Assembly (NCBI GenBank): GCA_030834965.1
Contig: JAUQWW010000039.1
Location: 1-64,000 of the forward strand
Direction: 5' to 3'
Length of the DNA: 64,000 nucleotides
Origin: Gallionellaceae bacterium
GTDB taxonomy: Bacteria; Pseudomonadota; Gammaproteobacteria; Burkholderiales; Gallionellaceae
The notes under the pieces were generated by a model that searched no databases, had not been told where the DNA came from, and saw nothing but the letters and a program-made list of their open reading frames with translations. A program made the position numbers and the translations under genes. The first letter of the stretch is position 1, and the number at the start of each line of letters is the position of its first letter. Positions 1 to 64,000 of the stretch are shown here, in pieces.

Positions 1-1
1 C

Positions 2-436
<435 letters not shown>

Positions 437-446
437 CAGGCCCCGC

Positions 447-1724
<1,278 letters not shown>

Positions 1725-1725
1725 C

Positions 1726-2322
1726 ATGGGGCTTTTTTCGCGCGCTACGTTTTATACCACGGTCAACCAGCTGCGCGATCTGCCGCTGCACGGCGGCAAG
1801 GAAGTCGCCTTTGTCGGACGTTCCAATGCCGGCAAATCCAGTGCTATCAACACACTGGCCAACCACACCCGTTTGGCATACACCAGCAAGACTCCCGGGC
1901 GCACGCAACATCTCAATTATTTTGATCTGGGCGAGAATCGCTTTCTCGTGGACTTGCCCGGCTATGGCTACGCCAAGGTGCCACCGGATGTGAAGGCACA
2001 CTGGGAAGGTCTGCTGAGTGAGTATTTGCAAACACGCGGCGCGTTGTGTGGTCTGGTTATCATCATGGATGCGCGTCACCCGCTCACCGAGCTGGATGAA
2101 CAAATGCTGGACTGGTTTACGCCTACCGGCAAGCCGGTACATGTGCTGCTGACCAAGTCTGACAAGCTGAGCCGCCAGCAGGCGACCTTGACGTTGAATC
2201 GTGTAAAATCGCACCTCGCAGAGCATTTTCCGCATTGTTCGGCACAATTGTTTTCCAGCCTGAAGAAAATCGGTACGGATGAAGCCGAGGCGGTGATTGC
2301 CGGGTGGTTTTCCGCTGAATGA
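1726..2322 (+). CDS. engB: Ribosome biogenesis GTP-binding protein EngB/YsxC
   Basis: Small GTPase (198 aa) of the TrmE-Era-EngA-EngB family, needed for assembly of the 50S subunit. GTPase motifs in order: G1 GRSNAGKSS (about residue 30), the G2 threonine in KTPGRTQ, G3 DLPGYG, and G4 TKSDK (about residue 145). I chose the ATG one base after the hemL stop. The frame is open 40 codons further upstream, but that would run inside hemL and extend beyond the family's usual length. It sits in the normal-composition half of the junction and is followed by a non-coding region holding the small-RNA candidate. Confidence 0.95.
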
Positions 2323-2327
2323 CGGGT

Positions 2328-2367
2328 AAAAAAATGCCCTTGGCTAAAAGGGGGAAGCCAAGGGCAT
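2328..2367 (-). terminator. Intrinsic terminator of the minus-strand small RNA candidate
   Basis: Perfect 11-bp inverted repeat (ATGCCCTTGGC at 2334-2344, its complement at 2357-2367) with a 12-base loop. Read on the minus strand it runs directly into a U tract (2333-2328). On the plus strand no U tract follows the stem, so the orientation is minus. No minus-strand protein gene ends here; engB and hemB are both on the plus strand. Confidence 0.7.
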
Positions 2368-2442
2368 AAAGTGTCTTAACAGTAGGAAGGGTTAAGACAA
2401 CTCGCTCAGGGAGGAGAAACGAGAGATGATTCGCATCATCTA
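2328..2442 (-). ncRNA. Candidate stress-type small RNA with anti-Shine-Dalgarno loops
   Basis: A stretch of about 115 nt on the minus strand in the engB-hemB gap has the full layout of a trans-acting small RNA. At the 5' end, exactly where the promoter predicts initiation, is a 7-bp hairpin with a GCGA (GNRA) tetraloop (2424-2441). Next come a short CTCG/CGAG stem whose loop contains CUCCUCCC (2401-2423), a perfect 8-bp stem with loop CCUUCCUACU (2373-2398), and the terminator hairpin with loop UUCCCCCUUUUA. All three later loops are pyrimidine-rich and complementary to ribosome-binding sites. Known alphaproteobacterial RNAs with CCUCCUCCC loops are stress-induced and Hfq-linked; similarity to them is inference. 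I do not recognise this as a named family. Confidence 0.5.
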
Positions 2443-2447
2443 AGCAA

Positions 2448-2475
2448 TCAGATAAGCGAACGCTAAAATAGTTCC
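2448..2475 (-). promoter_or_regulatory. Sigma-E (ECF)-like promoter for the small RNA candidate
   Basis: On the minus strand GGAACTA (complement of 2469-2475) is followed after 16 bases by TCTGA (complement of 2448-2452). This fits the RpoE-type pattern GGAACTT-N15/16-TCTGA with one mismatch. A start 6-7 bases downstream falls at about 2441-2442, the first base of the 5' hairpin. It points away from hemB, whose start is 30 bases to the right. Confidence 0.45.
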
Positions 2476-2495
2476 AGAAAATCTGAAATTTTTAG

Positions 2496-3509
<1,014 letters not shown>

Positions 3510-3565
3510 CGTATTCGCGCTCCCACGCACGCCAATTAATCCGTTCTATCTTTATTTGTGGAATC

Positions 3566-4012
3566 CTAAAGTTCCCTTTTCTCAGCCGAGACCTCCCATG
3601 GCTCAACCGGGCCGTGGATCACCTTGAACAACGGATGGGCTTGTGGTGTTTTGACCGGCTCTATCCGCTGGTAAGCCGCCACATTGCGCGTCCTCAGCTT
3701 GGCCTTGAGGTGGCATAACTCGTATTCAAGCTGCCCGCTGGTGACGGCCATTGTTTGATGGCCTGCACACTCGCCGATCTTGCTCATGTCAAACTGATAG
3801 CCCCTAGCCTCAGCCTCTCTATGCACCCCGTGCAAATATGCCGCAATGGCCACAAGCGGTTGTTGTTGCTGGCGGAAACGATGAAGCTGGGGGTGGTTGC
3901 GGTAACCCTTGGTGGCGCCGCCGAGCACCTTTTGTGCAAGCAGCGCTTCGCGCCACAGCGCGACCAAGCCCTTGGCGTCAAGGTACATGGGATGTAATGA
4001 CCACAGACGCAT
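3566..4012 (-). CDS. Pyrimidine dimer DNA glycosylase / endonuclease V family (Pyr_excise)
   Basis: A 148-aa protein beginning MRLWSLHPMYLDAKGLVALW, the characteristic start of the Pyr_excise family (relatives of T4 endonuclease V). Members cleave the glycosylic bond at cyclobutane pyrimidine dimers or are annotated as such. The family's EALLAQKVL and GYRNHPQLHRF segments follow. It is convergent with hemB and precedes the cytochrome b561 gene on the minus strand only loosely. Function is assigned from family resemblance alone; substrate is not evident from the sequence. Confidence 0.75.
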   Translation of the reverse strand: MRLWSLHPMYLDAKGLVALWREALLAQKVLGGATKGYRNHPQLHRFRQQQQPLVAIAAYLHGVHREAEARGYQFDMSKIGECAGHQTMAVTSGQLEYELCHLKAKLRTRNVAAYQRIEPVKTPQAHPLFKVIHGPVEPWEVSAEKREL

Positions 4013-4050
4013 TACTTATTTTGCGCGTGCTGAGCCGGGCGGGGCCGGCT

Positions 4051-4587
4051 TCAGTCCTTGCGGAAAGACATGCGCGAGAACAGCTCGTCCTTCAGGATGA
4101 ACCGGTGCTTCAGCGCACCCGCCACATGCACGATTATGGCAAACAGCAACACGCTGGTAACAAGACCATGCGCCTTATGTGCGGCATAATCCTCAAAGTC
4201 TCTCGGCAGCGGTGTGGGGGAATGCCCGAATAAGATACCGATCAAGTCGGACGAGAAGGCGAGGGCCATGCCCGATGCCGCCGCCAGAATCACCAGTAGA
4301 TAGAGCAGATGGTGAATGCCACTGGCCAGCTTGTCCATTTTCCTGTTGTCACTCACAAATGGTGCGGGCGCGGGCATGCGAATACGCACGATCAGGCGCA
4401 CGACGGTAAGCAGCAATATGGCGATGCCGCCAATCACGTGCACCTGCAATAGACCCAGCTTGCTCGGATTAGTAGCCTGCATGCCATCCAGCACGAGCAT
4501 GCCCAGACCCAGTGCCGCAAAAATTGCGACTGCCAACAACCAGTGCAGGGTAATCAGAGCAGGATGGTAAGTTTTGACTTCAGACAT
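4051..4587 (-). CDS. Cytochrome b561 family membrane protein
   Basis: A 178-aa four-helix membrane cytochrome of the bacterial b561 (CybB) type, which passes electrons between quinol and a periplasmic or membrane partner. Candidate heme ligands are in HWLLAVAIF (helix 1), QVHVIGGIA (helix 2), HHLLYLLVI (helix 3) and IVHVAGALKH (helix 4). I start at the ATG giving MSEVKTYHPALI, which has AGGAG just upstream; a longer open frame adds 34 unlikely residues. It stands alone between the glycosylase gene and the glnA terminator. A 7-bp inverted repeat (4646-4660) upstream might be an operator but is unsupported otherwise. Confidence 0.88.
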   Translation of the reverse strand: MSEVKTYHPALITLHWLLAVAIFAALGLGMLVLDGMQATNPSKLGLLQVHVIGGIAILLLTVVRLIVRIRMPAPAPFVSDNRKMDKLASGIHHLLYLLVILAAASGMALAFSSDLIGILFGHSPTPLPRDFEDYAAHKAHGLVTSVLLFAIIVHVAGALKHRFILKDELFSRMSFRKD

Positions 4588-4692
4588 GTAGGCTCCTCGT
4601 GGTTGCGAAATGAACAAATCGGTACGGAAAAGTAGCGGAAAGCGTGGCTTGTGACAAGCCATCCTACTTTCCAAACACTTTAGTTGCACAAG

Positions 4693-4728
4693 AAAAAACC
4701 GGAAGGCCTGTTTTGCAGGCGCTTCCGG
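4693..4728 (-). terminator. Intrinsic terminator downstream of glnA
   Basis: A 7-bp outer stem (CCGGAAG/CTTCCGG) extended by an inner CCTG/CAGG stem, with a run of six U on the minus strand. It lies about 30 bases beyond the glnA stop. Confidence 0.85.
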
Positions 4729-4758
4729 TCTACCCAGTCTGCAGCAAGTGACCCGTGG

Positions 4759-6180
4759 TTACAGGCTGTAGTACATATCGTACTCGACCGGGTGCGTGGT
4801 CATGCGCATGCGCGTCACCTCTTCCATCTTCAGATCGATGAACGCATCGATAAAGTCATTGGAAAACACCCCGCCGCGGGTCAGGAACTCACGATCCTTG
4901 TCCAGATGCGCCAATGCTTCATCCAGCGATGTACACACGGTCGGTATCTTTGCATCTTCTTCGGGCGGCAGGTCATACAGATTCTTGTCGGCTGGATCGC
5001 CGGGGTGAATCTTGTTCTGGATGCCGTCCAGGCCGGCCATCATCAGTGCAGCAAAACACAGATACGGATTGGCGGTTGGGTCCGGGAAACGCGTTTCGAT
5101 ACGGCGCGCCTTGTCGCTGGCGACATGCGGAATGCGAATTGAAGCCGAACGATTTTTCGCCGAATAAGCCAGCTTGGTCGGTGCCTCATAGTGCGGAACC
5201 AGACGTTTGTAAGAGTTGGTTCCGGGGTTGGTGATCGCATTCAGCGCCTTGGCATGCTTGATGATTCCGCCGATGTAATACAGCGCGGTGTCTGACAGGC
5301 CTGCATAGCCGTTACCTGCGAACAGGTTCTTGCCACCCTTCCAGATCGATTGATGTACGTGCATGCCGGAACCATTGTCGCCGACGATGGGCTTGGGCAT
5401 GAAAGTCGCGGTCTTGCCATACTGATGTGCGACGTTGTGCACGACGTATTTCAGTTTTTGCGTCTGATCGGCACGCTTCACCAGCGTGCTGAACTTGGTG
5501 CCAATTTCGCACTGGCCGGCAGTCGCCACTTCATGGTGGTGCACTTCGACGGGCACTCCGATCTCTTCCAGTATCAGGCACATGGCGGAGCGGATGTCTT
5601 GCAGCGAATCAACGGGGGGCACGGGGAAGTAGCCGCCCTTGACGGTGGGGCGGTGGCCGGTGTTGCCGCCATCGAATTTCTCTGCGGAAGACCATGCAGC
5701 TTCTTCGGAATTGACCTTGCAGAAGCAGCCGGACATATCCACCTGCCAATTCACCGAATCGAATATGAAGAATTCGGGTTCCGGGCCAAAATAGGCGGTG
5801 TCGCCCAAGCCGCTGTTCTTCAGGTAGGCTTCGGCACGCTTGGCAATGGAGCGTGGATCGCGGTCATAACCCTTGCCGTCGGCTGGCTCTACCACGTCGC
5901 ACGTCATCACCAGCGTGGTCTCATCCATGAACGGATCGATGAAAGCGGAATCAGGATCGGCCATCAGCAACATGTCGGACGCCTGAATACCTTTCCAGCC
6001 TGCAATGGAAGAACCGTCGAAGGCATGGCCGTTTTCGAACCAGTCATCGCTATCCGATACCACATGCGCTGGAATGGAAACATGTTGCTCCTTGCCGCGC
6101 GTATCGGTAAAGCGCAGGTCCACAAATTTGACCTCACTATCTTTTAACAACTTCAAAACGTCAGCAGCTGACTTCGACAT
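4759..6180 (-). CDS. glnA: Glutamine synthetase, type I
   Basis: ATP-dependent ammonium assimilation enzyme (473 aa, dodecameric GSI). Visible motifs: the DGSSIAGW active-site segment (about residue 55), [10 protein letters not shown] (ATP/ammonium region), and the adenylylation tyrosine in NLYDLPPEE (about residue 400). The last feature implies control by GlnE adenylylation. I use the ATG giving MSKSAADVL, preceded by GGAGAG, rather than one four codons upstream. It is monocistronic with its own terminator. The ~190-bp upstream region (6181-6371) shows no clear sigma-54 promoter. Confidence 0.97.
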
Positions 6181-6371
6181 AATTCTCTCCAATGAACGTT
6201 ATGGCTAAATAGAACAGAAATTAAACAAACTGGAATTTGGCAACCCGGCGTTATTTGAGCATGAAACGTGCCATGGCTCCGCCAGCGCGAAAACGCCCAT
6301 TCTGCCATATCCATCGGGTTACATGGATAAAAATATTTGCCCTGAAGTGGGGCATGAAGCACATTTGCGCA

Positions 6372-7562
6372 CTACTTCTGTGCGTGGCTGCGATGCAGTT
6401 GTATGGTGCGAAAGTAAGCGTCATCCAGCGTGATTTCGGCGCATTTGCGCTGCAGCATTTCGATTTTTGCGGTGTCGTGATAAACCGCCGAGTCCAGGAA
6501 CAGGTCCGCATCGATCTTGCCGTCCAGATAATGCAACACCGTGCGTTTGCCGAAGTGCAAGTCTTCACCCAGGCGTTCAGCGAGATGCTTGAGCAGATCT
6601 CCGCGGCACGGAAGGGCTACGTTGGACTTGGCCTGCAAATCGTCTTCCGGGTCGATGTGCACCATGACATCCATCACATGGTGTTGTGCCAGCACTGCCC
6701 GGCGTGCCGCTTCGGCAATGTAATGCCCCTCGGACACGCTGATTTTCGGATCGACGAGAATGTGCGCATCCACCAGCGCATTATCGGCCATCTTGCGGGT
6801 GCGCAATTCATGCAGCCCGCGCACGCCTGGCGTGGTTTGCAGGGTGGCGCGTATGGCTTCCACCTCCTCTTCGGACAATCCCGTATCAACCAGCTCGGCC
6901 AGTGCTTCCAACGCAAACTTGCCCCCCATATGGGCAATCATCACGCCTACCACCGCAGCCGCAACGAGGTCGAGAAATGTATAGCCCATCAGGTTGCCGG
7001 CAATGCCCGCAACCACCACCAGAGAGGACGCGGCATCGGAACGCGCATGCCAGGCGTTGGCGATCAGCATTTGCGAGCGCACGCGTTTGGCGACCGCCAG
7101 CATGTAGCGAAACATCCCCTCCTTGATGGCCAGTGCAATAAGCGCGATCCAGAGCGTGAACGGATGCACGGGCTGCACCTGCTCGGGATGCTGCAAACGC
7201 ATTCCGGCTGCAACCAGCAGCACCACCCCCAGCACCGCCAATGCCACGCCCAGGATGAGCGTGGCGGCAGTTTCAATGCGCGCATGGCCGTAAGGATGGT
7301 TGGCATCTGCATGCCTGCTGCCATGGCGGTTGGCGAACAACACCATGATGTCGGCCAGCAGATCGGACAGCGAATGCAGGCCGTCCGCCATCAACGACTG
7401 CGATCGGCCGAAATAGCCCGCAACCACTTGCAGCAAGGTCAGAAACAGATTGATGAAAATGCTGATCCAGGTGCTTTTTTGCGCAGCGGCAAAGCGCTCC
7501 GGGTGGGCAGGCTCGAATGCGGCAGATTGACTGTGTGTATGCGCGTGGGTGTGATTTTTCAT
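6372..7562 (-). CDS. Cation diffusion facilitator family transporter
   Basis: A 396-aa CDF transporter that exports divalent metals in exchange for protons. A histidine-rich N-terminus (MKNHTHAHTH) precedes the membrane domain. The metal-site residues appear as HSLSD in helix 2 (ADGLHSLSD) and HARSD in helix 5 (NAWHARSDA), i.e. HxxxD in both, which is more zinc-like than the DxxxD of FieF. The long cytoplasmic C-terminal region has the ferredoxin-like regulatory domain and an extra tail. The start ATG has a weak ribosome-binding site; an upstream ATG 14 codons earlier is possible. It is divergent from the rhodanese gene. Metal specificity is unproven. Confidence 0.9.
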   Translation of the reverse strand: MKNHTHAHTHSQSAAFEPAHPERFAAAQKSTWISIFINLFLTLLQVVAGYFGRSQSLMADGLHSLSDLLADIMVLFANRHGSRHADANHPYGHARIETAATLILGVALAVLGVVLLVAAGMRLQHPEQVQPVHPFTLWIALIALAIKEGMFRYMLAVAKRVRSQMLIANAWHARSDAASSLVVVAGIAGNLMGYTFLDLVAAAVVGVMIAHMGGKFALEALAELVDTGLSEEEVEAIRATLQTTPGVRGLHELRTRKMADNALVDAHILVDPKISVSEGHYIAEAARRAVLAQHHVMDVMVHIDPEDDLQAKSNVALPCRGDLLKHLAERLGEDLHFGKRTVLHYLDGKIDADLFLDSAVYHDTAKIEMLQRKCAEITLDDAYFRTIQLHRSHAQK

Positions 7563-7641
7563 CGCGATTGGGATAGTATGCAGCGCTCGCCGGCAGGATA
7601 ACATTTGCCGGCCGGATATTGAACATTAGCGAAAGAACACC

Positions 7642-8094
7642 ATGGGGAAAATTACGCAAATTCTGCAAACCGCGCAAACCCGCGCAAAGGAAATGAATTT
7701 GCCTTACGAGGGCGCGCTGCTGCCGGCTGAAGCTTACGAAATACTGCAATCCGCTCCCGGCGCCAAGCTGGTGGACGTGCGCACGCGCGCCGAACTGGAT
7801 TGGGTAGGACGCATCCCCGATGCAGTAGAAATCGAATGGGCCACCTATCCGGGCATGAAGCTCAACCCGCATTTTATGGCGCAGCTTGAGCAGCAGGTAG
7901 ACAAGGAAGCGCTGGTATTATTCATCTGCCGCAGCGGCGGGCGCTCGCACCACGCCGCCATTGCTGCCACCCAGGCCGGATATTCGGATTGCTATAACGT
8001 ACTGGAAGGTTTCGAGGGTGACAGGAATGCCGATGGGCACCGCAATGTGCTGGGCGGATGGTGTGCGTCCGAATTGCCGTGGACGCAAAGCTGA
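7642..8094 (+). CDS. Rhodanese-like domain protein
   Basis: Single-domain rhodanese (150 aa). The active-site loop FICRSGGRS has the persulfide-forming cysteine at about residue 95, followed by the conserved YNVLEGFEGD. The first ~25 residues form a short helical extension before the domain begins with LVDVRTRAELDWVG. It may move sulfane sulfur or detoxify cyanide; the substrate cannot be told. It is convergent with uppP (4 bases between stops) and divergent from the cation transporter. Confidence 0.9.
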   Translation: MGKITQILQTAQTRAKEMNLPYEGALLPAEAYEILQSAPGAKLVDVRTRAELDWVGRIPDAVEIEWATYPGMKLNPHFMAQLEQQVDKEALVLFICRSGGRSHHAAIAATQAGYSDCYNVLEGFEGDRNADGHRNVLGGWCASELPWTQS

Positions 8095-8098
8095 AGCG

Positions 8099-8923
8099 CT
8101 ACTCCGCCGACCAGCTCACCATCCCGGTGTAGTATGTCACCAGCACTACCAGCCCGAACACAATCCGGTACCAGGCAAAAATCGTGAAGTCGTGGCTGCT
8201 GATGTAACGCAGCAGCCAGCGCACGCACAGGAAGGCGGAAATGAAGGAGGCAATGAAGCCTGACGCCCACATGCCCAGATCATCGCTGGAAAGCAGCGCG
8301 CGTTCTTTATAGAGTTGATAGAGCGTTGCGCCAATTAGCGTGGGCATCGCCAGAAAGAACGTGAATTCTGTCGCTGCGCGGCGCGACAGGCCGAAGAACA
8401 ATCCACCGATGATGGTTGCACCTGAACGTGAAGTACCAGGAATCAGGGCCAGCGCTTGAGCGAATCCGACCTTCAGCGCATCTTTCCAGCTCAAATCGTC
8501 CACCGTGTCCACGCGCACGGTGTGTTGACGTTTTTCCGCCCACAAAATGAAAACTGCGCCAATGATGGAGGTCGTCGCCACCGTTATCGGGTTGAACAGC
8601 ACCTCCTTGATGTGCTTGCCGAAGAGCAGCCCGATCAGCGCCAGCGGCAGGAAGGCGATGAAGACATTGAGCACAAAGCGCCGCGCCGCCTGCTCACGCG
8701 GCAAGCCGACAACTACGGAGGCAATCTTGGCGCGGTATTCCCACATCACGGCAAGAATGGCTGCCGATTGAATGACGATCTCGAACAGCTTTCCGCGCTC
8801 ATCATTGAAGTTGAGCAGGCTGCCGACCACGATCAAGTGGCCGGTGCTGGAGATGGGAAGAAATTCGGTCAGACCTTCGACGACGCCAAGAATGGCCGCC
8901 TTGAGAAGCAGCAGTGTATCCAT
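8099..8923 (-). CDS. uppP: Undecaprenyl-diphosphatase
   Basis: Integral membrane pyrophosphatase (274 aa, BacA/UppP) that recycles undecaprenyl diphosphate to the monophosphate carrier used for peptidoglycan and surface polysaccharides. The catalytic [15 protein letters not shown] motif is near the N-terminus and [10 protein letters not shown] lies at about residue 160. It is separated from thiC by 20 bases and read in the same direction, so the two may be co-transcribed. Its lipid product is also the carrier used by the exopolysaccharide locus further right. Confidence 0.96.
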
Positions 8924-8943
8924 TAGTTTTCAGTGATGTTTAA

Positions 8944-10984
<2,041 letters not shown>

Positions 10985-10995
10985 GCAAGCGTGGC

Positions 10996-11024
10996 AAATT
11001 ACTGGAAAGGGGATGCAAAAGCAA
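10996..11024 (-). promoter_or_regulatory. Predicted sigma-70 promoter for the thiC leader
   Basis: On the minus strand TTGCTT and TAATTT are separated by 17 bases, and initiation would fall just upstream of the riboswitch. The remaining gap to the toxin gene (11025-11230) shows nothing else I can name. Confidence 0.4.
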
Positions 11025-11230
11025 GTCAGGGAAACGCTGATATCCTGGAATCGGCAGTTGAGCCCATAAACCACTTTCCGTCCAACACAGAAACTTTGTG
11101 CGTCTAATATGGAGATGTTCTGCCTTGCGCCGACCTTGCTTTCCAATGTGATCGTAATTTTACGTCACCCCTGAAAGACAAAATTTCGTGGGAAGCTCAC
11201 AGCAAAAAATGTGCCGTATTTAGAGCACAA

Positions 11231-11641
11231 TCACGGAATAAATTCCTCCAGCCGCGCACCTGCACGCAGGCCGTCAATGCTTTTGAAATGAGCGTCGAGC
11301 GTTAACAGCGCGGCACCGTGCTCCAGGCTACTGGCGGCAATCCACAGATCGTTGGTGGGGATGGGCTGGCCTTTACGACGCAGTGCGGCATAGACCAGTG
11401 CATATAGATCGGCTGTGGCCGCAGTGCCAGGTACCACCTTTACGCGCGGTGTGTTGATAAACTGCGACAATTCGCTGCGATTGGCACTCTCCCGCTGACC
11501 CGCAGCAAATCCACCCAACAGTTCACCCAGCACGGTGACGCACAAAATGATGCTGGGTGCGTGCTGTATTACGGCTACTACTTGCTCATCGCCACGTTTG
11601 AAGGCAACGTAAGCGTTGGTGTCCAGCGCGATCGGGCGCAT
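11231..11641 (-). CDS. PIN-domain toxin (VapC/FitB type)
   Basis: A 136-aa PIN-domain ribonuclease, toxin of a type II toxin-antitoxin pair. Acidic active-site residues appear in ALDTNAYVAF (first Asp), VLGELLGG (Glu), PTNDLWIAASS (Asp) and LLTLDAHF (Asp). It starts three bases after the antitoxin stop, so the two are co-transcribed. The RNA target is unknown. The length and motif set are normal, so the toxin looks intact. Confidence 0.88.
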   Translation of the reverse strand: MRPIALDTNAYVAFKRGDEQVVAVIQHAPSIILCVTVLGELLGGFAAGQRESANRSELSQFINTPRVKVVPGTAATADLYALVYAALRRKGQPIPTNDLWIAASSLEHGAALLTLDAHFKSIDGLRAGARLEEFIP

Positions 11642-11644
11642 AGT

Positions 11645-11902
11645 TTAATTCCAAAGTTCCGCGTCAACCTCGGCAAATGCAGCCGTGTTGCGGGCAAATT
11701 CTTGCGCTTCTTCGTCGCTCCAAGTACCTGCCAAGGCATTGAGGTCATCAAATTTTTTCAATGTGCCCGGCTGAACTTGGGTGCCTGTACCCTGCAATAA
11801 GCGCAACACCAAGCTGTTGAGACTACCACCCTCTTGTTCGGCCTGATTCTTAAGCCGGGCCAGTACTTGATCGTCCAGTCCGCGAATACTCATAGTTGCC
11901 AT
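11645..11902 (-). CDS. FitA/VapB-type ribbon-helix-helix antitoxin
   Basis: An 85-aa antitoxin. The N-terminal MSIRGLDDQVLARLKNQA is the FitA-like ribbon-helix-helix DNA-binding domain; the acidic C-terminal half would bind and neutralise the PIN toxin. I start at ATG 11902 (MATMSIRGLDD), which has GGTGA upstream; the ATG three codons later is also possible. A perfect palindrome lies about 10 bases upstream, fitting autorepression. Confidence 0.85.
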   Translation of the reverse strand: MATMSIRGLDDQVLARLKNQAEQEGGSLNSLVLRLLQGTGTQVQPGTLKKFDDLNALAGTWSDEEAQEFARNTAAFAEVDAELWN

Positions 11903-11913
11903 GATATCACCGT

Positions 11914-11932
11914 TGCATTCAAACTGAATGCA
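11914..11932. promoter_or_regulatory. Operator palindrome of the toxin-antitoxin pair
   Basis: Perfect inverted repeat TGCATTCA-AAC-TGAATGCA directly before the antitoxin start and next to a TATA-like segment (ACTATATG on the minus strand). Position and symmetry fit binding of the ribbon-helix-helix antitoxin. Confidence 0.6.
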
Positions 11933-12034
11933 CATATAGTAGCACTTTGGGTTGAAAAATAAAATAACAATGCTCGCAGATACTTGTGTTGCTTGCCCAG
12001 CTTAAGCCCATGAGGTCTATAAGTATCGTAGCCA

Positions 12035-13213
12035 TCAGATCGGCTGCCATTGCAGTGATGCAAAACACCCAGCCGGAACTGCGGTAATACCCTCCGCCAA
12101 CGGCCATGGGTCGCCCTCGCCGTGGCAGACGACATACATATGATCCAACTTCAGCACCTCGCGTGATGAGCGCATTGAAGGCGTTATTTTAGGTGAACGC
12201 GTTAACTTGATTTCAAAACCCAACCGCTGACCGTTGCGATGAATCAGCAAATCCAGTTCGGCACCGGTATGCACACTCCAGAAAAATACCTCGCCGCGTT
12301 GCGCACCCGTACGGCGGATGATTTCGTGCACCATGAAACCCTCCCATGACGCGCCGCACTTGGGGTGTGCAAGCAAATCATCCAACCCACCTATGTTCAA
12401 CAGGCGATGCAAAATTCCGGTATCAGCCACATACACCTTGGGCGATTTCACCTCTCGCTTACCAAGATTGGTATGCCAGGGAGGCAGGCGAAAAGCCATA
12501 AAAGTACCCTCCAGGATATCCAGATAACGTGACACGGTCTTGTCGCTCACGCCCAACGCACGCCCCAATTCACTCCCGTTCCATGTTTGCCCGTGATAGT
12601 GCGCAAGCATGGTCCAGAAACGACGCAGGGTGATTGCGGGGAGGTTGATACCCAGCTGTGGCAGATCACGTTCCAGATACGTACGAATGAACGCTCCGCT
12701 CCATTCGCGACTTCCGGCTTGGTCTGCCGCCAGCAGTGCGCGAGGAAACCCCCCTCGCAGCCAGCGGGTATCGAGCCAGTCCTTGCCAGTCTCAACAGAC
12801 GCGATTTCGTCTAGCGCCAATCCGTCAAGTTCATGAAACGCCACCCTGCCAGCCAGCGTTTGCGCGGTGTGACGGAGCAATTCCGGTGCGGCGCTGCCGA
12901 GAATCAGAAAACGGGCCGGAGTATCCGGGCGATCAGCCAATACGCGCAAAAGCGGAAAAAGATCAGGCCGTGTCTGAATTTCATCCAGCACCACTAACCC
13001 GATAAGCGGTCGCAACACAAAGGCCGGATCAGCCAGACGAGCCTGATCGTCCGGATCTTCCAAATCGAAGTGTCGCACCGGTCCATCCCACTGCGTCGCC
13101 AACTGTCTTGCCAGCGTTGTTTTGCCGACCTGTCTCGGACCGAGCATAGCCACAACGGGAAAGTTGACCAATTCGTGGGCCAGTTGAGCCAGATGGGTTG
13201 GGCGAGGGATCAT
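12035..13213 (-). CDS. AAA ATPase with C-terminal DUF4143 domain (copy 1)
   Basis: A 392-aa protein of the widespread AAA_14/DUF4143 family, whose role is not established. Walker A is GPRQVGKTTLA (about residue 25), Walker B is LVVLDEIQTRP (about residue 73), and the sensor strand is FLILGSAAPELL. A winged-helix-like middle region (GRALGVSDKTVSRYLDIL) follows. The C-terminal DUF4143 part ends with a PD-(D/E)xK-like pattern, ELDLLIHRN then GFEIKLTRS. It is a solo gene with a perfect palindrome 16 bases upstream. It is a distant paralogue of the ATPase at 14735-15925. Confidence 0.85.
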   Translation of the reverse strand: MIPRPTHLAQLAHELVNFPVVAMLGPRQVGKTTLARQLATQWDGPVRHFDLEDPDDQARLADPAFVLRPLIGLVVLDEIQTRPDLFPLLRVLADRPDTPARFLILGSAAPELLRHTAQTLAGRVAFHELDGLALDEIASVETGKDWLDTRWLRGGFPRALLAADQAGSREWSGAFIRTYLERDLPQLGINLPAITLRRFWTMLAHYHGQTWNGSELGRALGVSDKTVSRYLDILEGTFMAFRLPPWHTNLGKREVKSPKVYVADTGILHRLLNIGGLDDLLAHPKCGASWEGFMVHEIIRRTGAQRGEVFFWSVHTGAELDLLIHRNGQRLGFEIKLTRSPKITPSMRSSREVLKLDHMYVVCHGEGDPWPLAEGITAVPAGCFASLQWQPI

Positions 13214-13228
13214 GACGTACCGATATTA

Positions 13229-13265
13229 CCATGAAATATCGGATTGTTATTGCAATATTTCATGG
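13229..13265. promoter_or_regulatory. Perfect 11-bp palindrome upstream of ATPase copy 1
   Basis: CCATGAAATAT (13229-13239) and its exact complement (13255-13265) are separated by 15 bases and end 16 bases from the ATPase start codon. This is a likely operator or leader hairpin. The winged-helix region of the ATPase itself is a possible binder; that is inference. Confidence 0.5.
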
Positions 13266-13332
13266 CATATCCAGCGCGTCGTGTGGCCACCTGTGGCAGA
13301 TGAAATCACGTTAATCCTAGTTTTTAGGTTAG

Positions 13333-13548
13333 TTCAGCGGGTGAGCGGCAAAAAATAATGCGCAGAGGCACTGGTTACGGTTCCTCCTTCCTTCAACCCT
13401 CCTCCCTCGGGTAAAGGAGCGTATATTGCCTCTCTCAGGAATAGCCAGCGACTTTGCTGCGATTACTATGCAGCCTAGTCGAGTGGCTATCGTAACCAAT
13501 GGCTAGTCGTTTCATCTCATCGTGGTTCCATCAGAGAGGGTACTTATC
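13333..13548 (+). ncRNA. Orphan structured 5' leader
   Basis: Plus-strand element in the 394-bp gap between ATPase 1 and wecA. A weak promoter (TTCAGC, 17 bases, TAATGC at 13333-13361) would start RNA at about 13367. A 9-bp stem then closes 13373-13381 with 13489-13497 (one G-U pair). Inside it is a long nested hairpin with perfect segments ATAGCCA/TGGCTAT, CGACT/AGTCG and GCTGC/GCAGC around a 9-base loop (13441-13490). The leader ends with GAGAGGG and an ATG (13549). I checked it against the riboswitch signatures I know (TPP, c-di-GMP-I, Mn) and none fits. Confidence 0.4.
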
Positions 13549-13647
13549 ATGAATACTGCAACATCGGTAAGTTTCCCCGCCATATGCATAGCACGGAAAC
13601 GTCAGAGTCAAACATTTTTGATAGCCTTCATTACTTTCCATGCATGA
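13549..13647 (+). pseudogene. Truncated gene start behind the structured leader
   Basis: An ATG with a good ribosome-binding site (GAGAGGG, about 9 bases upstream) opens a 32-codon frame beginning MNTATSVSFPAI. The frame then runs antisense into the 3' end of wecA (which ends at 13608) and stops. The start region looks genuine, but everything past about codon 20 is the reverse of another gene. This suggests the original coding region was removed by a rearrangement. It could instead be a short leader peptide. No function can be assigned. Confidence 0.3.
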
Positions 13648-14642
13648 CTCATGGCAAACGAATAAAGCGCGAATAGCAACAGGAATGCGTAAAACATCAT
13701 GTACTCCGGCACCCCATAATGCCAGCCCGCCAATCCTACCAACCCCAGCAGCAGAGAAACTGACAGGATCATTACCACTGTTCTGGATACCGAGTAGCCC
13801 GCACGGAGAAAGATGTGATGCAGGTGCTCACGGTCGGCAGAAAAGGGGCTGCGACCTTTCAACATGCGGCGCACCATGGTATTAACCGTATCCATCAACG
13901 GAACGGCAAGTATCCACACCGCCGTAATCGGGGTTATTGCTCTGGAATCGGAATCCGTCAAATCGACAGCGAATCGTGCTAGTGCATAGCCCAGCATCAT
14001 GCTTCCCGCATCCCCCATAAACACGGCCGCCTTTGACCGCCATGGCGCGCGCATGTTGAACACTAAGAAACCCAGCACGGCACTTGCCAGCAGAAAAATC
14101 AGCGTTGCGTGTATCGTCAGGCCGGCAAGTAGTGCAGTAGAACCAAATAAAGCCAGCGCAATAAAGACAAGGCCACCAGCCAGACCATCTACACCGTCAA
14201 TCATGTTGAAGGCGTTAATCACCCCAAGCACACAAAAAACAGTAAACGGGATGGCCCAATTGTGCAGGTGAACCGTGCCATTCCCAAAGAGATTGCCCAG
14301 ATCATCTATAAACACCCCACCCCAAGATGTCATCAAAAGCGCCGCGACAATCTGGGCGAGAAACCGGGTTCGTGCGCTCAGGTCATGCAGGTCATCCAGC
14401 GTGCCCACCACGGTCAGCAGTAGCAGATTAACAAAAAAACTATGGAAGCTGTCTAGCGGTTGGCCACAGGCAAAAGACGAAAAAATGAAGGCAACAAAAA
14501 TAGCGATTCCCCCAATGACGGGAACAGCGCCCTCATGATTTTTCCGCCCACCGGGAACGTCAACCAATCCCAAGCGTTCTGCATGTTTTCTGAATAGCAG
14601 GATAAAAACAATTGTCGAAACGAATGCAGCCAAATTTATCAT
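13608..14642 (-). CDS. wecA: WecA/MraY-type undecaprenyl-phosphate sugar-1-phosphate transferase
   Basis: Polytopic membrane enzyme (344 aa) that loads the first sugar-1-phosphate, probably GlcNAc-1-P, on undecaprenyl phosphate to start repeat-unit synthesis. Family motifs: RKNHEGAVPVIGG (start of cytoplasmic loop), TLDDLHDLS (Mg site), NAFNMIDGVDGLAGG, VFMGDAGSMMLG, and the REHLHHIFLRAG loop. It is last in the minus-strand polysaccharide locus, separated from the other genes by an inserted DUF4143 ATPase. No other initiating transferase is present. Sugar specificity is inferred from the family. Confidence 0.88.
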   Translation of the reverse strand: MINLAAFVSTIVFILLFRKHAERLGLVDVPGGRKNHEGAVPVIGGIAIFVAFIFSSFACGQPLDSFHSFFVNLLLLTVVGTLDDLHDLSARTRFLAQIVAALLMTSWGGVFIDDLGNLFGNGTVHLHNWAIPFTVFCVLGVINAFNMIDGVDGLAGGLVFIALALFGSTALLAGLTIHATLIFLLASAVLGFLVFNMRAPWRSKAAVFMGDAGSMMLGYALARFAVDLTDSDSRAITPITAVWILAVPLMDTVNTMVRRMLKGRSPFSADREHLHHIFLRAGYSVSRTVVMILSVSLLLGLVGLAGWHYGVPEYMMFYAFLLLFALYSFAMSHAWKVMKAIKNV

Positions 14643-14734
14643 CGCGTGAATATCCCGAAAAGCCTTCCCTTTATTTTTCTATAGTGGTTCAGATTTTTAG
14701 TTTGGCAATTTTTTGTTCTAAATCTTTTTGCCTC

Positions 14735-15925
14735 TCAGCCCCTGTTCATCCAGCTTTCAACTGGCATTCGCAAAAAGTCATCCACTGCAATACCGTCGCC
14801 GCCAACCAGCAAAAGGCTGTCAGGTTTAAACGCTTCCTTGAAGGCCTGCATACCGGGAAGCGCGTCACGTACACGCCCGCTTTTCACTTCAATAGCAATC
14901 AACCTGCGTCCGGCGCGCACCACGAAATCGACTTCCCGATTGCGTTCGCGCCAGTAGAACAACTCGCACATGCCAGCTGCGGCCGCATTAGCCAGATGCG
15001 CACCCACAGCCGACTCGGTAAGCCGCCCCCAATGTTCCCTGTCGACTTGGGCTTCCTCAAAACCATAGCCCGACATGGCTGAGAACAGAGCAGTGTCCAG
15101 CACCTGCAATTTGGGGCTGGAACCACGGCTGCGCACCGCCTCTCCTGCATACTTTGAAATTCCCGTAAGCATACCAGCCGCACTCAACAATTCCAGATAA
15201 TGTGCCAGCGTGGTCGTGTTTCCCGCATCCTGCAGCTGTCCGATCATTTTGGTGTAGGAAAGAATCTGGCCGGAATAGCGACACCCCAATTCAAACATCC
15301 TGCGCAGCAACGCCGGCTTATCCACTCGGGACATCAGCAAAACATCGCGCGACAGCGTAGTTTCGATCAACGAATCGCGCACATAACGCACCCAACGGTC
15401 TTGATCTGCAATCAGCGCAGCTGCACCAGGATAACCGCCGAAAAAAATGCTTTGCGGCACTGTCCAGCCAAATGCCTGATGCATCTCCACCGCGGACCAG
15501 TGGGACAAATGCAACACCTCGAAACGCCCGGCAAGACTTTCTGAAAGTCCGCGCTGAATCAATAACGGCGCCGAGCCAAGCAAAATGACCTTGATCGGAA
15601 TCTTCTTGCGAGTGTCTTCGTCCCACAGCCGTTTTACAGCTTCTGACCAACCAGAGATTTTCTGAACCTCATCCAGAACAAGGATGGCGCCCTGACTTTC
15701 ACATTTTAAGCGTGCAATCTCCCACTGCTGTGAAATCCATTCCGCCCCCCGCAACGTGGGCTCATCCGCACTCGAAATTTGAACGGGAAGGTCAATACGC
15801 TCGCACACCTGCTGCACTAACGTTGATTTGCCAACCTGACGCGGGCCTGCCACGACTTGAATGAAGCGACGCGGCTCAGCCAACCGATTGATTAGTATCT
15901 TGTATTGTGGGCGCCGATAGGTCAT
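14735..15925 (-). CDS. AAA ATPase with C-terminal DUF4143 domain (copy 2)
   Basis: A 396-aa second member of the AAA_14/DUF4143 family. Walker A is GPRQVGKSTLVQQV (about residue 28), Walker B is ILVLDEVQKISGW, the sensor strand is VILLGSAPLLIQ. The C-terminal nuclease-like pattern is REVDFVVRAG then IAIEVKSG. I start at the ATG giving MTYRRPQYKIL; a longer frame adds 13 residues across the upstream palindrome. It sits inside the polysaccharide locus between a glycosyltransferase and wecA, where it has no obvious biosynthetic role. It looks like an inserted cargo gene. Confidence 0.85.
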   Translation of the reverse strand: MTYRRPQYKILINRLAEPRRFIQVVAGPRQVGKSTLVQQVCERIDLPVQISSADEPTLRGAEWISQQWEIARLKCESQGAILVLDEVQKISGWSEAVKRLWDEDTRKKIPIKVILLGSAPLLIQRGLSESLAGRFEVLHLSHWSAVEMHQAFGWTVPQSIFFGGYPGAAALIADQDRWVRYVRDSLIETTLSRDVLLMSRVDKPALLRRMFELGCRYSGQILSYTKMIGQLQDAGNTTTLAHYLELLSAAGMLTGISKYAGEAVRSRGSSPKLQVLDTALFSAMSGYGFEEAQVDREHWGRLTESAVGAHLANAAAAGMCELFYWRERNREVDFVVRAGRRLIAIEVKSGRVRDALPGMQAFKEAFKPDSLLLVGGDGIAVDDFLRMPVESWMNRG

Positions 15926-15930
15926 ATACA

Positions 15931-15954
15931 ATTTACTCAATAAGATGAGTAAAT
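15931..15954. promoter_or_regulatory. Perfect 9-bp palindrome upstream of ATPase copy 2
   Basis: ATTTACTCA-ATAAGA-TGAGTAAAT lies 5 bases from the chosen ATPase start. It occupies the same relative position as the palindrome of copy 1 but has a different sequence. A role as operator is inferred from position. The rest of the gap to the next gene (15955-16141) holds only an unidentifiable short open frame. Confidence 0.5.
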
Positions 15955-16141
15955 TTGAACACAAGCGCTAATCGAAGTAAAGTCAAAGTGGCCAGCCATA
16001 CTGCGCTGGGTAAATTGCTGGGTTGTTGGACACAATGGCATCAAACTCATTCTCCTGAGTGCGGATTCCACGCGATTCGGCCACCTGCTCCACGAATACC
16101 CTGGCCGTTCAGTCGGCACGAAGCGACGCAAGATTTTCAGG

Positions 16142-17284
16142 TCAAGAATTGACCGGCTCACAACTTCTTTTTTCTTGTCTTACGATTTCGTCTATCACTT
16201 CCAAATAACGCCTTATGACGATCTGCTCATCAAATTCGTGCTGCATCTTCTCCCTGCCCTTACGCCCCATTTCAGCCCGCTGCTCACAGGACAGCGACAA
16301 CATTCGCTCCAGTTTATCTGCCAAATCTACCGGGTCTTTCACTTTACACAAATAACCGGTTTCACCGTCATCCACCACCTCTCGGCAGCCTGTCACGTCA
16401 GTGGCGACGATCGGTCTAGCCATAGCAGAAGCTTCCAGCAAAATTCTTGATATTCCCTCGCGATACGAAGGTAAAACAATGCAATCAGCGTTGGCAATAT
16501 AAGGAGCCACATTATCCGTTTCACCCAGATATTCCACTACTCCCTCAGCAACCCAACCCTCAACCTGCTCACACAGAATGGCAGTGCGGTTCGCCACGCC
16601 CAATTGGCCGAGCAACTGAAAACGAACTTGTGGATGCCGCGCTTTTACCAAGCGCGCTGCCTCAACAAACTCCATCACTCCTTTATCCCTGAGCATACGT
16701 GCTATCAGCAGAAAAACTAGGGCCGGATTGTTTGCCGGTGGCGCGGCTACAAATTGCGTGAGGTTCACCCCCGAACCCGGTACACGCTCTACTTTCTCTG
16801 CCGGCACTAACCTGCGTTCGACAAACATTCCCAAGTCATCCATGTTTTGAAAAAAAACCTTGTGCGGCCAAGATTGAGATAGCTTGTATAGCTGTTCCAC
16901 AATGCGTGTCAACCAAGATTCACGAATAAAAGCTGTGCCTATTCCCGACACCATATTGACACAATGCAGTCCAACCGAACGTGCCGCTAATGCACCGTAA
17001 ATATTAGGTTTTATGGTGAAATGCAACGCCAAGTCTGGCCGAAGCGTACGGTACATCTTCCGGTAAGCCAAAAAAGTCTTCACATCGGCGAGCGGGCTTG
17101 ACCCTTTGTTATCCATCTTAATGTCATATACCTCACAACCCAATTCGCGCAACCTAAGACTGAACTCATCCCAGGGAGCAATGATAACAACTCTGAAATG
17201 TCGCTCGATAAGCGCGCGGATAGTACCGATGCGGAAGTTGTACAAATACCAGGCCGTATTTGATGAAAGAGCAATTGTTTTCAA
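16142..17284 (-). CDS. Glycosyltransferase family 4
   Basis: A GT-B glycosyltransferase (380 aa from this start). The N-terminal half has MVSGIGTAFI and the HFTIKPNIYGALAA segment seen in GalNAc/fucosamine-type transferases. The C-terminal nucleotide-sugar region has the EX7E motif in YREGISRILLEASA. I choose a TTG start because it overlaps the stop of the upstream asnB as TTGA and gives the classic LKTIALSSNTAWYLYNFR start. An ATG 20 codons upstream would lie inside asnB. It acts on the cytoplasmic face adding a sugar to the lipid-linked repeat unit; donor and acceptor are unknown. Confidence 0.85.
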   Translation of the reverse strand: MKTIALSSNTAWYLYNFRIGTIRALIERHFRVVIIAPWDEFSLRLRELGCEVYDIKMDNKGSSPLADVKTFLAYRKMYRTLRPDLALHFTIKPNIYGALAARSVGLHCVNMVSGIGTAFIRESWLTRIVEQLYKLSQSWPHKVFFQNMDDLGMFVERRLVPAEKVERVPGSGVNLTQFVAAPPANNPALVFLLIARMLRDKGVMEFVEAARLVKARHPQVRFQLLGQLGVANRTAILCEQVEGWVAEGVVEYLGETDNVAPYIANADCIVLPSYREGISRILLEASAMARPIVATDVTGCREVVDDGETGYLCKVKDPVDLADKLERMLSLSCEQRAEMGRKGREKMQHEFDEQIVIRRYLEVIDEIVRQEKRSCEPVNS

Positions 17285-19260
17285 TTTATTTGCGTTTCCA
17301 GCCAAGCCTGAAACATCAACACATTCCACAGTTGGGCCATCCAATTACGCCGGCCGCTCAAATGCTCCGCCCACATTTGCCGAATCGGCGCTGCATGAAA
17401 ATACCCCTCGCGCCGCAAGCGCGCCTCGTCCAATAAATCTTCCGCCCAATCACGCAAAGGTCCGCGCAGCCAATCGTGTAACGGAACACCAAAGCCCATC
17501 TTGGGGCGATCGATCAGTTCGCGCGGCACGTGGCGATAGAGCACCTGACGCAATGGCCATTTTGTTTGACCATCGCGCAGTTTATATTCCAGCGGCAAGC
17601 TCCAGGCAAATTCAACTACCCGATGGTCCAGAAACGGTACCCGGCTTTCCAGTGAAACCCCCATGGCAGCGCGATCCACCTTGACCAGAATGTCGTCGGG
17701 CAAATAGCTGATCGTATCGAGTGCCATCATGCGCTCCACGTCATTCACCCCCTCCAACTCAGGTCGCGCTCCCTTCAATTGTGTCGGTGGTTCTTTACCG
17801 TTAATCACCCACTCCGCAGGATTGCGCAGATGCGAAACGATACCCAGGTAAAGATCATCCACTGTGCGACTGGCAAGCACCCCTGCTCCCTTGTGTAATT
17901 TATCGCCCAACGAAGAATAGCGTGCCGCACCCGGTATGAAACGTGCCAGGCCATCCCACTTGTCCGGGGCAATCGAGGTAATTCCCTTGGCTGCAAGCGC
18001 GCGTAACGGGGCTGGTACAACTGACAATTTGCGCCACAAATTTTCCGTAATCTGGTATCGGTTATATCCGCAAAACAACTCATCGCCCGCATCACCAGAA
18101 AGCGACACCGTGACATGCTGTTTAGCCAATTGGCTCACCAAAAAAGTGGGTATCTGCGATGAATCCGCAAACGGCTCGCAATACAAGTCAGGCAAACATG
18201 GAATCACCTCCATCGCCTGCTCTGGCGTGACATATAGTTCGGTATGCTCAGTGCCCAAATGTCTGGCCACTGCCTTCGCATGAACTGCCTCGTTGTAGCC
18301 TTCCTCGTTGAAACCGATGGTGAACGTTTTGACCGGGCGAGAAGACTGCTCCTGCATCAACGCCACCACAGTGCTGGAATCAATGCCCCCTGACAAAAAT
18401 GCACCCAACGGCACATCCGCCATCATTTGCTGACGCACTGCGTCTTTAGCCAACACTTCCAGCGCATCCACCGCCTGATCGGTTGTGCCCGCAAATGGCT
18501 TAGCCACGCCAGCGCGCGCCACTTCAACCGCGTCCCAATACTTCCAAATCCTGGGTTCAGGCTGCGCCAATGAAACAGACAACAAACAACCCGGCTCCAG
18601 CTTGGCTATGCCTCGGTAAATCGAATACGGTGCGGGGATGTAGTTGTGCCGCAACAGCAAGCAAAGTGCGCCACGGTCAATGTCTGCCGCAAAAGCAGGA
18701 TGCGCCTTGAGCGCCTTAAGCTCAGAGCCAAACAAAAATACCCGCTCGTTACCACTACCCTGCCAGCCGTAATACAGCGGCTTCTCGCCAATCCGGTCCC
18801 GCGCCAAGATCAGCGTGCTCGTTTGCCGATCCCACAATGCAATAGCAAACATGCCGATCGATTTCTTGAGCGTAGCCTCCACCCCCCAAGCCTCAATCCC
18901 AGCCAGCAAAGACTCCGTATCAGAATGTCCGCGCCACTCAAGAATTCCCCCCTTTTTCAAAGGGGGGTTAGAGGGGATTTGCTCCAGTTCTTTCCGCAAC
19001 TCCAAATGGTTATAAATCTCCCCATTGAACGCAATCACATAACGCCCGCTGGCCGATACCATAGGCTGGTGCCCCGCAGGGGAAAGATCAACAATCGACA
19101 AACGTCGATGCGATAACCCTATACCTGCATCAACGTCGTACCAAACCCCACCATCATCCGGCCCACGATGGCGAATGGCACCCCCCATCCCCTGCAACAC
19201 GAACGAGACATCCTGTTTATCAAGGGCAGCAAGCCCCAACATACCGGCTAGGCCACACAT
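17281..19260 (-). CDS. AsnB-type amidotransferase (asparagine synthase-like) 1
   Basis: A 659-aa class II glutamine amidotransferase fused to an asparagine-synthetase domain. The nucleophile is Cys2 (MCGLAGMLG), with YNGEIYN-type glutaminase residues and RGPDDGG. The synthetase PP-loop is FLSGGIDSSTVV (about residue 270). In polysaccharide loci such proteins are thought to amidate sugar carboxylates (WbpS-like) rather than make asparagine. The start overlaps the end of AsnB 2 by 13 bases. A palindromic repeat is inserted in frame at about residues 95-110 (see 18944-18980) and has not broken the gene. Confidence 0.9.
   Translation of the reverse strand: MCGLAGMLGLAALDKQDVSFVLQGMGGAIRHRGPDDGGVWYDVDAGIGLSHRRLSIVDLSPAGHQPMVSASGRYVIAFNGEIYNHLELRKELEQIPSNPPLKKGGILEWRGHSDTESLLAGIEAWGVEATLKKSIGMFAIALWDRQTSTLILARDRIGEKPLYYGWQGSGNERVFLFGSELKALKAHPAFAADIDRGALCLLLRHNYIPAPYSIYRGIAKLEPGCLLSVSLAQPEPRIWKYWDAVEVARAGVAKPFAGTTDQAVDALEVLAKDAVRQQMMADVPLGAFLSGGIDSSTVVALMQEQSSRPVKTFTIGFNEEGYNEAVHAKAVARHLGTEHTELYVTPEQAMEVIPCLPDLYCEPFADSSQIPTFLVSQLAKQHVTVSLSGDAGDELFCGYNRYQITENLWRKLSVVPAPLRALAAKGITSIAPDKWDGLARFIPGAARYSSLGDKLHKGAGVLASRTVDDLYLGIVSHLRNPAEWVINGKEPPTQLKGARPELEGVNDVERMMALDTISYLPDDILVKVDRAAMGVSLESRVPFLDHRVVEFAWSLPLEYKLRDGQTKWPLRQVLYRHVPRELIDRPKMGFGVPLHDWLRGPLRDWAEDLLDEARLRREGYFHAAPIRQMWAEHLSGRRNWMAQLWNVLMFQAWLETQIN
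18944..18980. repeat. Palindromic repeat inserted in frame within asnB 1
   Basis: Core palindrome CCCCCCTTT-TTC-AAAGGGGGG (18947-18967), flanked by AATT and by TTAGAGGGGATTT. This is the form of the common CCCCCCTTT...AAAGGGGGG intergenic repeats seen in many genomes. Here it codes for SNPPLKKGGI inside the protein, between KELEQ and WRGHSDTE, where AsnB 2 has only a few residues. It resembles the idea of Rickettsia palindromic elements. It is the only copy I noticed in the window. Confidence 0.7.
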
Positions 19261-21173
19261 GCCTTGCGACCTTTTTCCCAGTTTTGTCGCCATTGCAGAT
19301 ACATCAGAACGGACCATAGCCGAGAAAGCCGATCCTCCCCCGAAAGATGTTCAGCCCAAGCTTTTCTTACTGGCGCAGAGTTCAAACCTGCCGCTATAAG
19401 GTCTGACGCACCCAGTAACGACTCCGCCCAATCGCGAAGCGGCCCCCTAAGCCACTTGGCCATCGGCATGCCAAAACCCTGTTTCGGTCGCTCTATCAGT
19501 TCCTTCGGCACATGGCGATAGAGCACCTCCTTGAGCAGCAACTTTCCTTGATCACCTTTTTCCGCAAGCTTGAAATGCAGAGGGACACGCCAACTCCACT
19601 CCACCAATGAATGCGTCAGCAGGGGGACACGTGCCTCCAGCGACACTGCCATGCTGGCTCGATCCACCTTGGTCAGAATGTCATCCTGCAAATAATTCCC
19701 TTGATCCACCAACATCATTTCTTCCGCCCAATTCAAATCAGGATAACTCACGGCATCAGCACCAAGCACCCCCTCGACATCTCCTATCAATTCCTCAGGG
19801 TGTGGCCATGCAGACATGGTCATTGCATATGCCCGTTCGCGGGGACAACCAAGATAGGCGGAAAAACGCCTGATGCGATCAGACAAGCCGGTTGCCCCGC
19901 CATAGCGATGGCCAGACAGCGGATTAACCACATGATCCCAAAATACGTTAGGCACGCTTTTCAAAATACCAGCGGTTAACTTTGCGCCAGGCCGTGTCAG
20001 CCGATTACGCCACTTTTCGATACGGCTTGCCCAAAAATACCGAGGATAACCACCAAACAGCTCATCGCCACCATCGCCGGAAAGACTGACTGTAACCTGC
20101 TCTCGAGCGAATTTCGAGACAAGAAAAGTCGGTATGGAGCTGCCATCGGCAAAAGGCTCGTCGTAAAAAGATGCAACCATTGGAATCAGCGCCGGGACAT
20201 CCTCGGCGTCCAGTATCAGCTCATGGTGATCCGTCCCCAGATGCTCGGCAACAGCCCGCGCGTAGCGTGACTCGTCGTGTGAAATATCCGTAAATCCGAT
20301 TGAGAATGTTTTTACCGGACGCGCTGATTCGGCCTGCATCAAGGCTACTATCGTCGATGAATCCACACCTCCTGACAGAAACGCCCCATAAGGAACATCA
20401 GACTGCATATGAAGGCGTACCGAACGGCGCAACCGCACTTCCAGTTCGTCAGCGGCGGCCGCAAAACTCATCTGCAAAGGGTCTTTGCGAGCAGCCCTTG
20501 CATGCGCTTCCGCGTCCCAGTAGCAGATGATTTGGATACCCTCTGCATCCCGGCGAAGCAAAGAACCGGATGGCAGTTTTCTTGCACCACGCAGTATGGA
20601 GGCTGGGGCTGGCACGCACAAGTAGCGGAAATAGGCATACAGCGCAGCTGAATCAATTGAATCATCCAGCCAAGGTAAAGGCTGTAGCGCCTGCAACTCG
20701 GAGGCAAAAGCGAACTCATTCCCACGAGCCGCATAATAAAGCGGCTTGATACCGAGCGGGTCCCGGGCAAGCCACAATACGTGTTCCAAGGTATCGTAGA
20801 GTGAGAAAGCGAACATCCCCTCAAATCGTGCCAGTGCTAACTCGATGCCCCAGTATTCGCAAGCAGCAAGAACCACTTCAGTATCGGAATGTCCGCGAAA
20901 GGTCACGCCTGCTTGTTCTAATTCACCGCGAAGCTCCTGGTAGTTATAGACCTCGCCGTTGTAGGTGAGCACATATCGGCCCGATGCCGAAATCATCGGC
21001 TGGCGTCCGTCGGGAGTCAGATCCAGCACCGCCAATCGTCGATGACCGAACCATACTCCTCCACTCATCCACTCACCTTTCCCATCCGGCCCGCGATGGG
21101 TCAAACGCCTCAGAATCTCCGATGAACAATCTGTATCAATCTTTCGACCTAGCCAACCAGCGATACCGCACAT
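19248..21173 (-). CDS. AsnB-type amidotransferase (asparagine synthase-like) 2
   Basis: A 641-aa paralogue of the neighbouring gene. Cys2 is present (MCGIAGWLG), RGPDGKG and YNGEVYNYQELR follow, and the PP-loop is FLSGGVDSSTIV (about residue 265). Unlike AsnB 1 it has no extra segment before RGHSDTEVV. The tandem arrangement with a 13-base overlap suggests a local duplication followed by divergence; the two may act on different uronic acids. It starts 3 bases beyond the stop of the upstream methyltransferase. True asparagine synthase activity cannot be excluded. Confidence 0.9.
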   Translation of the reverse strand: MCGIAGWLGRKIDTDCSSEILRRLTHRGPDGKGEWMSGGVWFGHRRLAVLDLTPDGRQPMISASGRYVLTYNGEVYNYQELRGELEQAGVTFRGHSDTEVVLAACEYWGIELALARFEGMFAFSLYDTLEHVLWLARDPLGIKPLYYAARGNEFAFASELQALQPLPWLDDSIDSAALYAYFRYLCVPAPASILRGARKLPSGSLLRRDAEGIQIICYWDAEAHARAARKDPLQMSFAAAADELEVRLRRSVRLHMQSDVPYGAFLSGGVDSSTIVALMQAESARPVKTFSIGFTDISHDESRYARAVAEHLGTDHHELILDAEDVPALIPMVASFYDEPFADGSSIPTFLVSKFAREQVTVSLSGDGGDELFGGYPRYFWASRIEKWRNRLTRPGAKLTAGILKSVPNVFWDHVVNPLSGHRYGGATGLSDRIRRFSAYLGCPRERAYAMTMSAWPHPEELIGDVEGVLGADAVSYPDLNWAEEMMLVDQGNYLQDDILTKVDRASMAVSLEARVPLLTHSLVEWSWRVPLHFKLAEKGDQGKLLLKEVLYRHVPKELIERPKQGFGMPMAKWLRGPLRDWAESLLGASDLIAAGLNSAPVRKAWAEHLSGEDRLSRLWSVLMYLQWRQNWEKGRKACVA

Positions 21174-21176
21174 GGG

Positions 21177-22010
21177 CTATTCCTTGAAGCCTACGGCACA
21201 CCAATAGGGGGGACGATCCGAAAACCGGATATCTTTCATTCCCGCCTGCCGGAACATGCGTTCAATCTGATCCCTTGTAAAGCGCTGCTCAAGCCGCGTA
21301 CCAAAACGATCCAGCGCATCGGTACGCATGACATAGAATGTTTTGTCTCTGTAGTAGGCAAGTGGCCACGACGAAGGCAACGTCCTAATTGCATCAAGCA
21401 TTCTTGCGCAGCGTGCTAGCGGCCAGTAGACTACTCCGGCAATGATTTGGCAAACAACTCTTCTTGCTCCGAACGGCATGGCCGAGATCAATCGCCGAAA
21501 TACATCGCTAAGTTTCCATAGTGCCTTGTACCACCACGGCCGATTATCGAACGCGAAATAGAGATACAAAAGCAACGGCGCACCTGACTTCATCTTTTTG
21601 GAAATGGAAGTAATTGCGGCCGCCGTATCCGGCACATGGTGCAGTACGCCAAGCGAGTAGGCAAAATCCAGACTCTTATCGTCAAATGGTAGTTCCGCAA
21701 CCGAAGCGTGAATAAAGTCGCAATTGTTCATGTCGCTAAGGTTATTCCTGGCCACTTCTAGGGCCTTGTCGCTCGCATCGACCAGATGCAGGAACCCCAC
21801 TTTGGGCGCGACGACAGAAGCCCACCGACCGCTTCCGCAACCTATATCAGCTCCGACAGAAGCTGTTGGTAAACGATCCCAAGGGAATATCCCGAAGTAG
21901 TCATCAAATATTTTCTTCTTTTCCGCCTCGATCAACCCAACCTGATTGAACGACGACCATTCAAGACCAAACCCTTCCACGGTTTTTGGATCAATATTCT
22001 TCATCAACAC
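21177..22010 (-). CDS. Class I SAM-dependent methyltransferase
   Basis: A 277-aa Rossmann methyltransferase. Motif I is GADIGCGSGRWASVV (about residue 53), the acidic motif II is HLVDASDKALEVAR, and the post-motif segment is LGVLHHVPD. A long helical C-terminal part (WWYKALWKLSDVFRRLI) could touch the membrane. It is tightly packed between a glycosyltransferase and asnB 2. It probably methylates a sugar or a sugar intermediate; the acceptor is unknown. The start may be ATG 22010 or the second ATG at 22004. Confidence 0.85.
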   Translation of the reverse strand: MLMKNIDPKTVEGFGLEWSSFNQVGLIEAEKKKIFDDYFGIFPWDRLPTASVGADIGCGSGRWASVVAPKVGFLHLVDASDKALEVARNNLSDMNNCDFIHASVAELPFDDKSLDFAYSLGVLHHVPDTAAAITSISKKMKSGAPLLLYLYFAFDNRPWWYKALWKLSDVFRRLISAMPFGARRVVCQIIAGVVYWPLARCARMLDAIRTLPSSWPLAYYRDKTFYVMRTDALDRFGTRLEQRFTRDQIERMFRQAGMKDIRFSDRPPYWCAVGFKE

Positions 22011-22013
22011 ACC

Positions 22014-23117
22014 CTAGCTTTTATTTTCTATAAGTTGATTAAGAATTTTCTCATGTAATTTCGCGCTGGCGATCAAACTGAATTTTTCGGCCACTTTTTT
22101 TCTGCCCGACTGCCCGAATTTCTCCGACAGGCTCTCGTCCTTAAGCAGGCGAATAATGTGCGAAGCCAGACATTCTACATCTCGCACCGGCACATTGAAC
22201 CCATCTTCACCATCGTTGATTAATTCAGGTATCCCATCAATCGCGTAGGCCACAACGGGGCACCCCCATGCAAAACTCTCCAGCAACGCAGTTGGACAAC
22301 CTTCATTCCAAAGAGATGGCAATACAAAAACACGTGCCCGACGAAAATAAGCTGAAACATCTGCCCGAAAACCTTCACAACGAACCGCATGCGCAAGACC
22401 CGCCCTCTCGATGGCGCGCTGAACCTCCCCGTTCATATCATCGCGCCCAACGAACACAAATTTTGCATCTGGAACGGCAGCGAGCACCAACTGAACCGCC
22501 TTCAAATACTCGCAGTGGCCCTTGCGTGAATTGAGGTTGGCCACAGTCAGGACCTCCAAAGGCCGCGCGGCAAGGCCAGGTATTTCTGGGGGCAGTTCCG
22601 CAAGCCCGTTGTAAATCACCTGAACGCGCATCGCAGGAATTTTGCACCGCTGGCTCAGCGTATCTGCCGCGATTCTTGAATTAGTGATATAGCCATCCAC
22701 CAAGCCGTGAAACCATCGCTCAGCAAATCGAAATCCTCGATCAAGTCGTGAACCAGAGTCAGGGTTCCAGCGCACCCCCTGAATCAGTCGCACCCCCGGC
22801 ATAAAAATCATTAACCACCGCAAAACAAATGCGGCTCGAATGCCGCAAACATAAATTCCATCAATATGGTCGCGGCGAACGTAGCGTACTAGCGCAACAA
22901 GTGCTCGCCAATTAAATTTACCATGTTCGTTGATATCTCGACGGAGCCCAAGAACTACAGGCTCTCGCCCCATGCCACGCACCCAGTCGCACCATGCACT
23001 TTCGCCATCTAACGTAGCCAAGTGATAATCAATATCGGAAGGAACAAATGCCATACGCGTCAAACTTCGTTCGGCTCCGCCTAACTCACTACTGGAAAAC
23101 AATAACAACACCTTCAT
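22014..23117 (-). CDS. Glycosyltransferase family 4
   Basis: A 367-aa GT-B glycosyltransferase. The N-terminus MKVLLLFSSSELGGAERSL carries the GGAE loop typical of the family. The C-terminal domain has LTVANLNSRKGH, then the EX7E motif in WNEGCPTALLESFA. I chose the ATG that overlaps the upstream stop as ATGA; a longer frame adds six residues. Cytoplasmic sugar addition to the repeat unit is inferred. Confidence 0.88.
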   Translation of the reverse strand: MKVLLLFSSSELGGAERSLTRMAFVPSDIDYHLATLDGESAWCDWVRGMGREPVVLGLRRDINEHGKFNWRALVALVRYVRRDHIDGIYVCGIRAAFVLRWLMIFMPGVRLIQGVRWNPDSGSRLDRGFRFAERWFHGLVDGYITNSRIAADTLSQRCKIPAMRVQVIYNGLAELPPEIPGLAARPLEVLTVANLNSRKGHCEYLKAVQLVLAAVPDAKFVFVGRDDMNGEVQRAIERAGLAHAVRCEGFRADVSAYFRRARVFVLPSLWNEGCPTALLESFAWGCPVVAYAIDGIPELINDGEDGFNVPVRDVECLASHIIRLLKDESLSEKFGQSGRKKVAEKFSLIASAKLHEKILNQLIENKS

Positions 23118-24472
23118 AGGCCACGTCCAAGACATGGCTTTGCCTTGATAATTTTGGATACTTCATCGTTTGTCATGTACCGCCCCCAGCTAACGGCACC
23201 TAAGTAGTCAGCATCAAACAAATTTATGCGACTCCACAGGAGTCGTTCCTTATCGAAGCGTACATGCCTACGATTATCCGTTTCCTCAAAATACGCGCTT
23301 CCATCGTCTAGAATTGTCGCTCGGCCTTGCGAAACAGTTCTAAGACGCAATCTTTCCATGATTTCTTTGTATGGGGTAGAAATAGTGTTTGTTTGCAAAT
23401 CGACCAAGTAAATTTGATTGCTGTCATTTTGACGCAAGAATTCACTACCATTCGGCATCGCGTTCACAGCATCGTTACCTAACACGCTGATTTGGTGGTC
23501 GCCAATGAAGTTAGCATCGTGCTGACCAAGCCAAGGGCCAATTTTGTGCCAAAGAATTTTATTGGTACTTGGCCTGTACAAAAATACTCCGCTAGACAAC
23601 CTTGCACTTATTAACAAATCATCTTTCTTCCAAAATTTGCCATCACTTAATGCAGGGGTTATATCATTCATATGAACAGGATCATTATTGAATACATCAC
23701 CAAAGTGGCCCAATACCAGCGCCCTCAGATCGTTATCAATAAGAATTCTTGCGAACGATTGGCGTAGAAGTACGACTCCATTGGCTGAAACCTTGGTGAT
23801 CGCATCATCTTTTAAATGTTCATTAAGAAATTTGTTTTCAGGAAAACTGCCACTCGTGATAGAGGGGACCCAAATATTTCCATCTGCATCCTCCTCGATT
23901 GAATGATGAAAAGACCCATCGCTTTGCCACAAAGTTTTTTTCTCACAGATTGAGTGTCGAATCAAAGATCCATCTGCGCTAAAAATAAGATCCCCATTTC
24001 TTGCCAGCAATGGGTGAATAGGCATGCTCCAGTCTTTTCCGCTTATTTGAAAATATCGAGTTGCCTTCTGAGAATTTGCAATTTTAGAAAAATCAGGAAC
24101 AACTTTGAAAATTTGTTTTCCATCTGAAATTCTAATTAGGCTTACTACGCCTTGTTTGTCTTCATGGGTTACATGCGAAAGAAGAAGGTAGCCGTTATCT
24201 GACGGGTCTGGAAATTTTTCTGACCAACCAGAGGTATCAATTTGGTTCTTAGCTAAAAGGAGAGCCATCGGCTTGGATGGATGTGTAACTTTGACGAATG
24301 CTTGTTTAACCAGGCTTGGAAATACAACTATCTTTAGAATGGCCTCGCCAATAGGTCTTGGTAGCCTAGCCCCTCCTGCAGTTATGGCTTGTCTCGTTGC
24401 CCAAACCGTCACAATAACGACGCAACAAACGATTACCAACACAAAGTAAATTATCCATAATTTTTGTTTCAT
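23114..24472 (-). CDS. Arylsulfotransferase (ASST)-like beta-propeller protein
   Basis: A 452-aa protein with an N-terminal membrane anchor (residues 5-27) and an extracytoplasmic domain that resembles the arylsulfotransferase propeller. FHHSIEEDADGNIWV matches the first histidine blade, DPVHMNDITPAL the second, and WLGQHDANFI the third. True ASST enzymes move sulfate between phenolic groups without PAPS in the periplasm. The family also includes proteins whose role in polysaccharide loci is unknown. It is next to a sulfotransferase gene. Its composition is notably A/T-rich. I am fairly sure of the fold family, not of the reaction. Confidence 0.7.
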   Translation of the reverse strand: MKQKLWIIYFVLVIVCCVVIVTVWATRQAITAGGARLPRPIGEAILKIVVFPSLVKQAFVKVTHPSKPMALLLAKNQIDTSGWSEKFPDPSDNGYLLLSHVTHEDKQGVVSLIRISDGKQIFKVVPDFSKIANSQKATRYFQISGKDWSMPIHPLLARNGDLIFSADGSLIRHSICEKKTLWQSDGSFHHSIEEDADGNIWVPSITSGSFPENKFLNEHLKDDAITKVSANGVVLLRQSFARILIDNDLRALVLGHFGDVFNNDPVHMNDITPALSDGKFWKKDDLLISARLSSGVFLYRPSTNKILWHKIGPWLGQHDANFIGDHQISVLGNDAVNAMPNGSEFLRQNDSNQIYLVDLQTNTISTPYKEIMERLRLRTVSQGRATILDDGSAYFEETDNRRHVRFDKERLLWSRINLFDADYLGAVSWGRYMTNDEVSKIIKAKPCLGRGL

Positions 24473-24511
24473 AACAGGAATCTTTTTTCAAATTGATGAG
24501 CTTGGCGGCCC

Positions 24512-25630
24512 TCAGTGGGTGAGTTGCTGGAGTTTTTCATAGGTCAGGCCAGCTTGCCGTATGGCTTCATTAATGGCTATTTCATCGCTACAACCTTGCC
24601 TTATCAGGTCGTGATTATGAGGCTGTGCAAGCTTGATCTGCTCCGCCAAACGCATTCGAGAATTTTCTCCCAAGTAAATGGAGGTCTTGTCGAAAATGCG
24701 AGCCAGTTGGCTTTCGGGCTGTCTGCAAAGTGCTTCGTAGTGAACCAAGTGAACCTGTGTTAGGCCTTGGGTAAGAGCCTCAATCACATATTGGTATACA
24801 TGAGTCCAGTACTTGAGCCAATAAAGTGGAGTAGAGGCTGCATCTTGTAGATTTGAAATATTTGTTGTGGTTGGATTCACGCTTCCTTCAAATATAAAGG
24901 GGCGGTGATCCATCCCAAACTCGAAGTGCTTGAGCAGGCTCATGTACTCTAAAACAAATGGATCCTGTTTTTGCTGCTTACAAAACTGGATGTGTTGCCT
25001 GTGCAGAGAAAGTGCGGTTTGTATCGGGTTGCGATACATCAGCAATACGCTACTTTTTGGAAAGCTATTGTTAAGCGCATTAAGCCGCACCAGGTTGTTG
25101 TTGTTCTTTGAGAGGTATCGTCGGTGCGAGTCTGTATGTTCGTTAGCGATATTTAGCGTTTGTATATACTGCCCGAAAAGGCGCATTTCTGCTGCACTCG
25201 GCTGGTGCACCCCAACGGTTTTCCCATATAGATGATTATGGTTGCAAATATTGTCCCAAAAAACTGACTCAAAGCTCTCGGGGCTGTCAAATCCGACCAA
25301 AATACCATCACCATGAGCACGTTCAGTGGGTTCACTTTTCCGCTGGAATAATTTTGAGATCTTACTCCACACCGTTGGCATTAATACAAACGGCATGTCT
25401 CGATACGTAATGGTATTGAAGACACCGGTTTGGTAAAGCAGTCTTAGAAGCGTGGTAGTACCGCTCCGGGCCAAACCACATACGAAAACGGGTTGAATTT
25501 CTTCGTTTGCGAGGAATTTCCCCTTGTAGGTGCTCAACTGGACATCGAGTGAAATTTTTTGGATATTTCTTGAGCGCAATACCAGGCGATGCAAGAAGCG
25601 ATCCAGCGCTGAGTATGCGTTTGGTGTCAT
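24512..25630 (-). CDS. PAPS-dependent sulfotransferase family protein
   Basis: A 372-aa P-loop sulfotransferase. The 5'-phosphosulfate loop is VFVCGLARSGTTTLLRLL (about residue 50) and the 3'-phosphate site is VLLMYRNPIQTALSLHR (about residue 200). Cytoplasmic transfer of sulfate from PAPS to a sugar or lipid-linked intermediate is the family reaction. The start ATG overlaps the upstream stop as ATGA. No PAPS synthesis genes (cysD/N/C) are in the window. Together with the ASST-like neighbour it points to a sulfated product, but neither substrate is known. Confidence 0.8.
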   Translation of the reverse strand: MTPNAYSALDRFLHRLVLRSRNIQKISLDVQLSTYKGKFLANEEIQPVFVCGLARSGTTTLLRLLYQTGVFNTITYRDMPFVLMPTVWSKISKLFQRKSEPTERAHGDGILVGFDSPESFESVFWDNICNHNHLYGKTVGVHQPSAAEMRLFGQYIQTLNIANEHTDSHRRYLSKNNNNLVRLNALNNSFPKSSVLLMYRNPIQTALSLHRQHIQFCKQQKQDPFVLEYMSLLKHFEFGMDHRPFIFEGSVNPTTTNISNLQDAASTPLYWLKYWTHVYQYVIEALTQGLTQVHLVHYEALCRQPESQLARIFDKTSIYLGENSRMRLAEQIKLAQPHNHDLIRQGCSDEIAINEAIRQAGLTYEKLQQLTH

Positions 25631-25995
25631 CGATCTGATTTTCCACGCTGCGCGACGCGTATTTTTCGTGACCAAACCAGCGCCCCAAAAAGAGCGATAA
25701 CGCTGGTCTCAGTAAGATATAAACTAGCGTTGAGCTCGGGAAAAAAAAAGAGGGGACCAGCGAGCACTGCAAAAAGCAGACAAAGGCCAACACCTAGTTT
25801 AACATTTGCCTTTAATAGCGCTTTGGAATTTCTTTTCAGGAATGCTTCACGCTCCATTTCAGTTTTATACTTTGCGAAATCGTTAAGAGTGGTGAAAAGA
25901 AGAGATATGCTGCCTACGAACTGTTCCTGAATGCCGAGGCCTAAAAACAACGCGACGACCAGTATGCCGACGCCAAGTGACAACAAATGAATCAT
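25627..25995 (-). CDS. Small membrane protein, unrecognised
   Basis: A 122-aa protein with an N-terminal hydrophobic segment (residues 3-28), a charged middle (KYKTEMEREAFLKRN) and a second long hydrophobic stretch (about residues 68-108). Both ends are coupled by ATGA overlaps, to the tiny YIGPG protein upstream and the sulfotransferase downstream. It therefore seems a real member of the operon. I do not recognise a family. A membrane partner for the sulfotransferase is only a guess from position. Confidence 0.6.
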   Translation of the reverse strand: MIHLLSLGVGILVVALFLGLGIQEQFVGSISLLFTTLNDFAKYKTEMEREAFLKRNSKALLKANVKLGVGLCLLFAVLAGPLFFFPELNASLYLTETSVIALFGALVWSRKIRVAQRGKSDR

Positions 25996-26192
25996 TTTTG
26001 ATGCGGTTTTTTGAAGATTTTTCTATACAGGCGTTTGAGCGGGTACCAAAACACGCTGACAACCATCAGAACCAAACCAAAAAAAATGCCGAGTACAACA
26101 CCTGCGACGCCTAAGCCCATACCTGGGCCGATGTACGCATACGCTTGTGAAGGTGCAATCAAAAAGATCGACATAAATATTAAGTGTCGCAT
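25992..26192 (-). CDS. Small membrane protein with AYIGPG motif
   Basis: A 66-aa protein: a signal-like start (MRHLIFMSIFLIAPSQAYA), then YIGPGMGLG, a glycine-rich transmembrane helix, and a basic tail (KRLYRKIFKKPHQK). Tiny proteins with an AYIGPG motif occur in other surface-polysaccharide loci, in my recollection, without known function. I start at ATG 26192 because the predicted signal peptide begins there. ATG 26228 adds 12 residues, and neither has a clear ribosome-binding site. The end overlaps the next gene as ATGA. The 175 bases upstream hold no evident gene. Confidence 0.55.
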   Translation of the reverse strand: MRHLIFMSIFLIAPSQAYAYIGPGMGLGVAGVVLGIFFGLVLMVVSVFWYPLKRLYRKIFKKPHQK

Positions 26193-26367
26193 AAGAAATA
26201 TCAGTTGGTAGTGACTATCATCTTTCATGAGATTATTGGCATGTCGTTGGGTGCGCGCGACATTTGAGCGTGTAGACAAGCGAGCTTCCCTCTGTTTTTC
26301 GTTCCAACACATTGACATCAATAAAATAAAATTCCCAACGCGCCCCTCTATAAAATGAAGGATATTT

Positions 26368-27096
26368 CTAGTGTCGGCGACGGGCCAAAACCACATAATG
26401 TGTTGCCAACAGTCGACTGTAAATGGACAAACCAAGCGTGCTAAGCAAGGCACGTTCCACCATTCTTTTTCCAAACGAGTTATAAGGCGAGAAAGGAGCC
26501 GATGCATATTGGAAATCACGCACTATCATTAGCCCGCTACTGTGAAGAAAGTGGCTGAATGATTTTTTTGTCCAGAAATTGATGTGCCCCAATGGATTAT
26601 CAGTACGCGGCTTACCCCTCAAGGCGCAACTTAACTCCGGCCATAAACATTGTTCCAAAGGCACTTCCAGCACAAACCATTCGCTTAAAGGCAATAATTT
26701 TGCCAACTCTTTCTCGGGTTCCGGGATATGTTCCAATACATGCGAAGAAACCACCACATCAAAAGAGGCTGCAGCATTCATTGCCTGCAACACATCTACA
26801 TGTTCATACCTTAGGCCGGGTCGTGCAAATGCAGTACGAGCATTTGCAATTCCAGTATTGCTGACATCAACCCCAACTATGTCATTGCCAAAACCATTGC
26901 AGTGCATCCAATATGACAGCACACCATTGCCCGATCCAAAATCTAGCACTCGATCGGGCGGCTTTAGAGCGCCCCACACTCTCTGAATCCCTGGCATACG
27001 ATCACGTACCGCAGAATCGAAGGCATACTCCGTCTGATAAGAGGCATCCTCCCAGAAAGATTCATAGAACGTGTTCTTGTCGCTCATGCTATCCAT
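26368..27096 (-). CDS. Class I SAM-dependent methyltransferase
   Basis: A 242-aa methyltransferase. Motif I is VLDFGSGNGVLSYWM (about residue 50), motif II is VGVDVSNTGIANA, and VVVSSHVLEHIPEPEKEL is the usual VLEH segment. The long C-terminal region (KSFSHFLHSSGL) is typical of sugar or lipid methyltransferases. ATG 27096 overlaps the glycosyltransferase stop by 8 bases; the ATG three codons later (27087), behind GGATAG, may be the true start. Acceptor unknown. Confidence 0.82.
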   Translation of the reverse strand: MDSMSDKNTFYESFWEDASYQTEYAFDSAVRDRMPGIQRVWGALKPPDRVLDFGSGNGVLSYWMHCNGFGNDIVGVDVSNTGIANARTAFARPGLRYEHVDVLQAMNAAASFDVVVSSHVLEHIPEPEKELAKLLPLSEWFVLEVPLEQCLWPELSCALRGKPRTDNPLGHINFWTKKSFSHFLHSSGLMIVRDFQYASAPFSPYNSFGKRMVERALLSTLGLSIYSRLLATHYVVLARRRH

Positions 27097-28021
27097 AACG
27101 TCTTATCAACCCTATTTGTTTGGTTAATTGCGCCACGCGCCCCCCAATGGATGCCCCCACCAACAAAATTAAAAATGCACCCAGAGTTTCTTTGACACAA
27201 GTTAAAGACGCACCTTTGCGCCACTGAGACCACGCGCCGGTCATACCTGCAAACCTAAGATATACCGCTAAGCGAAGACACTTGGTGCGCCACACAAGTG
27301 GAGCCTCGCGCTTATATAAATCCTCATAACGTTCAAACAATTTCTGATAGCACAGTGCAGTTTCACGAGCCTTCTTCGCGGTCGTCCATCCTGCTGACAC
27401 CGAGCCTGCACGCGCCTCATGATAGATACGTAATACACGGCTAGTAACCCAGAACGGCCCATCTAAGGCGAAGTTAATATAGCTTACGATCCCGCAGGAT
27501 TTACGCATTTCAAGGTCAATATAACTCTTGCCCCTTACATAATCTCCCTTAAACAGAGGGAGATATTCGCCAGAATACCGCTCGTTAAGAATATCGCTCA
27601 ACATTAACAGACCGTTGTAATCTGGAACTTGCGCGGTCACGCGCCCCTCGGGATTGCGACAAGCTGCATAACAGACATTAACTTCGGTAGGCCAAGCCTC
27701 CAAAACAGCCTTCAGCGTCATTGCCCAGTCTGACACAAGCTCGTCATCAGCATCCAAAATAGACACCACCGCGCCACTGCTAGCTGCGATACCGGTATTT
27801 CGTCCGGCGCACATACCACGATTTTTGTCATGCACGAGTAGGCGCGCACCCGGATAGCGTGACACGACTACCGCCAATTCAGCACCATCCGAACTTCCAT
27901 CATCCACCACCAGCGCTTCAACCGACCAATCATCTGGCATCTTGGCTGTAAACACCGAATCAAGCGTTCGTCCAATTGATGTCGAGACATTGTAAGCAGG
28001 AACCACAAAGGAAATTAGCAT
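27089..28021 (-). CDS. Glycosyltransferase family 2
   Basis: A 310-aa GT-A glycosyltransferase. It has SFVVPAYNVSTSIGRTLDSV at the N-terminus, VVDDGSSDGAEL, and the metal-binding ILDADDELV (about residue 92). A weakly hydrophobic segment near the C-terminus (LGAFLILLVGASIG) may anchor it to the membrane. It overlaps the upstream GT4 gene by 7 bases. It inverts configuration at the added sugar, by family rule; the substrate is unknown. Confidence 0.88.
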   Translation of the reverse strand: MLISFVVPAYNVSTSIGRTLDSVFTAKMPDDWSVEALVVDDGSSDGAELAVVVSRYPGARLLVHDKNRGMCAGRNTGIAASSGAVVSILDADDELVSDWAMTLKAVLEAWPTEVNVCYAACRNPEGRVTAQVPDYNGLLMLSDILNERYSGEYLPLFKGDYVRGKSYIDLEMRKSCGIVSYINFALDGPFWVTSRVLRIYHEARAGSVSAGWTTAKKARETALCYQKLFERYEDLYKREAPLVWRTKCLRLAVYLRFAGMTGAWSQWRKGASLTCVKETLGAFLILLVGASIGGRVAQLTKQIGLIRRYG

Positions 28022-29097
28022 GCAAACCGCTCAGACATTAAGCGCACACTCTCGTGCCGAGCTTTGTTTCGCCATTGGGGATTGTTCGCAAAACCGAGCA
28101 TGGCTTCATAGAGGCAGTTCTCGAATTCAGTTGTATCGGTCTTGCGAACATAATCCTTGATGTTCTCCAACTCATAGTAATAGCGGGATGGTGTGATGCC
28201 ATCCCAAATAGAAATGGGCGGTTCAAGCAACCGCCCATTCCTTCCATCCTCTACCATCTCACGTAACGCATATACATCGGTCGCAATTAACGCCAAGCCA
28301 TGAGCCAAACCCTCCAATGCTACCATGCCAAATGATTCCACATAGGTAGGCAAGAGCAAGACATCAGCTTGCCGCATAAATTGGTTATGTATTTCGTCCC
28401 GCAAAAAGCTGGCTTCATGCACATAAATGCCCGGACACCCCGCTGCAAGATCGGCAAATTCAGAAGGCAGATGGGTAATGATATCCAATCGCGCATTCCT
28501 TGCCTGGTCATAAACACGACGGAACGCCTTAAGTAATGCCACTCCTCCCTTGATCTCAAACTGCGTCCCTACGAACAAGAAGCGGCAACTATTGGAGAGC
28601 ACAGAGTCAATCTCTTTAACAGCCTGCGGGATGCTGGGGTAATGAACCTTGGCCTTTTCGTATACTTCAGTCCCAAACAAGGATTTAAGGCTCTGCCGAC
28701 AGGCCTCACTCATACAGCGAATTTCAAGGCAACGCTTAGATAACAAAATATGCTTAATTAAAAAACGATAAATGGGCATGGCATGCAAGTTATAACCAAC
28801 CAAAGACCAAGGATTATCCAGGTCAACGATAAATTTACCCGTCGCAATAATTCCACCCCAAACATAAACCACCGCATCTTGATGCGCTGCATTGGGACGT
28901 AATTTAATATTTAATAACGGAAGCTTTTGTTTCCAGGATGCCTTGATCTTTGGTGACTTGGCATAAAACGCGCTGACCTGGGCGCCATGCCGATTTTGCA
29001 CAACCTCAGGATTTATCACCTCATGAGCAGGCCAACGTCTGATGGTATCGATCTGTCGGTCTCGTAAGTAAGAATGTTGGCAAAAGAAGACTTTCAT
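28015..29097 (-). CDS. Glycosyltransferase family 4
   Basis: A 360-aa GT-B glycosyltransferase. The EX7E motif is in YVESFGMVALEGLA (about residue 255), and RFLFVGTQFEIKGG precedes it. The N-terminal half is less typical (MKVFFCQHSYLRDRQ). The start overlaps the end of the Wzy gene as ATGA. Donor and acceptor cannot be told. Confidence 0.85.
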   Translation of the reverse strand: MKVFFCQHSYLRDRQIDTIRRWPAHEVINPEVVQNRHGAQVSAFYAKSPKIKASWKQKLPLLNIKLRPNAAHQDAVVYVWGGIIATGKFIVDLDNPWSLVGYNLHAMPIYRFLIKHILLSKRCLEIRCMSEACRQSLKSLFGTEVYEKAKVHYPSIPQAVKEIDSVLSNSCRFLFVGTQFEIKGGVALLKAFRRVYDQARNARLDIITHLPSEFADLAAGCPGIYVHEASFLRDEIHNQFMRQADVLLLPTYVESFGMVALEGLAHGLALIATDVYALREMVEDGRNGRLLEPPISIWDGITPSRYYYELENIKDYVRKTDTTEFENCLYEAMLGFANNPQWRNKARHESVRLMSERFAC

Positions 29098-30512
29098 CGA
29101 ACACCGCCCGAATCAGCAAGAGGCTTATAAACTGTATTTTTCAGCGATTGAAAACCAAACACATCTTTGACTAGCGAGGTTACTGCCGATTTCACGTTGG
29201 CAAAGCCAAAGACAAAACAAGCGGTGATGAGAAACATTAGCGTCACCTGAAGCATCCCAGTCCCTGCACGCAACACATTGAATACATTTAAAAATATAAA
29301 AAGCGACATCCCAAACAAAACAGGGTGTGACTGCCTCTGCCAAAAATACATATGAAGTACTTTAAGAAGCCTTCCCAGGAAAAAAGCCATCGCTAATCCA
29401 AACAATATGCCAAATCCAAAAATAAAATCTGTGATATATGAAACAGGAAATGTTGTTGTTGCTGCACCGTCAACGTACATCCACGGATAAAGGAAGAACT
29501 GCTCAGCGACACTGCCATATATTTCAGGCTTGTTAATCCAAAGTGCGCGCGGCACTAAAGAAAGAAACGCATTAAATATCCAAGCAGAACCAGCATCCAC
29601 ACCGACGACAATATCAATCCAATTTGCTTTTTCCAAAAACGCCCCGAGGTGATCAATACCTTCGAAAGATGATGAAACATTGGTTAGAAAAAACCGCGGT
29701 GCAACTATATCAAATATGTTCCAAAAATTTATATCGCCTTTAAGAATAGCATCAAAATTTATGTATCGAAATATTTGAAAAAAAGGCGCCAATAATATGG
29801 TTGATAACACCGCCAATATCGCAAGCCAGCCTCCCCTACCTTTCTTTACTAGATAAACAACAACCATAGCTAGTAAAAGTTGGGCAAGAATTCGTCGTGA
29901 AGCAAGCCCCACCATTAACAACGTTGATGTAATGAACACCATAGCGATCAAAATATAATGGGTGCCTTTCAATCTTTTTTTCCACTGATTCTGACTTAAA
30001 CTTACGCCAAGATATGAAACGAAAGCGTACATATATAACTCTGAGAATAGAAACATTGGCCCGCTTCCGGTTCTAGCCTCATTCTGTTCGTTACCCACAA
30101 ATGCTGTGAATTCCCCATTTGTGACCAGGTTGTTCATTATGAAAACCCAAGAAAGAAAAACTAGTACCGCCAGAACCCACTGAGACCTTTCAATTTCACG
30201 GCCAATTGGCTCTTTTCCCGACGTCAACGAAGCAACCCTTGCGGAAATATAGCCGGCATAACTTATCAACCAAAAAAGAAAAGCCACAAGCGATGAATAA
30301 AATAATTGAGAATCATCCCAGGCTCGAGGGATTTGGAGATCAATCAAGTTTTCGCTGATAAGCAGTGCTCGAATTGGATAGAAGAGCATCCATAGTAACG
30401 AAAAATACCAAAAATGATTTAAAACTGCCCGTGTGGCACCCACCCTCGAGAGGTCAACCCCCCAAAGTATGGAAATCACGAGAAAAATTAAAACTGTTAA
30501 ACAAATAATCAA
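29094..30512 (-). CDS. wzy: Wzy-type polysaccharide polymerase (O-antigen polymerase-like)
   Basis: A 472-aa protein made almost entirely of hydrophobic helices (about 10-12) with one large periplasmic loop containing FLTNVSSSFEGIDHLG and YPWMYVDGAATTTFPVS. This layout fits Wzy polymerases, which join lipid-linked repeat units in the periplasm. Sequence identity in this class is always low, so the call rests on topology and context. The start codon is TTG; an in-frame TAA lies just upstream. It is A/T-rich compared with the flanking housekeeping genes. Confidence 0.75.
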   Translation of the reverse strand: MIICLTVLIFLVISILWGVDLSRVGATRAVLNHFWYFSLLWMLFYPIRALLISENLIDLQIPRAWDDSQLFYSSLVAFLFWLISYAGYISARVASLTSGKEPIGREIERSQWVLAVLVFLSWVFIMNNLVTNGEFTAFVGNEQNEARTGSGPMFLFSELYMYAFVSYLGVSLSQNQWKKRLKGTHYILIAMVFITSTLLMVGLASRRILAQLLLAMVVVYLVKKGRGGWLAILAVLSTILLAPFFQIFRYINFDAILKGDINFWNIFDIVAPRFFLTNVSSSFEGIDHLGAFLEKANWIDIVVGVDAGSAWIFNAFLSLVPRALWINKPEIYGSVAEQFFLYPWMYVDGAATTTFPVSYITDFIFGFGILFGLAMAFFLGRLLKVLHMYFWQRQSHPVLFGMSLFIFLNVFNVLRAGTGMLQVTLMFLITACFVFGFANVKSAVTSLVKDVFGFQSLKNTVYKPLADSGGVR

Positions 30513-30538
30513 GAAAGTTTAATCCATAAGAACGGACA

Positions 30539-31300
30539 TTAAGACAAACCTTCCACTTGCAGGAAATGAATTTTGTAATTCATTGTGGCAATATTCAGCA
30601 CAATTTTATGAATGTGTGGTTTGATTCCAGCAAAACTACCTTTCTCAATTAAGTGCTCATCCACCACGCGCAAGCCAAATTGCCCAAACAGACCACGCCA
30701 ATAGCTCTCGGAATGGAAACAAACGCCGTAGCCGGCGGTATTGGCCCCCATTAGCTTGGTCAAGGGAGCAAGCACGTTGCTTGACGATAACGCATGGATC
30801 AGCTTGCTCGGCAGTTCGTCATGGAACAGGCCGTTGTAATGTATCTCATACACAACAATCAAACCGCCATCTGCAAGTACGGATTTTGCGGCTTCAAGTG
30901 CTTGCGACTGCAAACGGATCGATTCATCCCTGTGCTTGCCAACGAAGTGATGCAAGACAAAATTGAAAAAAATCACATCGAATCGTTTAGAGCCTTGCGC
31001 GGTCTTTGCGGCCCAATCCAGAAAGTTCGCGCATACGATAGTTTTGCGGTCACTTCTCGAGTTCTTCTCCGCCATGGCTTGGCTCATTTCGATAAGGGTG
31101 CCGGAGGTCTCGGACATTGCCTGGAGCATGGTATCGAGAAAGGTACCGTTCCCTCCCCCCACGTCAAGCAGTGTCAGGTGCTTTTGAGCAGGGACAATGC
31201 CTCTGATCGCCTCCACCACAGGTGCAACTGCATGAATGGCAGTCGAATCGTGATCGAAGCTTTCGACCCGCTCCTCTGAAAGTTTAATTACTTCTGCCAT
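30539..31300 (-). CDS. Class I SAM-dependent methyltransferase
   Basis: A 253-aa methyltransferase. Motif I is LLDVGGGNGTFLDTML (about residue 45). IFFNFVLHHFVGKHRDES and GLIVVYEIHYNG resemble small-molecule or polyketide-type methyltransferases. The start overlaps the stop of an upstream gene remnant as TAATG, so it was once translationally coupled to a gene that is now mostly missing. Substrate unknown. Confidence 0.82.
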   Translation of the reverse strand: MAEVIKLSEERVESFDHDSTAIHAVAPVVEAIRGIVPAQKHLTLLDVGGGNGTFLDTMLQAMSETSGTLIEMSQAMAEKNSRSDRKTIVCANFLDWAAKTAQGSKRFDVIFFNFVLHHFVGKHRDESIRLQSQALEAAKSVLADGGLIVVYEIHYNGLFHDELPSKLIHALSSSNVLAPLTKLMGANTAGYGVCFHSESYWRGLFGQFGLRVVDEHLIEKGSFAGIKPHIHKIVLNIATMNYKIHFLQVEGLS

Positions 31301-31455
31301 TAGGCTTGTCCAGTAACGTAGCTGTTGATTTGTTGGATATCAATAACGGCCCGAGTGCCAGATTTTTCAGACCAGATTTTTCGAAAGATGATTAATCGCG
31401 TCTTGTAGGGAATGCTGCCGAATTTTTGATATTGTCCAACAATCCCACAGCGGCG
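31300..31455 (-). pseudogene. 3' remnant of an unidentified operon gene
   Basis: An open frame of 51 codons with normal codon use, containing KFGSIPYKTRLIIFRKIW and TRAVIDIQQINSYVTGQA, ends in a TAA that overlaps the methyltransferase ATG. A TAG lies directly before it (31456-31458) and there is no ATG, GTG or TTG in the frame. It therefore looks like the tail of a gene whose 5' part was deleted between it and the flippase (48 bases). I cannot name the family. A functional small gene with an unusual ATT start is less likely. Confidence 0.45.
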
Positions 31456-31503
31456 CTACAACATGGGTGTAGTGAAAGCATCATGTCCATTTATCCTTAA
31501 TGA

Positions 31504-32832
31504 CTACAGTGCAATAGCTGTCTGCTCTGTCTTGCAAGCGTCTTTCCCGATTTTCAGATACAGGAAAAAAACACCCAGAACATGGGTTGCAATAATCGCT
31601 ACCAACGGGGCTAAATAATCAATCGTTCCAAATAAGAGCGCGAACATAGTGACCTTTGCTATCAGTTGCAGCGCTGTCACTTTTACCAACGGTCCCGTAT
31701 TTACAAGGGCGTACGCTGTGTTGGCAGGCCATTGAACCGCCGCCACAAAGAACAAAGCTACTCCTGCCAGCATATAAGGGATATATCCATCAGGCGCATT
31801 GCTACCTACCCAGAAATGCACAAACCAATTGCCCAATAATCCATAGGCCAAGCCAGCCAAGGCAGAAAAACCCAACATGATGCGCAAGCCTTTGCGATAA
31901 TTATAATGAATCCGCTCTGACTCCCCGCGCGAATCCATTTGGATCAGGTGTGGGGCGAATACGCCGGGGATGCGCCCCAACAATAAGATGCAGACCTCAG
32001 GAATACGCCAGAGCAGATAGTAAATTGCAGCAGTCTCCGGCCCCGCAAGCCAACCAACGATAAGCACATCTGCCTGCAAAGTCAGCTGAAGAATACCGTA
32101 GACCACATAGTGTTGGCCCATTTTTCCACTTACCCGCTGCCACATCGGGGCAGCATCGAGCAAGTGCGGCCACCTCCAATTTAAAGCCATGTTTTGCCGA
32201 TACCAATAAATCCAAGCAAGTCCGCGAGAGGTCAAAACCCCGGCAATTTGCGCGATGACAACTGACACTAGGCTGCCCCCAAAATAAAGTCCGATTGCGA
32301 CGCCACAGGCAAATACGACTTGCCCTGCCGCCTCAATCACATTGCCAGTGGTCTGGCGACAAAGGGCATTGAAGGCCAAGCGATCTGTGTTGTATTCGTA
32401 CATCAGCAGAAAATAGATGCTGATATAGATCAAGGCTTGTCGCACTTCAGATTTTTCAAGTGCACTCGACATGATCCAAGGCGCGATCAACCAAAATACG
32501 ACTATGGTTACAGCCGCGTATCCAACGTAAACCAACTTCGATAACGCATAGGCATCTGCGAATCCTGCAGTGTCATGCGCAGTTCCACGTTCGCCAAGAA
32601 TTCGTGCCATCCCTCCTGAGAGCCATCCAATACCGATAGCGCCATAGCTAATCGCGGCGAGCATCATAGTCAAAACGCCAAACATCTCTTTACCAAGATG
32701 ATGTAGGTATAGCGGCACCAGAACAAACTGGATGCCCATAGTCAGCACCATTAGTCCATAGCTACTGCCGAGGGCACTAACTATGTTTTTATTCTGGTTT
32801 AAACTTGCCTTCGCAATTTGCAGGTAGCTCAT
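31504..32832 (-). CDS. wzx: Wzx-type flippase / polysaccharide transporter
   Basis: A 442-aa MOP/PST-family transporter with about 12 hydrophobic helices, expected to flip undecaprenyl-linked repeat units to the periplasm. It begins with the usual amphipathic lead (QIAKASLNQNKNIVSALGSSYGL) and LYLHHLGKEMFGVLTMM. The start overlaps the upstream methyltransferase stop as ATGA. It is assigned by topology, family look and the presence of Wzy, Wzz and Wza in the same locus. Confidence 0.85.
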   Translation of the reverse strand: MSYLQIAKASLNQNKNIVSALGSSYGLMVLTMGIQFVLVPLYLHHLGKEMFGVLTMMLAAISYGAIGIGWLSGGMARILGERGTAHDTAGFADAYALSKLVYVGYAAVTIVVFWLIAPWIMSSALEKSEVRQALIYISIYFLLMYEYNTDRLAFNALCRQTTGNVIEAAGQVVFACGVAIGLYFGGSLVSVVIAQIAGVLTSRGLAWIYWYRQNMALNWRWPHLLDAAPMWQRVSGKMGQHYVVYGILQLTLQADVLIVGWLAGPETAAIYYLLWRIPEVCILLLGRIPGVFAPHLIQMDSRGESERIHYNYRKGLRIMLGFSALAGLAYGLLGNWFVHFWVGSNAPDGYIPYMLAGVALFFVAAVQWPANTAYALVNTGPLVKVTALQLIAKVTMFALLFGTIDYLAPLVAIIATHVLGVFFLYLKIGKDACKTEQTAIAL

Positions 32833-33701
32833 TTCAGCTGGGATTTCCGTACCGTGTATAGAACGCTTGGATATAAACGCGATCTTAAAATTAACTCTTT
32901 CGCCACTCGGCTAATTCCTAGCTTGCCCATAATGTTAAGCAATCTTGCACTAACGCCATATGACCTAGCCTCTGCAAGATCCCCAGAAAGGACAGCGTTA
33001 ATTTTCTGTTCTACACGGTTCTCCCAGGTCAGATTGAATTGACGAAAAAGACGTTCAAGCCGATTAGGATGCACAAATTTCAGATGGTCCAAATATGCAA
33101 TTTGATGGCTCTTATTTTGTAGACGCGCAAGCAACCGTGTCAGTCTCTTTCCGAGCAATGGAATGCACCAAATCCCCAGATGCGGCTCATATGGCCAGAA
33201 ATAGTTTGGTGCATCAAGATGCAGCACACCTTGCGGAGCCAATACTCGGGCTATCTCACAAATAACAGCATCTACATCATTCACATGCTCAATCACGGTA
33301 TGACACACCACAAGATCAAAGAAACCCGCTTCAAATGGCAGTACTTCACCAACGCCATATTGAATATGCAGAGCTCTTAGCCCACTTTCACTCGCCATAA
33401 CTGAGCCAACTTCGACAGCTTCATGGTCCGGTTCAATTCCGTAGATTTCAGCATCAGGAAAAACTTTAGCCAATCCAATACAGTTAAATCCCACGGAACA
33501 GCCGATCTCTAATATCCTTTGAATATTGGTTGTACCAATATCACGCTTCACTCGTTCTGCGGTTAATGTCCCGCTTCGAATACAGGCATCGACATGTGTA
33601 GCAATCGTTCCGCCAACCAATTGAAAGTTTAAGTGACAACGTTCATTTGTCACTGACAGCCAAGCAGACCAGGTGGCCTCTATAGGTGGGGTTATTTCCA
33701 T
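32829..33701 (-). CDS. Class I SAM-dependent methyltransferase
   Basis: A 290-aa methyltransferase. Motif I is ILEIGCSVGFNCIGLA (about residue 63), motif II is YGIEPDHEAVEVG, and the VVCHTVIEHVNDVDAV segment follows. It lies 4 bases from the upstream methyltransferase and overlaps wzx as ATGA. Substrate is not evident; modification of a sugar in the repeat unit is inferred from context. Confidence 0.83.
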   Translation of the reverse strand: MEITPPIEATWSAWLSVTNERCHLNFQLVGGTIATHVDACIRSGTLTAERVKRDIGTTNIQRILEIGCSVGFNCIGLAKVFPDAEIYGIEPDHEAVEVGSVMASESGLRALHIQYGVGEVLPFEAGFFDLVVCHTVIEHVNDVDAVICEIARVLAPQGVLHLDAPNYFWPYEPHLGIWCIPLLGKRLTRLLARLQNKSHQIAYLDHLKFVHPNRLERLFRQFNLTWENRVEQKINAVLSGDLAEARSYGVSARLLNIMGKLGISRVAKELILRSRLYPSVLYTVRKSQLK

Positions 33702-33705
33702 TGTT

Positions 33706-34374
33706 CTATTTGTGCTCTATTACAGCCAGGAATGAGGTTGATAGCCTGGGATTAACCCTGGAAATCACTCGGGCCAAATGTGACTTAACGCGGTTTGAGA
33801 AATTTTGTCGGTCTATATGATCAAAAAAATAAATCCCGCTCAACCGGTATCCGTACCGGTCGCAAATGGTCTGAATATGCTCAGGCATATAACAACTAAC
33901 GTGATCCCAATAAACATTTAAGTTGCGACCCACTATTGAACGAACAATTAAATTAATCGCTGTTGGGTTTGGTGTTGTCACAAAGAGCTTTCCACCCTCA
34001 TGCAGATGATTCATCAAGTTACACACACCGGTTACTGGTGCATTCATGTGTTCTATGACGTCTGAAAGTACTATTGCATCAAACTTTTTTTCCATATCCA
34101 TGGCTTCACAATTGCCATTTACAATACGAACCCCATGTTCTTTAGCGAAATCTATACCCTCTGTATCAATATCCACGCCTACCAGCTCGCTGGACACCAA
34201 ACCAAGCCTATGATGAAGCCAACCTTCGCGATTACTCGGCAGGTATCCTCGAACACCACCAGCGGCGCCAACATTCAAAACAGCTTTTCCAGTGGCCTGC
34301 TTCGTTATCAGTGCAAATACATCCGGAATGTACTCTGGCTTTACATTTAGAATCGTAAGGTCATTCATTCTCAT
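33706..34374 (-). CDS. Class I SAM-dependent methyltransferase
   Basis: A 222-aa methyltransferase. Motif I is VLNVGAAGGVRGYL (about residue 36), motif II is LVGVDIDTEGIDFAKEHG, and AIVLSDVIEHMNAP the VIEH segment. ATG 34374 overlaps the asnB 3 stop as ATGA, which fixes the start. With the preceding gene it forms a methyltransferase pair. Substrate unknown. Confidence 0.82.
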   Translation of the reverse strand: MRMNDLTILNVKPEYIPDVFALITKQATGKAVLNVGAAGGVRGYLPSNREGWLHHRLGLVSSELVGVDIDTEGIDFAKEHGVRIVNGNCEAMDMEKKFDAIVLSDVIEHMNAPVTGVCNLMNHLHEGGKLFVTTPNPTAINLIVRSIVGRNLNVYWDHVSCYMPEHIQTICDRYGYRLSGIYFFDHIDRQNFSNRVKSHLARVISRVNPRLSTSFLAVIEHK

Positions 34375-36230
34375 AACTTAGTTACTTCCTTATCATTATG
34401 AAGCCACATTTGAATCGAAAATAGCTTGGCTATTTTACTTGGGCTTTCCTTCCCGATCAGGTAATTCCCCCATGATTTTTGCATTAACTCAGGGTCGAAC
34501 AGCCCTCCACCGTCCAGCGGTGAAGCAAAAATTTGCTCAGCATGGTCTTTCCATGGCCCACTGAATACCATCTCTTCTTGAATCCCCATGCCGAATCCAC
34601 GCTTTGGTGCGGTAAGCAGTTCAGCAGGCATCAGGTCAGAAACGGACTCACGCAGAATGGCTTTGAGCCACCCTGGGTTACTGGTAGAGGGTATTTTCCG
34701 TTCTACCGGGGTTGCGAGGGCGAACGAAATAACTTCCTGATCTAGGAAGGGAGATCGCATTTCGACGGATGCTGCCATGGCTGGCAAGTCCCCGGCAATA
34801 GTCACAGAATGTGTATTTTCAACCATGAGGCCAACAAAATTGGATTCATCAATGAATCGTTTGGATGGGCTCAAATCCCCCCAATACTCCATTTCCTCTG
34901 ATGCCCGATTGGCCAGTTGTTGTTTGGCATCTTCGGAAATAACTGAGCCCCATTCGTTTTCAGCCAACGCTTTGTAAAATGCTGCTTTTCTTTTTCCGGG
35001 CAATGCTGCCAACAAGGCGAATCGACCTCTGGCAAGCGGCTTGAGCAAGGGGCGCATGAAGGCGATTCGGTCTAGCCAGCGAGAAATCTTGAGGGTGCGT
35101 ATATGCCCTGTATATCCATAAAACAGCTCATCAGCACCATTGCCGGACATGACAACCTTTACACCATCATCGCGTATCGCCCGACAGAGGGAGTAGGTGT
35201 GTACTAAGGGCAGGAGCATGATGGGTTCGCCATAGATTTTCAGGAGATTCTGAAAAATGATCCATTGCTCATCTGGATCGAAGTAGAACTCTTTGTGGGT
35301 TGTGCCAAGTCGCTCAGCCATGATGCGAGCACGACGCAGGTCTTCATCCTGTTGGTCGAAGCCCAGAGCATAAGTGTGTATGGGTGCATCAGTGTGCTTT
35401 CGCATCATGCCGACAATTGCAGAACTGTCGACCCCGCCCGATAGTAGTGCTCCCACTGGAACATCTGCCCGCATACGCAGGCGCACGGCATCTTCGAGGA
35501 TCGAACGCAAATTTTCCGTTGTAATGGTTTCCACAGAGGGCTGTGGATCCCAATAGCGCCACATACGCTCGATCACACCGTCCCTAATAATCATTGCATG
35601 CCCCGCACGCAGGCGCTGGATGCCTTTGTATGCTGTATAGGGATCCGGAATGTGCCTGAAGTTATGGAGGAGCATTGCAGCCAGTGCTGACTGATCGACC
35701 GTCAAGTCAACGCCTGGCATTATTCGTACTGCCGGAATCTCCGAGGCAAATGCAAGCCCACTCGGTGTTGTCGCGTAAACAAAAGGTTTCTTGCCAACTC
35801 GGTCTCGTGCACAAAACAGTGTGTTGGTCACTGTGTCGTATATGGCAAAGGCAAACATCCCACGAAGACGAAGCAGCATGCCTTCACCCCAGGCGCGATA
35901 CGCTTCAATCAGGGCTTCGGTATCGCTTTCCGAGCGAAATTGCGCACCTCTCGATATAAGAAGCACTCTTAATTCCTGATAGTTGTATATCTCGCCGTTA
36001 TAGGCAATGACAAATCGACCGTCGCCTGACTGCATGGGTTGAGCACCCGCAGGTGTCAGGTCGAGAATGGCCAAGCGGTTATGGCATAGACCCGCCGTTG
36101 CCGCAGTGTTCAGCCACACCCCTTTTCCGTCCCGCCCTCGGTGACGCTGAATTTCAGTGGCTTGTTCCAGCAGTGGTCGAATATTTAGCTCGATGCCTGG
36201 CCTCAGGACTATACCGCCTATACCGCACAT
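34371..36230 (-). CDS. AsnB-type amidotransferase (asparagine synthase-like) 3
   Basis: A 619-aa glutamine amidotransferase/synthetase. The nucleophile Cys2 is in MCGIGGIVLRPG; RHRGRDGKG and YNGEIYNYQELR follow; the PP-loop is LLSGGVDSSAIV (about residue 260). The start is preceded by AGGAAG and a longer frame is unlikely. It is separated from AsnB 1 and 2 by the whole middle of the locus. It is placed directly after ugd and the uronate epimerase, which would supply a carboxylate to amidate. Amidation of hexuronic acid is inference. Confidence 0.88.
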   Translation of the reverse strand: MCGIGGIVLRPGIELNIRPLLEQATEIQRHRGRDGKGVWLNTAATAGLCHNRLAILDLTPAGAQPMQSGDGRFVIAYNGEIYNYQELRVLLISRGAQFRSESDTEALIEAYRAWGEGMLLRLRGMFAFAIYDTVTNTLFCARDRVGKKPFVYATTPSGLAFASEIPAVRIMPGVDLTVDQSALAAMLLHNFRHIPDPYTAYKGIQRLRAGHAMIIRDGVIERMWRYWDPQPSVETITTENLRSILEDAVRLRMRADVPVGALLSGGVDSSAIVGMMRKHTDAPIHTYALGFDQQDEDLRRARIMAERLGTTHKEFYFDPDEQWIIFQNLLKIYGEPIMLLPLVHTYSLCRAIRDDGVKVVMSGNGADELFYGYTGHIRTLKISRWLDRIAFMRPLLKPLARGRFALLAALPGKRKAAFYKALAENEWGSVISEDAKQQLANRASEEMEYWGDLSPSKRFIDESNFVGLMVENTHSVTIAGDLPAMAASVEMRSPFLDQEVISFALATPVERKIPSTSNPGWLKAILRESVSDLMPAELLTAPKRGFGMGIQEEMVFSGPWKDHAEQIFASPLDGGGLFDPELMQKSWGNYLIGKESPSKIAKLFSIQMWLHNDKEVTKL

Positions 36231-36516
36231 AACCACTTCCTGAAAACGACGCTCTGCAACTGCAATAACGTAATGAGCACTGTCCCGCCGACACCGACTT
36301 TCTGCAAGCTTGCCCACAATTGCTCACAACGCATCAACCATTTCTCCTGACGACAGCGACTCCACGTTGTAGGTAACCTTCACCGCCCTGCCGACGAATG
36401 AAAAGCAGGGCTAGCCACATTTCTCCTTTCATTTCACACTTGCCGAGCAATTTCAAACACCAAGACAAAACGAGCATCGTCGCCAATGCGGCAAAATAAA
36501 GGAAGTTTTTTGTGGC
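36231..36516 (-). other. 286-bp gap with coupled very short open frames
   Basis: No recognisable gene. Three short minus-strand frames show good translation signals. One of 28 codons (36434-36520, [12 protein letters not shown]...) starts at an ATGA overlap with the epimerase stop. One of 28 codons (36334-36420, MWLALLFIRRQ...) follows AAAGGAGAA. One of 38 codons (36218-36334, MRCEQLWASLQKVG...) overlaps the previous stop as TGATG, follows AGGAG, and runs 13 bases into asnB 3. They may be remnants of a frameshifted gene, real small proteins, or chance. Confidence 0.25.
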
Positions 36517-37548
36517 TCATTTTGGTGTAGCAACAGGTTTGCGCCGACTGTAATAATCCCTGTACCAAGCCACAAATTTGGCCACCCCTTCCTTAATCGG
36601 CGTGCGTGGGGAGAAGCCAACATCCCGCTGCAGGTTTTCCGTATCGGCATAAGTGGCCAGCACATCTCCGTCCTGCATAGGTAGCATAATCTTCTCGGCC
36701 TTTATGCCCACAGCCTCTTCAATGGTTTCGATGAATGTCATCAGCTCTATCGGTTCGTGATTGCCGATGTTATATAGGCGATAAGGTGCGTAACTGTTTG
36801 CTGGGTCCGGATTGGCGCAGTCGAACGCTGGCTCGGACACAGCTGGCTTGTCTAGTACACGTATTACCCCTTCCACGATGTCATCAATGTAAGTGAAATC
36901 CCGTTGCATTTTGCCGTGATTGAACACGTTGATTGATCGCCCTTCCAGGATGGCGCTGGTAAACAGGGAGGGTGACATGTCCGGGCGCCCCCAAGGCCCG
37001 TAAACGGTGAAAAAGCGCAGCCCCGTAGTTGGCAGGCCATAGAGATGGCTGTAGGTGTGTGCCATCAACTCGTTGGCTTTTTTGGTGGCTGCATACAGGC
37101 TTACCGGATGATCCACGTTCTGGTGCACTGAGAATGGCATGGCAGTATTGGCGCCATACACGCTGGAACTGCTGGCGAAAACCAAGTGTTCCACTTTATT
37201 GTGCCGACAACCCTCCAGCACATTGGTAAAGCCAACGATGTTGCTCTGGATGTAGGCGTGGGGGTTCTTCAGGGAATAGCGCACCCCGGGCTGAGCGGCA
37301 AGGTTGATTACGCGCTGAAATTGCTCTTTGGCAAATAGGTTGGCGACGGCTTCACGATCAGCCAGGTCCATCCGGGCCATGGTGAAGTTGCCAAACGCCT
37401 GCAACTGTTTCAGACGATCTTCTTTGAGCTGGACATCATAATAATCGTTAAGATTGTCCAGGCCGACCACTTCGTCTCCCCGCGCCAGCAGGCGCAGACA
37501 GGTGTGCATGCCAATAAAGCCGGCTGCGCCGGTTACTAGTATTTTCAT
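36517..37548 (-). CDS. NAD-dependent epimerase, UDP-glucuronate 4-epimerase-like
   Basis: A 343-aa extended short-chain dehydrogenase. The NAD-binding start is [18 protein letters not shown], the catalytic pair is [13 protein letters not shown] (YxxxK), and [17 protein letters not shown] is characteristic of CapI/LspL-type glucuronate epimerases. It is 3 bases from ugd, which makes UDP-glucuronate. The pair would therefore supply UDP-glucuronate and UDP-galacturonate. The family call is confident, the exact sugar less so. Confidence 0.9.
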
Positions 37549-37551
37549 GTT

Positions 37552-38874
37552 TTACCGCCGTCCGATAGCAAAATACTCCAAACCCGCCTCACGCACATCT
37601 TTGGGTTCGTACATATTTCGACCGTCAAAGATCACCGGGTTCTTAAGTTTGGCCTTGACCGCAGCGAAGTCCGGTGCGCGGAACATTTTCCATTCAGTGA
37701 CAATGGCCAAGGCATCCGCGCCTTCCAGCGCCGCCATCGGCGTATCTGTCAGCTTCAAGCGTGGGTCGTTACCAAATAGGCGCTGGGTTTCGTGCATTGC
37801 CACCGGGTCGTAGGCGGTAACAGTGGCACCGCGCGCCCACAACCCTTTGATTAGCACACGACTGGGAGCATCACGCATGTCATCGGTATTGGGTTTGAAT
37901 GCGAGACCCCACAAGGCGATGTTCTTGCCAGCCAAGTCATCACCGAAGCGTGCAGTGATCTTGTCAAGCAACACTTCTTTCTGACGCTCGTTGGCCACTT
38001 CCACGGCATTGAGAATTCCCAGATCGCAGCCGTATTCTTTGGCGGAACGCTGCATGGCCTGCACGTCCTTGGGGAAGCAGGAGCCTCCATAGCCGCAGCC
38101 GGCGTAAAGGAAATGATAACCGATGCGTGGGTCGGAACCGATGCCGTGGCGCACATGCTCGATATCTGCGCCCATCTTCTCGGCCAGCAATGCCAACTCG
38201 TTCATAAACGAAATGCGCGTGGCTAGCATGGCATTGGCAGCGTATTTGGTCAGTTCAGCGGACTTGATGTCCATTACGATCAGGCGGTCGTGGTTACGGT
38301 TGAAGGGTGCATAAAGTGAGCGCATCAGCTCCACGGCACGTATGTCGTCGGCGCCGATGACGATGCGATCGGGGCGCATGAAGTCGTCTACCGCCGCACC
38401 TTCCTTCAAAAATTCAGGGTTCGACGTGACGCTGAATTCAATCTGGACACTGCGTTTGCTCAACTCTTCCCGCACCGCTGCACGGACTTTTTCGGCTGTA
38501 CCCACCGGCACCGTGGATTTGTCAACGATCACCTTGTATTCCTGCATACTCTGGCCAATGGCACGTGCTGCCGCGACTACGTATTGCAGATCGGCGGAGC
38601 CATCCTCGTCCGGCGGCGTGCCCACGGCGATAAACTGGATTACGCCATGCCTTGTGCTCTCGGCCACATCGGTAGTAAATCGCAGTCTTCCCGCTGCCAC
38701 GTTACGCTTAACCATATCCTCTAAGCCCGGCTCGTAGATTGGAATGCCGCCCTGCTTGAGAATATTGACTTTATTCACGTCCACATCCAGACATAGCACG
38801 TCATTGCCCACTTCCGCCAAGCAAGTGCCTGTTACCAGGCCCACGTAACCAGTACCAATTACAGAGATTTTCAT
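37552..38874 (-). CDS. ugd: UDP-glucose 6-dehydrogenase
   Basis: A 440-aa NAD-dependent enzyme that oxidises UDP-glucose to UDP-glucuronate in two steps. The N-terminal Rossmann motif is [19 protein letters not shown]. The catalytic cysteine is in [16 protein letters not shown] (about residue 260), with [15 protein letters not shown] upstream. It heads a sub-operon behind a TATAAT and a long hairpin. Confidence 0.95.
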
Positions 38875-38903
38875 TGCGTAAGACTTTCAAAAACGGGGCG
38901 CGC

Positions 38904-38909
38904 ATTATA
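38904..38909 (-). promoter_or_regulatory. TATAAT -10 element upstream of ugd
   Basis: A consensus TATAAT lies about 30 bases before the ugd start on the minus strand. No good -35 hexamer is present at 17 bases (ATAAAA there), so it may need an activator. It would allow the ugd-to-wecA part of the locus to be transcribed separately from wza and wzz. Confidence 0.4.
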
Positions 38910-38945
38910 CGTGCAATAATCGGCGGTTTTATTCCTGACTTATCT

Positions 38946-38986
38946 GACGAGTTGTCCCTGAAAATTTTTTTCAGGGACAACTCGTC
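38946..38986. repeat. Perfect 19-bp hairpin between wzz-like gene and ugd
   Basis: GACGAGTTGTCCCTGAAAA (38946-38964) and its exact complement (38968-38986) enclose a 3-base loop, right after the wzz stop. On the minus strand no U tract follows, so it is not a standard intrinsic terminator. It may stabilise the wzz mRNA 3' end, attenuate read-through into ugd, or bind a regulator. Confidence 0.75.
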
Positions 38987-38992
38987 AAATTT

Positions 38993-39973
38993 CTATTTTT
39001 CATTTTGAACGTTCCATGACAATTTTTTTCTAAGAATACGTAAACGCTCTGCCTGCTGTGGAATGGCATTGGCTTTTTCGTTGGCTTCTTTTATAAACGC
39101 CCACAGAATGCCCATAAAGCCCGTAACAAGCACTGTGAGTATTACGATAATGCTGCGCTTGGGTTTTGATTTTTTCTCTGGTACGGTCGCTTTATCCAGC
39201 ACCTGAATTAACGGGGAGTCTTTGGCTTCATCCAATTTGGCCATTTCAAATTGCTTGGCCAGAATTTCATATATTGCTTCCCGATACTTCAGATCCCGCA
39301 ATGCATCTCTATACTGCAGGCTGGTATTCGGCGTTCTGTCGAAAATAATTGCTGCATCTGTCAATTTGTCTCTCGCAGGTTTCATTTGCGTTTCAAAAAA
39401 TTGCCGGCGCTGCGCAGCCTCAGACAGCGCAAATGTTTGCACCAATTTATTCAACTCTTCGATATACGCATTCGCCAGTGCTGAGGCAAGCTCGGGGTTC
39501 TTGTCATCTACTTCTACGGTAATTACACCGTCTTTGCCAACGGAAATATTGCTCGCTTTCTGTAAAGCATTTAAGGCATCTGTTATGGTCTTTGCTTTAT
39601 AGGCCTTTTGCAGATCAAAGCGCTTCACGATTTTTTCCATCACGTTGCGGCTTCGCAGCATGGCGATATATAAATCGTTGGGATTCTTGATCCCCAACGA
39701 GCCTCCCGTAGCACCCGCTAACCCACCGAGTTGACTCAGCAACGCACTGGCCGAAGATTGACTTTGTTGCGGCGGCAAGACTTTAGTCGTGCCGGTATAA
39801 ATATTGGGCAGGTTAAGTGCATAAGCTATGGAAATAAGTGCAGCCGCAATGGTTATGCCCATAATCATTTTCTTATGCTTTGCGAGCACTATCAGCAGAT
39901 CAAGCAGGCTGATTTCATCGTCTGCTTGGGATGAAATGAGGGTTTGGTTTTCGGGCATGGCGCTATCAGTCAT
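38993..39973 (-). CDS. Wzz-type chain length determinant (no kinase domain)
   Basis: A 326-aa inner-membrane polysaccharide co-polymerase. The N-terminal Wzz segment (EISLLDLLIVLAKHKKMIMG, first helix about residues 35-52) and a C-terminal helix (about 275-295) enclose a coiled-coil periplasmic domain. The segment SQLGGLAGATGGSLGIKNP is of the Wzz family. No Walker motifs follow, so it lacks the BY-kinase of Wzc. It controls polymer length with Wzy. The 110-bp gap to the exporter gene shows nothing I can name. Confidence 0.88.
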   Translation of the reverse strand: MTDSAMPENQTLISSQADDEISLLDLLIVLAKHKKMIMGITIAAALISIAYALNLPNIYTGTTKVLPPQQSQSSASALLSQLGGLAGATGGSLGIKNPNDLYIAMLRSRNVMEKIVKRFDLQKAYKAKTITDALNALQKASNISVGKDGVITVEVDDKNPELASALANAYIEELNKLVQTFALSEAAQRRQFFETQMKPARDKLTDAAIIFDRTPNTSLQYRDALRDLKYREAIYEILAKQFEMAKLDEAKDSPLIQVLDKATVPEKKSKPKRSIIVILTVLVTGFMGILWAFIKEANEKANAIPQQAERLRILRKKLSWNVQNEK

Positions 39974-40084
39974 TTTGGCAATTTATCGTTAACTAATCGG
40001 GCCGCAATTTCTCGTGTCAGTTGAGCGAATTCATTAGATGAGAAATAAGGCATCTACTTGCCTACGCGCTGGTAAGACGCAGCG

Positions 40085-42565
40085 CTACAGCCTCAGCAAC
40101 TTGATGCTACCCACACCCAATGCGAACTGATAAAAAATCTGCGCCCAGTCTTTCAGCTCTTTGGTAAAAGCAAATTTATCCAGCAGTTCCGGCACGACCA
40201 CGGTGTCGCCGGGCATCAGTTCTTCGCCATTTGATCCGCCAAAATCACCGGAAAAACGGCTGAGAATAGAATTTGATTTTCTTGTGCTGAGCACAGATCC
40301 ATCCGCACGTAGCAGGTAAATGCGCGCCTCATCGGCATCACGTGTAGGCCCGCCCGCTTGTTCGAGATAGTCAGACACATGTTTGCCGGGGTGATGTATG
40401 AAAGTGTTTTCGTTGTACACCATGCCCATCACACTTACTGTCGAGGGTGTGCTTGGCACCACAAACTGGTCGCCGTCTTCGAGCGCTATATCTGGGATGT
40501 CTCTTATAGTGGCATTTTGTGCGGGCATTTCAAGCACCACACGACCCGTCGCGCGGGTACTACGGATTTTTTGCACCAAAGCCGCCTGGGCTTCAGCCTG
40601 TATTTTCGCACTATTGGCATCTTCAGGGCTAATTGCAGCCTGCTGCTTGGCCACCAAATTACGATTGATGTCAGCTTCCATACGGTCAGCCATTGTTTGC
40701 AGACGCTTCTGTTGCATTTCACGTACTGAATCTCGATTCAACTCCGCGCCAAACAGATATGCATTGGGCGTCAATCCTCCAACGCGCTCGACCAATTGGC
40801 GCAAAGTTTCACCAGGCAGCACTTTGTAAACACCGGCAGCATTGATTTCACCTTCCAGGCGTACATAAACACTGCGCTTGCCAATAGGTACCTGGATGTC
40901 CTCTTTCGAAAAAATTGTAATAACATCACCGGGCTGCAAAAGATAATTTTCTACCGACTTTTCATCCGCAATCGCTTTGCCCAGATTGAACGGGATTAGT
41001 GTGTTGGAGAGATCCGCTTTGTTGAGTCGTTCTATCAGCGCATAGTCCCAGTTGATTTCTGTTTTTTTGAGTTGCTCCTCCAGCGTTTTGTCATCGTTAG
41101 ATTCCGATTTCTTGAGTTGGTCTGCCAGCGCATTGTCTCCGTTGGTTTTCGATTTTTTAAGCTTCCCCTCCAGCATCTTGTCTCCGTTGGTTTTCCTTGC
41201 CGTGTCCTTAATGTCGGCTTGCATGCGGCTCGACTCTTGCGCCGGGCTGGGGAATACCTGGTTTTGTTTTTCCCAATAACTCGGGATGATCAGAGCATCC
41301 ATGGTCGGAATCAAATCCTTCACGCGCATCCCTTGTTTCCAGGGACGGCGGCCGGGGTCCGCAACATTGCCGCGCAGGGTGACGGCGTTGTCAAATTGCC
41401 CTTTGATGGCACGAACCTGGATTAAATCACCGTCCTGAATACGCTTCTCCAGTCCAAGCTTGTCCAATTCAAACTCTTCAACCTTGCGCATTGTTCTATC
41501 AGCAATGCGCTCGACCATGACTTTCTGGCCCGCTGCGGTTGTGGTGAATCCGCCAGCTAGTTCAATCAGGTTAGCCAAGGTGGTCTTCTCATCCTTTATC
41601 TCATAGATGGCAGAATTATTAACGCTGCCAGAAATCGCAACGAGATGACCAACCGGCGGAATGTAGATAACATCGCCCGCCAACAATGCAACATCCTTGG
41701 TCTTGTCACCTTTTAACAGCAACTCGTAGAGATCGAAGTCAGTCACCAGTTTGCCATTGCGCTTAACCTGGATGTGGCGCAACGAACCCTTGACGGAAGG
41801 CCCGCCGGAAGCAAATAAAGTGTTTACCAGAGTGCTTAACGAACTGACGGTATAGACACCCGGGCGCTTGGCTTGGCCCAGGACAAACACTTGTATGGAA
41901 CGCAATTTTCCTAGTGTTACGTTCAGCTCAAAATTACGGAATACGCGCCCGATAGCGCTTTTCAGATAGCCTTGCAGTTGTTGATAACGGATGCCAGCCA
42001 CATTGATATTGCCAACCTTGGGTATGTCGATCGCGCCATTACGGTTTACCACGGCATGAAAGTCGATATCGACCTGACCCCATGCTTTTATGACAATTTC
42101 ATCGCCGGGGCCAATCAGATAATCTGGCGTAACGGGGATGTTCTCCACGGGCGCAAAAGTGTCCGGCACGTCGCTGAACAGGGAAAAACCATACATCGGC
42201 AATTTACGCCCCACGGATTTTGCGACGAAATCCTGAAACTCGTTCGAAACGTCTTCTTCAGCAACGGCTTGCCTGTCTCGTGGTTCAATTGCGGCAGCAT
42301 TTTTTTCCAGAACCGAGGGACCGCTCATCTTCAGAGCTAAGCCATCCCTGGAATTTGAAATCATCGGTGTGCTGCCAATAGCCATTTCTGGCAGCAAACC
42401 GGATTGCTCTGTAACACCGATACCAGCACCTCTGGCATTATTCAGAACTTGTGCCAACGTCGCGGTGGGAAACAACAATGTCAAAGGCAGCAATAGTGCG
42501 CCCGCGCTGCGTGCCCAGGTAGCCCATTTATGCTTATGAATTTCAGGTTGTCCAGCCATATCCAT
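40085..42565 (-). CDS. Polysaccharide export outer membrane protein (Wza-like, multiple SLBB)
   Basis: An 826-aa exporter, about twice the size of Wza. A signal peptide (ALLLPLTLLFPTATLAQ, about residues 23-39) is followed by the Poly_export domain (DYLIGPGDEIVIKAWGQ, about residue 145). SLBB domains come next (VFVLGQAKRPGVYTVSS, LVAISGSVNNSAIYEIKD, VYVRLEGEINAAGVYKVLP, VSVMGMVYNENTFIHHPG). A four-copy 15-residue charged repeat interrupts it (41012-41191). No lipobox cysteine is seen after the signal peptide. The start may be either of two ATGs six bases apart. Confidence 0.9.
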   Translation of the reverse strand: MDMAGQPEIHKHKWATWARSAGALLLPLTLLFPTATLAQVLNNARGAGIGVTEQSGLLPEMAIGSTPMISNSRDGLALKMSGPSVLEKNAAAIEPRDRQAVAEEDVSNEFQDFVAKSVGRKLPMYGFSLFSDVPDTFAPVENIPVTPDYLIGPGDEIVIKAWGQVDIDFHAVVNRNGAIDIPKVGNINVAGIRYQQLQGYLKSAIGRVFRNFELNVTLGKLRSIQVFVLGQAKRPGVYTVSSLSTLVNTLFASGGPSVKGSLRHIQVKRNGKLVTDFDLYELLLKGDKTKDVALLAGDVIYIPPVGHLVAISGSVNNSAIYEIKDEKTTLANLIELAGGFTTTAAGQKVMVERIADRTMRKVEEFELDKLGLEKRIQDGDLIQVRAIKGQFDNAVTLRGNVADPGRRPWKQGMRVKDLIPTMDALIIPSYWEKQNQVFPSPAQESSRMQADIKDTARKTNGDKMLEGKLKKSKTNGDNALADQLKKSESNDDKTLEEQLKKTEINWDYALIERLNKADLSNTLIPFNLGKAIADEKSVENYLLQPGDVITIFSKEDIQVPIGKRSVYVRLEGEINAAGVYKVLPGETLRQLVERVGGLTPNAYLFGAELNRDSVREMQQKRLQTMADRMEADINRNLVAKQQAAISPEDANSAKIQAEAQAALVQKIRSTRATGRVVLEMPAQNATIRDIPDIALEDGDQFVVPSTPSTVSVMGMVYNENTFIHHPGKHVSDYLEQAGGPTRDADEARIYLLRADGSVLSTRKSNSILSRFSGDFGGSNGEELMPGDTVVVPELLDKFAFTKELKDWAQIFYQFALGVGSIKLLRL
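41012..41191 (-). repeat. Coding tandem repeat, 4 x 45 bp, in the Wza-like gene
   Basis: Four consecutive 15-residue units: TNGDKMLEGKLKKSK, TNGDNALADQLKKSE, SNDDKTLEEQLKKTE, INWDYALIERLNKAD. The pattern is hydrophilic, heptad-like and highly charged. The first two units share long identical DNA stretches, so expansion is recent. A helical spacer between SLBB domains is plausible. Confidence 0.85.
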
Positions 42566-42641
42566 TCTTTCCCTGCCCGAATCTAGATGTAGTGCTTCAA
42601 ATATTAAAATTATAACCCGTTGACCTGCTGGAGAGCATTAA

Positions 42642-44159
42642 TCAGCGACTGCCAGTACCGAAGGCAAAATTAACCGACAAGTCTGCCACATTGCTATTCA
42701 GCGCACCTTTAAGTGACTTGACGCGGCCCGCGCTGAGCTTGATGCCGGTCACCTTGGTCAGGTCCATGGTTAGATAAGCCATCGGCTGCACAATCGCACC
42801 ACCGCTGGTATCCAGCCCACCGCCCCCGGCTGCACCGATCAGCATTTCCGCACCGGCTGAAAATCTATCGAAAAATTTCTGCGTGCGGAAACCTGCACCA
42901 AACAGTCCGGCCGAATAGCCTCCGGAATTGCCGCTATACGCGCTATGTGCCTGGCCGGTCAGATAAATGGAACGGTTCAGGTAGCGGTTTAGCTTGATCA
43001 CAACGGCATCGATATCGCGTTTGCTGCCATCCCTGTATGCGGCATCGAAATAATGTTCCGTCCCGAAAATCCACTCGTTACCGACGATAACTGCTCCCCT
43101 GCCTGAAGCGGCAGGATGATCTAAGTCCCAGATGAAATTAGCCGAACCATAATTTGCCCGAAATTTACCGTTGGGCGCAGTAGCGTAGCCGCCTTCCAGA
43201 GAAAGATGGGTATCGCGGCTAAGATTGACCGTGGCATAAGTGCCCAGCTTGTTCAGCAATCCCCCGCCTACCGACACCAGGCCGCCGCCGCCCATACCCA
43301 GAGCCAGGCGCGCGCCGATGGCAAGGGTTTCATCCCATATAGGGGTTTCTGCACCCAGCGTGCCGAGAAATTCGGCGTACCCTGCTGCATTGCCGCTGGA
43401 CGCACCGGCGGCTTCCAAACCCCAATACAACGAGGGCGACAATAACCGCTCCAGGCGTACACCCACAGCGCCGATCGAGTTTGTTGCGGGAGCGCCGGAA
43501 AGATCGGTAACATTACCTCTCGGCCTGTACCTCCCCACCGTTGCCAGCACCCGATCAAATCCCGCTCCATGACGACCCTTGGTATCCATCTGTTGGCCGA
43601 CACGATCCGGCGTGACATAGGCAAAATTGCTGTCGGCTGAAAATAAAAGGCCGATTTGATTGCTGCTGATCTCCCCGTTAGGGAAGGAAACATGGGATGC
43701 CGAGATGCCCGCTTGATAGTTGCCGAGCTTCCACAGCAAATCGAGGTGAGGCCGAACCATCAGCCCGCCTCCTGTCATTGTCGAGGCGCTGCTGCCTCCG
43801 CCTCCGCCCACAAATACCCCTGTCTGCAGTTCCAGTCTGGGAAACAGCTTTTGATGCCACGCCATTTCACCGCCTGCGGTAAAAAACCCTCCGCGCTGGC
43901 CAGTGATCGCCCCATATGCGGCCGGGCCAAGATAGAGTCTGGGTGACACCTCAACCAGATAACTCGTGCCCAGCATGCCCATGTTTTCGTTGCTGGATAA
44001 ATTGATGCGCTCAAGGCCGAACTTGAACATCGCTGGCTTGCGAATAACGGCATCGCTGGATTTGGAGCTAGCTTTTGCTGCATCTGCATATGCCACGGCT
44101 GGCAGGAAGGCAGCCGCCAACAGCACATTAGTAAGTCGGTGCATAACACTACTCTTCAT
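42642..44159 (-). CDS. Predicted outer-membrane beta-barrel protein, unrecognised family
   Basis: A 505-aa protein with a clear signal peptide (VLLAAAFLPAVAYADA). The mature part is rich in Gly, aromatic residues and alternating strand patterns (FKFGLERINLSS, AYGAITGQRGGFFTAGGEM, GIKLSAGRVKSLKG) and ends in FAFGTGSR. It is first in the polysaccharide locus, 76 bases upstream of the Wza-like gene. It could be a secretion accessory or an outer-membrane port, but I do not recognise a family. The start ATG (MKSSVMHRL) lacks a strong ribosome-binding site; ATG 44144 is an alternative. No terminator separates it from gyrB. Confidence 0.65.
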   Translation of the reverse strand: MKSSVMHRLTNVLLAAAFLPAVAYADAAKASSKSSDAVIRKPAMFKFGLERINLSSNENMGMLGTSYLVEVSPRLYLGPAAYGAITGQRGGFFTAGGEMAWHQKLFPRLELQTGVFVGGGGGSSASTMTGGGLMVRPHLDLLWKLGNYQAGISASHVSFPNGEISSNQIGLLFSADSNFAYVTPDRVGQQMDTKGRHGAGFDRVLATVGRYRPRGNVTDLSGAPATNSIGAVGVRLERLLSPSLYWGLEAAGASSGNAAGYAEFLGTLGAETPIWDETLAIGARLALGMGGGGLVSVGGGLLNKLGTYATVNLSRDTHLSLEGGYATAPNGKFRANYGSANFIWDLDHPAASGRGAVIVGNEWIFGTEHYFDAAYRDGSKRDIDAVVIKLNRYLNRSIYLTGQAHSAYSGNSGGYSAGLFGAGFRTQKFFDRFSAGAEMLIGAAGGGGLDTSGGAIVQPMAYLTMDLTKVTGIKLSAGRVKSLKGALNSNVADLSVNFAFGTGSR

Positions 44160-44223
44160 GATGAACGTCTGCCGCTTCCACACGGCATGAATGTTCTGTG
44201 TGAAACCTGCAACTCGCACCTGG

Positions 44224-46614
<2,391 letters not shown>

Positions 46615-46619
46615 TCATT

Positions 46620-46635
46620 TGTTTCACGTGAAACA
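46620..46635. promoter_or_regulatory. parS centromere site (left copy)
   Basis: TGTTTCACGTGAAACA, a perfect match to the universal 16-bp parS palindrome bound by ParB, in the 60-bp gap between dnaN and gyrB. The parAB genes are in the window at 55804-57462. Confidence 0.93.
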
Positions 46636-46665
46636 TCAATTCTATATCCTACCCATGTACGTCAG

Positions 46666-47772
46666 TTAAATACGCATCGGCATGACTACATATTTGAATT
46701 CTTCGTTGCCGGGCACGGTTATCAAGATACTGCTATTGGGATCGCCAAACGAAAAAGTTACCGTCTGTGCCGTGGCATTGTTCAGCCCATCCAGCAGGTA
46801 ATTAACGTTGAAACCTATATCCAGCGCGATGCCATGATAGTCTGTTTCCATATCTTCTTGGGCTTCTTCCTGTTCGCTGTTGCTGCTGATAATTCGCAGA
46901 TTCTTTTCAGTCAGAACGAAACGCACGCCTCTGAATTTTTCATTGGACAAGATGGCTGCACGCTGCAATGCCTGCAGAATGGCTAATCTGTCCATCTCGA
47001 GATGGTTCGTGTAATTTGGAATTACGCGTTCGTAATCAGGGAATTTGCCATCGATTACCTTAGATGTCAGGACGATATCTGAAAAAGTCATTCTGACCTG
47101 ATTTTCTGCCAGTTCAAATAAGATTTTTTCCTTGCCATCCCCCAGGAGCTTGATTAACTCGTTGACGGTTTTTCTTGGCAGGATAATTTCTTTTTTTGCA
47201 TACTCCTTGTCCAGCATGGTGCTGGTAAACGCAAGGCGATGTCCATCTGTAGCGACCAGTTTCAACGAAGCACCATCAATAACCAGCAGAACGCCATTCA
47301 GATAATAGCGAATATCCTGTTGCGCCATCGCATACTGCACCATACCGAACAATTTTTTTAGCTGCCCCTGTTCTACTTCAATTTTTTCGGCCTGTTCCAA
47401 TTGTTCCTGAACTTTTGGAAAGTCTTGTGCCGGCAACGTTTGTAAACTAAATCTGCTTTTATTAACCTTGACCTGCAAGCGGCTATCCTGGATATCCAGG
47501 CTGACTTTGCTTCCATCCGGCACAACCCTAAGAATTTCCTGCAATTTTTTTGCCGCCACGGTTATTGCCGCATCCGGCCCTTTTTGGTCGGCGTCGGTTA
47601 GTTGTGTTGTGATCTGTATCTCAAGATCGGTTGCCACGAAACATAGCCTGGAGTCAGTTTTTTCAATAAGTACATTGGACAAAATCGGTAGAGGTTGTTT
47701 GCGCTCAACAACGCCTGTGACGATCTGCAATGGTTTAAGAAGAACATCTTTGTCGATATTTTTAATAAACAT
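46666..47772 (-). CDS. dnaN: DNA polymerase III beta subunit (sliding clamp)
   Basis: A 368-aa clamp protein with three repeated domains. It starts MFIKNIDKDVLLKPLQIVTG, contains LPILSNVLIEK, and ends with the typical YVVMPMRI. It tethers DNA polymerase III to template. The gene follows dnaA after a 203-bp AT-rich gap. Confidence 0.97.
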   Translation of the reverse strand: MFIKNIDKDVLLKPLQIVTGVVERKQPLPILSNVLIEKTDSRLCFVATDLEIQITTQLTDADQKGPDAAITVAAKKLQEILRVVPDGSKVSLDIQDSRLQVKVNKSRFSLQTLPAQDFPKVQEQLEQAEKIEVEQGQLKKLFGMVQYAMAQQDIRYYLNGVLLVIDGASLKLVATDGHRLAFTSTMLDKEYAKKEIILPRKTVNELIKLLGDGKEKILFELAENQVRMTFSDIVLTSKVIDGKFPDYERVIPNYTNHLEMDRLAILQALQRAAILSNEKFRGVRFVLTEKNLRIISSNSEQEEAQEDMETDYHGIALDIGFNVNYLLDGLNNATAQTVTFSFGDPNSSILITVPGNEEFKYVVMPMRI

Positions 47773-47975
47773 TCTTATATATCCTTAAGAATAATAGTAA
47801 CAAGCATCAAATATAGTGAATAACTAAATTTTTTTATTTAGTTATAACAGGTTATGAATCATATAAGGATGTGGGTAGTTGGCCGTTAAGCTTGTGGAAT
47901 TTTTGCGCATAACTTTTCTGTAAATCTATATCAAAGGGTTATTCACAATATAAAGCACAAAAACTGACATGTTTA
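47773..47975. other. dnaA-dnaN intergenic region, candidate origin component
   Basis: An AT-rich gap with DnaA-box-like sites: TTATTCACA (47939-47947, plus strand), TTATTCACT (complement of 47815-47823) and TTATGCGCA (complement of 47904-47912). It also has a perfect 9-bp palindrome TAACTAAAT-TTTTTT-ATTTAGTTA (47821-47844). The mix of weak boxes and an easily melted stretch suits an oriC part or a DnaA-controlled dnaN promoter. Confidence 0.5.
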
Positions 47976-49325
47976 TTAGTTGCGTAATGTTTGATTGAGC
48001 AGATTGAAATCTGCGTTTAGAGACGATTCCAGATTACGCAAGCTCTCTATTGTTTTGCAGGCATACATGACCGTGGTGTGGTCTCTTCCACCAAAAGCAG
48101 CTCCAATTTCAGGGAGGCTCAATTGAGTTAATTCTCGCGCCAGACACATGGCAATCTGCCTGGGCCGGGCAATAATGCGGGTTCGCTTTTTGGAAAGCAG
48201 ATCGGCAACCTTGATACGGTAAAAATCCGCAACCGTTTTTTGTATGTTTTCTATGGAAACCTGTTTGTTTTGAGATGCAAGCAAGTCCTTGAGTGCTTCC
48301 TTGGCAAGTTCTATAGAAATAGCGCGTTTGTGAAATCTTGAATATGCATCAATTCGTTTGAGCGCCCCCTCCAGTTCGCGAATATTGGAGCGGACGTGCT
48401 TGGCTATGAAAAAGGCCACGTCTTCGCTGATCGGATTGTTGGAAAGAGCGGCTTTTTGTAACAAAATCGCAACCCGCATTTCCAGGCCTGGGGGTTCGAT
48501 GGCCACCGTTAAACCCCAGCTGAAGCGTGAAGTCAGCCGTGGCGTCATTCCGGAAATTTCTTTGGGGAATGTGTCGCATGTAATAACGACTTGTTTATGC
48601 CCATCAATCAATGAGTTGAGCGTATAGAAAAATTCTTGTTGGGTACCGGGTTTGTCGGCGATAAATTGAATATCGTCAATTAATAACAAATCCAGGGAAT
48701 TATAGAATTGCTTGAACTCATCAAATTTTTTGGTTTGAAAAGCGCGTACAACATCCGAAATGTAATTAGTGGCGTGCACATAACAAATTTTTGCGTGCGG
48801 ATTTTCACGCTTAATATGGTTTCCAATCGATTGGATTAAATGGGTTTTGCCTAACCCGACCCCGCCATAAATAAATAATGGGTTGTAGGTGATACCTGGA
48901 GATTCGGCTACTTGTATTGCCGCCGCGTGTGCGAGCTGGTTGGCTTTGCCGGTCACAAAGTTTTCGAAAGTAAGAAGTGGGTTAAGTTTGTTCTGGCTTT
49001 TCTGTGTCTTGGGTACAGGCTGGGTCGGCTGGCTGGTGTCAGCTTCAGCAATGTATGGTTTAGGGGCGGGTTGTGCGGACGATTTTTTACCTATGCGCAG
49101 TTCAAAGTGTGGTGAACCGGAAAGAAATGATTCTGCGCGTTTGGAAATTTCCGGCAAAAAACGTTCTTGTACCAGCTTCAGCGTAAAGCTATTAGGGGCA
49201 GTCAAGGTGATCTGATTGCCTTTGATTTCAAAAGCTAGCGGCTTGATCCAGGAATTGAATTGTTGTGGAGGAAGACTGTCTTCAAAAAAGCGAAGGCAGG
49301 AATCCCACAATGATTTGTCCGACAT
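47976..49325 (-). CDS. dnaA: Chromosomal replication initiator protein DnaA
   Basis: A 449-aa AAA+ initiator. Domain I starts SLWDSCLRFFEDSLPPQQF. The AAA+ Walker A is FIYGGVGLGKTHLIQSIG (about residue 155) and Walker B is LLLIDDIQFIADK. Domain IV has the DnaA-box-binding signature GGRDHTTVMYACKTI near the C-terminus. I start at MSDKSLWDS; longer frames add 9-18 residues with no support. It is divergent from rpmH, and a perfect DnaA box lies in the shared upstream region, consistent with autoregulation. Confidence 0.96.
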   Translation of the reverse strand: MSDKSLWDSCLRFFEDSLPPQQFNSWIKPLAFEIKGNQITLTAPNSFTLKLVQERFLPEISKRAESFLSGSPHFELRIGKKSSAQPAPKPYIAEADTSQPTQPVPKTQKSQNKLNPLLTFENFVTGKANQLAHAAAIQVAESPGITYNPLFIYGGVGLGKTHLIQSIGNHIKRENPHAKICYVHATNYISDVVRAFQTKKFDEFKQFYNSLDLLLIDDIQFIADKPGTQQEFFYTLNSLIDGHKQVVITCDTFPKEISGMTPRLTSRFSWGLTVAIEPPGLEMRVAILLQKAALSNNPISEDVAFFIAKHVRSNIRELEGALKRIDAYSRFHKRAISIELAKEALKDLLASQNKQVSIENIQKTVADFYRIKVADLLSKKRTRIIARPRQIAMCLARELTQLSLPEIGAAFGGRDHTTVMYACKTIESLRNLESSLNADFNLLNQTLRN

Positions 49326-49381
49326 GGTTTCTTGGCTATGTTGAAAAAACATTCGGATTATTCTACGCGCAAGGAGCAAAG

Positions 49382-49390
49382 TTATCCACA
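49382..49390 (+). promoter_or_regulatory. Consensus DnaA box
   Basis: TTATCCACA, the strong consensus, lies 57 bases upstream of the dnaA start and 15 bases before the rpmH -35 hexamer. It probably controls dnaA and may be part of the origin, since gene direction switches here. Confidence 0.85.
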
Positions 49391-49404
49391 GAAGAAAAAT
49401 AAAC

Positions 49405-49433
49405 TTGACATAACTCTCGGTAAATATTGTAAT
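49405..49433 (+). promoter_or_regulatory. Sigma-70 promoter of rpmH
   Basis: TTGACA, 17 bases, TGTAAT; initiation at about 49440, 39 bases before the rpmH ATG. It is the only promoter seen before rpmH-rnpA-yidD-yidC. Confidence 0.75.
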
Positions 49434-49478
49434 TGCGGGTTTTCGGCACTACTAAACTAATTATTAGAGGGGCATCAA

Positions 49479-49613
49479 ATGAAGCGCACATATCAACCTT
49501 CCGTCACCAAAAGAAAACGCACTCACGGATTCTTGGTTCGCATGAAGACCAAGGGGGGCCGCGCCGTAATACGGGCTCGCAGAGCCAAGGGCCGTACACG
49601 TCTTGCTGTCTAA
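49479..49613 (+). CDS. rpmH: 50S ribosomal protein L34
   Basis: A 44-aa basic ribosomal protein. It starts [19 protein letters not shown] and ends [11 protein letters not shown], matching L34 throughout. GAGGGG precedes the ATG. It is the first gene of the rightward cluster; rnpA overlaps its end. Confidence 0.97.
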
Positions 49614-49953
49614 TGCCAGGAAAACCTTTCCTCCTTGCCGCCGGATAAGGAATCGCACGGATTTTGAGCAGACATTTCGTGCTGAATACTTGAGCAACAA
49701 ATGGTTTGCAGTATATGCACGAAAAAATGAGGGCAGTTTATCCCGTCTAGGGATAATCGCCAGCAAAAGAATAATGCCTAAAGCGGTGTCCAGGAATTTT
49801 GCCAAGCGTTTGATTCGTGATGTTTTCCGGTGTTTTTTTTCAGCTGAATATGCATTAGATGTGGTGGTGCGTGCCAAGCGGCAGCTAAGCCCGGATACTT
49901 CCAGGGAAGGACGGTTAGCCTTGGTACAACTGTTTCAGGCAGCGCAAAAATGA
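49603..49953 (+). CDS. rnpA: Ribonuclease P protein component
   Basis: A 116-aa protein subunit of RNase P, needed for 5' maturation of tRNA. The RNR motif is present in [17 protein letters not shown] (about residues 60-76), and [17 protein letters not shown] is the usual N-terminus. The start codon appears to be TTG, overlapping the last codons of rpmH by 11 bases; no ATG lies before the conserved region. Confidence 0.93.
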
Positions 49954-50162
49954 TGCGGCAATTATTGATTCGGCTGATAGGTTTATATCAGTACTTAATC
50001 AGTCCGCTCAAGCCGCCAACTTGTCGTTTTACCCCAACTTGCTCCCATTATGCCTGCGAGGTTGTCGCCAAATATGGTGTTTGGCGCGGCACCTGGTTGA
50101 GTATCAAGCGGGTGCTTCGCTGTAACCCCTGGAATCCGGGCGGTTATGATCCAGCACCCTAG
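49950..50162 (+). CDS. yidD: Membrane protein insertion efficiency factor YidD
   Basis: A 70-aa protein that helps YidC insert inner-membrane proteins. The family core is seen in [21 protein letters not shown] and [12 protein letters not shown]. The ATG overlaps the rnpA stop as ATGA. Confidence 0.95.
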
Positions 50163-50182
50163 AATTGTATAGGCGAAACCAC

Positions 50183-51817
50183 ATGGATTTTCAACGTCTT
50201 TTTCTGTTTCTGATTTTTTCCTTCTCAGTTTTTCTGCTGTGGGATGGTTGGCAGCGTGCACAAAACCCTGTTGTACAAACTGCACCGGCCGGCACTTCAG
50301 TAGCCAGCGCGCCTGTTGCGACAACAATTGAGGTGGGAAAACCCGTAGCAAATGCAGTTGCTGCACAGCAAAAAAATCTGGCCGGGAATAAAATTACCGT
50401 AAAAACAGATCGTTTTGTGGCAGAAATCAGCACGGTTGGCGGGGATCTGCGCCGCATGGAGTTTTTACAGCATTATGCCGCCAATGACAGAAACAAACCG
50501 TTTGTGCTTTTGCAGGAACAGGGAGCGCATATATACATCGCGCAAACCGGCTTGTTGGGTCCCGGAATGCCCACACACAACTCTATATTTACAGCCGAAG
50601 CCAGCGATTATCAATTAGCCGAAGGCAAGGACACACTGGAAGTACGTCTGTCGGCAACGGATGTGGCGGGCGCAAGGGTAAGCAAAGTATATATTTTTCA
50701 TCGCGGCAGCTATCTGGTTGATGTCGGTTACGAGATCGAAAACAACGGAAACAGCCCGCTCTTATCCTCTGCGTATTTTCAATTAGTACGTGATACATCC
50801 TCGCCAGAAGGTGGTTCACAGTTTGTACCCACTTACACTGGACCGGCTGTATTTACAGAGCAGGAAAAATTTCAGAAGGTGGATTTTTCCGATATCGAAA
50901 AAGGCAAAGTCAAGTACCCCCAGAGTGCCGATAACGGCTGGGTGGGTATGCTTCAGCATTATTTTGTGGCGGCATGGTTGCCTAAAGATAAGGTACAGCG
51001 CGAGATATATACCAAGCGCCTGGAAGGCAATCTTTATTCAGTTGGTGTGATATTGCCCGTTGGTGGTATTGCGCCCGGGCAGAGCACAAAGATCAGCGTG
51101 CCCCTCTATGCCGGGCCGGCGCAAACTTCTCTGGACAAGATTGCGCCGGGATTGGGGTTGACTGTCGATTATGGCTGGTTGACTATTATCTCCAGCCCGT
51201 TATTTTGGGTGCTCTCGTTCCTGCAGGGCTGGGTGCACAACTGGGGCGTGGCCATTATTCTGTTGACCGTACTGATCAAATTGGCATTCTTCCCTTTGTC
51301 AGCAGCCAGCTATCATTCCATGGCAAAGATGCGCGTGGTGGCGCCCAAGCTGGAAAAAATCAAGCAGCAATATGGAGATGACAAAGAACGCCTGCACAAG
51401 GCCATGATGGAACTGTACAAGACCGAAAAGATCAATCCGGTCGGTGGCTGTCTGCCCATGCTGATTCAGATTCCGGTATTCATCGCACTGTACTGGGCTA
51501 TTCTTGCCAGCGTCGAATTGCGTTATGCACCCTTCTTTGGCTGGATCACCGACCTATCGGCTGCCGACCCCTATTACGTGCTGCCGCTGATAATGGGTGC
51601 CAGCATGATAATCCAGACCAAGCTGAACCCAACCCCGCCCGACCCCCTGCAAGCCAAGCTGATGCAAATCATGCCCATCGTTTTCAGCATCGTGTTCTTC
51701 TTTTTCCCCGCCGGGCTAGTGTTGTATTCCATCGTGAACAACGTATTGTCTATCGCTCAGCAGTGGTACATCACGCGTAATTTGGAAGCCGGGTCCAAAG
51801 GTGCCGCCAAAGCCTGA
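50183..51817 (+). CDS. yidC: Membrane protein insertase YidC
   Basis: A 544-aa inner-membrane insertase/foldase. The N-terminal helix ([19 protein letters not shown]) is followed by the large periplasmic domain of Gram-negative YidC (to about residue 330). Conserved helices then follow with [16 protein letters not shown] and [21 protein letters not shown] start at ATG 50183 rather than an upstream TTG in frame. It will serve the F0 subunits encoded 6 kb downstream, among others. Confidence 0.96.
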
Positions 51818-53141
51818 TTGCGTTGCCGCAATCGCGACGGCTCCCGGGCGTGGCGGTATCGGCGTGGTCCGGGTGTCAGGACAGGAGCTGTCCGCACTTG
51901 CCGAGGCGTTGCTGGGGAAGGAGATAGCCCCACGCCACGCAACTTACGCATCATTTCTCGATGCGCAAGGACAAATCATGGATCAGGGAATCGCCCTTTT
52001 CTTTCCTGCCCCGCATTCGTATACCGGCGAAGACGTGTTGGAATTGCAAGGGCATGGCGGCACAGCCGTGCTGCAGCTGGTATTGCAGAGATGTCTGGAA
52101 CTGGGTGCACGTCTCGCCCACCCGGGCGAATTTACCCAGCGTGCATTCCTTAACGATAAGCTTGATCTGGCGCAGGCGGAAAGTGTAGCCGACCTGATAG
52201 ATGCGACTACCAGCCAGGCTGCACGCAGTGCCATGCGTTCGCTGCTGGGCGAATTTTCTCAGGCGATCCACCGCTTGGTGGACGGATTGATTCAGTTACG
52301 CATGCTGGTCGAAGCGATGCTGGATTTCCCCGAGGAAGAGGTCGATGTGCCGGATATTACTCAGCGCGACAGGCAACTGGGCATGCTGCGTGATGAGTTG
52401 GATAGAATCCTTAATCTGGCACGGCAGGGCAGCCTGTTGCGCGAAGGAGCACACATCGTGCTGGTCGGGCAGCCCAATGTCGGCAAATCCAGCCTGCTTA
52501 ACTGCTTGAGTGGGGAGGAAGTGGCGCTGGTCAGCGAGATTCCAGGTACCACGCGCGATGTTATCCGCCAGGCTATCCAGATTGGTGGCGTGCCTTTTCA
52601 CATCATCGATACGGCCGGTTTGCGTGAAACACATGACGCGGTGGAGCAGATGGGCGTTGCGCGTACCCGCAGCACGCTGCAGAAAGCGGATGCCATCCTG
52701 ATTCTGCTGGATGCCAGTCTTGGCATGAGTGCGGACGATCGCAAAATTCTGAACGAGTTGCCAAGCAACATTCCCCGTCTGCACATTTTCAACAAGGTTG
52801 ACTTGCTTGCCCAGCCGGCGCACGTGGAGCAGCGGGATGGCGAATGCCATATTTATCTGTCTGCCAAGACCGGGGCGGGTCTGGATTTGCTGCGCAACAA
52901 ACTTCTGGCATTGATAGGCTGGCATCAGGAGGCTGGGGTATTCATGGCGCGGGAGCGCCATGTCCGCGCACTAATAGCAGCACGCGACCATCTAGTGCGC
53001 GCAGCGAAAGTGGTGAGCCAGGCGGAGTTTTTCGCCGAAGAATTGCGCCTTGCCCAGGATCATCTCAATTCCATTACCGGCGAATTCACAGCGGATGATC
53101 TCCTGGGCCAGATATTCAGCCGCTTCTGTATCGGCAAATGA
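51801..53141 (+). CDS. mnmE: tRNA modification GTPase MnmE
   Basis: A 446-aa GTPase that, with MnmG, makes the (c)mnm5 modification at wobble uridine 34 of tRNA. The N-terminal folate-binding domain begins [19 protein letters not shown]. The G domain has [16 protein letters not shown] (about residue 222) and DTAGLRE, and the protein ends with the catalytic FCIGK. The start is GTG, overlapping the yidC end by 17 bases. Confidence 0.96.
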
Positions 53142-53153
53142 CAAGGCAAGGAT

Positions 53154-53169
53154 TGTTTCACGTGAAACA
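53154..53169. promoter_or_regulatory. parS centromere site (right copy)
   Basis: A second perfect TGTTTCACGTGAAACA, 12 bases after the mnmE stop and 6.5 kb to the right of the first copy. The two sites bracket the dnaA-rpmH strand switch. Confidence 0.93.
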
Positions 53170-53267
53170 TCCGAGCTGAAGCGCGCGGTTTTAGTGTAAA
53201 CATCATTTTGCTGTATCATGCGCGCCTTTGTTTCAATATGCAGGCAGCCGTTTCGCTAAGCAGACTG

Positions 53268-55187
53268 ATGGATTTCCCGAAAAATTTTGATGTAATCGTT
53301 GTGGGCGGCGGCCACGCCGGGACCGAGGCCGCGCTTGTCAGCGCGCGCATGGGCTGCACGACCTTGTTGCTAACGCACAACATTGAAACGCTCGGACTGA
53401 TGTCATGCAATCCGTCTATCGGCGGCATCGGCAAGGGGCATCTGGTCAAGGAGGTGGATGCCTTGGGCGGTGCCATGGCCGCGGCGACCGACGAAGCGGG
53501 CATCCAGTTTCGCATCCTTAACTCCTCCAAGGGCGCGGCGGTACGTGCCACACGCGCTCAGGCTGACCGCGCGCTGTACAAACAGGCCATCCGCAGCAGG
53601 CTGGAAAACCAGCCAAATCTCTGGTTGTTTCAACAGGCGGTAGATGATTTGCTGGTTGAGGGCGACCGGATATGTGGAGTCGTGACCCAATTGGGTTTGC
53701 GCTTTGCAGCAAAGACCGTGGTACTGACCACCGGAACCTTTCTGTCCGGCCTGATTCATGTCGGACAATCCAACTACCAGGCAGGGCGCGCGGGTGATCC
53801 CCCTTCTGTCAGCCTGGCGCACCGTCTGCGTGAGCTCAAGTTGCCGGTAGGCAGGCTGAAGACTGGCACGCCACCACGCATTGATGGCCGCAGCGTGAAT
53901 TATTCGGTAATGACCGAGCAACCCGGGGATACGCCGGTGCCGGTGTTTTCCTTTCTGGGGCGGGCACAGCAGCACCCGCAGCAACTGCCGTGCTGGATTA
54001 CTCACACCAACCTGCGCACACACGACATCATCCGGGGTGGTCTGGATCGCTCGCCGCTGTTTACCGGCGTGATCGAGGGAGTGGGGCCGCGCTATTGCCC
54101 GTCCATCGAAGACAAGATTACCCGCTTTGCTGACAAGGATGCACACCAGATTTTTCTGGAGCCGGAGGGGCTGAGCACCCATGAAATCTATCCGAATGGA
54201 ATTTCCACCAGCCTGCCATTTGATGTGCAGCTGGCCCTGGTGCGCTCCATCAAAGGCCTGGAAAATGCACATATTACGCGCCCCGGTTACGCCATCGAAT
54301 ATGATTATTTTGACCCGCGCAGCCTGAAGCGTTCGCTGGAAACCAAATCCATCGGGGGGCTGTTCTTTGCCGGCCAAATCAATGGTACGACGGGCTATGA
54401 AGAGGCTGCCGCACAAGGGCTGCTGGCGGGCCTCAACGCCGCATTGCAGGCGCACGGAAAAGAAAGCTGGTGTCCGCGCCGCGACGAGGCCTATCTGGGC
54501 GTGCTGGTAGATGACTTGATCACACGCGGGGTATCCGAACCCTATCGCATGTTTACCAGCCGGGCAGAATATCGTCTGCAATTGCGTGAAGACAATGCCG
54601 ACTTGCGCCTGACCGAGATTGGTCGCCAACTGGGCGTGGTGGATGACTTGCGCTGGCAGGCGTTCGAGCAGAAACGCGCTGCAATTGCGCGCGAACAGGA
54701 GCGGCTGAAATCTATCTGGGTCGGCCCCAAGTTGCTGGCGCAGCAAGACTCGGAACGCATATTGGGCAAAGCCATCGAGCGCGAGTATACGCTGCATGAG
54801 TTGTTGCGTCGCCCGGACGTAAGTTACACCAGTTTGATGACTCTGCCCGGGGCGGGTGAGCCGGTTTCCGATGAAATAGTAGCCGAGCAGGTGGAAATCC
54901 AGGCGAAATATCATGGCTATATCGAGCGCCAGCGCGATGAAATCGCGCGTCATGTGCAGCATGAAAATATGGCGCTGCCCGCAGCCATGGATTACCGCAC
55001 AGTGCATGGCCTGTCGATAGAGGTGCAGCAGAAACTCAACCAGCATAAACCCGAGACGATTGGGCAGGCTGCGCGCATTTCGGGGGTTACTCCGGCTGCA
55101 ATCTCTCTGTTGCTGGTGCACCTTAAACGCGGTTTTCAGGATAGCGCAAAAGTCCAGAATACCGAGAAAGTGCAGCAAAAAGCGTGA
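53268..55187 (+). CDS. mnmG: tRNA uridine 5-carboxymethylaminomethyl modification enzyme MnmG
   Basis: A 639-aa FAD protein (GidA), partner of MnmE. The FAD site is [21 protein letters not shown] near the N-terminus (cited in part). [31 protein letters not shown] and [17 protein letters not shown] follow. I start at ATG 53268 ([10 protein letters not shown]); an upstream frame adds 20 residues across the gap after parS. The stop overlaps the rsmG start as GTGA. Confidence 0.96.
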
Positions 55188-55807
55188 GCCAGGCACTCGA
55201 GCTGGAGCGCGGTATCGCGCAGCTTAAGCTGGATGTTGCGCCGGAACAGCAGCGAAAAATGCTGGACTATCTTGCGCTGCTGCAAAAATGGAACAGGGTT
55301 TATAACCTGACAGCAATCCGACAGCCGGAGCAGATGGTAAGCCATCACTTACTCGACAGCCTAGCTGTATTGCCGCATTTGTGGCCGGGGCGGTGGCTGG
55401 ATGTGGGGTGTGGCGCAGGGTTGCCCGGCTTGGTGCTGGCGCTGATGCGGCCGGAATGGACCTTCACCCTGCTGGACAGCAACAGCAAGAAAACCAGCTT
55501 TGTGCAGCAGGCGGTAATTCAGTTGGAGCTGCACAATGTAAGTGTTTGCTGTGTACGGGTGGAAGAATGGCAAACGGGCGGGAAGTTTGACGGAATTATT
55601 TCCCGCGCTTTTGCTGAGACAGCCGAATTCGCTGCACAGACGCGTCATTTGCTTGCGCAGGAAGGGCGTTGGGTTGCCATGAAGGGGTTGCCCTCAAATA
55701 AGGAGTTGGAATCCCTGCCGGCAAATGTCAGGGTGGAACGAGTCATTCCATTGCAGGTGCCTGGCCTGGATGCTGCACGGTGTTTGGTTATATTGAAAGC
55801 GACATGA
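55184..55807 (+). CDS. rsmG: 16S rRNA 7-methylguanosine methyltransferase RsmG
   Basis: A 207-aa SAM-dependent enzyme (GidB) methylating N7 of G527 in 16S rRNA. The SAM site is [17 protein letters not shown] (about residue 70), with [11 protein letters not shown] upstream and ISRAFAE downstream. The start is GTG, coupled to mnmG; the stop overlaps parA as ATGA. Confidence 0.95.
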
Positions 55808-56589
55808 AAATGGTCAAAGTATTAGCAATTGCCAACCAAAAAGGCGGGGTGGGTAAAACCACCACCACGGTCAATCTGGCAGCCAGCCTGGCTATCGCGA
55901 AGCAGCGCGTATTGCTGGTTGATCTCGACCCTCAGGGCAATGCCACCATGGGCAGTGGTATAGACAAGCGTGATTTGCCGGCGACCGTCTATCACATGCT
56001 GCTGGGGAGCAAAACATTGCATGAAGTTCGCCTGCATTCGACAACCGGAAAATATGACGTATTACCCGCTAATCGCGAACTGGCGGGTGCCGAGATCGAG
56101 ATGGTCGATTTGAAAGACCGTGAAAATCGGCTCAAGGATGCTCTGCAAGCAGTGGGAGCTGAATATGACTACATACTGATCGATTGTCCGCCCGCGCTGA
56201 ATCTGCTCACACTCAACGGACTGTGTGCGGCTAAATCGGTGATGATTCCGATGCAGTGTGAATATTATGCGCTGGAAGGTCTGAGCGATCTGGTCAATAC
56301 CATCCGCAAGGTGCGCGGGCAACTCAACCCTGACCTTGAAATCGAAGGTTTGCTGCGCACCATGTTTGATCCACGCAACACATTGGCGCAGCAGGTTTCG
56401 GAACAGCTGCAGCAGCATTTCGGCGATAAGGTTTACCGCACAGTCATTCCGCGCAACGTGCGTCTGGCGGAGGCGCCCAGTTATGGCGTGCCGGTGCTTT
56501 ACCATGACAAGCTCTCCAAGGGCACGCAGGCTTATCTGGCTCTGGCCGGCGAATTGCTCAACAATGCGAAGCAGCCCGCACAGGCTTAA
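55804..56589 (+). CDS. parA: Chromosome partitioning ATPase ParA (Soj)
   Basis: A 261-aa deviant-Walker ATPase. The P-loop is NQKGGVGKTTTTVNLAASL at the N-terminus, Walker B DLDPQGNATMG, and YDYILIDCPPALN follows. It moves ParB-parS complexes during segregation. ATG 55804 overlaps the rsmG stop; the second ATG (55810) is an alternative start. It is the short chromosomal type without an N-terminal DNA-binding domain. Confidence 0.95.
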   Translation: MKMVKVLAIANQKGGVGKTTTTVNLAASLAIAKQRVLLVDLDPQGNATMGSGIDKRDLPATVYHMLLGSKTLHEVRLHSTTGKYDVLPANRELAGAEIEMVDLKDRENRLKDALQAVGAEYDYILIDCPPALNLLTLNGLCAAKSVMIPMQCEYYALEGLSDLVNTIRKVRGQLNPDLEIEGLLRTMFDPRNTLAQQVSEQLQQHFGDKVYRTVIPRNVRLAEAPSYGVPVLYHDKLSKGTQAYLALAGELLNNAKQPAQA

Positions 56590-56604
56590 TAAGAAGGAAA
56601 CGAA

Positions 56605-57462
56605 ATGGCAAAACCAAACAAAGGACTGGGGCGCGGCTTGGATGCGCTGTTGTCAGGCAACGCCAAGGAACAAGATGACGTCTTAAGCGAGATGAAAGTT
56701 GGCCAACTCAAGCCTGGCAAGTACCAGCCGCGCAGTCGCATGGACGAAGCTTCGCTCAATGAGCTGGCTGCCTCGATCAAGGTGCAAGGCGTGATGCAGC
56801 CTATCCTGGCGCGCATGTTGCCGGATGGCAGTCACGAAATTATTGCCGGGGAGCGTCGCTGGCGCGCTGCGCAACTTGCCGGCCTGGAGCGGGTACCCGT
56901 TCTGGTGCGCAAGGTGGCGGATAATGCTGCGCTGGCCATGGCGCTGATTGAAAATATCCAGCGCGAAGATCTCAATCCTCTGGAAGAGGCGGTAGGCATC
57001 CAGCGCCTGATCGATGAATTCAAAATGACCCACCAGGCGGCCGCTGATGCGGTTGGGCGTTCGCGTAGTGCAGCGAGCAACCTGCTGCGCCTGCTTAAAC
57101 TGCCACAAAGAATCCAGTCCATGCTGATGAAAGGCAGCCTTGACATGGGGCACGCCCGCGCGCTGCTGGCGCTTGATGGCGCACACCAGATCACGCTCGC
57201 GAATAAAATTGAGGTAAATGGGCTTTCGGTGCGGGAGGCAGAAAAATTGGTGCAGGAGCTGTTGAACCCCGCGCCCAAGCACAAGAAGGCAAAACCCAGC
57301 CGCGATATTGTCCGGTTACAGGAAAAGATCGCGGACCGGCTCGGCACAAAAGTCGGAATAGTTCATGGCGCAAAGGGTGCAGGTAAGTTGATAATCGAAT
57401 ATAAAACCCTCGAGCAGCTTGATGGAATCCTTGCAGTAATGGGTGTGCAAGACCACGAATAA
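56605..57462 (+). CDS. parB: Chromosome partitioning protein ParB (Spo0J)
   Basis: A 285-aa parS-binding CTP switch protein. The N-terminus KGLGRGLDALLS is typical. The CTPase motif is IIAGERRWRAAQLAGL (about residue 75), and the helix-turn-helix lies around THQAAADAVGRSRSAASNLLRLL. The C-terminal dimerisation part follows a basic linker. It is preceded by AAGAAGG. Its two target sites are at 46620 and 53154. Confidence 0.96.
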   Translation: MAKPNKGLGRGLDALLSGNAKEQDDVLSEMKVGQLKPGKYQPRSRMDEASLNELAASIKVQGVMQPILARMLPDGSHEIIAGERRWRAAQLAGLERVPVLVRKVADNAALAMALIENIQREDLNPLEEAVGIQRLIDEFKMTHQAAADAVGRSRSAASNLLRLLKLPQRIQSMLMKGSLDMGHARALLALDGAHQITLANKIEVNGLSVREAEKLVQELLNPAPKHKKAKPSRDIVRLQEKIADRLGTKVGIVHGAKGAGKLIIEYKTLEQLDGILAVMGVQDHE

Positions 57463-57473
57463 GCTATAAACGT

Positions 57474-57502
57474 TTGACAGCTTTTTTATATGTTGTTACG
57501 AT
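57474..57502 (+). promoter_or_regulatory. Sigma-70 promoter of the atp operon
   Basis: Consensus TTGACA, 17 bases, TACGAT, just after the parB stop; initiation at about 57509, 18 bases before the atpI ATG. Confidence 0.75.
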
Positions 57503-57526
57503 TCGAAATTGGGTTGGGTAAGCATT

Positions 57527-59025
<1,499 letters not shown>

Positions 59026-59082
59026 TAATCCGGGTGAAAGCAGTTTCAACGCCGTGTTTAACAAACAAATAAAGGTTCTTGC

Positions 59083-59553
59083 ATGAATATTAATGCGACC
59101 CTTCTCGGCCAGACGATCATGTTTGCGATGTTCGTGTGGTTTTGCATGAAGTTTGTATGGCCGCCAATTATGGCGGCGCTGGATGCACGCAAAAAGCAGA
59201 TAGCAGATGGTCTTGCGGCTGGAGAGCGCGGCAAGCACGATCTGGAATTGGCTGCCAAGCGTTCCGCCGAGCTTCTGCGTGAGGCCAAGGAAAAGGCAGC
59301 CGATATCATTGCGCAGGGTGACAAGCGCGCCAGCGAGATCGTTGAAGAAGCCAAGGCGCAAGCGAAGGCAGAGCATGATCGAATCGTTGCTGCAGGCAAG
59401 GCCGAGGTTGATCAAGAAGTATTTCGCGCCAAGGAGCAAATACGCACGCAGGTTTCTGCTATTGCATTGGCAGGTGCGGGCAAAATTCTGGGGCGCGAAA
59501 TTGATGCCAAGGCGCACAACGACCTGCTTGAAAAACTAGTCGCGGAAATCTAA
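59083..59553 (+). CDS. atpF: ATP synthase subunit b
   Basis: A 156-aa peripheral stalk subunit: one N-terminal membrane helix ([20 protein letters not shown]) and then a long charged coiled coil. Only one b gene is present, so a homodimer is expected. Confidence 0.95.
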
Positions 59554-59558
59554 TCACT

Positions 59559-60092
59559 ATGGCCGAAGCAATCACCGTCGCACGCCCCTATGCCATAGCC
59601 GCATTCGACGAGGCGAGCAAGCTCAACGATCTGAAGGGCTGGTCGGACATGCTGCAGTCCGCTGCGCATGCCGTGCTCAACCCGGAAGCTCGCGCGCTCA
59701 TCACCAGCCCCAGAGTGCCCAGAGCCCAGCTCGAAGACTTGATGCTGGCACTGAGCGGCGACAAATTAAGTGCGGCAGCGCAAAATTTCATCAGATTATT
59801 GGTGGAGAATCAGCGCTTGATCTTGTTGCCTGAAATTGCCGTGATGTTTGAATCCATGCGCGCTGAAGCAGAAAAGAGCGTAGATGTCGTAGTGACTTCA
59901 GCCTTTGATTTGAATGAGCCGCAAAAGCAAAAAATTACTGCGGCAATGAAAAGCCGCATGGGTCGTGAAATCAGGCTCAGCTGCGAAATTGACCGTGAAT
60001 TGCTGGGCGGGGTCATTATCCGCACCGGGGACAAAGTCATAGACGGTTCCGCACGCACCCACCTATCCGAGTTAGCCAACGCGCTGGCTTGA
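59559..60092 (+). CDS. atpH: ATP synthase subunit delta
   Basis: A 177-aa stator subunit linking the b dimer to F1. It starts [19 protein letters not shown] and ends with the typical [19 protein letters not shown] segment. It lies 5 bases after atpF. Confidence 0.95.
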
Positions 60093-60123
60093 TGACAGAT
60101 TTATCGAAATTAAGGAAAAGCAG

Positions 60124-61665
60124 ATGAAGCTCAACCCTTCTGAAATTAGTGATTTGATCCGCAGCCGCATCGAGAATTTTGAGGCGCTGACACAGGCTCG
60201 CACCGAAGGCACCGTCGTCAGCGTGACTGACGGTATCGTGCGCGTTCACGGTTTGTCCGATGTGATGCAGGGTGAGATGCTGGAATTCCCCGGCAACACT
60301 TTCGGTCTTGCGCTGAACCTGGAGCGTGACTCCGTCGGTGCAGTGGTGCTGGGCGAATATGAGCACATCACCGAGGGCGACACGGTCAAGTGCACCGGCC
60401 GCATTCTGGAAGTGCCGGTCGGTCCCGAGCTGAGAGGCCGTGTTGTTAACGCGCTGGGCCAGCCGATAGACGGCAAGGGTCCGATCAATGCCAAAATGAC
60501 CGACAAGGTCGAGAAGGTGGCACCGGGCGTGATCGCGCGTAAGTCGGTTGACCAGCCCGTACAGACTGGCCTGAAGTCCATTGACTCCATGGTGCCAATC
60601 GGTCGCGGCCAGCGCGAACTGATCATTGGTGACCGCCAGACCGGCAAGACTGCCGTAGCAGTGGACGCGATCATCAACCAGAAAGGTCAGAACATGACCT
60701 GTATCTACGTGGCGATCGGACAGAAGGCGTCCACCATTGCCAACGTGGTGCGCAAGCTGGAAGAGCACGGCGCGATGGGATACACCATCGTCGTGGCCGC
60801 CACCGCTTCCGATTCAGCCGCGATGCAGTTCCTGGCCCCGTACGCTGGCTGCACCATGGGCGAATATTTCCGCGACCGCGGCGAAGATGCGCTGATCGTG
60901 TACGACGACCTGACCAAGCAAGCCTGGGCTTATCGTCAGATTTCGTTGCTGTTGCGTCGTCCGCCGGGCCGCGAGGCTTATCCGGGCGACGTGTTCTATT
61001 TGCACTCGCGCCTGCTGGAGCGTGCCGCACGCGTTAATGCCGACTACGTGGAAGCGTTCACTAAAGGCGAAATCAAGGGCAAGACCGGTTCTCTGACTGC
61101 TCTACCGGTGATCGAAACCGCCGCGGGCGACGTGTCTGCGTTTGTGCCGACCAACGTAATTTCCATTACCGACGGCCAGATCTTCCTGGAAACTGACTTG
61201 TTCAACGCGGGTATCCGCCCCGCGATCAACGCCGGTATTTCCGTATCTCGCGTGGGTGGTGCAGCACAGACCAAGGTCATCAAGAAGCTGGGCGGCGGTG
61301 TGCGTCTGGCACTTGCACAATACCGTGAACTGGCGGCGTTCGCGCAATTCGCATCCGACCTGGATGAGGCCACCCGCAAGCAACTTGAGCGTGGTCGCCT
61401 GGTTATGGAACTGATGAAGCAGTTGCAATACTCGCCAATGTCTGTCGCCGAAATGGCGGTGACTCTGTTCGCGGTGAACAAGGGCTATTTCGATGACGTG
61501 GAAGTGAAGAAAGCGCTGGCCTTCGAGTCCGCCCTGCACACTTTCCTCAAATCCAAGCACGCCACCATCATGGATGCGATTCAGTCCACCAAGGACTTAT
61601 CCGCTGACAACGAAAAGGCATTGGCCGCAGCTGTCGAAGCTTTCAAGTCCACGGGTGTTTACTAA
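60124..61665 (+). CDS. atpA: ATP synthase subunit alpha
   Basis: A 513-aa regulatory nucleotide-binding F1 subunit. The P-loop is [17 protein letters not shown] (about residue 170) and the arginine finger region is [14 protein letters not shown]. It is preceded by an AGGAAAAGCAG ribosome-binding site. The length is normal. Confidence 0.97.
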
Positions 61666-61679
61666 AACTGGGGTGAACT

Positions 61680-62546
61680 ATGCCGGGCAGTAAGGAAATA
61701 CGCGCCAAAATCAAGAGCGTTGAAAATACGCGCAAGATCACGCGCGCCATGGAAATGGTGGCCGCGTCCAAAATGCGCAAGGCGCAGGAGCGGATGCGCG
61801 CAGCTCGCCCCTATGCGGAGAAAATCCGCCAGGTTGCTGCGCATTTGTCGCGTGCTAACCCGGAATACAAGCACCCCTTTCTGGTCAAGCGTGATGCAAT
61901 CAAGAATGTCGGTCTCATCATTGTCACCTCCGACAAAGGCTTGTGCGGCGGCCTGAATACCAACCTGTTGCGCCTGGTTGTTGGACGCATGAAGGAGTTT
62001 GAAGGACAGGGCAAGGGGATCAATGTTTGCCCGATCGGCAACAAAGGCTTCGGCTTTATGAACCGCCTCGGCGCCAATGTACGTTCGCACCTGACAGGAT
62101 TGGGAGATACTCCCCACATCGAGAAACTGATCGGTGCGGTAAAGATCATGCTGGATGCCTATGTGGCAGGCGAGATAGACGCCATTTACCTCAGCTACAA
62201 CAGCTTCATCAACACCATGAAACAGGAGCCCCGCGTGGAGCAACTGTTGCCGCTTGCCAGCGAAAAGCTGGAAACGACCAGCGGTGTGACCTGGGATTAC
62301 ATATACGAGCCCGGTGCCAAGGAGGTGGTGGATGCATTGCTGGTGCGTTACATCGAGTCACTGGTCTATAACGCCGTGACCGAAAATCAGGCATCCGAAC
62401 AGAGTGCACGTATGGTGGCGATGAAAGCCGCTTCCGACAACGCCAAGAGCGTCATCGGCGAACTCAAACTGGTTTACAACAAGGCGCGTCAAGCTGCGAT
62501 TACCAAGGAAATTTCCGAGATCGTAGGTGGAGCTGCTGCTGTTTAA
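61680..62546 (+). CDS. atpG: ATP synthase subunit gamma
   Basis: A 288-aa central rotor shaft. It starts [20 protein letters not shown], has [15 protein letters not shown] at about residue 85, and ends in the conserved [20 protein letters not shown]. All parts are present. Confidence 0.97.
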
Positions 62547-62558
62547 GAATTAATGTAA

Positions 62559-63971
<1,413 letters not shown>

Positions 63972-63990
63972 TACGACAACCGAGGTAAAT

Positions 63991-64000
63991 ATGGCAATGA
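63991..64000 (+). CDS. atpC: ATP synthase subunit epsilon, start only (cut by window edge)
   Basis: The first codons (MAM) of a gene follow atpD by 19 bases, after a GAGGTAAAT ribosome-binding site. atpC always follows atpD in this operon type, so the call rests on position. Confidence 0.75.

Follow-up and report, generated by a model that had tools for sequence, protein, structure and literature searches.

An RNA gene between engB and hemB

The window, meaning the whole 64,000-nucleotide stretch of Gallionellaceae DNA analysed here, carries engB (ysxC; 1726..2322; TIGR03598, 233.2 bits) and hemB (2505..3509; NF006762, 506.7 bits), both on the plus strand. The gap between them contains, on the minus strand, the gene for an anti-hemB small RNA, with a predicted transcript of about 114 nt (2328..2441) that was matched both by the Rfam model RF02837 and by a covariance model of the host's own family. 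The RNA overlaps neither coding sequence. engB, a conserved flank, is its convergent neighbour and hemB its divergent neighbour on the promoter side, with about 30 nt separating the -35 element from the start codon of hemB.

That element, GGAACTA (2469..2475, minus strand), is of sigma-E type and is conserved among 30 aligned loci from the same family. The -10 element, TCTGA (2448..2452, minus strand), follows after a spacer of 16 nt, which is 16 or 17 nt in relatives. The 5′ end of the RNA (about 2441) was placed from the position of the -10 element, and coincides with a hairpin, SL0 (2424..2441; AGAUGAU-GCGA-AUCAUCU), with a GNRA loop. Downstream on the same strand lie SL1 (2401..2423), whose fully paired stem presents the anti-Shine-Dalgarno loop UUCUCCUCCCUGA, and SL2 (2372..2399), with loop CCUUCCUACU. 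The terminator hairpin, SL3 (2334..2367, minus strand), has a 12-bp stem and loop UCCCCCUUUU; it was seen in the fold, as helix 4 of the covariation analysis, and by a terminator scan of the gap, which reported a terminator-like site on the minus strand at 2352-2337. A U7 tract (2328..2334, minus strand) completes the RNA, its first U also pairing in the SL3 stem. The folding energy of the stretch was -49.8 kcal/mol (z -8.6), a value that none of 200 shuffled sequences equalled. An earlier note, made from the sequence alone, had described a promoter, a GNRA-capped hairpin, further stems and a terminator with a U tract; all were found on the minus strand where it had put them. The small RNA gene that it proposed there is borne out by the RF02837 match, the fold and the covariation described below.

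Two further features of the window were observed. Positions 1-900, which contain the final part of another porphobilinogen synthase gene (128-436) and the start of hemL, have a GC content of about 72%, compared with 55-60% further on, the shift falling inside hemL. Recombination is a possible cause, as is a chimeric contig end, the window beginning at contig base 1. A TPP riboswitch occurs at 10889-10992 on the minus strand (55.8 bits).

Family assignment and the Burkholderia relative

The RF02837 (anti-hemB) match covered 2328-2426 on the minus strand, scored 56.1 bits where the cut-off is 49.5 (whole-window E 2e-10), and spanned the full length of the model (positions 1-81). By identity, the window RNA is an ordinary member of this catalogued family; the earlier note, which knew no family for it, was mistaken on this point. 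The window copy adjoins hemB on the opposite strand, as do all 30 same-family loci. SL0 lies outside the Rfam match because the 81-position match begins at 2426. The own-family covariance model, in whose training set the window is included, matched 2328-2455 with 111.5 bits.

The family, also called Burkholderia RNA 7, was listed earlier for B. pseudomallei (PMC3521395). Expression as a discrete RNA has been demonstrated only for its B. cenocepacia orthologue, ncS04, a 105-nt RNA documented by differential RNA-seq, 3′ RACE and Northern blot and, according to the authors, already shown to bind Hfq (PMC5688073). By qPCR, no significant difference in the ncS04 level was seen for biofilm, stationary phase, starvation, glucose medium, osmotic stress, low pH or low iron; the study also used SDS and H2O2, and describes short stress as largely without induction (PMC5688073). 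The window RNA shares with ncS04 its locus, hairpin order, SL1 loop and terminator, but has a sigma-E-type promoter, whereas most Burkholderiaceae loci have an extended -10 element. ncS35 was considered as a Burkholderia counterpart and rejected; it is without an Rfam match and is confined to Burkholderia (PMC5760752). The "Anti-HemB" of a Bradyrhizobium paper is an antibody, not the RNA.

Conservation and covariation

RF02837 matches (E 0.001) were found in 94 of 100 same-family genomes. At the 30 best-scoring of these loci, hemB was a neighbour in every case and engB in 28. Across 31 aligned sequences, 98.9% of cells were paired and double changes occurred at 14 of 26 pairs. Double-change cells numbered 79, compared with 24 in shuffled alignments; none of 500 shuffles reached 79, and the signal was lost when pairing partners were slid. 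The earlier note had named compensatory changes and a conserved promoter as what the RNA would stand or fall by, and this preset test came out in its favour. Double changes were present at 7/7 pairs of SL0, with 98.2% of its cells paired, and at 5/8 pairs of SL2. In SL1 the stem cells were 100% paired and the columns of loop UUCUCCUCCCUGA were nearly all invariant, in keeping with the anti-Shine-Dalgarno loop that had been proposed. A wider alignment gave double changes at 24 of 26 pairs, though it had been fitted to the model. Conservation is therefore greater in the loop than in the stems: most stems can vary and the SL1 loop cannot, as expected of a loop that pairs.

Additional copies were also observed. 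The same genome carries a second copy (G000:C85:12836-12928, minus strand; L033:1502-1623; 45.9 bits with the own-family model), which lacks a GGAACT promoter and is flanked by a gene for a zinc-dependent dehydrogenase and one of the YaiI family. A tandem pair of C-rich hairpin RNAs (L034:1271-1393 and 1451-1563, plus strand; 25.2 and 23.1 bits) has a phosphoglucomutase/phosphomannomutase gene on one side and a phosphatidylserine decarboxylase gene on the other. In same-family genomes, further copies (L038-L057) mostly have GGAACT-type promoters; L038, L042, L043 and L044 have a TTGACA-like -35 and a TATTCT-like -10 instead.

Promoter and sigma-E machinery

The GGAACTA/TCTGA-type element, established as the sigma-E/AlgU consensus, is conserved in position and spacing, upholding the promoter type first proposed. 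A GAAC core stood at a fixed position in the best match at 29 of 30 loci from the order and 37 of 42 hits from the class, compared with about 7.6% in shuffled upstream sequence, at a median distance before the Rfam start of 50 nt (order) and 53 nt (class). The pattern GGAACT-N15-18-TCTGA occurs at three sites in the 3.07 Mb genome, a reversed control pattern giving two. Besides that of the window, there is one where a phosphatase-like gene ends, upstream of the tmRNA, and one inside a histidine-kinase gene.

The earlier note had suggested checking for an RpoE homologue. RpoE is encoded in the genome (313.7 bits, cut-off 236), with the gene for an RseA-like protein downstream of rpoE and, read directly from the sequence, TGAACTA-N16-TCAAC upstream of it; Hfq is encoded as well (102.7 bits). 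The presence of RpoE and the positional conservation of a promoter of the type it uses suggest that the window RNA belongs to the sigma-E regulon. If so, the RNA should rise upon inactivation of the envelope anti-sigma factor.

The promoter appears to have been exchanged in one lineage. Among 29 loci (L278-L306) presumed, by inference, to be from Burkholderiaceae, the GAACT element was mostly decayed and an extended -10, TGGTATAT(G/C)AT, was present in 20. Elsewhere this motif was found in 0/31 own-family, 1/30 order and 0/40 gamma loci. Replacement of the sigma-E element in most Burkholderiaceae could explain why ncS04 is not stress-induced and is seemingly constitutive.

A different possibility is that the sigma-E-like motif of the window is itself unused, the RNA being made constitutively from a sigma-70 promoter. 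The flat expression of ncS04 (PMC5688073) and the frequency of the extended -10 in Burkholderiaceae would fit such a promoter, but the motif is absent from the own-family loci, no sigma-70-type promoter was found in the engB-hemB gap of the window, and loci of different orders retain both the GAAC element and its spacing. We regard constitutive sigma-70 transcription of the window RNA as improbable.

Comparison with RNAs of polA-engB loci

The ErsA model (Pseudomon-1, RF01719) matched the window with 26.6 bits (E 0.0023), below its cut-off of 50. Because of this sub-threshold match, a wider comparison was made across 143 genomes of the class, and 40 gammaproteobacterial loci that RF02837 matched at about 33-58 bits were retrieved. 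Of these, 34 lie beside engB and/or polA and none beside hemB; engB was convergent in 25 of 28 cases and polA co-directional in 26 of 29. Sub-threshold matches of the ErsA model in the 143 genomes were likewise at polA/engB (4/4). hemB stands in the lineage of the window where polA stands elsewhere. Outside the class but within the phylum, RF02837 scored about 31 bits or less, which is background, because unrelated control genomes also match at E 0.001; with scores this weak, alphaproteobacterial relatives were rejected.

Pseudomonas ErsA loci (n = 7) have the arrangement polA, RNA and convergent engB, with GGAACTAA or TGAACTAA followed by a TCAGA box 17 nt on. The window RNA, similarly, is convergent to engB and has a sigma-22/sigma-E type promoter; a promoter of the GGAACTAA type, a CU-rich accessible region and a C-rich terminator loop are common to both. 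They differ in that Pseudomonas has polA where the window has hemB, and in that SL1 is replaced by an open CUCCUAUGUUG stretch in ErsA. In P. aeruginosa, ErsA depends on sigma-22 and acts as a repressor of algC and oprD (PMC8395346).

The three genuine sX13 loci adjoin polA, whereas the neighbours of the window RNA are engB and hemB; engB was not found in the fetched sX13 flanks, and the sX13 promoter is not clearly of sigma-E type. The sX13 model (RF02232, cut-off 50 bits) found nothing in the engB-hemB gap at E up to 5. Both RNAs, nevertheless, consist of hairpins with C-rich loops, and those of sX13 act at G-rich motifs near start codons, loops and motifs both being needed for repression, which proceeds without Hfq (PMC3771888).

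The own-family model recovered ErsA (7/7) and sX13 (3/3), at low scores of 13.8-19.3 bits (rough E 0.001-0.05) to which the C-rich loops could contribute, and found nothing elsewhere in those 10 loci at E up to 1. Several models also converged on single RNAs. One locus (L266, G415:C33) has four tandem copies between polA and engB, each matched by RF02837 with 35.9-41.8 bits; RF02232 also matched one copy (48.3 bits, E 4e-6), and RF01719 a different one (37.1 bits, E 9e-4). The alpha-r14 model matched one of these four copies as well, and gave sub-threshold matches to gamma loci at E of about 0.001.

In E. coli, the order polA-spf-yihA(engB) is the same, and Spot 42 (RF00021) equals the polA-engB-locus RNAs in position and orientation. 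Spot 42 is controlled by CRP. Its model gave no match in the window and the own-family model did not match E. coli spf; Spot 42 was therefore rejected as a homologue for lack of sequence support. It may be a further, heavily diverged descendant, position alone speaking in favour. The double-hairpin toxic small RNA model (RF02278) was not among the Rfam matches of the window. These betaproteobacterial RNAs and the CCUCCUCCC RNAs of alphaproteobacteria resemble the window RNA in having CU-rich loops complementary to ribosome-binding sites, but have two hairpins and occupy other loci.

Taken together, locus, loops and promoter suggest that the window RNA most likely represents the branch in betaproteobacteria of the polA-engB small RNA gene called ErsA in Pseudomonas and sX13 in Xanthomonadaceae. 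It is probable, on these sequence comparisons, that anti-hemB, ErsA, sX13 and many unnamed RNAs of other orders all derive from an ancestral polA-engB RNA of the Gammaproteobacteria (betas included) with sigma-E control and anti-Shine-Dalgarno loops, the promoter having been switched in Burkholderiaceae and the gene amplified locally, to as many as four tandem copies.

The three RNAs might instead be unrelated, having converged on C-rich loops at one locus. The authors of the sX13 study saw no homologues outside Xanthomonadaceae, and no resemblance in sequence to Spot 42 or the alpha-r7 RNAs (PMC3771888); Pseudomonas ErsA, moreover, is without the SL1 hairpin form and has no direct RF02837 match. 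Against convergence stand the shared locus and orientation, the promoter type in common with ErsA, the matching of single RNAs by several models and the intermediate loci in many orders, and we consider it unlikely.

Proposed mechanism

The data are consistent with a trans-acting anti-hemB RNA whose transcription would start at an RpoE (sigma-E) promoter, run toward engB and end at an intrinsic terminator, the U tract of which suits Hfq. Assistance by Hfq is probable, binding having been reported for ncS04 only. The three hairpin loops, above all UUCUCCUCCCUGA, would pair with purine-rich ribosome-binding sites and so block translation of several mRNAs. When pairing of the loops to the starts of 53 predicted window genes was scored, only SL1 exceeded the coding controls (p 0.002), a result that is partly circular because the starts were chosen for a Shine-Dalgarno. 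Repression fits what is known of sX13, which acts through C-rich loops, and of ErsA, by analogy the closest experimental support.

The RNA could alternatively act in cis, with divergent transcription or the terminator tuning hemB or engB and the loops being incidental. Its place between the two genes, with the -35 element so near the hemB start codon, and the constant presence of hemB beside it in the family of the host would suit such a role. Against it, the RNA stays clear of both coding sequences, other gamma orders have the same kind of RNA beside polA and never hemB (0/40), additional copies elsewhere in relatives mostly keep a CUCC-rich loop, and loop conservation exceeds that of the stems. 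Action in cis is thus quite improbable. For the trans-acting reading as a whole, in which an RpoE-driven anti-hemB RNA represses translation via its loops and shares descent with ErsA and sX13, we estimate a probability of roughly 0.7.

The RNA itself was catalogued already; what matters is the link joining anti-hemB, ErsA and sX13. No paper naming both sX13 and ErsA was found in a search that was short on subscription journals, and the link may be published. The sX13 study had left open whether related small RNAs exist at the polA loci of other bacteria (PMC3771888), and the comparison answers yes for many orders. By locus and loops and, for two of them, by promoter type, three RNAs that were studied apart in Burkholderia, Pseudomonas and Xanthomonas seem to be a single gene. 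This predicts sigma-E control in most lineages and its loss in most Burkholderiaceae, a forecast that would be cheaply testable.
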